IMG/VR virus record: IMGVR_UViG_3300048079_000094
Location: 1-31,417 of that record
Source of the DNA: a virus
Length of the DNA stretch: 31,417 nt
Reading direction: 5' to 3' (one strand)
Shown here one piece after another: positions 1-31,417 of this stretch (positions within the stretch are counted from its first letter, which is position 1; each line of letters begins with the position of its first letter). Below the pieces are notes generated by a model. The model made no database searches. It saw only the letters and a program-made list of their open reading frames with translations, and had not been told where the DNA came from. Made by a program: the position numbers and the translations under genes.

Positions 1-32
1 ACGGCACAGAACCGGTGGTAGAAATGAACTGA
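1..32 (+). CDS. 3' end of an upstream gene (partial)
   Basis: The frame entering from the left edge ends GTEPVVEMN-stop, with TGA at 30-32, just before the ribosome binding site of the next gene. Nothing can be said of its product. It is called only because the tight gene packing here makes a stop directly before a Shine-Dalgarno sequence the normal arrangement. Confidence 0.3.
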   Translation, partial: GTEPVVEMN

Positions 33-44
33 CAGGAGACGACC

Positions 45-248
45 ATGACCGCGACGACGACACGAGCCACCCGGACGGAGGTGATCGAGACGCAGCTGCT
101 GCACGATCTGCTGCGCGCCGTGGACGCGGCCCTGCTGTGGAACGAGATGCCGAATGACTTGACTCTTCAGATGCACCGGCAGGAGCTGTGGGAGGCCAAG
201 GAGGCGATCCAGGCGGCCAGGCTGCGGCGGATCGCGGCGGCGAAGTGA
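45..248 (+). CDS. Small hypothetical early protein
   Basis: This 67-residue protein has a strong AGGAG at 34-38, 6 bases before the ATG. It is almost entirely helical by composition: a Thr/Arg-rich N-terminus, then Leu/Ala-rich amphipathic stretches (QLLHDLLRAVDAALLW) and a basic end (RLRRIAAAK). There is no metal-binding or enzymatic motif. It is the first complete member of a run of tiny early genes read in the same direction. Function unknown; I do not recognise the family. Confidence 0.7.
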   Translation: MTATTTRATRTEVIETQLLHDLLRAVDAALLWNEMPNDLTLQMHRQELWEAKEAIQAARLRRIAAAK

Positions 249-262
249 CCGGTGACGACGAT

Positions 263-290
263 GCCCGGGTGGGCGCCCACGCGCCCGGGC
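263..290 (+). promoter_or_regulatory. GC-rich hairpin before the next gene's ribosome binding site
   Basis: GCCCGGG (263-269) pairs with CCCGGGC (284-290), and the interior holds the palindrome GTGGGCGCCCAC (269-280), so two alternative stems are possible. There is no T run, so it is not a standard intrinsic terminator. It ends exactly before the AGGAGG of the next gene and could affect its translation or the stability of the message. Confidence 0.4.
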
Positions 291-291
291 A

Positions 292-308
292 GGAGGGATG
301 ACGATGAT
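292..308 (+). repeat. 17-bp start-site repeat, copy 1
   Basis: The 17 bases GGAGGGATGACGATGAT are repeated exactly at 1824-1840. Each copy carries a Shine-Dalgarno sequence followed by stacked in-frame ATG codons, so the repeat is a translation-initiation cassette shared by two unrelated early genes. Confidence 0.8.
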
Positions 309-732
309 GGACCCACGGAGTCTGTATTTCGTGCGCTGTGACGGCGAGGGGTGCGAAGCGGTAGCGTCGGCGGAGCCGCTCCCGTACGAGTACGCGCTCC
401 GGGTCGCTGGCGACCAGGGCTGGAATCTGACCCAGGTCCACGGCGGGGACGACCTGTGTCCGGCATGCCAGAAGGGGAGGGACGAGCAGTACGAGCAGAA
501 TGAGCGGGATCGGAAAAAGTCTATGGAGTGGAAAGTGGGAGACCTAGTTTGGGCGCGGCGCGGGCGCGGTTGGGCGGCAGGCCTCATTCAGCGGGTTAGT
601 GAGCGCGGGACCGACATTCAATTCGATATGGGTGGAGTCGTGTTCCGGGCGTTCCGAGAGATCCGAACTCGTGATCTTGGGCTGAATGGTACGGACAAAC
701 CGAAGCTCCCTGGATACGAGGCGATGGACTAA
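304..732 (+). CDS. Zinc-ribbon protein with a C-terminal Tudor/PWWP-like segment
   Basis: This 142-residue protein is probably nucleic-acid or protein binding. The N-terminal half has a four-cysteine site: CDGEGC at about residues 12-17 and CPAC near residue 55. A charged linker follows, then VGDLVWARRGRGWAAGLI near residue 78, whose GDLVWA..G..W pattern resembles Tudor/PWWP/SH3-like barrels. Start choice: AGGAGG at 291-296 lies only 1 base from an ATG at 298 but 7 bases from the ATG at 304 and 10 from the one at 307, so 304 is preferred. The same start cassette recurs at 1824. The domain reading is by motif only; the role is unknown. Confidence 0.75.
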   Translation: MMDPRSLYFVRCDGEGCEAVASAEPLPYEYALRVAGDQGWNLTQVHGGDDLCPACQKGRDEQYEQNERDRKKSMEWKVGDLVWARRGRGWAAGLIQRVSERGTDIQFDMGGVVFRAFREIRTRDLGLNGTDKPKLPGYEAMD

Positions 733-744
733 AAGGAGGTCGAG

Positions 745-1146
745 ATGGAGTCTTGGCGATTATGCTGGCGGGAGGGGTTGGCCCCGCAGTTTCCCACGGC
801 TGGCCTGGAGGCCCTGCGGGACGCGCTGGAGCAAAACGATCCGATGTTGATCCAGGGCGCAACGACCAACCCACCGCCAATGATTTGCGTTCAGAATTGG
901 CCGGTAAAGGGCGCCTGCGTGATCGGCTATTGTGGCTGGAAAGGGCTAGCTTTGGAGACGGTGGCAGAGGTGGAGGAATTCTTCGCTCGAGTATGCTTTG
1001 GCGCGGATCGGGCGCTGAGGGATCCTGCGGCGGTCCAATGGTTCCTCAACTGGGCGGATGATACTCCAAGGAGCGAAGTTCGACGACTTTTGTTCGACGA
1101 GGTGGAACGGACGTTGGCGATGCGATCCCTCACGATGGTGGCGTAA
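745..1146 (+). CDS. Hypothetical early protein
   Basis: This 133-residue protein has a near-perfect ribosome binding site (AAAAGGAGGT) just upstream. It is soluble, with several tryptophans and scattered cysteines that are not arranged as a zinc site. The C-terminal part (WADDTPRSEVRRLLFDEVERTLA) is strongly helical and acidic/basic alternating. No family is recognised. It lies between the Tudor-like gene and a strong hairpin at 1155-1186, which may end or protect its message. Confidence 0.75.
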   Translation: MESWRLCWREGLAPQFPTAGLEALRDALEQNDPMLIQGATTNPPPMICVQNWPVKGACVIGYCGWKGLALETVAEVEEFFARVCFGADRALRDPAAVQWFLNWADDTPRSEVRRLLFDEVERTLAMRSLTMVA

Positions 1147-1154
1147 AAATTGAA

Positions 1155-1186
1155 GGGGCTGCCCCGGTTGCCACCGGGGCAGCCCC
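1155..1186 (+). terminator. Perfect 14-bp hairpin without a T tract
   Basis: GGGGCTGCCCCGGT (1155-1168) pairs fully with 1173-1186 around the 4-base loop TGCC. This is one of the most stable stems in the window. It directly follows a stop codon (1144-1146), which suggests a transcript end or RNase-blocking structure. The lack of a U run argues against simple intrinsic termination. The next ribosome binding site (AAGGAG) starts 5 bases beyond it. Confidence 0.5.
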
Positions 1187-1204
1187 ACCCAAGGAGAAAC
1201 ACTC

Positions 1205-1495
1205 ATGCTGGCAGGTGCAGACAGATTACCGGATGACGACGAGGAAATCAACCTCACCCGTGAGGGCTGGGACGTCGATGGTCTGGTCGAGGGCCTGGCT
1301 GCAGCGGCCCAGTACCACGAGCAGGTGGAGCGGGAGCAGCGTGATCTGCGCGACTGGGCGCGGCACACGCTGGAGCAGGGGGACGTCAGGTGCCAGTGCC
1401 GGGCTGGGTGGCGGTGCCTAAGATGCCGGGTGCATGCGATCGTGTACCCGGTGTCGGCGGTGAGGAAGTTTGAGATGGGAGAGGTGCCTTTTTGA
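1205..1495 (+). CDS. Small Cys-rich hypothetical protein
   Basis: This 96-residue protein starts 8 bases after AAGGAG. The first two thirds are acidic and helical (DDDEEIN, then HEQVEREQRDLRDWARH). The C-terminal third holds CQCRAGWRCLRC, with four cysteines that could hold a zinc ion or form a small knuckle. It is one of several compact Cys-pair proteins in this early region. Function unknown. Confidence 0.7.
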   Translation: MLAGADRLPDDDEEINLTREGWDVDGLVEGLAAAAQYHEQVEREQRDLRDWARHTLEQGDVRCQCRAGWRCLRCRVHAIVYPVSAVRKFEMGEVPF

Positions 1496-1502
1496 TCATG
1501 GG

Positions 1503-1602
1503 ATGGCTGAGGCGGGAATGGTATACCCCGGGCGCGCCAGCGCTGCTGAAGGGCCTGCCGTGCAGGCAGAACTTCGACCCCGTTCGATTCGGGGCAGTCA
1601 TT
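1503..1602 (+). other. tRNA-like fold, or a 42-codon ORF
   Basis: CCCCG-TTCGATT-CGGGG (1578-1594) is a textbook T arm. The next seven bases, CAGTCAT, pair fully with ATGGCTG (1503-1509, one G-U) as an acceptor stem. AATGGTATA (1517-1525), between GGG and CCC, looks like a D loop. Against a working tRNA: the 17-base anticodon region (1531-1547) pairs poorly, U33 is absent, 1548-1577 would be a very long variable arm (GAAG/CTTC and GCCTGC/GCAGGC stems), and CCA is not encoded. The same bases are open as a 42-codon frame (1498-1624) with no Shine-Dalgarno sequence. It may be a decayed class II tRNA (Leu/Ser type) or coincidence. Confidence 0.3.
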
Positions 1603-1653
1603 TGGAGGGATAGAGGTGGCTCATGAAAACCAGCGAACCTCAAAGGAATACTG

Positions 1654-1833
1654 ATGCTTTGTCCTGAATGCCACGGTTCTGCCTGGCTCCCCTCGATCGA
1701 CTCCCGTGGCCCGCGTCCCTGCGAGGAGTGTGGGCAGACGGGCGAGGTTTCTCGCTGCGCGTGCGAGTGCGGCCAGCCCAAGTCGATTTTGCACGAACCG
1801 GACGAGTGGTGGGATCTGGGCGGGGAGGGATGA
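1654..1833 (+). CDS. Small zinc-ribbon protein
   Basis: This 59-residue protein carries CPEC at residues 3-6, CEEC near residue 24, then CACEC, giving seven cysteines in the first 42 residues. The pattern is that of a DnaJ-like or rubredoxin-type zinc ribbon. The start is supported by AAAGGA (1642-1647), 6 bases upstream. The last codons overlap the start cassette of the next gene (TGA at 1831-1833), so the two are translationally coupled. No enzymatic motif is present; nucleic-acid or protein binding is plausible but unproven. Confidence 0.7.
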   Translation: MLCPECHGSAWLPSIDSRGPRPCEECGQTGEVSRCACECGQPKSILHEPDEWWDLGGEG

Positions 1834-1840
1834 CGATGAT
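1824..1840 (+). repeat. 17-bp start-site repeat, copy 2
   Basis: This is an exact copy of the 17-base cassette at 292-308. Here the Shine-Dalgarno sequence and upstream ATG overlap the end of the zinc-ribbon gene, and the well-spaced ATG at 1836 opens the next gene. Confidence 0.8.
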
Positions 1841-2126
1841 TCGGATCGAACGAGCAAATACGCACGTCCTGTACTTGCGTACCATCATAACGGAGATGGA
1901 AAAAGAACGGGACTATCTGCGGCAGCGTCTCGTCGAGACGCTGCGGCTCTACGATGAGTCGTGCGCGATCGCGACTCAGTCTTGGTTGGATAACCGCCGG
2001 TTCCAGGATGAACTGCAGCGGACGGCAGTGGATGCGAATCGGCACTGGCTCGAAAATAGCCGGCTCCGTCAGGAGCTTAGGCGGACGACGGTGGAGCTGG
2101 ACCTCGCGAGGAGGGGGCAGACGTGA
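1836..2126 (+). CDS. Coiled-coil hypothetical protein
   Basis: This 96-residue protein is nearly all charged helix (MEKERDYLRQRLVETLRLY, then LENSRLRQELRRTTVELDLA), the pattern of a coiled coil and hence probable oligomer. Start choice: GGAGG at 1824-1828 sits 7 bases before the ATG at 1836 but only 1 base before the ATG at 1830. It overlaps the next gene by four bases (GTGA). No family is recognised. Confidence 0.7.
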   Translation: MIRIERANTHVLYLRTIITEMEKERDYLRQRLVETLRLYDESCAIATQSWLDNRRFQDELQRTAVDANRHWLENSRLRQELRRTTVELDLARRGQT

Positions 2127-2416
2127 TCGACCGCACTGCCTACCGAGAGATGCTCGGTACCCTGACCGACGACGAGCTGCTCCGGATCGGGGTGGGGATC
2201 TGGCGGGACTGCTGCCGGATTACTTTGCCGGCCGGGATGGTCTGGCATGAGTGGGACGACATAACGGCTGAATTGACTCGCCGCGGCACCGAGCTGATGC
2301 CGCGGTTGCAGCAGATGTACCGGGATGAGAACCGGCAGCCGACTGAGACGGTGCGGCAATTCCTGGATCAAGCCAACGCCCGGGACGCAGCGCGGGACAC
2401 AGCGAGGAAATCATGA
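2123..2416 (+). CDS. Hypothetical early protein
   Basis: This 97-residue protein starts with GTG in a GTGA overlap with the preceding gene and ends in an ATGA overlap with the next one, so it belongs to a coupled block. It is helical: TLTDDELLRIGVGIWRD, then WDDITAELTRRG, then an Ala/Arg/Asp-rich C-terminal tail. No binding or catalytic motif is seen. Function unknown. Confidence 0.7.
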   Translation: MIDRTAYREMLGTLTDDELLRIGVGIWRDCCRITLPAGMVWHEWDDITAELTRRGTELMPRLQQMYRDENRQPTETVRQFLDQANARDAARDTARKS

Positions 2417-2640
2417 GCGACGATCTCTGGTACGGGGCGTGGGACTGTGACCAGGACTGGTACGGCCTGGTGTATCGATGGCGTGACCAGTGGGGCTGGA
2501 AAGATGTCCTCCACAAGCTGGGGCCGTTCGCCACGGCTGTTGACGCGCTGAACGCCATCATGGCGTTCATGATCGAAAACGACATTGCGTCGTCGTTCGA
2601 CTTTGGCAAAACACCTAATCAGGAGAGGATTACTCAATGA
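2413..2640 (+). CDS. Small Trp-rich hypothetical protein
   Basis: This 75-residue protein is coupled by ATGA overlaps on both sides. It carries seven tryptophans in the first 36 residues (W6, W10, W16, W23, W27, W29 and neighbours), then GPFATAVDALNAIMAF, the layout of small phage proteins in which a beta sheet is followed by one helix. No family is named. It directly precedes the candidate recombination protein, and its translation is tied to it. Confidence 0.7.
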   Translation: MSDDLWYGAWDCDQDWYGLVYRWRDQWGWKDVLHKLGPFATAVDALNAIMAFMIENDIASSFDFGKTPNQERITQ

Positions 2641-3491
2641 GTGTGCCAGCGAAAACCACCGGCACTGTGCCGACTTCGGCGCCGGAGCATGATCGAGATT
2701 ACGGGGACATCGCGGAGCGGGTCGTGATCCAGGGCGACCTCTCGAAATTGACCCCGGAGGAGCGGATTCGCTACTATCTGGACGTGTGCCGTTCCCTGGG
2801 ACTCAATCACCGGACGCGGCCCTTCGAGTATATGACTCTCCAGGGGAAACTGACCCTGTACGCCAAGGCGGGGGCGACGGATCAGTTGCGCGAGAAGCGA
2901 AAAATCTCGGTCTCGATCGTATCGAGGGAGAGGACCGGGGACCTCTATGTCGTAACAGCGCGGGCCAAGACGAAAGACGGCCGGGTCGACGAATCCACAG
3001 GGGTAGTGAGCCTGACTGGATTGAAGGGAGACGATCTGGCGAACCGGCTCATGAAGGCGGAAACCAAATCAAAACGGAGAGTCACGCTCTCGATATGCGG
3101 TCTGGGATTCATGGACGAGAGCGAGGTGGGGACGATAAGAGACGCGCAGCTCATGGAAGAATTCGAGCCGGGCAAGACGCTTCCTTCCCTTCCTTCCCTG
3201 CCTCTCCTGCCTCCCGTGTCCCTTGGACCGCCATCAGACCCCAGACTCACAGGGGACCAACTGGGCTTGCTCTTGGAATTCGTGGATCATTTCGGCTGGG
3301 AACCGGACACGATCAGGAACCGCTTGCGTCACAATTACCGGGTCGAGCGCTTCGAGGATTTAGCGCGGGATCAGGCCCAAGAACTTCTAGACGGACTGAT
3401 TAACAAATATGGCTCGCCCAAGCAGTGGGGGCAGCAGGCCGAGGCGGATGAGGAGCGGCCCGCGATCCAGGAAGAGGGGGTGCGCTCGTAA
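2637..3491 (+). CDS. Candidate single-strand annealing/recombination protein
   Basis: This 284-residue protein has three parts. Residues 38-165 form a compact core (YYLDVCRSLGLN, FEYMTLQGKLTLYA, VVTARAKTKDGR, LMKAETKSKRRVTLSICGLGF). Residues 180-203 are a Pro/Leu-rich linker (PSLPSLPLLPP). Residues 204-258 are a helical tail (LTGDQLGLLLEFVDHFGW...LDGLINKYG). That core-linker-tail plan, with the basic KAETKSKRR run and C-terminal helices, recalls phage RecT/Erf/Sak-type annealing proteins, which pair single strands in recombination-dependent replication. The assignment is by resemblance and genome position, between early genes and the replication initiator. No exonuclease partner is visible. 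Confidence 0.6.
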   Translation: MSVPAKTTGTVPTSAPEHDRDYGDIAERVVIQGDLSKLTPEERIRYYLDVCRSLGLNHRTRPFEYMTLQGKLTLYAKAGATDQLREKRKISVSIVSRERTGDLYVVTARAKTKDGRVDESTGVVSLTGLKGDDLANRLMKAETKSKRRVTLSICGLGFMDESEVGTIRDAQLMEEFEPGKTLPSLPSLPLLPPVSLGPPSDPRLTGDQLGLLLEFVDHFGWEPDTIRNRLRHNYRVERFEDLARDQAQELLDGLINKYGSPKQWGQQAEADEERPAIQEEGVRS

Positions 3492-3496
3492 CCTTG

Positions 3497-3613
3497 CCCC
3501 CGGGGTCACCCGCCTGGCGGATGGTCCGCTGGGTCGCGTCGATCCGTGACCGCGGCGTGGTCCTAGCCTGTGGCAGGGCGATGACGACAAGCACGAAGTG
3601 GTGACCCCGGGGG
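3497..3613 (+). promoter_or_regulatory. Structured leader closed by a 14-bp inverted repeat
   Basis: CCCCCGGGGTCACC (3497-3510) is the exact reverse complement of 3600-3613. The 89 enclosed bases hold three small hairpins: GCGGA/TCCGC (3517-3529), GACC/GGTC (3548-3562) and CCT/AGG (3567-3577). As RNA this would be a multi-branched fold. Its 3' arm contains the G-rich stretch just before the zinc-ribbon start at 3622, so the closing stem could hide the ribosome binding site. It may be a cis-regulatory leader; as DNA it could be a binding or origin site. Confidence 0.4.
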
Positions 3614-3621
3614 TAATGAAT

Positions 3622-3801
3622 ATGGCACGATACAAAGACCGTGATCCCAAGCCAGTGCATCGCCGATGCCTGCACTGCGGAGCCAATTTGCGCCGTCCTG
3701 GGAAGCAACTGCGGGCGACGACGCGGTATTGCTCGATCGCGTGTGGGGCGCTGGCCCAGCGGGAGCGGCGGCAGCAGGATCTGCCCAGAGATGCGAAGTA
3801 G
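3622..3801 (+). CDS. Small zinc-ribbon protein
   Basis: This 59-residue basic protein has CLHCG at residues 16-20 and YCSIACG at 36-42, a C-X2-C...C-X3-C zinc site of FCS/treble-clef character (RRCLHCG...RYCSIACG is common in small phage DNA-associated proteins). Starts at GTG 3598 and ATG 3616 are also open. ATG 3622 is preferred because it sits 8 bases after the GGGGG at 3609-3613 and begins the basic domain directly. Its leader may be structured. Confidence 0.65.
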   Translation: MARYKDRDPKPVHRRCLHCGANLRRPGKQLRATTRYCSIACGALAQRERRQQDLPRDAK

Positions 3802-3812
3802 AGGACACCACC

Positions 3813-4112
3813 ATGCACCCCAGCGAGGCCCACGGTCAGCCCCGATGGTCCCCGGGCCCAGGCCCGGGCCCAGGCCCGGGCCCAGGCCCGGGCCCAGGCC
3901 CAGCTCTCATCCTCGCCGGCCGGTCGCTGCTGAGCCTCTGGCCCACGCTCTCGCCTGAAGGGAAAATCCTGGCCGTGGAGCTTTTCACCAACGGAGTGTT
4001 GGGGACGGCGCTTGAGACCACCACGGCGGAGAAGGGGCGGATTAACGAGGTGCTGCGGGAGTTGCTCGGGCGCGTGGAGGCGATGGGGGAGGACTGGGCG
4101 CAGAGGAATTGA
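3813..4112 (+). CDS. Hypothetical protein with Pro-Gly repeat
   Basis: This 99-residue protein starts 7 bases after AGAGGA. Residues 14-30 are an uninterrupted Pro-Gly repeat encoded by a 12-bp tandem repeat. The rest is a compact helical domain (LLSLWPTLSPEGKILAVELF, then GRINEVLRELLGRVEAMG). The repeat is likely a flexible tether whose length can change by replication slippage. No known family. It ends just before a candidate promoter for the replication genes. Confidence 0.65.
   Translation: MHPSEAHGQPRWSPGPGPGPGPGPGPGPGPALILAGRSLLSLWPTLSPEGKILAVELFTNGVLGTALETTTAEKGRINEVLRELLGRVEAMGEDWAQRN
3851..3902 (+). repeat. 12-bp tandem repeat (4.3 copies)
   Basis: CCCGGGCCCAGG is repeated four times without error, followed by CCCA. 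It encodes Pro-Gly-Pro-Gly and is internally palindromic, so single strands can fold and slip. Copy number is likely to vary between relatives in whole 12-bp units that keep the frame. Confidence 0.9.
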
Positions 4113-4113
4113 C

Positions 4114-4142
4114 TTGACGCGATTCGAGGTCGCGGGTAAGCT
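4114..4142 (+). promoter_or_regulatory. Candidate sigma-70-type promoter for replication genes
   Basis: TTGACG (4114-4119) and TAAGCT (4137-4142) are separated by 17 bases. The -35 matches five of six consensus bases and the -10 three. It lies in the 57-base gap before the replication initiator, the first clear gap after the early block. Support is moderate because the -10 is weak. Confidence 0.35.
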
Positions 4143-4169
4143 GCCGCGTGCTCTCGAAAGGAGCATCTT

Positions 4170-5210
4170 ATGGAAGCGCTTCTGGTGACAAGTGCTGATT
4201 CTCTGACCCCGCGCTCGAGTCCCCGTGCTCCGCTTCCAGAGCCGGTTCAGACACTTTCGACGAGCGCGGGACCAGGGGATCGCTTTGCGCCCGGAGATCG
4301 CGGCATGTCGAGGTTCAGGAAGATTGATATGAGGATGCATGGAGACGAGAAATATCGGCGCTTGAGTGCGTCTCCTCCATGCGGCCAAATGCTCTGGTGG
4401 CACTTGATTGCTGGGAGGCAAACCGGAGTCATTCCTGGACTGTGCTCGATCGGTGAAGCGGCTTTCGCCGAACAATTGCGCTGGTCCCTGAAAGGGTTTC
4501 GGGAAGCGTTTGCCGAAGTGTTTCGAGAAGGCATGGTGGAAGCCGACTGGGAAGCCCAATTAGTGTGGGTCAAAAACGCGGTCAAGTACAATTCGCCAGC
4601 AAACCCAAACGTCGTACTATCATGGCGAGATTCATGGGAAGAACTTCCAGAGTGTGCGCTGAAAGTGCAAGCGGGGCAATATCTTAAGTACTTCGTCGAA
4701 GGGTTAGGCAAAGGGTTTGGCGAAGCGTTTGCGGAAGTGTATCGAAACCCTTTGGCAAATCAGGAGCAGGAGCAGGAGCAGGAGCAGGAGAAGGAGCAGG
4801 AGAAGGAAAAAGACCCCCCTCACCCCCCAAGGGGGCAAGCGGCGGGGTTCGAGGAATTTTGGAGTCAGTACCCGCGGAAGCAGAAAAAACAGGCCGCGTC
4901 AAAAGCCTGGCAGAAGCTGCGGCCGTCTCCGGAGTTGCTGGCCGAGATCATGGCGGCGGTGGCACGGCAAATCACCAGGGAGGATTGGCGGCGCGAGGAG
5001 GGGCGATTCGTTCCCAACCCGGAAGCCTGGCTGAACGGGCGCCGCTGGGAAGACGAAGGATCGGCGGCGCTCAAGGGAGAAACTATAACGGACAAATTGG
5101 AACGTATTCGTGTAGAACGCGAAAGGAGAGAATCGTGCAACGGTCAGACTTCAACGCCTGGGCTCAGTGTCACGCCACCCTCTTTGCCTTTAGCACCGAA
5201 GCCGACTTGA
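4170..5210 (+). CDS. Phage replication initiator / helicase-loader-like protein
   Basis: This 346-residue protein very likely starts phage DNA replication and brings in the host helicase, like lambda O or DnaD/DnaT-type replisome organisers. AAAGGAG (4157-4163) is 6 bases from the ATG; an internal ATG at 4305 is a weaker alternative. Residues 48-195 look like the winged-helix replication domain (RFRKIDMRMHGDEKYRRL, AGRQTGVIPGL). Residues 199-216 are a Gln-Glu repeat linker. Residues 228-300 carry FEEFWSQYPRKQKKQAASKA, then FVPNPEAWLNGRRWED, a signature I associate with the C-terminus of such proteins. The linker is encoded by a hexamer repeat. The next gene overlaps it by 76 bases. Confidence 0.8.
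   Translation: MEALLVTSADSLTPRSSPRAPLPEPVQTLSTSAGPGDRFAPGDRGMSRFRKIDMRMHGDEKYRRLSASPPCGQMLWWHLIAGRQTGVIPGLCSIGEAAFAEQLRWSLKGFREAFAEVFREGMVEADWEAQLVWVKNAVKYNSPANPNVVLSWRDSWEELPECALKVQAGQYLKYFVEGLGKGFGEAFAEVYRNPLANQEQEQEQEQEKEQEKEKDPPHPPRGQAAGFEEFWSQYPRKQKKQAASKAWQKLRPSPELLAEIMAAVARQITREDWRREEGRFVPNPEAWLNGRRWEDEGSAALKGETITDKLERIRVERERRESCNGQTSTPGLSVTPPSLPLAPKPT
4761..4808 (+). repeat. Hexamer tandem repeat in the replication gene linker
   Basis: Eight hexamers of CAGGAG or AAGGAG/AAGGAA type, the first five exact CAGGAG, encode alternating Gln/Lys-Glu. The length can vary by six bases without breaking the frame, so the tether between the DNA-binding and loader parts is probably variable. Confidence 0.85.
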
Positions 5211-5791
5211 GAATGCTGGAGGCTTATTTCGACGTCTTCCAACATGCGGGTTATACGGTTGCCGAATTGCGCGAGGCAACCACTTACCTGGCCCAGGGGA
5301 ATGCCCCGAAGTTCCGGACCGGACACCTTCCCGCCCTCCAAGCGCGCCTGCGCTCCGAGCGCCTGAAGCGCCACCACGCCGAAAATGCCGCGCTCGATCA
5401 GGCCGGCTTCACGTGCTCGGATTGCGGCGGGTCCGGTTGGGTGGTCGTGCCGCACCTGAGGTTTATTCTGGATGGAGAATGGATAGACAGCTCGACCATG
5501 GCGGTGACGTGCCGGTGCGCCCGCGGCGAGAGAATCGCCGGAACCTACCGGATGCCGCTGACGGAGAAGTCGGCCGACAATCGGCATCGCCCGGTGGCGA
5601 TGAGGTTGGTGGATTACGAGTTGAGAAATCCTAATTGGTTCCAGCAGCAGCGCTCTCACGAACAGCAGCTGGCCGCGGCCTCAATGGCTCAGCGGCTGGC
5701 CGGCATTGCGCAATCCGAGCGGCCGCTCACTCAAGGGATCGGCCTGATACCGCGCTCGTTTGAGAAGCAGCTTCGGAGGATCGAGCCGTGA
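5135..5791 (+). CDS. Replication-associated zinc-ribbon protein
   Basis: This 218-residue protein starts with GTG, 6 bases after AGGAG (5124-5128), inside the 3' end of the initiator gene. Residues 15-80 are helical and recall small helicase loader/inhibitor proteins (FAFSTEADLRMLEAYFDVF, YTVAELREATTYLA). Residues 94-97 (CSDC) and 126-128 (CRC) form a split zinc ribbon, as in DnaC-associated and DnaJ-like proteins. Overlap with the initiator implies shared expression and a shared task, possibly helicase loading. The family is not firmly recognised. Confidence 0.7.
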   Translation: MQRSDFNAWAQCHATLFAFSTEADLRMLEAYFDVFQHAGYTVAELREATTYLAQGNAPKFRTGHLPALQARLRSERLKRHHAENAALDQAGFTCSDCGGSGWVVVPHLRFILDGEWIDSSTMAVTCRCARGERIAGTYRMPLTEKSADNRHRPVAMRLVDYELRNPNWFQQQRSHEQQLAAASMAQRLAGIAQSERPLTQGIGLIPRSFEKQLRRIEP

Positions 5792-5949
5792 TCGACATGA
5801 GCGACTGGCGTGCGGGAGATCCCGATCCCGATCCCGATCTCGACTCGTGCATCGAGTGCGGGGCCATGTTGTTCGAGGATGAGCATGACGGAATCGGTTT
5901 GTGCAACGAGTGCCGGCAAGAGGAGGCTAGCGATGACGGATCTGTTTGA
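5788..5949 (+). CDS. Tiny acidic zinc-ribbon protein
   Basis: This 53-residue protein starts with GTG in a GTGA overlap, 8 bases after GGAGG (5775-5779). It has CIECG at residues 21-25 and CNEC at 39-42, a classic four-Cys ribbon similar to the DksA/TraR C-terminal finger (C-X2-C...C-X2-C). A PDPDPDLD stretch precedes it. A DksA/TraR-like effect on host RNA polymerase is possible but the helical half of DksA is missing. It overlaps the next gene by 17 bases. Confidence 0.65.
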   Translation: MIDMSDWRAGDPDPDPDLDSCIECGAMLFEDEHDGIGLCNECRQEEASDDGSV

Positions 5950-6124
5950 CCTTGCAAAGGACCCCGAGATCGCAGCTCTCCGGCGCGCCGGGGCATGGCC
6001 AGCATTTCATCTCGGCGTTCAATTCTGGCGACTTCCTGGGCCGGAGAATCGGTGCGTGACCGAGGAAGAGGCTCTGGCGTGGCTGAGGGGCCTGCCCCCG
6101 AATCCCTCTAACGAGAGAAAGTGA
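5933..6124 (+). CDS. Small hypothetical protein
   Basis: This 63-residue protein starts after an AGGAGG within the end of the preceding gene. The sequence is soluble, with an acidic N-terminus (MTDLFDLAKDPEIAALRRAG) and a Trp/Pro-containing middle (FWRLPGPENRCVTEEEALAWL). No motif is recognised. Its stop lies 7 bases before the next start, so it is part of the same coupled block. Confidence 0.65.
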   Translation: MTDLFDLAKDPEIAALRRAGAWPAFHLGVQFWRLPGPENRCVTEEEALAWLRGLPPNPSNERK

Positions 6125-6131
6125 GTAGACA

Positions 6132-6443
6132 ATGGTTGAGACTGGCACCCGTCCGGCACCCACAGATTGCCCGCGCTTCTACAACTGCAACGCCCCCATT
6201 TGCCCGCTTGACGAGCGCTGGCGGGAAGCCGTGCATCTCGGCGGCGAACGTGTCTGCTTCTATCTGCGCGCGACAGGGAAACAAGGTGCGGCGGAACAGT
6301 ATGCGGCCGATCCCGTGTTTCAGATTTGCCGAGAGCGCTTGCCTCTCGTGGCGGCCAAGCATCCCAGCATCGGCAAAGCTGTCGAAAAGGCAGCCGCGGT
6401 AGGGTTTCAGGGTGAGAATCTGAGAAAGTCCCAGCCTGGGTAG
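6132..6443 (+). CDS. Small Cys-motif protein of phage type
   Basis: This 103-residue protein contains CPRFYNCNAPICPLD at residues 13-27 and VCFYL at 41-45. I recall a similar arrangement (C..F..CNAP.CPLD...C.YL) in small proteins from phages and proteobacteria. The four cysteines may bind a metal or iron-sulphur cluster. The Shine-Dalgarno sequence is weak, so translation may depend on the upstream gene. Function unknown. Confidence 0.65.
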   Translation: MVETGTRPAPTDCPRFYNCNAPICPLDERWREAVHLGGERVCFYLRATGKQGAAEQYAADPVFQICRERLPLVAAKHPSIGKAVEKAAAVGFQGENLRKSQPG

Positions 6444-6497
6444 TGGTCCAATTCGTGTCTGAGTGCCTCGGAAGGCCACTATCCCCGCTGCAACACC

Positions 6498-6728
6498 ATG
6501 AAAATGGCTATCTGCGGCGGTTCTGGGGCAGTGGACGTGGCAAAAACGATCTGGTGCGATTCTAGGGGGTGTCGGAAAATCGTACACGTCATCGAAGGGA
6601 GGACTGTGTGGGGAAGCGTAACACACGATCGGGAAGGCGCCAAAATTCTCTTCAAAGATAGTGCAGGCAGCATTTGCACCGGGACTGCTGAACCGGTTGC
6701 GGCGGAGGTCGAGCGTGCAACCAGCTGA
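6498..6728 (+). CDS. Possible small Cys protein
   Basis: This 76-residue frame has WCDSRGCRK near residue 19 and a later CTG. The composition looks coding, but no ribosome binding site is visible and the 54 bases upstream hold a possible stem (TAGTGG 6441-6446 with CCACTA 6476-6481). It overlaps the HTH gene by 14 bases. It could be a real zinc-binding protein or an untranslated leader of the regulator. Confidence 0.45.
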   Translation: MKMAICGGSGAVDVAKTIWCDSRGCRKIVHVIEGRTVWGSVTHDREGAKILFKDSAGSICTGTAEPVAAEVERATS

Positions 6729-6957
6729 AGCCTTCCCCCTGGGACAGTACCTGCGCGAGGAGCTGGAGGCACGCGGTTGGAGCGAGGCCGACTTCGCCCG
6801 CTACAGCCGTTCAAGCGAGGCACGTATCCAGGCCATCCTGTCAGGCGACCAGCCGTGCCCCTGCGAAGAGGCGGAGATGGCTGGAGCGCTGGGGTGCTCG
6901 GCTGAGCTGCTGCGCAATCTGGACGAGGCGTATCGCCAATGGAGGGAGCGGCAATGA
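6715..6957 (+). CDS. HigA/XRE-like HTH regulator
   Basis: This 80-residue DNA-binding protein starts with GTG 6 bases after GGAGG (6704-6708). Residues 8-72 follow the HigA antitoxin pattern: LGQYLREELEARGWSEADFARY, then the recognition region, then ILSGDQP...AGALGCSAELLRNL. In the family this fold represses its own operon and binds a HigB toxin. No HigB-like gene is next to it, so it may be an orphan repressor of the phage. It overlaps its neighbours by 14 and 4 bases. Confidence 0.75.
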   Translation: MQPAEAFPLGQYLREELEARGWSEADFARYSRSSEARIQAILSGDQPCPCEEAEMAGALGCSAELLRNLDEAYRQWRERQ

Positions 6958-7295
6958 TCCTGGCCGAAGAATATCTGCGGGAGATTGAAGCGGCCGAGCA
7001 GGCGGCGACCGCAGGGGAATGGCTGTTCACCCATCTTGCGGGAGAGGATTGCCGGCATCTGGTTGCCAATCATAACCACCAGAGCGTGACCCGTATTGCT
7101 GACAGGTTGCTGCGTGATCTGTTTCGACCGGAAGATGCTTGCTTTATCGCCGGCGCCCGCGTCTGGGTGCCCCAGTTGCTGGCGATGGTGCGGCAATTGC
7201 AAAAGGATAACCAACTGCTGTACGACGGCGAGCACTGGCGCGAGCAGCGTATCCTGGAACTCCAGCAGGAGCTTGACGCACTTGAAGCAACCTAG
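6954..7295 (+). CDS. Phage protein of the APGPW/FIAAAR-like family, copy 1
   Basis: This 113-residue protein has a family pattern of N-terminal helix, AATAGEW, then DACFIAGARVWVPQLLAMVRQLQ. It resembles a widespread phage family of unknown role (Ead/Ea22-like proteins share the FIAAAR...VPALLAEV core). The ATG at 6954 is chosen over 6939 because GGAGGG (6941-6946) lies 7 bases before it. A 60-bp piece is 56/60 identical to the gene at 11676, so the two are recent paralogues or have exchanged sequence. Confidence 0.7.
   Translation: MILAEEYLREIEAAEQAATAGEWLFTHLAGEDCRHLVANHNHQSVTRIADRLLRDLFRPEDACFIAGARVWVPQLLAMVRQLQKDNQLLYDGEHWREQRILELQQELDALEAT
7134..7193 (+). repeat. Dispersed repeat inside paralogous genes, copy 1
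   Basis: These 60 bases match 11805-11864 with only four differences, encoding DACFIAGAR.WVPQLLAM.R in both. Sequence outside this core has diverged strongly. Confidence 0.9.
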
Positions 7296-7614
7296 TCCCC
7301 GGTACTCCGCCCTGGAGGAGGAGCTGCTCGGCCAGATCAGGCTCTGTGGTCTCCCGGAGCCGGTGCCGCAGTTTCGCTTCGCGCCGCCCAGGCGCTGGCG
7401 TGCGGACTTCGCCTACATCCCTTTGGGACTGTTGATCGAATGCGAGGGCGGAGTTTGGACCCATGGAGGACACACAAGACCGAGTGGATTTGTGCGCGAT
7501 ATCCCGAAGTACAACCGTGCGGCTGAGCTGGGATATCGGCTGGTTCGCTTCACGGGGGACATGGTCCGTTCCGGCGAGGCGGTGGCGCTGATCGAGAGGA
7601 TGCTGAGAGGATGA
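7282..7614 (+). CDS. DUF559/Vsr-like endonuclease
   Basis: This 110-residue protein is a small PD-(D/E)XK-type nuclease. WRADFAY places an Asp at residue 42, and LLIECEGG gives Glu 53 and 55, the expected acidic pair; HTR and KYNRAAELGYRLVRFT follow as in Vsr and DUF559 proteins. The start is probably TTG at 7282, about 10 bases after AGGAG (7267-7271); TTG 7273 is too close. It overlaps the methyltransferase by ATGA. Either a methylation-linked nuclease, as in Dcm-Vsr pairs, or a resolvase-like phage nuclease. Confidence 0.7.
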   Translation: MKQPSPRYSALEEELLGQIRLCGLPEPVPQFRFAPPRRWRADFAYIPLGLLIECEGGVWTHGGHTRPSGFVRDIPKYNRAAELGYRLVRFTGDMVRSGEAVALIERMLRG

Positions 7615-8252
7615 GACCACGGTTGCTTGACCTTTTTTCTGGCGCGGGAGGCTGTTCGATGGGCTACCATCGTGCTGGGTTTGACTGCACTGGGGTGGAT
7701 CACAGACCGATGCCGCATTACCCGTTCCGATTCGTCAAGGCCGAGGCCCTGGAGTACCTCGCGGCGCACGGCCGAGAATACGACGTCATTGCGGCATCGC
7801 CGCCTTGCCAGCGCTACAGCCGTTTGTTTAACACCATGGAGCAGCGGCGGCTCGAGCATCCCGACCTTGTGCCCCAGACGCGCCAACTCCTGGAACGAAT
7901 TGGGCGGCCCTGGCTGATCGAGAACGTGTACGGGGCGCCGCTCAGCAGGGGATCGATCATGCTGTGCGGCGCCATGTTCGGTCTACGGACTTATCGCCAT
8001 CGATGGTTCGAAACCTCGTTCTGGATGTTTCAACCACCGCATCCAAGGCACCGTATCAAGAGCAATCGTGGATCGCGGAAAAAAGAGTATTTTCTCGCCG
8101 GCGGGTTCATCAGCGTGGTGGGAAACGTGGGTAGCTACTGCGGGCCGTTGGCCATGGGGATCGACTGGATGACTGGCGCCGAATTGACCCAGGCGATTCC
8201 GCCGGCATACACAGAATTCCTGGGTAGACAGATATGGAATATTCTGTCATAA
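7611..8252 (+). CDS. C5-cytosine DNA methyltransferase, compact
   Basis: This 213-residue enzyme transfers a methyl group from S-adenosylmethionine to carbon 5 of cytosine in DNA. Motif I is LLDLFSGAGGCSMGY (residues 5-19), motif IV is SPPCQRYS with catalytic Cys 66, motif VI is LIENV (102-106), motif VIII is YRHRWFE (128-134) and motif X is near 197-206 (IPPAYTEFLG). At 213 residues it is far shorter than Dcm (over 400). The space for a target-recognition domain is small, as in other phage-encoded copies. Translation is coupled to the upstream nuclease. It probably protects phage DNA from host restriction. Confidence 0.85.
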   Translation: MRPRLLDLFSGAGGCSMGYHRAGFDCTGVDHRPMPHYPFRFVKAEALEYLAAHGREYDVIAASPPCQRYSRLFNTMEQRRLEHPDLVPQTRQLLERIGRPWLIENVYGAPLSRGSIMLCGAMFGLRTYRHRWFETSFWMFQPPHPRHRIKSNRGSRKKEYFLAGGFISVVGNVGSYCGPLAMGIDWMTGAELTQAIPPAYTEFLGRQIWNILS

Positions 8253-8280
8253 GTGCCGGCCCCAGCGGAGCGGCAGAGTG

Positions 8281-8487
8281 ATGTCTGAAACTAAAGGTCC
8301 TAGATGTCCTTTTCGTGGCAAATCCCATGAAACCGTATGGTTCCGTGGCTATTGCGCTGGTCAGCGCGGGACGAAACGCGTGTCCTGTCCTTACGTCAGA
8401 GGACCCGGCGGTTTCGCCAAGGCTTGGCTCAGAGGATGGGACGCGGCGCAGGCGAGTGGGATTGCGGTGTGGGCGAGAGAGCGGTAG
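8281..8487 (+). CDS. Ribosome-modulation-factor-like protein
   Basis: This 68-residue basic protein contains RGYCAGQRG (residues 22-30), CPY (36-38) and AWLRGW (48-53). These match the core of ribosome modulation factor: RGYxAGxxG, CPY, then QWLGGW. RMF of Escherichia coli drives 70S ribosomes into inactive 100S dimers in stationary phase. Whether this phage form acts on ribosomes is unknown. GTG 8278 is an alternative start; GGAG at 8267-8270 fits both. It lies alone between the methylase and an acidic small protein. Confidence 0.65.
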   Translation: MSETKGPRCPFRGKSHETVWFRGYCAGQRGTKRVSCPYVRGPGGFAKAWLRGWDAAQASGIAVWARER

Positions 8488-8510
8488 AGTGGTCAGAGGA
8501 GTGACGATCC

Positions 8511-8714
8511 ATGATGCTCAATGACACCAAAAAAGACCGAGAAGAGCGGGCATTCGATGCTCTGCTGGTCTCGGTGCTCCGTCGAGTTGACAAGGACGAC
8601 GACGACATTGACCCCAAGCACCTGCCTCAACTCACGGATGACGACAAGGCGGCGCTCGCCGCCCTGGGGACCGACTTCATCGACCGTATCCTGGCCGGTG
8701 AGCGACCGACTTGA
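8511..8714 (+). CDS. Small acidic protein, planctomycete-like
   Basis: This 67-residue protein follows GAGGAG (8496-8501) by 9 bases. The pattern (DREERAFDALLVSVLRR, then LPQLTDDDKAALAALGTDFIDRILAGE) resembles short proteins I associate with Gemmata and relatives, which often sit beside regulatory genes. It is one of the clues to the host group. Function unknown; a small helical adaptor is plausible. Confidence 0.7.
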   Translation: MMLNDTKKDREERAFDALLVSVLRRVDKDDDDIDPKHLPQLTDDDKAALAALGTDFIDRILAGERPT

Positions 8715-8746
8715 CTGCGGCAAGAGCTGAATACTACAAGATGTAG
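8711..8746 (+). promoter_or_regulatory. Candidate promoter with palindrome at the -10
   Basis: TTGACT (8711-8716), an 18-base gap and TACAAG (8735-8740) give a plausible promoter for the nuclease gene at 8761. The -10 sits inside the inverted repeat CTACA-AGA-TGTAG (8734-8746), which could be an operator or form a hairpin at the mRNA start. The -35 overlaps the stop of the preceding gene. Confidence 0.4.
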
Positions 8747-8760
8747 TAAAAGGGGAACTC

Positions 8761-9150
8761 ATGCGATTGAGGAAAAGACTTCCGAAGGGCAATGGGATTA
8801 GAAACTGGGTTCCACTACAGACTAGGATTTGGGCCAGAAGTCTTCGCAACCACGCTACTCAGTGTGAGCGCTTACTATGGCAGCATATCCGATGCAACAA
8901 ACTAGGATTTAGATTTCACAGACAAAGTATCTTATTTGGTTGGATAGCCGACTTTTACTGCCCTGCCAAGAAGCTCGTAGTTGAGATTGATGATCCTTCG
9001 CATCGGCAGCTAAAAAAGAAAGCCAAGGATGCGGTGCGAGACCGAGTGCTCCAAGAGAAGGGTTTTAGGACACTTCGGTTTGCCAATGAGGAAGTGCTGG
9101 TCCGTCTGCCTGAAGTCGTGTTTGCAATCCGTGGCGCCTTGACTTCCTAA
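8761..9150 (+). CDS. DUF559-type endonuclease, probable mobile gene
   Basis: This 129-residue PD-(D/E)XK nuclease has CERLLWQHIR (residues 35-44), FRFHRQ, then WIADFYCPAKKLVVEIDD with D64, E75 and D77. VLQEKGFRTLRFANEEVL closes the fold. Most family members have a Gly-rich V(D/E)GGQH turn; here it reads VVEIDDPSH. GC of the gene is about 45 % against over 60 % in neighbours, and it has its own promoter-like sequence, so it is probably a recent arrival. It sits just before the terminase genes, a place where phages often keep a homing or packaging-linked nuclease. Confidence 0.75.
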   Translation: MRLRKRLPKGNGIRNWVPLQTRIWARSLRNHATQCERLLWQHIRCNKLGFRFHRQSILFGWIADFYCPAKKLVVEIDDPSHRQLKKKAKDAVRDRVLQEKGFRTLRFANEEVLVRLPEVVFAIRGALTS

Positions 9151-9185
9151 ACGCAAAGCAGTCTCATTGACAGCGACACTACACT

Positions 9186-9219
9186 GGGAGGGCGGCTCGG
9201 GTGGGGGCGTGGGGTGGGG
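9186..9219 (+). other. G-run cluster upstream of terminase; candidate packaging region
   Basis: Six runs of three or more G lie within 34 bases (9186-9188, 9190-9192, 9199-9201, 9203-9207, 9211-9214, 9216-9219), enough for a G-quadruplex on the + strand. The whole 9151-9281 gap has no gene. Position immediately before the small terminase gene is where many phages keep cos or pac. No cohesive-end symmetry could be identified by eye. Confidence 0.4.
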
Positions 9220-9281
9220 CAGGTCATTTAGTACGCCCAGGTTTTGGCCGATGAGAGTGTGGGGGAGCGAGGAACCAGGGC

Positions 9282-9761
9282 ATGAATAATCTACAACCTG
9301 AGTCCGCTGCACCGGGGGGTTTGGGGGGCAAGCCCACGATCTCGCCTGCCATTGGGGCGCGTGATACACGCCTCGTTGACAAAGCCTTGCGGCAGCGCTG
9401 GCCGATTCCGGAGGAGATCCGAGCCATGCTGGGCGAGGAGCTGGCCAATATTGTCACCAACCGCGAGGAGTCCTCCCGGGCCCGCTCGATTGCGGCCCGG
9501 GTGCTGATTGCGGCCGATGCCCTGAACCTGGAGCAGGAGAAGCGTGACGCTGGCGGCGAGGTGGTGAACGTGAACCTCAGCGGGGAAGTGAAGCAAAAGC
9601 ATGAACACGACCATCGCTGCAAACTCGCCGACTTCCTCGCCCGATACGACGCCGAGATGGCCCGATCGGCTGGACTGCCTCCAGGCGTACGACCAGGCGC
9701 TGACCAATCCGTGGATGAAGCAGGAACCAACGGTCAGGCAAACGGTGTTCCTGGCCACTAA
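9282..9761 (+). CDS. Terminase small subunit-like protein
   Basis: This 159-residue protein is placed directly before the large terminase. The helical region at residues 28-90 (LRQRWPIPEEIRAMLGEELANIV, SRARSIAARVLIAADAL) resembles the DNA-binding part of small terminases, which recognise the packaging site. The His-rich KQKHEHDHRC follows. The last 54 codons overlap the start of the large subunit in another frame (161 bases), unless the latter begins later. The assignment rests mainly on position and helical content. Confidence 0.6.
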   Translation: MNNLQPESAAPGGLGGKPTISPAIGARDTRLVDKALRQRWPIPEEIRAMLGEELANIVTNREESSRARSIAARVLIAADALNLEQEKRDAGGEVVNVNLSGEVKQKHEHDHRCKLADFLARYDAEMARSAGLPPGVRPGADQSVDEAGTNGQANGVPGH

Positions 9762-10929
9762 TGATATCTCTGAGGTGCTCTATGGTGGGGCCGCTGGAGG
9801 TGGCAAATCCTCCGCCTTACTTCTCGCTGCTTTGCAGTACGTGGACACTCCGGGATATGCAGCGATTCTCTTTCGCAAGACTTATGCCGATCTTGCTCTG
9901 CCCGGGGCGCTCATGGACCGTGCGACCGAATGGCTGGCTGGTGGAGGGGCACGTTGGGACGCCAAGGACAAGACCTGGCATTTCCCTTCCGGCGCCACCA
10001 TGAGCTTCGGCTACCTGGACTCTGTTAACGATCATTACCGCTATCAAGGTGCCGAGTTCCAGGGCGTTTTCTTCGATGAACTTACGCAGTTTCCGGAGAA
10101 TCAATATCTATATCTGTTCTCTCGACTCCGGCGTCTGGCAGCAGCTGAGATACCGGTCCGCATGCGCGCGGCAAGCAATCCTGGCGGCATCGGCCACGGC
10201 TGGGTCAAGGACCGGTTCCTCGAAGAGCAATCGGCCGATCGCCTCTTCGTACCTGCACGCCTTAGCGATAATCCTCATCTCGATCAAGCCGGCTACATCG
10301 CGTCTCTGAACCAGCTCGACCCGTTTACCCGCGCTCAGCTGCTCGAAGGCTCTTGGGAGGAATACTCGGGCGGCCTGTTCCGGCGTGAATGGTTCCAGAT
10401 CGTGGACGCGGCGCCTAACGGACTAACGAGGTGCCGATACTGGGACCTGGCTGCGACTGAGGCTGAGCCGGGCAAGGACCCTGACTGGACGGCAGGCGTG
10501 CTGCTGGGACGAGCCAAAGACGGTGTGTTCTACATCCTCGACGTGCTCCGTACGAGGTCCTCGCCTCGCTCAGTCCAGCAGCTGATCGAGCAGACGGCCG
10601 CCCTGGACGGTACGGGCGTGGCGATCGCCATGGAGGAGGAGCCTGGCAGCTCAGGCAAGACCGTGATCGAGTTCTATACGCGGCTCCTCGCCGGCTATGC
10701 GTTCAGCGGCGACAAGGTCACGGGCGACAAGGTCACCAGAGCGCAGCCGCTTTCCAGTCAGGCCGAGGCGGGGAACGTGAAGCTTGTGCGGGGGCCGTGG
10801 AATAGAATGCTCCTGGAGGAATTGAGCGTGTTCCCTTTTGCGGCTCATGACGACATGGTCGATTCTCTGAGCGGTGCGTTTTCCAAACTGGTCCTGGGAC
10901 CATACAGGAAGCTTGGCGTGTGGGTGTAG
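9601..10929 (+). CDS. terL: Terminase large subunit
   Basis: This 442-residue protein is the DNA-packaging motor and headful/cos nuclease. The ATPase half has Walker A GGAAGGGKS (residues 62-70), Walker B GVFFDE (155-160) and ASNPGG (191-196, coupling motif). The RNase H-like nuclease half has YWDLAATE (D282), DPDWTAG (D293/D295), MEEEPG (344-349) and HDDMVDS (D417/D418). Length is normal for the family. The start is uncertain: ATG 9601 gives a poorly conserved 35-residue lead and a large overlap with the small subunit, while ATG 9715 also keeps all motifs. A 15-bp in-frame tandem duplication lies at 10708-10737. Confidence 0.95.
   Translation: MNTTIAANSPTSSPDTTPRWPDRLDCLQAYDQALTNPWMKQEPTVRQTVFLATNDISEVLYGGAAGGGKSSALLLAALQYVDTPGYAAILFRKTYADLALPGALMDRATEWLAGGGARWDAKDKTWHFPSGATMSFGYLDSVNDHYRYQGAEFQGVFFDELTQFPENQYLYLFSRLRRLAAAEIPVRMRAASNPGGIGHGWVKDRFLEEQSADRLFVPARLSDNPHLDQAGYIASLNQLDPFTRAQLLEGSWEEYSGGLFRREWFQIVDAAPNGLTRCRYWDLAATEAEPGKDPDWTAGVLLGRAKDGVFYILDVLRTRSSPRSVQQLIEQTAALDGTGVAIAMEEEPGSSGKTVIEFYTRLLAGYAFSGDKVTGDKVTRAQPLSSQAEAGNVKLVRGPWNRMLLEELSVFPFAAHDDMVDSLSGAFSKLVLGPYRKLGVWV
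10708..10737 (+). repeat. 15-bp tandem duplication in terL
   Basis: GGCGACAAGGTCACG is followed directly by a copy with one change (final G to C), encoding GDKVT twice. It is a recent in-frame duplication within the nuclease half, in a loop after EFYTRLLAGYAFS. It should be tolerated structurally because the frame is kept. Confidence 0.85.
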
Positions 10930-10931
10930 CG

Positions 10932-11252
10932 ATGAAGCTACTCATTGACGATGTCGAGATCCCCTGGCCGCGCAAGATCGAGCTGTTCCTGGCCGCCGAT
11001 GGGGAAACCATGGCGCCCATGATTTGGGAGTTCCACGGTGGCACGCTGCGGATCGAGGCTACAGAAAAGGACGGTGTCGCTCTATTGTGGCGTGGGGATG
11101 CTGACCCGTTTGTTTGGCTTGGCAACATGCATCCTGAATCGCAAGGCTTGCCGCCCTGCAGGTCGATACCCAATGATCTGCCCGAGCCAGTTGCGGTGAT
11201 GGGGGCCCTGGGATTGCCCCGGGAATGCACTGATCCCAAGGAGTATGATTGA
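10932..11252 (+). CDS. Hypothetical protein between terminase and portal
   Basis: This 106-residue protein looks beta-rich and soluble (KLLIDDVEIPWPRKIELFLA, then GTLRIEATEKDGVALLW), with WRGDADPFVWLG in the middle. ATG 10932 is used, 2 bases after the terminase stop; a GTG at 10920 overlapping terL is also open. There is no recognised motif. The position suggests a small packaging- or head-related accessory, but nothing in the sequence proves it. Confidence 0.6.
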   Translation: MKLLIDDVEIPWPRKIELFLAADGETMAPMIWEFHGGTLRIEATEKDGVALLWRGDADPFVWLGNMHPESQGLPPCRSIPNDLPEPVAVMGALGLPRECTDPKEYD

Positions 11253-11288
11253 TGAGCGGGAGAGTGGCGATGACTTGGAAGACTGATC

Positions 11289-11672
11289 ATGAGGGTGAAG
11301 ATGAGGAAATTCCACATTGGCGATGTTCTGACGGTGGTGTCTGGTCTATTGCTTTCGCAGCGCGGGATGGAAGGGGTGTACGACATCCTGGGCTACATGA
11401 CGGGCGAGGAGCTTTACACGCATCAACTGCCCCGGGCTGCCAGCCAGGCCAAGCCCTTCGTGCTGTCGCAGTATCCGCAGCTTAGCGAGCTTGAGGTCCC
11501 TTCCTTGGCGTCGCTGGAAGTTCCTGGCTGGGTCCAGAAACAGGCTGCTGCGTTTGGTGAGTGGCTGCCGCTTTCGTCGATTCCAGAGCAGGAGAGACAG
11601 TCCCAACAGCCGCTCCAAGAGCTAATGAGAATGGTTGGACCAGAGAAAGTCATTGTCATGCTCACGGAGTAA
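11289..11672 (+). CDS. Small phage protein with GVYDILGYMTG motif
   Basis: This 127-residue protein has a first half, KFHIGDVLTVVSGLLLSQRGMEGVYDILGYMTG, then THQLPRA and PFVLSQYPQL. It belongs to a small family I recall from diverse phages (FHIGD.L....G.LLS..GM.GVYDIL.YMTGD.L.THQLPRA), with no known role. The C-terminal part is variable, helical and Gln-rich. ATG 11301 is an alternative start. Confident as a gene, not as to function. Confidence 0.75.
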   Translation: MRVKMRKFHIGDVLTVVSGLLLSQRGMEGVYDILGYMTGEELYTHQLPRAASQAKPFVLSQYPQLSELEVPSLASLEVPGWVQKQAAAFGEWLPLSSIPEQERQSQQPLQELMRMVGPEKVIVMLTE

Positions 11673-11675
11673 GCG

Positions 11676-11921
11676 ATGCTGACCGAGGCGCAGCTGCGGC
11701 AGATTGAGGCGACTGAGCGGGCGGCGACGCTAGGGCCGTGGTGGAACAACGGGCACGAATTGTATTACGGACCTCGCAACCATCAGCAGATATGGTACGA
11801 GCCTGATGCTTGCTTTATCGCCGGCGCCCGCACCTGGGTGCCCCAGTTGCTGGCGATGATCCGGAAGCAGCAGGAGACGATCGTGGTGCTGGTGATGCGG
11901 GAGCAGCACGACTTGACATAA
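11676..11921 (+). CDS. Phage protein of the APGPW/FIAAAR-like family, copy 2
   Basis: This 81-residue protein is led by GGAG 8 bases upstream. IEATERAATLGPWW and DACFIAGARTWVPQLLAMIRK identify the same family as the gene at 6954, with a shorter tail. Here the ATLGPW part is close to the usual APGPW form of the family. Its last codons overlap the -35 region of the portal promoter, so transcription of the head genes begins at its very end. Confidence 0.7.
   Translation: MLTEAQLRQIEATERAATLGPWWNNGHELYYGPRNHQQIWYEPDACFIAGARTWVPQLLAMIRKQQETIVVLVMREQHDLT
11805..11864 (+). repeat. Dispersed repeat inside paralogous genes, copy 2
   Basis: This is the match to 7134-7193, differing at four of 60 positions. 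It is the only part of the two genes conserved at DNA level, which points to gene conversion or a duplicated and shuffled module. Confidence 0.9.
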
Positions 11922-11942
11922 TCTCTTCCCTGTCCACATACT
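11913..11942 (+). promoter_or_regulatory. Promoter for the head genes, leaderless type
   Basis: TTGACA (11913-11918, full consensus), an 18-base pyrimidine-rich spacer and CATACT (11937-11942, four of six) lie just before the portal ATG at 11950. The predicted RNA start falls on or within two bases of that ATG, and no Shine-Dalgarno sequence exists. The spacer resembles those of the promoters at 29186 and 30527. Confidence 0.6.
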
Positions 11943-11949
11943 AACCGCC

Positions 11950-13473
11950 ATGGGAATCTTCAGCGCCTTGACATCCTGGCTCGCCGGACGCTTCACGAAA
12001 TCCCGTGCTTCGCGGCTCATGGCCTCCTTGTCGGCCCCCGGGTACGGCAGCAGCTACGCCGGCAACACCTGGACCGACTCCCGCACCGAGCAAGTCAAGC
12101 ATTACAAGTACTGGACCTTTATTGCGATCAGTTCGATTGCCAACAAGGTGGCTCAACTCCAGCCGAATGCCGCAGTGGTGCGACCAGCCATGCTGGATCA
12201 GCGGCTCAAGCGCTATCGCTACAAGGGCGTGACCCTGCGCGGGCGCCGCAAGGCCATGACGCAGATTACGCAGAGCGAGGACCTGGAACCGCTGCCTTGC
12301 GACCATCGCCTCGTGCGGTTGCTCAGCAATCCCAATGAGCCGGACACCGCCTCGGACTTCTGGAAAGAACTGGTGATCTTTCTCTATCTCACGGGCAATG
12401 CTTACATCTGGTTGCCGCCCGATAGTCTGGGACTGCCGGCCGAAGCGTGGATTTTGCCAAGCCACTGGGTTTGGCCTCGGGCGAACAAAAGCGATGGCGT
12501 GATCACCGACTACGACATCCGACCCGTTTATGCGACGGCACGCATGGAGACGCTGCCAGCCAAGGAGATCGTGCATCTCAAGTTCAAGTCCCCGATCAGC
12601 AAGATCGACGGTTGGGCACATACGACGGCCGGGAGCCGGTGGATCGACCAGGATGAGGCGATCTCGCAATCGCGCTGGCATGCATTCGCCAACGTCGCGC
12701 AGCTGGGGCCGATGCTGTTGCTCGATGAGAAGACGATTGACCCCACGAGGGAGGACATTGAACGGATCGAGCAGCGCTTCATGAGCCGCTTCAGCGGACC
12801 AACGAAAGCGGGCCGACCCGTGATCTTGGCGGGCGTGAAGGACATCAAGCCTTACATGACGAGTCCGCGCGAGATGGACTTCTCCGCCTCCAGCGACCAG
12901 ATGCGCGACATGATCCTGGGGCTGTTCGGCGTCCCCCGACAGGCGGCGATGTTTTCCGAGGGCATGACCTACGGGAGCAATTTGGCAGTTTTGCAGTGGT
13001 TTTGCAGCTTCACCATCAACCCGCTTACGAAAATGATTGGGGACACCTATACCGAGAAGATCGCCAGCCGCTACGACGAGCAGAGGCGTATCCGGGTCTA
13101 CTGGGACGACTGCACCCCCGAGGACCCGGTGCAGAAACTGGCCGAACACGAGAAGTACCTCGCCACCGGAGTCCTAACCATCAACGAGGTTCGACAGGAG
13201 ATCGGGTACGCACCCTACGAGTACGGCGGGGACAATCCGATGCTGCCGATCGGTATCCAGGAGTATCCGCTCAATGAGCCGGAGCAGTTCCCGGAGTTGT
13301 CGGCCGTCGGAGCGGCGGCGGACGAGGCGGAGCGAGCGGATACCGCAGCGCAAGCTCTGCGAGAGGGACAGCCGCCGGCAGGCGCTAATGGCGATGAACT
13401 TCCGGACGGGTCGGCTGGACGTCTGTCGGCGTCGTTTGCCAATGGGCAGGTGAAGCGGCGGGAGGATTGGTGA
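11950..13473 (+). CDS. Portal protein, HK97 family
   Basis: This 507-residue protein forms the dodecameric ring through which DNA enters the head. Typical features include YWTFIAISSIANKVAQ near residue 55, LYLTGNAYIWL (138-148), the KEIVHLKF segment, and QMRDMILGLFGVPRQAAM near residue 317, followed by the NLAVLQWFCSFTINPL region of the ring. The C-terminal 60 residues are Ala/Glu-rich and probably disordered. Length fits the family. It has no ribosome binding site; initiation is probably leaderless from the promoter just upstream. It overlaps the next gene by one base. Confidence 0.9.
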   Translation: MGIFSALTSWLAGRFTKSRASRLMASLSAPGYGSSYAGNTWTDSRTEQVKHYKYWTFIAISSIANKVAQLQPNAAVVRPAMLDQRLKRYRYKGVTLRGRRKAMTQITQSEDLEPLPCDHRLVRLLSNPNEPDTASDFWKELVIFLYLTGNAYIWLPPDSLGLPAEAWILPSHWVWPRANKSDGVITDYDIRPVYATARMETLPAKEIVHLKFKSPISKIDGWAHTTAGSRWIDQDEAISQSRWHAFANVAQLGPMLLLDEKTIDPTREDIERIEQRFMSRFSGPTKAGRPVILAGVKDIKPYMTSPREMDFSASSDQMRDMILGLFGVPRQAAMFSEGMTYGSNLAVLQWFCSFTINPLTKMIGDTYTEKIASRYDEQRRIRVYWDDCTPEDPVQKLAEHEKYLATGVLTINEVRQEIGYAPYEYGGDNPMLPIGIQEYPLNEPEQFPELSAVGAAADEAERADTAAQALREGQPPAGANGDELPDGSAGRLSASFANGQVKRREDW

Positions 13474-13787
13474 TGGCGGGAATGCGGCGCAAAATACTGC
13501 AGGTGTCTCCTGAACTGCTCTTCGAGTTGCTCAAGGGCATGGACGGTAAGCGCACGTTCAAGATCACAGGTATTCCGGCTGACGCCAAGGTTATTAAGGC
13601 GACCTTGGCATACTTTGATCGTGATCTCATTGGCCTTATGCTGGAAAGCGAAGATTTTCCCATGACTGCTCCTGGTGAACCATATCCAATTTTTGATCAC
13701 AATGAGATCAAAGTCGAAGACGTGACCTGTCGTTCGGCATGGCTTGCTGATGATGCGCTAATCGAGGTGCAGAGTCCGTGCGTCTGA
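13473..13787 (+). CDS. Hypothetical protein between portal and head protein
   Basis: This 104-residue protein has GGAGG (13461-13465) 7 bases before the ATG and shares one base with the portal stop. It is a small alpha/beta protein: LLFELLKGMDGKRTFKITG, AKVIKATLAYFDRDLIGLML, then VTCRSAWL. It overlaps the next start by 10 bases. No motif is known. It could be an accessory of head assembly by position only. Confidence 0.65.
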   Translation: MAGMRRKILQVSPELLFELLKGMDGKRTFKITGIPADAKVIKATLAYFDRDLIGLMLESEDFPMTAPGEPYPIFDHNEIKVEDVTCRSAWLADDALIEVQSPCV

Positions 13788-14587
13788 TCCTCCGCACCAT
13801 TGACTCCCGGCACGGCCGCGACATCCCCACGGGCCGCAAGATCGCTCGCGCCCTGCGGGTACTGTTCCGCCGCCAGCAGCGTGAGGTCGTGGCCAAGCTG
13901 CGGGCCAATCCCGAGCGGGTGCCGTCGCTCAACCACTGGACGCAGCCGATGGCCACGGCGATGGAGCCGCTGTTGCACGGGTACTACGCGGAGGGGATCA
14001 GGGCGGCGATAAGGCGGATCAGGAGGCAGCTGAGGGCACGCAAGCGAGTGTATGGTACGATACGCAAGGACGAGGGCGCCCCCGAACGCATCCTAGATGT
14101 GTTCGATCCGAGCTTCGACGTCTTCAACCCGCGCGTCCTGGACGCGATCCGAGATGCCGTGTTCGCCTTCTGCGATGCCACCAACCAGACCGCGACTCGT
14201 GATGTCGGTCAGGCGATCCAGGACCTGCGGCGCGAGCTATCGGCCGGCCTGGAGCGCGGCGAGGCCCTGCGGGAACTGACGGCTCGGGTGCAGGAGATAT
14301 TCGACGATCCGGCGCGGGCATTTCGCATTGCGACCACCGAGGCCAGTCGTGCCGTCCACGCTGGCCAACTGATCGCAGCAGAGGAGAGTGGCGTGGTGGC
14401 GGGCGTCAGATGGCTTGCCAGCTCGGACGCTTGCCCCTTGTGTCTTCCGTTGGATGGCGTGGAGGTGCCTTTAGGCCAGCCGTTTGTTGTGGCCGGAACT
14501 GGACCATATGCATCCGTATTTCATCCGCCAAGACACCCCCACTGCCAATGTTCCATGACAGAGGTCTTGACTCCGAATACGAGTTGA
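13778..14587 (+). CDS. Head morphogenesis protein, Mu gpF-like
   Basis: This 269-residue protein is a minor head protein of the Mu gpF/SPP1 gp7 type, which sits with the portal during head assembly. It starts with GTG. A long basic helical half (RRQQREVVAKLR, AIRRIRRQLRARKR) is followed by the conserved domain: ELTARVQEIFDD, RIATTEASRAVHAGQ, then SSDACPLCLPLDG and HPPRHPHCQCS. The CPLC and HCQC pairs are the hallmark of this domain. The gene is followed by an AT-rich insert carrying an HNH nuclease. Confidence 0.85.
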   Translation: MRLILRTIDSRHGRDIPTGRKIARALRVLFRRQQREVVAKLRANPERVPSLNHWTQPMATAMEPLLHGYYAEGIRAAIRRIRRQLRARKRVYGTIRKDEGAPERILDVFDPSFDVFNPRVLDAIRDAVFAFCDATNQTATRDVGQAIQDLRRELSAGLERGEALRELTARVQEIFDDPARAFRIATTEASRAVHAGQLIAAEESGVVAGVRWLASSDACPLCLPLDGVEVPLGQPFVVAGTGPYASVFHPPRHPHCQCSMTEVLTPNTS

Positions 14588-14594
14588 GTAAAAT
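14567..14594 (+). promoter_or_regulatory. Candidate promoter for the HNH gene
   Basis: TTGACT (14567-14572) and TAAAAT (14589-14594) match five of six consensus bases each, with 16 bases between. The predicted RNA start is near 14601. It overlaps the end of the head morphogenesis gene and would let the HNH gene be expressed apart from the head operon. Confidence 0.5.
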
Positions 14595-14602
14595 AGCGGG
14601 CA

Positions 14603-14626
14603 GGCAGCGGTCGTTACACCGTTGCC
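14603..14626 (+). promoter_or_regulatory. 9-bp hairpin in the HNH leader
   Basis: GGCAGCGGT (14603-14611) pairs with ACCGTTGCC (14618-14626), one G-U, around the loop CGTTAC. It would lie at the very 5' end of the transcript from the promoter at 14567, or at the end of the head morphogenesis message. No T tract follows. A hairpin in front of a free-standing homing nuclease is a known way to restrict its expression. Confidence 0.5.
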
Positions 14627-14660
14627 CACCCTGAGCCGTCAACCTGAAAGTGAGGCTGAC

Positions 14661-15260
14661 ATGCCTGGAAAGCATTCTAGTAAAACGCCGGAACAGATCG
14701 AGAAGCGAAGAACCTACAACCGTGAATACGCAAGAGCGTATCGACAGCGAAGTAAGGTGGCGAGGCATGAGATAGAGCAAAGATATCGAGACAAACCACA
14801 GTCAAAGAAACGGCAAAGCGAATACGGCCGCAAGCGATATTTGGAGAACAAGAAAGAGCATTGTCAAAAAACGCGCGAACGTTCGGCAAAGATCAAGACG
14901 GTTTTTGATGACATCAAGCAAAAGGCGGGCTGTAAGTTCTGTGGAGAAAATGACCCGATCTGCCTAGACTTTCATCATGATGATAGAGAAACAAAGGTAG
15001 AAAGTGTCTCGACTTTGGCTCGAAGAGGAAGGCTTGAAGATGCGATTGCCGAAGCGAAGAAATGCGAAGTGATTTGTTCGAACTGCCATCGCAAGCTTCA
15101 CCGTGATCGAGGGGATTATCAGCCTCGGACGGGAAAGCGAAAAGGAAGACTACCGGGTGGCCACTATGACGAGGACCAACGGGATTATCAGGGCGGTAAG
15201 CAAACGCCAGGAGCGAATGGCCAGGTCTTTGACGGACAGCAAAGGCTTTTCGATTGGTAG
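14661..15260 (+). CDS. HNH endonuclease, probable free-standing homing gene
   Basis: This 199-residue protein has residues 1-75 as a very basic helical DNA-binding arm (EKRRTYNREYARAYRQRSK, repeated later as SEYGRKRYLENKKE). The HNH module follows: CKFC (91-94), LDFHHDD (102-108), VICSNCHRKLH (137-147). The Cys pairs hold structural zinc and H105/H106 with H147 form the active site. ATG 14661 follows GTGAGG by 6 bases. GC is about 47 % by hand count of sample lines, against 60+ % around. GGGATTATCAG occurs twice (15112-15122, 15181-15191) in its tail. It overlaps the protease start. Confidence 0.8.
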   Translation: MPGKHSSKTPEQIEKRRTYNREYARAYRQRSKVARHEIEQRYRDKPQSKKRQSEYGRKRYLENKKEHCQKTRERSAKIKTVFDDIKQKAGCKFCGENDPICLDFHHDDRETKVESVSTLARRGRLEDAIAEAKKCEVICSNCHRKLHRDRGDYQPRTGKRKGRLPGGHYDEDQRDYQGGKQTPGANGQVFDGQQRLFDW

Positions 15261-16605
15261 TTTGCAAGGCTACGCGACAAAGCTTGCCGGCAGGAATCAG
15301 TTGCAACTAGTCGATCCGACAGCTTCATTCCTTGGAACTGATGATGCGGTAATGTCTGCCACTTTCGTAATTAGTACCGGTAAGCAAGATCGTGACGGTG
15401 ATATCGTCATTCCTAAGGGTTGCATCCTAGATGGCTATAAAAAGAATCCGGTAATTTTCCTGAATCATCAGCAGCATCCGATTCCCATTGGCAAGGCCAT
15501 GGGGCCGGACGGTCGGCTGTCCGTCTCGATCCAGTCGGATCGCATCCTCGCCACCTGCTACTTCGATCAGGCCGATCCGGACTCGGTCTACATCTACGGC
15601 AAGGTCAAGCGCGGGTTCCTGAACGCCACCAGCATCGGGTTCTTCCCCCTGGAGGCTGAGCGATTGCCCGAAAAGAAGGGGCGGCGCAACGGCGAGACGG
15701 TCGGGCAGCAGTGGCAGGGATGGCTATTCAAGCGCTGGGAGCTGCTGGAGTTCAGTATCGTAGGCGTGCCGAGCAATCCCGAGGCTCTGATGCTGGACGA
15801 TCTCGACGGCGCCAAGATTAGTCAGAAGCTCAGGAAGGCACTGCAGCCGTTTGTGCCGGTCAAGGCTGCCACGGGCCTCGGCACCGCCGTGCCCTCCGAG
15901 GGCGGGGTGCTGGTGCAACCCGAGCAAAAGGAGCGGGGGACGGACATTCAGGCTGTGATTCTGCCCAGGACACGGTATCCTGAGTGGGAGGATGCGGTCA
16001 GATGGCTGCGGGCGCACGGACGCTCGGCCGATAAGCTGACCGAGACAAATGATGCATGGACGGTCGAGCAATTTCCCGAGAGCGAGTGCCAACTCGAAAC
16101 GGCCCGTGAAGAGCCGTTGGTGGACGGCGTGGTGGCGAGGGTGTGTCAGCGCAAGATCGAACCGGAGGGCGGCCCTGTGAGCGACGCGAAAGCCTACGAT
16201 GATAGCGACAGCGAGGACACAGGTGATGACGCCGAGGCGACCGAGCAGCAGATGCCGCTTGGCGCCCAATGCCTCATGGAGCTGGCGGCCCACATCCAGG
16301 GCAAGCTGCCGATGCTGGAACCGGGGATTGCGGTGCGGAAGCTGTACGAGCGGATTCTCCCTATGCTGGCGGCCGCGGCGGCAAAGGACTATCCTGACCT
16401 TGATCTTGGCATCGAGATGGCAGAGGATAAGGGCGATGAGGAGGATGAGGAGGATGAGGAGTCGAAGGAGAAGAGCGTCTATCGGGTTGAGGTTCCGGCG
16501 GAGGATTGCACGGGCCCAACGGTTTCGGTGGATTGGTCGCCGGTCATGAAAGAGATGGCGACCCTGCGGCGCGAACTCCGAATTGCCACGGGACGGATTG
16601 ATTAA
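15166..16605 (+). CDS. Prohead protease with long C-terminal extension
   Basis: This 479-residue protein has an N-terminal half that is an HK97 gp4-type S78 protease: FLNHQQHPIPIGK holds the catalytic His (about residue 101 or 104), FLNATSIGF the catalytic Ser (about 156), and LLEFSIVGVPSNPEAL completes the fold. It matures the capsid by cutting scaffold. The second half (from about 230) has a domain with YPEWEDAVRWLRAHG, then an acidic DEEDEEDEESKEK stretch, possibly built-in scaffold. The start is uncertain (ATG 15166 or 15217) because of the HNH overlap. The first ~100 codons are only about 46 % GC; from 15480 it is about 62 %. Confidence 0.85.
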   Translation: MTRTNGIIRAVSKRQERMARSLTDSKGFSIGSLQGYATKLAGRNQLQLVDPTASFLGTDDAVMSATFVISTGKQDRDGDIVIPKGCILDGYKKNPVIFLNHQQHPIPIGKAMGPDGRLSVSIQSDRILATCYFDQADPDSVYIYGKVKRGFLNATSIGFFPLEAERLPEKKGRRNGETVGQQWQGWLFKRWELLEFSIVGVPSNPEALMLDDLDGAKISQKLRKALQPFVPVKAATGLGTAVPSEGGVLVQPEQKERGTDIQAVILPRTRYPEWEDAVRWLRAHGRSADKLTETNDAWTVEQFPESECQLETAREEPLVDGVVARVCQRKIEPEGGPVSDAKAYDDSDSEDTGDDAEATEQQMPLGAQCLMELAAHIQGKLPMLEPGIAVRKLYERILPMLAAAAAKDYPDLDLGIEMAEDKGDEEDEEDEESKEKSVYRVEVPAEDCTGPTVSVDWSPVMKEMATLRRELRIATGRID

Positions 16606-16606
16606 C

Positions 16607-16795
16607 GTGACCCAGAGCGGTAGACTATCTCCGGACGAAGGGCTTCGCGAAAAGGCAGCACGTGCCCAGCACGCCCTGGACGAACTGCTGCGGCGAGTCC
16701 TTCAGCCGGGCTTTACCGGGACTGGAGCGGTTGAATTGGATGTCCACCGAGGCGGCATCGCCGCAGTAAGATTGCAGACAAAGGAACTAGTATAA
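16607..16795 (+). CDS. Small protein, DUF2292/YezD-like
   Basis: This 62-residue protein starts with GTG two bases after the protease stop. Residues 15-35 form a helix (KAARAQHALDELLRRVL), then GTGAVELDVHRGGIAAVRLQTKE, a short beta-hairpin end. The helix-then-hairpin plan recalls YezD/DUF2292 proteins (VTI.VQDG.VVQI..TEK). The match is weak. Role unknown; it may simply ride between protease and capsid. Confidence 0.5.
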   Translation: MTQSGRLSPDEGLREKAARAQHALDELLRRVLQPGFTGTGAVELDVHRGGIAAVRLQTKELV

Positions 16796-16880
16796 CACAT
16801 AAATAGCGGCCTGGGTACGGCACCCTCCGCGTCCCACCAGCGGCCCATTTGCTGCTCCTCACCTGAGCCTAGCGAGCAAA

Positions 16881-16917
16881 CCCCGCGGAAGATCAACCGA
16901 TCTTCCACGGGGTTTTT
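16881..16917 (+). terminator. Intrinsic terminator before the capsid gene
   Basis: CCCCG-C-GGAAGATC (16881-16894) pairs with GATCTTCC-A-CGGGG (16899-16912), one mismatch, loop AACC, followed by TTTTT. It is the best intrinsic terminator in the window. It is flanked by GCAAA and TTTTTGC, so it is also usable in reverse. The capsid ATG is only 26 bases beyond the T run, leaving no room for an ordinary promoter between them. Confidence 0.85.
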
Positions 16918-16942
16918 GCTTTGCCGGCGTGAGGTTCAGCAA

Positions 16943-18190
16943 ATGGCGACCGCTACGGTCCCCGAGAAAGCGCCCGAGCAAATCGAAAAGCAAGTCGATG
17001 TAACGGAAGTCGTCAAGGCACTTCAAGGATTACGGGATGAGTTGAAGGCGGCCCAGCGGCCTGTGCGCGATACCCAGGCCGTCATCGCCGGCGCCGACAA
17101 GGTGGCGGCCACGGCGGTTGACGATACCGAGCTGAAGCGCTTCGGCTGGTCCTCGATGGGGGAGCAGCTGAAGGCTGTCCGGAACTACTACGCCCAGCGG
17201 GGTATGGATGAGCGGCTCAAGCCGAAGGAACACTATCTCAAGGCCGCGACGGGTCTTGGGGAGGCGATTAGCTCGGATGGCGGGTTTCTGCTGGCGCCGG
17301 AGTTTGCGGCCGGCATTCGGGAGATCATGCACAACACCGAGAATCTTCTGGATCGCACGGACTCGTTCTCGATCGGGTCCAACTCCATCAAGCTACGAGC
17401 CATTGACGAAACCTCTCGTGCCACTGGTTCTCGCCGTGGTGGAGTCCGTGGATTCTGGGTCGATGAAGGCGATCCGTTCACGGCCAGCAAGCCGAAGTTC
17501 CGGCAGATTGAATTGAAACCCTACAAGCTCCAAGTTGTGGTTTATGTAACTGAGGAGCTGCTGGATGACGGCGGCTCCATGCTGGAGCAATACATCTCCA
17601 AGGCTGCAGCCGAGGAAATCAATTTCCTGGTCGGCGATGCCATCATCAATGGCGAGGGCGCGGGCAAGCCTCTTGGCATTCTGCTGTCGGATTGCCTGGT
17701 CAGTGTCGCCAAGGAGGCTGGCCAGCCGGCGGCGACGATCGTGAGCGAGAACATCGCCGAAATGTGGAAGCGCCTCCATGCAGCCAGTCGGGGTAACGCA
17801 GTCTGGCTTATCAACCAGGATACCGAGCGTCAGCTGCACCTGATGAACGTGGCGATTGGGACGAGCGGTCAGCTGGTCTACATGCCCCCTGGTGGTCTCA
17901 GCCAAGCGATGTACGCGACGCTCTACGGGCGCCCCGTGGTCCCTACCGAGTTCAACCCCACGCTCGGCACCCAAGGAGACGTCATCCTGGCCGATATGTC
18001 CCAATACGTGACCGCCACCAAGGGAGCCATCAAGCCCGCGATGTCGATGCACGTCGAATTCTTGACAGACCAGATGGTATATAGGTTTACGTTCAGAATC
18101 GATGGAAAACCCTGGTGGAACTCGGCCTTGACGCCATTCAAAGGGAGTGCGACGCAGTCGCCCTTTGTTGTACTTGATACCCGCGCGTGA
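16943..18190 (+). CDS. Major capsid protein, HK97 fold
   Basis: This 415-residue protein builds the icosahedral shell. Residues 1-100 look like the delta/scaffold domain removed by the protease (helical, EQIEKQVDVTEVVKALQGLRDELK). ATGLGEAISSDGGFLLAPEFAAGI at 102-125 is the usual beginning of the mature fold. KPYKLQVVVYVTEELLDD (E-loop and spine helix region), INFLVGDAIINGEGAGKPLGIL and DMSQYVTATKGAI are all typical. GAGG lies 8 bases upstream. The strong terminator just before it means expression depends on read-through or a hidden promoter. Confidence 0.92.
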   Translation: MATATVPEKAPEQIEKQVDVTEVVKALQGLRDELKAAQRPVRDTQAVIAGADKVAATAVDDTELKRFGWSSMGEQLKAVRNYYAQRGMDERLKPKEHYLKAATGLGEAISSDGGFLLAPEFAAGIREIMHNTENLLDRTDSFSIGSNSIKLRAIDETSRATGSRRGGVRGFWVDEGDPFTASKPKFRQIELKPYKLQVVVYVTEELLDDGGSMLEQYISKAAAEEINFLVGDAIINGEGAGKPLGILLSDCLVSVAKEAGQPAATIVSENIAEMWKRLHAASRGNAVWLINQDTERQLHLMNVAIGTSGQLVYMPPGGLSQAMYATLYGRPVVPTEFNPTLGTQGDVILADMSQYVTATKGAIKPAMSMHVEFLTDQMVYRFTFRIDGKPWWNSALTPFKGSATQSPFVVLDTRA

Positions 18191-18195
18191 TCCTG

Positions 18196-18216
18196 AGCTT
18201 GGGTACGTCCCTAGCT
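18196..18216 (+). promoter_or_regulatory. Intergenic hairpin, GGGTWCGTCCC type, copy 1
   Basis: AGCT-T-GGG-TACGT-CCC-T-AGCT folds into a 7-bp stem with a T-T mismatch. The core TGGGTACGTCCCTA (18200-18213) recurs with one change at 18754-18767, in the next intergenic gap. It lies between the capsid stop and the AAGGAG of the next gene. Confidence 0.5.
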
Positions 18217-18243
18217 TGATAGCTTAGCTTAAGGAGTCTTTAT

Positions 18244-18732
18244 ATGCGTTTCTGTGAGAACAACAACCTCTCCGCCGGGTTTGTCCCGGTCGATATGCAG
18301 ACGGCGGCTAACGACGGCGATTGGGTATCGCTTAAGAACTACCACCACGTCTCGGTCGTGCTCTTCAAGGCCGCAGGCACGGCCGGGGACGACCCGACGC
18401 TGACAATGGAGCAGGCGACGACAAACACCGGTACCGGCGCCAAGGCGCTGACGTTCCGGAACATCTACGTCAAGCAAGGCACCTTGACGGCTGTGGGAAC
18501 GTTCACGCGCGTCGATCAGACTGCGGCTGCCACCTACACGGACCTGGTCTCGGCCGAAATCCAGGCCATTTGGGTGGTGGAGTTCGATTCCGATGAGCTG
18601 GACGTGGATGGTGGGTTCGACCACATTCGCGGGCGCGTCGCGGACATTGGCGGCAACGCCCAGCTGGGTTGCATGCTCTACATCCTCGGCGAACCGCGCT
18701 ATGCCCAGGCCGTGCTGCCGTCTGCCCTATAA
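18244..18732 (+). CDS. Probable head decoration/structural protein
   Basis: This 162-residue protein follows TAAGGAG. The composition is that of a beta-rich virion protein: Thr/Ala/Val-rich with few Lys (VSVVLFKAAGTAGDDPTLTMEQA, AIWVVEFDSDELDVDGGFDHIR). Position straight after the capsid fits a decoration protein or head fibre base. No family signature is recognised, so the role is inferred from place and composition. Confidence 0.65.
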   Translation: MRFCENNNLSAGFVPVDMQTAANDGDWVSLKNYHHVSVVLFKAAGTAGDDPTLTMEQATTNTGTGAKALTFRNIYVKQGTLTAVGTFTRVDQTAAATYTDLVSAEIQAIWVVEFDSDELDVDGGFDHIRGRVADIGGNAQLGCMLYILGEPRYAQAVLPSAL

Positions 18733-18733
18733 T

Positions 18734-18772
18734 CTTGTTTGGGGCCATGCCCCTGGGTTCGTCCCTAACAAG
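18734..18772 (+). promoter_or_regulatory. Three-way intergenic RNA fold, GGGTWCGTCCC copy 2
   Basis: CTTGTT (18734-18739) pairs with AACAAG (18767-18772), enclosing two hairpins: GGGGC-CAT-GCCCC (18741-18753) and GGG-TTCGT-CCC (18755-18765). The outer stem takes in part of the AAGAGG ribosome binding site of the next gene. The second hairpin repeats the element at 18200-18213. It is probably an mRNA stability or translation control element. Confidence 0.5.
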
Positions 18773-18783
18773 AGGTACACTCA

Positions 18784-19542
18784 ATGTCCACAAAATCTTA
18801 CTATGCCGGCGGTCTCGGTTCTTCGGGACCGCAGCTCAATTTCACCGATGATCTGCTGTCTCCGGCCAAGGGGACGAGTCTGTGGCAGAGCTGTCCATTG
18901 TTGGCAATCATGGAAGACCCCACTGTGGGGCATATCCATTTCGACGATTTTCATCAACTCACCAAGGCGGCTGACAACTGGATTTTGACCGCGGCAACGA
19001 CCGGCACCGCTGTGGCGGGGGTGCTGGCTGGTGGGGTTGCGACGCTGGATGCCGGCGCCATTACAGACGGCCAGGGCCCGCAAATTCAATCCGCTGGGGT
19101 TGACTTTATTCCTGCGGCGGGCAAGGATCTCTGGTTTGAAACCAGACTCAAAGTGTCTCATGTCAGCGGGGATTTTTTCTTCGGACTGACCGCGCTGGAC
19201 ACTACCTTGGTTGCCACATCGGCTTTGACGATCAGTGATGGCATTGGCTTTGAGAGTTTTACCGGCGATGGCGTGCTGGTCGCCTCAAGCGAGAAGGCGA
19301 CCGTGCGGGGCACCGTGGCGGCTGTCAAAACCTTGGTGGCCGCGACTTACGTGAAGCTCGGCTTTGTGGTGCGGGGCGTTACCGATGTGACGTTCTACGT
19401 CGATGGTGTCGCAAATGCGACGCTGCTGCTGACGGCCAATATCCCGGTGCTGGCGCTGACGCCTGGATTCACGGTGCACGCGACCGGAACCGATCAGGCG
19501 GTTCTGGACATCGACTGGGTCAAGGTTGTTCAACTGCGCTGA
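18784..19542 (+). CDS. Virion protein with LamG/jelly-roll-like fold
   Basis: This 252-residue protein follows AAGAGG. Residues 115-250 read like a concanavalin/LamG sandwich: DLWFETRLKVSHVSGDFFFGL, SDGIGFESFTGDG, YVKLGFVVRGVTDVTFYVDG, then a terminal strand DIDWVKVVQL. The N-terminal part is Gly/Ser-rich, then FDDFHQLTKAADNW. Such proteins decorate phage heads or bind glycans. There is no signal peptide or enzyme motif. It is followed by two further small head genes. Confidence 0.7.
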   Translation: MSTKSYYAGGLGSSGPQLNFTDDLLSPAKGTSLWQSCPLLAIMEDPTVGHIHFDDFHQLTKAADNWILTAATTGTAVAGVLAGGVATLDAGAITDGQGPQIQSAGVDFIPAAGKDLWFETRLKVSHVSGDFFFGLTALDTTLVATSALTISDGIGFESFTGDGVLVASSEKATVRGTVAAVKTLVAATYVKLGFVVRGVTDVTFYVDGVANATLLLTANIPVLALTPGFTVHATGTDQAVLDIDWVKVVQLR

Positions 19543-19553
19543 GAGGAGTGATG

Positions 19554-19940
19554 ATGAAGATTCCTCTCGGTATCCCGGTTCATGGCGACTTCTCGAGCGC
19601 TGATGCCAGCGCTCTCACGGAGACGGCGGCCCGCATTCTGCTCTACGGCCCCGATTCCACGGTGGCGATCACGCTGGCTGCTACCGATTGGGTGATTGTC
19701 TCGGATCTGACGATCGCCGTGGGGGCCACGGCCCTGACCGTGACTATCTACGACGGCGTCAACAACGCCGCGGCGGCGGGCGAGATCATCGCCCGCACCA
19801 TCCAGGGGGCCGCCTCGACGGTGACGATCAGCTTGAACGTGCCGCATTATTGCAAACTCGGCACCTGGCCCAAGGTCTTCACCTCGGCAGCCGGCCAGGT
19901 AGACGTGGCGCTCCACGGCACGATCGACCGCAAGGGATAG
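19554..19940 (+). CDS. Probable head decoration protein
   Basis: This 128-residue beta-rich Thr/Ala/Val protein has the composition of a virion surface component (TVAITLAATDWVIVSDLTIA, TVTIYDGVNNAAAAGEIIA). Start choice: GAGGAG (19543-19548) is followed by GTG 19548, ATG 19551 and ATG 19554; the last has the best spacing. It lies among head genes; decoration or fibre base is the likely role. Not recognised as a named family. Confidence 0.65.
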   Translation: MKIPLGIPVHGDFSSADASALTETAARILLYGPDSTVAITLAATDWVIVSDLTIAVGATALTVTIYDGVNNAAAAGEIIARTIQGAASTVTISLNVPHYCKLGTWPKVFTSAAGQVDVALHGTIDRKG

Positions 19941-19942
19941 CG

Positions 19943-20122
19943 ATGATCTACTACCGCCTGATGCTCCGTGACGGCGGCTCCGTGGTGATCGATGCCGCGG
20001 CAGCCCGGCTCCTGCTGAAGCAGGGCAAGGTGATCAGCGTGAAATCGGTTGGCTCAGCCAGCCCGCTCTACCCGCGGCGGGACATGCGACCCGCCGCGGG
20101 TGCTAACTACTTGACGAAGTGA
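19943..20122 (+). CDS. Small head-region protein
   Basis: This 59-residue basic protein begins 2 bases after the preceding stop with AAGGGA upstream. MIYYRLMLRDGGSVVIDAAA and ARLLLKQGKVISVKSV give two strands and a helix. Tiny proteins of this kind between decoration and connector genes are common in siphophages, with no known function. The 3' end carries a CCCGCGG / CCGCGGG inverted repeat (20072-20100). Confidence 0.6.
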   Translation: MIYYRLMLRDGGSVVIDAAAARLLLKQGKVISVKSVGSASPLYPRRDMRPAAGANYLTK

Positions 20123-20125
20123 ACG

Positions 20126-20848
20126 ATGGCTTTGACGACGCTCGACAAGGTGAAATGCTTCCTCGGCCTCAAGACCGATCAGGAGAACTCCCGTCTTCTG
20201 GTCCTGGTCGAGGCGGCGTCGGCGGCCATCAAGAGCTGGACAGATCGTGATTTTGAGCAGATTACGTACACGGAATTCTATTCGGGGGACGGGCTGCCGA
20301 TCTTGCAGTTGCGGCAGCGGCCGGTGACGTCCATTACGACCATCCACGTGGACTCCGGGGCCTACTACGGCCAGGCCACGGGGGCATTCGATGCCACGAC
20401 GCTGCTGGTCTCTGGGACCGATTACGCTCTCGTGTACGACGCGACGATTGCGGGCAGCCCCGTGAGCCGGCGCGGCCATGTCGAGCGGATCGGGCGCGTG
20501 TGGACCATGACAACGAACAGCCGCGGGTTCTACCCCTCGTGGTACGAGGACAGGACCGGCGGTCTGTCCCACGAACCGCCGTTCCCGCGCGGGGGCAACA
20601 TCAAGGTCGTGTACATCGCGGGCTTCAGCACGACCACGATGCCGAAGGACATCGAGCTGGCGGCGAACCTGTACGTGGCGATGCTGCGGCGCACGTCGAA
20701 GTTTGGCGGGGACTCGCCGCAATCCGAGCGGCTCGGTGAGTATCAGTACAGCCTCTTCGCTGCTGGGGGAGCTGGAGGCGGGCGTGCGGCGGCCGAGATT
20801 GGGACGATCCGGCAGTTGCTGTCACGTTACCGGGAGGTAGCGATATGA
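20126..20848 (+). CDS. Head-tail connector (adaptor) protein, gp6-like
   Basis: This 240-residue protein is probably the first adaptor below the portal. The N-terminus, LTTLDKVKCFLGL, then ENSRLLVLVEAASAAIKSWTDR, is the standard beginning of HK97 gp6-type connectors. RPVTSITTIHVD and GNIKVVYIAGFSTTTMPKDIE (the (I/V)Y.AG......P.DI. motif) confirm the family. The C-terminal helix is YSLFAAGG...TIRQLLSRYRE. Length is somewhat above typical because of inserts. It overlaps the next gene by ATGA. Confidence 0.8.
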   Translation: MALTTLDKVKCFLGLKTDQENSRLLVLVEAASAAIKSWTDRDFEQITYTEFYSGDGLPILQLRQRPVTSITTIHVDSGAYYGQATGAFDATTLLVSGTDYALVYDATIAGSPVSRRGHVERIGRVWTMTTNSRGFYPSWYEDRTGGLSHEPPFPRGGNIKVVYIAGFSTTTMPKDIELAANLYVAMLRRTSKFGGDSPQSERLGEYQYSLFAAGGAGGGRAAAEIGTIRQLLSRYREVAI

Positions 20849-21030
20849 GTTTGGACAACTTTGACGCTGTTGCTGCTGTTGAGTCACTTTGTGCAGATGA
20901 TATCAGACAGCAGCTTGACAAGATGGAGTGCGAGGCCAAGGCGCTCCGAATTCTCTTGCGGGCAGTACGTGCCCGCGATCGAACTCGAAGCCAATCCAGA
21001 TCACAGCTAGAGAACGAAGTGACGATATGA
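20845..21030 (+). CDS. Small helical hypothetical protein
   Basis: This 61-residue protein is coupled by ATGA overlaps on both sides. Residues 8-45 form a continuous charged helix (CADDIRQQLDKMECEAKALRILLRAVRA), probably a coiled coil. The tail is basic (RDRTRSQSRS). It sits between connector and closure proteins and is read through by both overlaps, so it is likely real. No role can be given. Confidence 0.6.
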   Translation: MSLDNFDAVAAVESLCADDIRQQLDKMECEAKALRILLRAVRARDRTRSQSRSQLENEVTI

Positions 21031-21371
21031 GCCTCGATGCGCTGCTGGCCCAGGACTCCGTGACGATCAGGCGTCCCACCTCCGCCAAGGACACCAGCGG
21101 CGGCAGCACCCGTCTGCCGTTCACCGACAAGGCTCCGGAGGTGCCGGCGAGGGTCGAGAGCCTGAGCTCAAGGCAGCGGCTTCAGTATCAAATGCTCACC
21201 ATCCCGGTGACCCACCGGATCTTCCTCCCCCTGGGCACGGACGTGGACAACGGGGACGTGGTGCAGACGAGCGACGGGCTGACGATCCGGGTGATTGAGT
21301 ACAACGAGAATCGGCCGATCGGGTCCATGGAAGGATTCCTGGAAGTGCTTGGGGAGCAGGTGAGAATCTAG
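21027..21371 (+). CDS. Head closure protein, SPP1 gp16-like
   Basis: This 114-residue protein has a fold that is a small beta barrel closing the head-tail channel. Supporting features: a short N-terminal helix (SLDALLAQDSVTI), RRPT...DTSGG, VPARVESL, then HRIFLPLGTDVDNGDVVQTSDGLTIRVI, as in the SPP1 gp16/HK97 gp7-type family (the G.V......GDVV......Y.V). It begins in an ATGA overlap. Position after the adaptor and before the tail completion protein is the standard one. Confidence 0.75.
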   Translation: MSLDALLAQDSVTIRRPTSAKDTSGGSTRLPFTDKAPEVPARVESLSSRQRLQYQMLTIPVTHRIFLPLGTDVDNGDVVQTSDGLTIRVIEYNENRPIGSMEGFLEVLGEQVRI

Positions 21372-21372
21372 C

Positions 21373-21858
21373 GTGCAATTCCGCTGGAATGGTCGAAACG
21401 TGACGCAGGAAATCCGCCGGCTCGGTGGCCTAGGTGTCCGGGCTGCGGCCATCCATGCGACACGCCGACTCAAGGAGGTCCTGAGCGTTCCGGCGCCGCG
21501 CAGGCGCGTGCTTATGCGAGTTCGAACACGCCTCAGGGTGAGGGGCCGAATTATCATTCGTTACCAGCGAGTGATCGGCTACGTCGCGACCGTCAAGGCC
21601 ACCCAGGGAGCGTATCCGCGAAAACTGTCAGGCCATCTGCGACGCAGCATCACGTACCAATACATGGAATACGGGGACGTCCAGTTGGCCCGCGTAGGCA
21701 CCAACGTGCAGTATGGAAAATGGTTGGAGCTGAGCAGGGGCCGGGGTGATCACGAGTGGTTAGTCGTGACGATGGTGCGGATTCGCAGGGAACTGGCCTA
21801 CATCATGGGCGGCGCCCAAGGGTCCCAAATCAGTGGCTTCCAGAGCAATACACCTTAG
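21373..21858 (+). CDS. Tail completion / head-tail joining protein, HK97 gp10-like
   Basis: This 161-residue protein starts with GTG one base after the closure gene. A basic central part (PRRRVLMRVRTRLRVRGRIIIRYQR) is followed by PRKLSGHLRRSITYQ and VGTNVQYGKWLELSRG, the tell-tale G..VQYA..LE.G pattern of the HK97 gp10 family, which finishes the tail tube for joining. The Arg-rich insert is unusual in its density. Length fits. Confidence 0.75.
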   Translation: MQFRWNGRNVTQEIRRLGGLGVRAAAIHATRRLKEVLSVPAPRRRVLMRVRTRLRVRGRIIIRYQRVIGYVATVKATQGAYPRKLSGHLRRSITYQYMEYGDVQLARVGTNVQYGKWLELSRGRGDHEWLVVTMVRIRRELAYIMGGAQGSQISGFQSNTP

Positions 21859-21870
21859 CGAGGCCCCTTG

Positions 21871-22287
21871 ATGGCCACAACGCTGCTGGGAGCCATTGTG
21901 GAGAAGTTTTCGGCCGACTTCGATCTGACGGCCTCTGTGCCCTCCGGCATCTGGGTTAGCCAGGTGCCGGAGGGCAAAGCCCTCCCGTTCGTGGCTTTGA
22001 TCCATGGTGGCGAGGTACCGGATTGGACGTTCGAGCGCGAATACGTTGAGGAAGGGTCGGTTCAGTTCCTCTGCTACGCCCAGGGGTGTGCGGCCGCAGA
22101 GGCGATAGCGACGCTGGTCAAGACGGCATTTGACTGGGGGACGCTGACCATCACGGGGGCCGTGAGTATCCAACTGGAGCGGACGAATTACCAGGTCAGC
22201 TCGACCGAGTTGGCCCGTTCGCCAACCGGGGAGATCGTCTACGAGGCGATGGTTGAATACCGCACGATCGTGCGCAAAACATACTAG
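21871..22287 (+). CDS. Tail terminator-like protein (DUF3168 type)
   Basis: This 138-residue protein is probably the tail terminator ring, which caps the tail tube. The layout (an N-terminal helix LLGAIVEKFSADF, a loop with KALPFVALIHGG, QFLCYAQGCAAAEAIATLVKTAFDW, then EYRTIV) matches the small DUF3168/minor tail U-like plan: strand-helix-strand with a final beta edge. ATG 21871 is used; TTG 21868 also exists. It follows the completion protein, as expected. Confidence 0.65.
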   Translation: MATTLLGAIVEKFSADFDLTASVPSGIWVSQVPEGKALPFVALIHGGEVPDWTFEREYVEEGSVQFLCYAQGCAAAEAIATLVKTAFDWGTLTITGAVSIQLERTNYQVSSTELARSPTGEIVYEAMVEYRTIVRKTY

Positions 22288-22298
22288 CGAGGTACAGC

Positions 22299-22817
22299 AT
22301 GGCAACCACGCTTGCGGTGGGCCAGATCAAGGCGGTGATCGGTTGGAACATGGAGAATGTCCTCACGGGGGGCAACACGGCCAACAGCAATACCGACACG
22401 TACTCCAAGAGCCTGACGGACGGCACCGGAGCGACCGGGACCGGCGATCGCATGTATCGCACCGAGACCACCATTGCGGGGGGCGGGACGCTCAACCTGG
22501 ACCTAGCCGGTTCCCTGACCGACTTCTTTGGCAACGTCATCACGTTCGCTCGCGTCAAGGCCATCAAGGTCGAGCTGACCAACGACACCACGGCGACGTC
22601 GATTTTGATCGGCGACCATGCCAGCCCGTGGAATACCTGGGTAGCCGGCACCAACCCTCGCGTGCGGGTCTACAACGGTGGCTGCTTCTTTCTGGCCGGC
22701 CCCGGGGCCACCATGTATGCCGTCACCGCTGGATCGGCCGACGGCCTCAAGATCGTCAACGAGGATGGAGCCAACGTCGCGACCATCAAAATCACCATCA
22801 TCGGTTCTTCGGCCTGA
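22299..22817 (+). CDS. Tail-associated structural protein
   Basis: This 172-residue protein follows GAGG and starts 11 bases after the preceding stop. It is a beta-rich Thr/Gly/Ala protein (GGGTLNLDLAGSLTDFFGNVITFARVKAIKVEL, AGPGATMYAVTAGSADGLKIVN). It lies just before the major tail protein, as do tail tube accessory or decoration proteins. The AGPG...V..G.AD.L.I.N pattern resembles small beta-sandwich tail decorations. The family is not named. Confidence 0.65.
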   Translation: MATTLAVGQIKAVIGWNMENVLTGGNTANSNTDTYSKSLTDGTGATGTGDRMYRTETTIAGGGTLNLDLAGSLTDFFGNVITFARVKAIKVELTNDTTATSILIGDHASPWNTWVAGTNPRVRVYNGGCFFLAGPGATMYAVTAGSADGLKIVNEDGANVATIKITIIGSSA

Positions 22818-22828
22818 AAGGATGAACC

Positions 22829-23227
22829 ATGGCTTTCACTCCTGTTTCGGCGAAGAACGCCAAGGTCCGGATCGGCGCCACCGTCTATACGGCCCGCCGC
22901 TGGAACGTCAACCCCACGGCCGAAGAACTGGACATCACCAATTTCGAGGGTGCTGGATTTGCTGATCGCATTTCTGGCATTGTCGATGCGGAAATCACGG
23001 TCGATGCCGATTGGGACTCGGCGGCCAGCAACTTCGCCAACCCGCCCAACATCGTGACAGGCCAGACGCTTTTGAACGTGAAACTCTTCCTCAATGACAC
23101 CACGGGGGCATTCTGGAATTTCCCGAGCGTTCTCGTCACCACAACCCCTGTAACGGCCGAAGTGCGGGGCAAGGTCGAGGTGTCGTTCACGGCCAAATCC
23201 AAGGGCATATTTACCTATCCGGCATAG
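22829..23227 (+). CDS. Major tail tube protein-like
   Basis: This 132-residue protein is probably the tail tube subunit: beta-rich, with EELDITNFEGAGFADRISG (the DTTNFES.G.....G pattern of tube proteins), VDAEITVDADWDSAAS, and FWNFPSVLVTTTPVTAEVRGKVEVSFTAKSKG, a typical final strand pair. It is shorter than most tubes (about 160-250) but still plausible as a single beta-barrel plus arm. Placement before the chaperone pair and tape measure supports it. Confidence 0.75.
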   Translation: MAFTPVSAKNAKVRIGATVYTARRWNVNPTAEELDITNFEGAGFADRISGIVDAEITVDADWDSAASNFANPPNIVTGQTLLNVKLFLNDTTGAFWNFPSVLVTTTPVTAEVRGKVEVSFTAKSKGIFTYPA

Positions 23228-23230
23228 TTT

Positions 23231-23665
23231 ATGGGTGAAATTAGTCGAGCACTGGGGAATGGTTCCACGCTTCAATTTCGGGGCAAGACTTACCGGCTCG
23301 CTCCCTGGAGTTACGACATCCAGGCGGAGTTTGAGCAACACCTGGAACAGAAGGCGTGGGAGACCTACCTCCGGGCAACCAAGTGTCTGCCCAAGGAGGA
23401 AGTCGATGCCCTGCGGGCGCAGACGAGTCGGGACATCACGGCCGGAGTCTACAGCTTTGGGGCCCAGGTGTCGGTTACGTCGCTCAGCGCGCTGCCGCAT
23501 CTGAAGCATCTGGTGTGGATGCTGCTGGAGCGGGAGCATCCGGAGGTCACGCCGATGCTGGTCCAGGAGATGCTCCAGGAGGACCAGGCGGAGGTATTTC
23601 GGGCGATCGACGAGGCCAATGCCGACCCTTTTGGGAAGAAGCCGGCAGCGGCGGCGAGCACGTAA
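23231..23665 (+). CDS. Tail assembly chaperone, G-type frame
   Basis: This 144-residue protein keeps the tape measure soluble during tail assembly, as lambda gpG. Helical: FRGKTYRLAPWSYDIQAEFEQHLEQKA, then LPHLKHLVWMLLEREHPEVT, and ends with ADPFGKKPAAAAST. It has no ribosome binding site, and translation is coupled to the tail tube gene 3 bases upstream. The heptamer CCCTTTT at 23626-23632 is in the C-CCT-TTT register needed for a -1 slip, which would join it to the next frame. Confidence 0.75.
   Translation: MGEISRALGNGSTLQFRGKTYRLAPWSYDIQAEFEQHLEQKAWETYLRATKCLPKEEVDALRAQTSRDITAGVYSFGAQVSVTSLSALPHLKHLVWMLLEREHPEVTPMLVQEMLQEDQAEVFRAIDEANADPFGKKPAAAAST
23626..23632 (+). promoter_or_regulatory. 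Probable -1 programmed frameshift site
   Basis: C-CCT-TTT fits X-XXY-YYZ exactly in the chaperone frame. After slipping, the ribosome reads TGG GAA GAA and passes the zero-frame stop (23663-23665) to end at 23919. A small stem follows (GCCG 23641-23644 with CGGC 23649-23652). Tail chaperone genes are the classic place for such shifts in siphophages. Confidence 0.65.
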
Positions 23666-23919
23666 GTTTCGATCGGATCTGTTCGGTGCTGGTCCGAGAG
23701 CCGTTTAACCTCACCCTCCAGGAGATTGGCCGCCTGACCCCATACCAGGCTCGCAACATCTACTTCCGAGGCGAGGAGCGGGATCGCTCGCAACCAAAGC
23801 GGCAGCAGCCCTATCGGGACGTCTTCTGGGCCGTGTGGAAACGGCGCGGGTTGAAGGATCACCAAATAGAGCTGCAATGGCAGCAGTACCAGAGGGAGCA
23901 GGGCAATGGCGGGACCTAA
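23632..23919 (+). CDS. Tail assembly chaperone, T-type frame (made by -1 frameshift)
   Basis: This gives 95 residues after the slip, for a 229-residue G-T fusion. The frame has no start codon with a ribosome binding site near its beginning but clearly codes: FDRICSVLVREPFNLTLQEIGRLTPYQARNIYF, then FWAVWKRRGLKDHQIELQW. LT..EI..LTPYQ is typical of the second chaperone part, which contacts the tape measure. It overlaps the tape measure start by 14 bases. Confidence 0.65.
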   Translation, partial: WEEAGSGGEHVSFDRICSVLVREPFNLTLQEIGRLTPYQARNIYFRGEERDRSQPKRQQPYRDVFWAVWKRRGLKDHQIELQWQQYQREQGNGGT

Positions 23920-25033
23920 TATCCCACTCGGCACAGCATTTGTCACCATCGGCCTGCGCGGCTCGCTGCAAAGGCAGCTGGAGCGAGAGCGTCAGTTGGC
24001 TGAGCGGGCCACTCGGCTGCTTCAAGATCGCATCAGCGAGTTCACCGCCGCGTCGGCTCGGATTTTCTTGACCGGCGCCGCAGCCATCACGGGCTTCGTT
24101 GCCTCGGCTTCGCCGGATGCGATCAACACTTTCACGGGGTCGATTCGGCTGCTGTCGGGCGAGATTGGACGAGCGTTTATTCCAGCGTTCACGAAGGCAA
24201 TTGCAGTGATCCAGGGGGCCAGGAACTATATCCGCGGCATGAGCGACGAGACCAAGGAGAACATCGTCAAGTGGAATCTGTGGGTCCTTGGGATCACGGG
24301 GGCGATCTTTGTTGCGAGCAAACTGATTGCCGTGCTGATGGGTCTGGTCCCGGTGATAAAACTCATCGGCTCAGCTCTGCTGCTGTTGGGGGCTCATCCC
24401 GCGATTGCTGGAATTTTGCTTTTGGCAACGGCCGTTGGAGTTCTAGCCGTGAAGCTGGCGGGGCTGCGGGCTGAAGCGGAAGCCTATCAGAAGACGAAAA
24501 CCACGTCGGCGACCGTGCAGCAGGTCGCCGAAGATAAAGAAGTCAAGGGCATTCTCGGCAGTTCCAAAACGACTGATGAGAAAAAGCGCTTGATCCAGGA
24601 GCGTATCGGCCTGCTTGAGCAGGAAAAGGAACAGGCGCGCGCAGAGCTGAAAGGCACACTCGGCCGAGATCCAGTGAATGTGGTGAAGAGCTTGCTGACT
24701 GGCTTTGCGGCCCAAGAAGTTGCCAAGGACAAGGTCGTGGCATTGCAAAAGCGTATCCAGACCTTCAAGGGAGCTAGGGATATTTTGGAAGGCAAACAAT
24801 TGCCGAGCGAGAAGAAAGACAAAATCGTGACCTCCATCTCGGGGCCTACGCCACAGTTCTTGGCCATCGACCAGATAAGCAAATCATTCCAGCTGGCAGC
24901 ATTGCAGAGTCCCATTGAAGCAGAAAAACTCGCAATGGAGATCCAGAATAATTCGTATTTTCAGCAGACCGCCGCCAACACGGCAGTGATCGCTCAGTCC
25001 CTCCCAGTCTTGAACCTCGGAGCCGGGAGGTGA
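23906..25033 (+). CDS. Tape measure-like tail protein, short
   Basis: This 375-residue protein is the right gene after the chaperone pair: helical N-terminus (RQLERERQLAERATRLLQD), then long hydrophobic stretches at about 65-80, 120-140 and 145-190 (NLWVLGITGAIFVASKLIAVL, LIGSALLLLGAHPAIAGILLL), then a charged coiled coil (RLIQERIGLLEQEKEQARAEL). Using the usual 1.5 angstrom per residue rule, the tail would be about 56 nm, short for a siphophage. Alternatively some measuring function lies in other tail genes. Confidence 0.7.
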   Translation: MAGPNIPLGTAFVTIGLRGSLQRQLERERQLAERATRLLQDRISEFTAASARIFLTGAAAITGFVASASPDAINTFTGSIRLLSGEIGRAFIPAFTKAIAVIQGARNYIRGMSDETKENIVKWNLWVLGITGAIFVASKLIAVLMGLVPVIKLIGSALLLLGAHPAIAGILLLATAVGVLAVKLAGLRAEAEAYQKTKTTSATVQQVAEDKEVKGILGSSKTTDEKKRLIQERIGLLEQEKEQARAELKGTLGRDPVNVVKSLLTGFAAQEVAKDKVVALQKRIQTFKGARDILEGKQLPSEKKDKIVTSISGPTPQFLAIDQISKSFQLAALQSPIEAEKLAMEIQNNSYFQQTAANTAVIAQSLPVLNLGAGR

Positions 25034-25036
25034 GTG

Positions 25037-25960
25037 GTGGCGATCTTCCGCGGCATCACATTTATCGAGCATGTTCCCGGGTCGCCGATCGAGATTCTGG
25101 AGAATGACGGCGCCCGCGTGACCCGCATGCTCGATTGCGACTGGACCAAGAGCTTGAGCTTCGCCGACAAGCTGCTCGGCTTTCCCAGCATCAAGACCGG
25201 GACCGGCAACATCAAGTACGTGTCGCGCCTCACCCCGGCGTTTCACCCAGACTTTCTCGACGCGATGGGCAATCCGTGGATTTACGCGACACGGATCACC
25301 AAGCTGGAGGGTATCGGTTTCCGGGACAAGACCACGGACGACACCGCCGTCTACAAGACCGGACGACTAACCGTCGTGTACGAGAGCCTGACGTACGAGG
25401 TCAAGGAAGATGACGAGGTACAGGCTGCCGGGGTGCCGGATGAGTCCAGGCTGCTGCGTTACGTGACGATTCTGTTCAAGCCATATGCCGAGTTCCTCAC
25501 GCTGCCGGTCGGATTCATGAGGTGGATCACGGCGGATAAGCAGCCCGTGAATTTCGGGTTGCCGCTATTGATTCCAACATGGCAGATTGACTTCATCTGG
25601 CACCTGATCCCGAAGACCAACCTACCACTCGCCAAGATCGCCGACGCCCAGGGAACCATCAACAACGCTGCTTTCGTCACGCCACTGGGGACGTTTCCGA
25701 CCGGCACGCTGCTGCTGCTGAATGCGGACCTGAAACCAATTCGCTCGGCCCTGGGGGATCGTCTGTATGACATCCACTATCATGTGAAATACAAGGAACC
25801 GATTCTGGGAGGTGGGGGCGACCACAATTTCTTCCTGCGGCGCAAGGGCACAGCACCCAACGAGACGCTCAGTTGGGAACTTGCGACCGCCAATGGATTG
25901 TCGACCGGGGACAGACTTTTCAAGAGCACGGATTTCAAGCTGCTATTTAAGCCAGCCTAA
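25037..25960 (+). CDS. Tail/baseplate protein, unnamed family
   Basis: This 307-residue protein is predicted to start at GTG 25037, 6 bases after GGGAGG (25025-25030); GTG 25034 is too close. Beta-rich domains without repeats: FRGITFIEHVPGSPIEILE, TKLEGIGFRDKTTDD, then RWITADKQPVNFGLPLLIPTWQIDFIWHLIP and TFPTGTLLLLNADLKPIRS. The place after the tape measure suggests a distal tail or baseplate hub component. I do not recognise the family. Its 3' end overlaps the minus-strand gene by 18 bases. Confidence 0.7.
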   Translation: MAIFRGITFIEHVPGSPIEILENDGARVTRMLDCDWTKSLSFADKLLGFPSIKTGTGNIKYVSRLTPAFHPDFLDAMGNPWIYATRITKLEGIGFRDKTTDDTAVYKTGRLTVVYESLTYEVKEDDEVQAAGVPDESRLLRYVTILFKPYAEFLTLPVGFMRWITADKQPVNFGLPLLIPTWQIDFIWHLIPKTNLPLAKIADAQGTINNAAFVTPLGTFPTGTLLLLNADLKPIRSALGDRLYDIHYHVKYKEPILGGGGDHNFFLRRKGTAPNETLSWELATANGLSTGDRLFKSTDFKLLFKPA

Positions 25961-26542
25961 CATGGTGTTCTTGGAGGGGGACTCCCCCCTGAGTTTTTTT
26001 ATGCTCTGGCTCCAGGCAAAGTCCTGCCGAGTGCTGGCCGACACGGCATCGACGGAGATAACTTGGCAATGAGTGAAAACGAGGCGGTCGTATTGCTCTC
26101 CTCTAAATGCACCCAAAATCTTGATCTCATGATCGGGGATGAGTTTCGCCAACTGTGGCCGGTGGCTGGCATCGAAATAACAGAACCCGAAGTGTCCTTT
26201 GTAATCATCCAGAACGATGCCACTAATTTCCTGGTCCAGAGAGCTGGGGATTAAGGAGATGCGGCCGATGATATAGAGCTGCTTATCCAGGTAGTTATCA
26301 TAGAGGGCGATCTGATTGGTCCGATAGGCAGCAAAGAGATCATTGAGGTTGAATGTAAGAATGGGGATTGTGCTGGGACGTGGAGCTTGGACTGACGGCT
26401 CAGGTTCGGCCGGCTCTGCTAGGACGGGGGCTGTTTTCTGTTCGGCCGGCAGTGATTGATGAGTCCACCAAAAGCCTGAGATCGCCAGACTGGCGCCGAG
26501 CACACAGCAGCCCATGGTGAGGAAAGCATTGTCTCGTTGCAT
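25943..26542 (-). CDS. Membrane-anchored OB-fold protein (tRNA_anti-like), moron
   Basis: This 199-residue protein is the only convincing minus-strand gene. Its AGGAG lies 7 bases before the ATG. Residues 7-26 are a membrane anchor or uncleaved signal (LTMGCCVLGASLAISGFWW), 40-60 a Pro-rich linker, and 63-165 an OB-type domain: LNDLFAAYRTNQIALYDNYLDKQLYIIGRIS, then GHFGFCYFDASHRPQLAKL, then IKILGAFRG.....LVFTHCQVI. This is the tRNA_anti-like (PF12869-style) plan of bacterial secreted/lipid-anchored proteins. It could alter the host surface during lysogeny. GC is about 48 %. Confidence 0.75.
   Translation of the reverse strand: MQRDNAFLTMGCCVLGASLAISGFWWTHQSLPAEQKTAPVLAEPAEPEPSVQAPRPSTIPILTFNLNDLFAAYRTNQIALYDNYLDKQLYIIGRISLIPSSLDQEISGIVLDDYKGHFGFCYFDASHRPQLAKLIPDHEIKILGAFRGEQYDRLVFTHCQVISVDAVSASTRQDFAWSQSIKKLRGESPSKNTMLGWLK
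25975..26000 (+). terminator. Terminator for the tail operon
   Basis: AGGGGG (25975-25980) pairs with CCCCCT (25985-25990), loop ACTC, then GAG and seven Ts. It follows the last tail gene by 14 bases. It sits inside the 3' coding part of the minus-strand gene, so that gene's last codons are constrained by it. The stem is short but all GC except one pair. Confidence 0.6.
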
Positions 26543-26658
26543 GGTTGTTCTCCTAGCTGGCCAGTCCCAGGATCACGGGACGACAGTTGAAGTGCAAGCG
26601 CTTTCGGGAAGTTTGGTCCAGAAAATCCAGTAAGCGGCGCAAACTTTGAGGGTTGGGT
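26543..26658. promoter_or_regulatory. Divergent gap between moron and tail fibre
   Basis: This 116-base gap must hold start signals for the minus-strand gene and for the fibre gene. I see the ribosome binding site of each (CTCCT at 26550-26554 for the minus gene; GAGGG at 26648-26652 for the fibre) but no convincing promoter hexamer pair on either strand. Confidence 0.4.
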
Positions 26659-28722
26659 ATGACGGTCCGGCAGTTTAGGGAATTTGAGGAAGGGCAACGG
26701 CCCTCGTCCGAGGAAATGAACCGGCTGACCGGACTAGTGGATTCATTCACCACGTTCACGGCGCCGGCGAGTTTCAACGACGTCACGGGCCTACACCTCC
26801 GCGAGGCAGACCGCAGCCGGATTCTGGCCAAGATCACGGGGGTTCTTGGCAGCGCCTACTCGTGGGTCGAGATGCAGGGTGATGGCACAGGCACGGGCGT
26901 TACCCAGGTGCTGGACGGCGGCCTGTCCGGCAGTACGACGGTCAATCCGGCCTACGAGGTGGCCGGCAGTACCACGGTGGCGACGAACAGCATTGTGGAG
27001 CTGTTCCTGGGCAATGGCGAGTTCTGGTACTTCACGCAGCCCTCCGCCGGCACCCTGACAGTTCGCGAGGTCGATCTCGGCCCGACCGTCACGATGGTCA
27101 CCACGCTGGAATTCGACCAGGTGGACGGCTACGTGGTCAGCACGCCTTCGGCCGGGGTGGCCCGGATCGACCACGCGGATGCTTCGGCGACCCAGCGGGG
27201 GATCGTGTCGCTGACGGCTCAGACGTTGGGCGACGGTGAAAAAAGGTTTGACGACACGGTGGTGATGAAGGCTGAGAACGCAATTAATTGGCGGGTCACA
27301 ATCGGCACGCCTGCAACTTCAATCGGCAGTATAAATATCGGTAGTTTTGCCCCCGGAGACAACGAATTTACCCTGGTCGTGATTGATCTTGCCGGCAGTT
27401 CAGCCAATGCGAGTTTTTACGACACCATTACAGGTATGGTATTTGAGATTCGTCAGGCTGGAAAGATTGCGCGTTACGCTACCACCAGTGCGATAGGGGT
27501 AACGCTCTTCGGTGTCCAATCTCAGGATGCCATGGTTTCGGTGGACGTTCGCGGCGGTATCGTGGTCAGCGGTCTCACGACCCTACCGGTTGGTAGTGGT
27601 GGCACCGGGGCTACCTCCCTGACCGCCAACGGCGTCATCTTGGGCAACGGCACCTCCGCCGTCCAGGTCACGGCCGCCGGCACCACGGGGCTGGTCCTGA
27701 CCGGCACCACGGGGTCGGCCCCCACGTTCCAGGCGCTCGTCGAAGCTTCCCTGACCGCGAAGGGAATCGTCAACCTCTCGGACCAGATTCTCGGTGCTGG
27801 CAACAAGGCCGTCTTCTCTCTCGGGATCGGGACCGGAGCCTCACTGGCGATTGCAGGCGTGACGTTGGAGCAGCTGGGGAAAAGCTACTTTGAGAATGAC
27901 ATTTGGATCAAGCACACCCAGGCCATCGTCGTGTACAACGGCGGCGTGACGACCCAGCGGATCGAGACGAATTCCACCTTGGGGCAATGGAAGCTCCAAG
28001 TCGCCGACGGCGGCAGCTCGATGTTCCTCTCCATCCAGGCGTTCGCTGGCGTCAAGGGGTGCGACCTCACCCACAACGACGGTTCGACGGTGCCGCGATT
28101 CAGCGTCAACGGGACGCTCGGGGACGCGGGCGCTACCTATGCGAATCCCACGTCGATTGTGACCAAGGGCGGGATCGTGACTTCCTGCGTGGCGGGCAGC
28201 CCCGGCAAGGGCACCGTCACGGCTTTCACCGCCACCGCGACCGCCACCGTGGCGAGCACTACCGAAGCTACTCTGATTGGCTCCGGGGTCGGGTCACTGA
28301 CGTTCGCGGCCAACAGCTTGACCGCCGGCAAGACGATCCGCATCCGGGCCCGCGGGTTTTGGAGCACGGATGCCGTCACCGCTGGAACCATGCGCTGGCG
28401 GGTGAAGCTCGGCGCCACCACGGTGCTCGACACGGGGGCCATTACTCCCACTATTGCGATATCGAATTCGCTTTGGCAACTGGACGCGGAGATTACCTGC
28501 CGGACCACTGGGGCCTCGGGGACCGTCTTTGGCCAGGGGTATGCGGATCGCCAAGAGGCGGCCGGGGTGGCGTTCTTGACGTCGGCGATGGTCAACACGT
28601 CGACGACGACGATCGATACCACGGCTTCGCAGATCCTGGACGTGACCTTTGTCTGGGGGGTGGTGAACGATCCGGACAACACGATAAGTTCAACCAATGT
28701 TTCTGTTGAAACTCTCAATTAG
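26659..28722 (+). CDS. Tail fibre / receptor-binding protein
   Basis: This 687-residue protein follows GAGGG by 6 bases. Residues 1-60 form a helical tail-attachment part (TVRQFREFEEGQRPSSEEMNRLT). Then long beta-rich repeats, including GGTGATSLTANGVILGNGTSAVQ near residue 314, a very common tail fibre motif. The last 170 residues (TATATVASTTEATLIGSG...FWSTDAVTAGTMRWRVKLGATTV) look like a jelly-roll receptor-binding tip. The segment encoding residues about 195-294 is only 50 % GC, while flanks are above 70 %, suggesting a swapped module. Confidence 0.85.
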   Translation: MTVRQFREFEEGQRPSSEEMNRLTGLVDSFTTFTAPASFNDVTGLHLREADRSRILAKITGVLGSAYSWVEMQGDGTGTGVTQVLDGGLSGSTTVNPAYEVAGSTTVATNSIVELFLGNGEFWYFTQPSAGTLTVREVDLGPTVTMVTTLEFDQVDGYVVSTPSAGVARIDHADASATQRGIVSLTAQTLGDGEKRFDDTVVMKAENAINWRVTIGTPATSIGSINIGSFAPGDNEFTLVVIDLAGSSANASFYDTITGMVFEIRQAGKIARYATTSAIGVTLFGVQSQDAMVSVDVRGGIVVSGLTTLPVGSGGTGATSLTANGVILGNGTSAVQVTAAGTTGLVLTGTTGSAPTFQALVEASLTAKGIVNLSDQILGAGNKAVFSLGIGTGASLAIAGVTLEQLGKSYFENDIWIKHTQAIVVYNGGVTTQRIETNSTLGQWKLQVADGGSSMFLSIQAFAGVKGCDLTHNDGSTVPRFSVNGTLGDAGATYANPTSIVTKGGIVTSCVAGSPGKGTVTAFTATATATVASTTEATLIGSGVGSLTFAANSLTAGKTIRIRARGFWSTDAVTAGTMRWRVKLGATTVLDTGAITPTIAISNSLWQLDAEITCRTTGASGTVFGQGYADRQEAAGVAFLTSAMVNTSTTTIDTTASQILDVTFVWGVVNDPDNTISSTNVSVETLN

Positions 28723-28736
28723 CCCATGAGGTGATG

Positions 28737-29120
28737 ATGCCAGCCCAGATCGACTACGTGCAGCTGGTGCAGCAGTTTGGCATCATGGGAGCGCTCTTGG
28801 TGAGCGTCCTGGTGGCGATCTATCGCATGGGCAAATGGCTGGCCGCGAACGTGGTGAAGCCGCTGGCAGATCGGCACCTGGTCTTTATCGAGCGCATCGA
28901 GAAGGTACAGGTTGAGCAAAGCGCAACCCTCCAGTCCATCGCCAAGACTCAGGAACGGCTAACGGAAATGAAGCGTGATGAGATCGATCAGTTAAAGGCG
29001 ATTCGCGCGATTGTTTTGGAAACCAAGGAAGACCAGATCCGGGGCCGTACCACGGCAGTGCAGCAGATCCAGGAGGAGCACGCGGAGATTTTGCGGCGGC
29101 TGCCGCAGCAGCAACCATAG
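28737..29120 (+). CDS. Holin-like membrane protein
   Basis: This 127-residue protein has one membrane span at residues 11-29 (FGIMGALLVSVLVAIYRMG), then a long coiled coil (VFIERIEKVQVEQSATLQSIAKTQERL, EIDQLKAIRAIVLETKED). Start: GAGG (28728-28731) is 5 bases before the ATG at 28737, better than ATG 28734. Small single-span proteins with a coiled coil directly after the fibre gene are often class III holins or holin partners. No endolysin is adjacent in the window, so the role stays inferred. Confidence 0.6.
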   Translation: MPAQIDYVQLVQQFGIMGALLVSVLVAIYRMGKWLAANVVKPLADRHLVFIERIEKVQVEQSATLQSIAKTQERLTEMKRDEIDQLKAIRAIVLETKEDQIRGRTTAVQQIQEEHAEILRRLPQQQP

Positions 29121-29137
29121 CCGCACGGGTGGCGGCA

Positions 29138-29175
29138 GGGCCGGGAGGCTTCCACGTTCGCCCCCGGCCCGTTTT
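29138..29175 (+). terminator. Terminator after the holin-like gene
   Basis: GGGCCGGG (29138-29145) pairs with CCCGGCCC (29163-29170), loop of 17 bases, followed by GTTTT. It sits between the holin-like stop and the next promoter, dividing two transcription units. The long loop lowers certainty. Confidence 0.6.
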
Positions 29176-29185
29176 GCTTCCTCGC

Positions 29186-29214
29186 TTGCAAACCGGCTTC
29201 CTCCTGAAGATAAT
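29186..29214 (+). promoter_or_regulatory. Promoter for the ParB-like gene, leaderless type
   Basis: TTGCAA (29186-29191), 17 bases, GATAAT (29209-29214, five of six). The predicted RNA start coincides with the ATG at 29221, and no good Shine-Dalgarno sequence precedes it. The same hexamers at the same spacing occur at 30527-30555, with CTCCTG shared in the spacer. Confidence 0.65.
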
Positions 29215-29220
29215 AGCGCC

Positions 29221-30045
29221 ATGACTGCGACAACAAAAAACCTAACGTTTGAAGAAATTCGCATAAACAAGCGTCACCGCAAAGATCTTGGCGACATCGC
29301 TGGGTTGGCGGCCAGCATTGCCAAGGTGGGTCTGCTGCACGCGCTGGTCCTCAACACCAAGCACGAGCTGATCGCCGGCGAACGCCGTCTCGCAGCGGTC
29401 AAGACGCTCGGTTGGACCAAGGTTCCGGTTCACGTCGTGGCTTCGCTGGACGACGCAGCCATGGCGCTGGCGGCGGAGCGCGACGAGAACGAATGCCGCA
29501 AAGCGTTCACACCCTTCGAGGCGCTAGCGCTGGGGCGAGAGCTGGAGAAGCTTGAAAAGCCAAAGGCCGATCAAAGACAAAAAGCAGGGAAGAAACCTCT
29601 GGAGAATTCCTCCACAGGTAATGGAGATGCGAGTAGCAGAAGAACACGCGACCAGGTCGGTGCCGCTCTGGGCATGCATGGCACGACCTACGAGAAGGCC
29701 AAGTTCGTCGCCGACAAGGCCGAGGAGAATCCGAAGCTGTACGCCGAGTTCGCCGAGCAGATGGAGCGCACGGGCAAGGTGGACCCGGCCTACCGCAAGG
29801 CGAAACGGCAGACTGCTTTTGGGCACGTGCCCATCTCTGAGACCCGGATCGAGCGGACGGGAGGGGACGCTTTGGAAGATGTCCTGATGTCCCTGAATCG
29901 GCGTCTGCTTGGCATTGAACACCATTATGGCACTTGGAAAGAGATTGCCGCAGCTCTTGGTGAGGAGGAGCGCCAGGGACTTAGAGAAATCACCTTGGCT
30001 GCCTCCGTTCGCCATCTCCAAAGCATTATCAAGGAGTTGTCATGA
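29221..30045 (+). CDS. ParB-like nuclease-domain protein
   Basis: This 274-residue protein has a ParB N-terminal fold at residues 10-90: INKRHRKDLGDIAGLAASIAKVGLLHALVLN, then LIAGERRLAAVKTLGWTKVPVHVV with the GERR box, which binds CTP in true ParB proteins or catalyses in Srx/nuclease relatives. Residues 130-200 hold a helical DNA-binding half (RRTRDQVGAALGMHGTTYEKAKFVADKA). No ParA gene or clear parS is visible. Phages use such proteins as regulators, nucleases or partition factors. It overlaps the next gene by ATGA. Confidence 0.85.
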   Translation: MTATTKNLTFEEIRINKRHRKDLGDIAGLAASIAKVGLLHALVLNTKHELIAGERRLAAVKTLGWTKVPVHVVASLDDAAMALAAERDENECRKAFTPFEALALGRELEKLEKPKADQRQKAGKKPLENSSTGNGDASSRRTRDQVGAALGMHGTTYEKAKFVADKAEENPKLYAEFAEQMERTGKVDPAYRKAKRQTAFGHVPISETRIERTGGDALEDVLMSLNRRLLGIEHHYGTWKEIAAALGEEERQGLREITLAASVRHLQSIIKELS

Positions 30046-30515
30046 GGAAGACGACAAAAACTCAACCCAATCTAAACCACCGGCAAGCACTTGCTCATGC
30101 GGTTCATGAAGCCGGACAGGACCTTGCTCTTCTGACCATCACCAAACTCGTCGATTTGGCCCGTAATGCGGGCATCATTCCTGAGGAAATTGGGGCGAAT
30201 GCTTTGTGGCTGGCCCACAGCGAATGGGTGCGGCACGCAGCCGGCTATCACGACCCCGAGGAAGTTCCGGAATTCTTCAACGTCAAGATCGAGGATACGG
30301 TACCTGGGGAAGAGGATGGCGAGGAAGAGAAGATCATAATGGTTCAGGGCTACAAGTTTTCAGAAACTCTGAACCAAGAGGAATGGGATCAGGTGCTGGA
30401 TACCTACAAAAAAGGCTGGAAGACGAAAAAGAAGCTCTATATCAAGATAGTAAAATTGCGCAATGAATACGCCGTGCAAAATGGTTGGCCATTGATTCCA
30501 GTTCCCAGGGGATAA
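30042..30515 (+). CDS. Hypothetical protein downstream of the ParB-like gene
   Basis: This 157-residue protein starts in an ATGA overlap with the ParB-like gene, so the two share an mRNA. A helical first half (RQALAHAVHEAGQDLALLTITKLVDLARN) is followed by an acidic loop (GEEDGEEEK) and a basic end (KKGWKTKKKLYIKIVKLRNEY). There is no enzyme motif. It may partner the ParB-like protein, but nothing beyond overlap supports this. Confidence 0.65.
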   Translation: MRKTTKTQPNLNHRQALAHAVHEAGQDLALLTITKLVDLARNAGIIPEEIGANALWLAHSEWVRHAAGYHDPEEVPEFFNVKIEDTVPGEEDGEEEKIIMVQGYKFSETLNQEEWDQVLDTYKKGWKTKKKLYIKIVKLRNEYAVQNGWPLIPVPRG

Positions 30516-30526
30516 TTCCTTGTCTC

Positions 30527-30555
30527 TTGCAATCCTCTTCTCTCCTGGAGATAAT
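30527..30555 (+). promoter_or_regulatory. Promoter for the secreted protease
   Basis: TTGCAA (30527-30532), 17 bases, GATAAT (30550-30555), the same hexamers and spacing as at 29186. Here the RNA start (near 30562) leaves a 24-base leader with AGGAG (30572-30576) before the TTG start at 30586. Confidence 0.65.
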
Positions 30556-30585
30556 GATCCCTGAACGTGGCAGGAGAAATCCCGC

Positions 30586-31417
30586 TTGCTCCGCGCTGCG
30601 TTCATGCCTTGGCTGGCACTTGCACTTCTCCTCTGGACCCATCCGGCTCCGGGCCAATCGTGCCCTACCTGCCCCTCCCCGGGGCAGTTCCGTGCCCCAG
30701 CTCCTCCCGTGGTCCGTGAGTCCCGCGAGCCCTTGGCCGCCCAGGCGGACCCGCGGCTTGTAGCCGCAAGCGTCCATGTCACGAACAGTCTGGGCGGCCA
30801 TATCTCCGGGGGCTCCGGGACCTGCGTGGCCGTGGAGGGAGATCGGGCGCTCGTGTTGACTTGCAGGCATCTGTTCCCGGCAGGCCGCGCCGGGCGGGTA
30901 GCCGTTAGATTCCCGTCCGGACGCGGTTTCCAGGCCACGCTCATCGGCGTGGATGACCGCGCCGACCTCGCCGCGCTCGCCATCGCGGCCGACGCCTCGA
31001 CCCCATGGGTGCCGATCTCGCCAGCGCCTGCTCGGACGGGGGAGGCTGTCTGGCAGGTCGGTTACCCCCACGGCCAAGGCCCACGCCAACGCCAGGGGGC
31101 TAGCAACGGGGTCCGGGGTTATGTCGGCGGGACTCCGGTGTCGTCCTTTGCGCTCAATACGACCTCTGGTGATAGTGGGAGCGGGATCTTCCGCGCCGCC
31201 GATTCCACCTTGATCGGTGTCTTGTGGGGCGGGAGTGGCGGCGACACTTCCGCCACCGGAATATCCGACATCAACCGGTTCTTGGAGGAGCGGTGCTGTC
31301 GCTGGTTTTCAGCCTGGCGACGACCTGTTGTCGTGGTGACGCCGTCTCCTCCAGGCCGTGTCCCGGCGCCGGGCGTGATTTCTCCTGTCACCCCGGCGCC
31401 GCCTCCTCCAACCCCTA
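30586..31417 (+). CDS. Secreted trypsin-like serine protease (3' end cut by window)
   Basis: At least 277 residues; the frame stays open to the last base. TTG 30586 follows AGGAG by 9 bases and gives a good signal peptide (residues 1-25: MLRAAFMPWLALALLLWTHP). ATG 30604 lacks a ribosome binding site. The catalytic triad of the chymotrypsin/trypsin fold is present: H95 (LTCRHLF), D127 (DDRADLAAL) and S197 (TTSGDSGSGIF). WQVGYPHGQG and LIGVLWGG are standard substrate-site strands. The C-terminus becomes Pro-rich (PAPPPPTP), a likely wall or envelope linker. Role in lysis, entry or virion processing is open. Confidence 0.8.
   Translation, partial: MLRAAFMPWLALALLLWTHPAPGQSCPTCPSPGQFRAPAPPVVRESREPLAAQADPRLVAASVHVTNSLGGHISGGSGTCVAVEGDRALVLTCRHLFPAGRAGRVAVRFPSGRGFQATLIGVDDRADLAALAIAADASTPWVPISPAPARTGEAVWQVGYPHGQGPRQRQGASNGVRGYVGGTPVSSFALNTTSGDSGSGIFRAADSTLIGVLWGGSGGDTSATGISDINRFLEERCCRWFSAWRRPVVVVTPSPPGRVPAPGVISPVTPAPPPPTP

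Follow-up and report, generated by a model that had tools for sequence, protein, structure and literature searches.

Exported His-Asp-Ser proteases with a Trypsin_2 domain (PF13365) are typified by HtrA/DegS, which carry a GNSGG motif and a PDZ domain. Collagen triplets beside a coiled coil, in a trimeric stalk design, are known from the collagen-like fibres EPclA and EPclB of E. coli prophages, which have PfN and PfC fibre domains and no protease, and for which no signal peptide is mentioned (PMC3368898). Bacterial collagen-like surface proteins such as Scl and Lcl combine a signal peptide, a globular part and a collagen stalk, and a small gene nested in the +1 frame of a phage gene whose product is exported is familiar from the embedded spanins Rz/Rz1, where the outer gene encodes the inner-membrane spanin (PMC6139136). 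The phage gene described here resembles each of these in part. It lies at the 3′ end of a stretch of 31,417 bases (the window), which constitutes the linear IMG/VR record IMGVR_UViG_3300048079_000094, and a first-pass annotation of the window had read it as a secreted trypsin-like protease with a Pro-rich end in the lysis region of a phage, possibly one with a planctomycete host.

The sequence extension proposed at that stage was supplied by an overlapping contig, IMGVR_UViG_3300048080_000233 (45,963 bases), which is identical to the window across the protease region and differs from it elsewhere by one mismatch and by 6 bases in the length of one repeat. This contig runs beyond the window end and then wraps to the window start. 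Its two ends, 99.5% identical over an overlap of 197 bases, close the phage genome at ~45.76 kb, with the protease gene contained in full. At window 3666-4112 and 4170-5210 lie a run of Gly-Pro dipeptides and a Gln-Glu repeat; the latter has 6 bases fewer in the window than in the overlapping contig, which represents a difference in repeat length between two assemblies of the same phage. For comparison we used a sister phage, IMGVR_UViG_3300025325_000102, whose capsid protein is 74% identical to that of the window phage. The features of the locus are as follows (positions are those of the window, or of its extension along the contig, where the locus is labelled L002):

28737..29120, + strand: one-TM coiled-coil protein (the "holin-like" gene), 58% identical in the sister phage, without a family match
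29186..29214, + strand: promoter-like site TTGCAA-N17-GATAAT preceding the ParB gene (exact match; consensus scan)
30527..30555, + strand: promoter-like site TTGCAA-N17-GATAAT preceding the protease gene (exact match to the ParB site; consensus scan)
30572..30576, + strand: Shine-Dalgarno AGGAG, 9 bases upstream of the TTG start (sequence)
30586..31417, + strand: 5′ part (the first 277 codons out of 407) of the gene for the predicted exported trypsin-like protease with a collagen stalk (ORF reading, overlapping contig)
30586..30654, + strand: predicted signal peptide MLRAAFMPWLALALLLWTHPAPG (hydropathy; same type of N-terminus in the homologue)
30817..31221, + strand: Trypsin_2 peptidase domain, residues 78-212, with His95, Asp127 and Ser197 (Pfam; alignment)
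31321..31417, + strand: Pro-rich linker leading into the stalk (translation)
L002 8944-9156 (extended 31529-31741), + strand: embedded +1-frame ORF of 70 codons inside the collagen-coding stretch (two-phage comparison)

The ORF running off the window end is real, with its TTG start and Shine-Dalgarno sequence, and continues for 392 bases on the overlapping contig (G001; L002 8001-9224, extended coordinate 31809). Its product of 407 amino acids consists of a predicted signal peptide (1-23), a short Pro-rich linker, the Trypsin_2 domain (78-212), a second Pro-rich linker (about 246-296) and a C-terminal stalk, in which a coiled-coil-like helix (about 297-320) is followed by 17 unbroken Gly-X-Y triplets (325-375) and a second helix or coiled coil, the flanking helices being predicted by a low-confidence model. 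An AlphaFold model of the whole protein was discarded (pLDDT 35). The C-terminal part visible in the window is indeed Pro-rich; it is a linker rather than an end, as the stalk continues past the window. Residues 6-16 give the N-terminus a hydrophobic character (mean KD 2.25) and that of the homologue is of the same kind despite its diverged sequence, which supports the proposed signal peptide. A lipoprotein reading was rejected, as GQS before Cys26 does not fit a lipobox. The Trypsin_2 match is strong (66.7 bits, 4.9e-18, with the cut-off at 27.6; 62.1 bits in the homologue), and H95, D127 and S197 (codons at 30868, 30964 and 31174) are invariant in both phages, consistent with the His-Asp-Ser protease first proposed. 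From the catalytic residues, the type of export signal and the stalk, all seen at the sequence level, we infer activity, export and trimerisation, respectively.

The nearest solved relatives by sequence in the PDB are DegS (4.4e-8) and DegQ. Unlike these, the phage protease carries a GDSGSG motif and, among the matches listed, Trypsin_2 and Collagen only, with the collagen/coiled-coil stalk in place of PDZ; it scores 34 bits with the NCBIfam profile degP_htrA_DO against a cut-off of 416 and misses all HtrA family cut-offs by far. The Pfam Collagen match (29.0 bits against a cut-off of 27.2; 37.7 bits in the homologue) means that Trypsin_2 and Collagen are joined in one protein in both phages, and the uninterrupted triplets beside a coiled coil are the combination by which collagen-like fibres are recognized. 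In contrast to EPclA/EPclB, however, this stalk is preceded by a predicted signal peptide and a protease head. The collagen part also gives weak NCBIfam matches that recall Scl and Lcl; the phage-borne protein differs from these in staying far under the family cut-offs, in lacking LPXTG and in its protease head.

The sister-phage homologue is 69% identical, has the same domain order with 17 triplets and an intact triad, and occupies the equivalent place relative to the fibre and one-TM protein genes; the ParB and methylase genes are not kept beside it. Between the two phages the protease domain shows pS 0.61 vs pN 0.25, a ratio by which it is under purifying selection. In the sister-phage copy the signal peptide is closely followed by an in-frame TGA (L024 2080-2082, − strand), for which a sequencing error, a recent nonsense mutation or selenocysteine may be considered; this copy may accordingly be broken, misread or recoded. 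That it is a selenoprotein, in which the TGA encodes the Sec of a UxxC motif, or a pseudogene of recent origin seems to us very remote: the TGA does occupy the position of the first Cys of CPTCP, yet a hairpin search downstream of it gave no stable structure (z +1.18) and hence no support for selenocysteine, and the case turns on a single base in one metagenome contig. The same contig encodes an integrase, which makes a temperate lineage probable; the window phage's own genome yielded no integrase. Upstream of the sister-phage protease lies a gene for an RTX-repeat protein (L024 2484-3380, − strand) with the N-terminus VEQLEDRLTPA. These two phages are the only known carriers of the protease and its embedded ORF in IMG/VR; tblastn recovered no homologues from 50,697 phage records, and none was found in the genome collection searched. 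In 392 planctomycete genomes the matches examined were only HtrA-type proteases without collagen, and the 70-residue embedded product gave one match at chance level.

Comparison of the two phages drew attention to the collagen-coding stretch, where synonymous change is nearly absent (pS 0.111 vs pN 0.155), apparently because of the +1-frame ORF that it contains. This ORF has the same ATG, the same TAG and 70 codons without an indel in both phages, is 83% identical at the protein level, and is preceded at 7 bases by AGGAG, for which the homologue has AGGTG. In the protease frame, 5 of 42 fourfold sites are changed inside the embedded ORF vs 37 of 64 in the protease domain (p 1.8e-6). When 1,282 windows of 42 fourfold sites each were scanned across the 22 genes shared by the phages, the minimum lay over the embedded ORF; all windows with <12 changes lie in the protease gene, and every window outside it has at least 12. 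By codon position, the changes in the stretch fall 17/7/8 when read in the collagen frame and 7/8/17 when read in the embedded one; those in the protease domain fall 28/17/62 in its own frame. Simulations in which the collagen-frame protein of the homologue was held and synonymous choice left free gave a mean +1-frame identity of 26 of 70 residues (maximum 40), against the 58 observed. The first base of the glycine codons is changed at none of 17 positions vs 12 of 34 at X/Y codons (p 0.004), even though a change synonymous in the embedded frame was available at every one of the 17. Gly-X-Y codons commonly leave their +1 frame open, and openness alone proves nothing; the evidence is the substitution pattern, which in this one sequence pair indicates that selection acts in both frames of the overlap. 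The stretch thus appears, from this comparison, to be dual-coding.

A recently exchanged segment, or an RNA or DNA element, could also lower synonymous divergence here, and the comparison is of two sequences only. We consider such an explanation highly unlikely, as the changes cluster at the third position of the embedded frame, the edges of constraint coincide with the ATG and TAG of the embedded ORF, a recent exchange would not yield a pN above pS, and the 70-residue product is predicted with confidence to fold. AlphaFold models it as three helices (mean pLDDT 84, pTM 0.68), a prediction built on two sequences. A programmed frameshift into the +1 frame was rejected, since conservation begins at the embedded ATG. 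A fold search with the model returned nothing convincing (best match E 0.17), and a TetR_C_15 match below the cut-off was taken as chance helical similarity. Inspection of the sequence revealed no hydrophobic signal, TM segment or lipobox Cys. Unlike Rz/Rz1, therefore, the embedded gene encodes a product without a lipoprotein signal or TM segment, predicted to be a folded helical protein, and the outer gene encodes a protease.

The order of genes upstream is as first described: fibre (26659-28722), holin-like TM protein and ParB (29221-30045, Pfam 1.4e-8), to which we add a 157-residue ORF between ParB and the protease (30042-30515) that the first-pass annotation lacked. The promoter noted as matching that of ParB does so exactly, the site occurring in just two copies in the 45.76-kb genome. 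On the 3′ side the protease gene overlaps by 4 bases a gene coding for a ParB-like N-terminus fused to an HTH and an N6/N4 DNA methylase (L002 9221-10447, extended 31806-33032). Elsewhere in the window, the sole clear minus-strand gene of the tail region (25943-26542) has a signal-peptide-like N-terminus, is probably the origin of an OB-fold (tRNA_anti-like) match and resembles an inserted accessory gene; a ribosome modulation factor/CrpP-like family match among the phage ORFs probably belongs to 8278-8487.

To look for lysis genes, ORFs of at least 60 amino acids from the closed genome, mostly on the forward strand, were compared with Pfam and PHROG, and unannotated ORFs were rescanned with the full family lists. 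At the thresholds used, these ORFs gave no match to an endolysin, spanin, holin or other lysis family, and the ORFs scanned from the sister contig likewise gave none to endolysins, spanins or further lysis families. The search for an endolysin on extended sequence, suggested with the first reading, hence finds no recognizable peptidoglycan hydrolase in the closed genome; this is an absence of recognition only. It is compatible with a protein-cutting lysis factor, in which the exported protease would replace or assist an endolysin and be released or activated with the one-TM protein, no other gene being shared by the two phages in the interval from the fibre to the next structural cluster. Several observations make this doubtful. 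Endolysins of the host group may go unrecognized, and the holin-like gene has no family match. Planctomycetes possess lysozyme-sensitive peptidoglycan (PMC4432640), which contradicts the idea of a protein wall in its place and weakens the earlier argument from a protein-rich envelope. The protease has its own host-type promoter, shared with ParB, and is followed by the ParB-like/DNA-methylase gene; a promoter with the hexamers and spacing of that of ParB would suggest an accessory gene read by host polymerase rather than part of a late lysis cassette. With no lysis gene identified there, the designation "lysis region" is not supported.

A different role is suggested by the stalk, since stalks of coiled coil and collagen are a typical feature of phage tail fibres and a virion function is conceivable: a trimeric fibre on a collagen stalk could use its protease heads to digest layers of surface protein at entry. 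The pairing of coiled coil and collagen is established in phage fibres (PMC3368898), PHROG tail-fibre families match the collagen part, and fibre and LamG genes flank the protease region. Nevertheless, a signal peptide would take the protein out of the cytoplasm, where virions are assembled, and the gene has its own promoter and accessory neighbours; we regard a virion appendage as unlikely.

We favor, with moderate confidence, an accessory envelope or surface protease that is exported and has an embedded partner protein. The Trypsin_2 triad and the signal-peptide-like N-terminus support the exported protease. Transcribed from its own host-type promoter, the enzyme would be trimerized by its coiled-coil/collagen/coiled-coil stalk and would most likely cleave host envelope or surface proteins during infection or lysogeny, whether in surface remodelling, in the exclusion of other phages or in helping to loosen the envelope. 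The stalk-coding stretch would, from its own ribosome-binding site, also give the three-helix protein, which is likely cytoplasmic as it has no export signal and might, tentatively, act on the protease before export as its partner, for example by chaperoning or inhibiting it. A stronger version is a new kind of envelope-attack module in which the trimeric, collagen-stalked protease takes the place of an endolysin or clears the surface, while the folded partner keeps it in check or chaperones it in the cytoplasm up to its export; this we consider distinctly improbable.

A planctomycete host is plausible without being proven. Capsid relatives ~54% identical occur in five planctomycete genomes (G068, G089, G201, G246 and G404; loci L074-L081), with a similar head-gene order nearby, and the VEQLEDRLTPA start of the sister-phage RTX-repeat protein is one that we take to be typical of secreted proteins in Gemmata-type planctomycetes. 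Against this, one Chloroflexota genome has capsid relatives at 51%, and the terminase is equally close to Chloroflexota and Bacillus. Searching 246 planctomycete genomes with the whole RTX-repeat protein returned RTX-repeat matches only and did not confirm the Gemmata-type start. The planctomycete capsid loci may be related prophages or possibly a domesticated element; no protease relatives were found in the stretches examined of planctomycete loci with 51-54% identical capsid proteins.

If true, the double use of repetitive collagen-coding DNA as the gene for a globular protein would be unusual among dual-coding arrangements, and a narrow literature search found no earlier description of it. 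Because Gly-X-Y codons tend to leave the +1 frame open, other bacterial and phage collagen genes could be screened by the codon-position test. A closed genome without a recognizable endolysin and with a predicted exported protease would likewise make the exit from, or alteration of, the host testable in a little-studied group.
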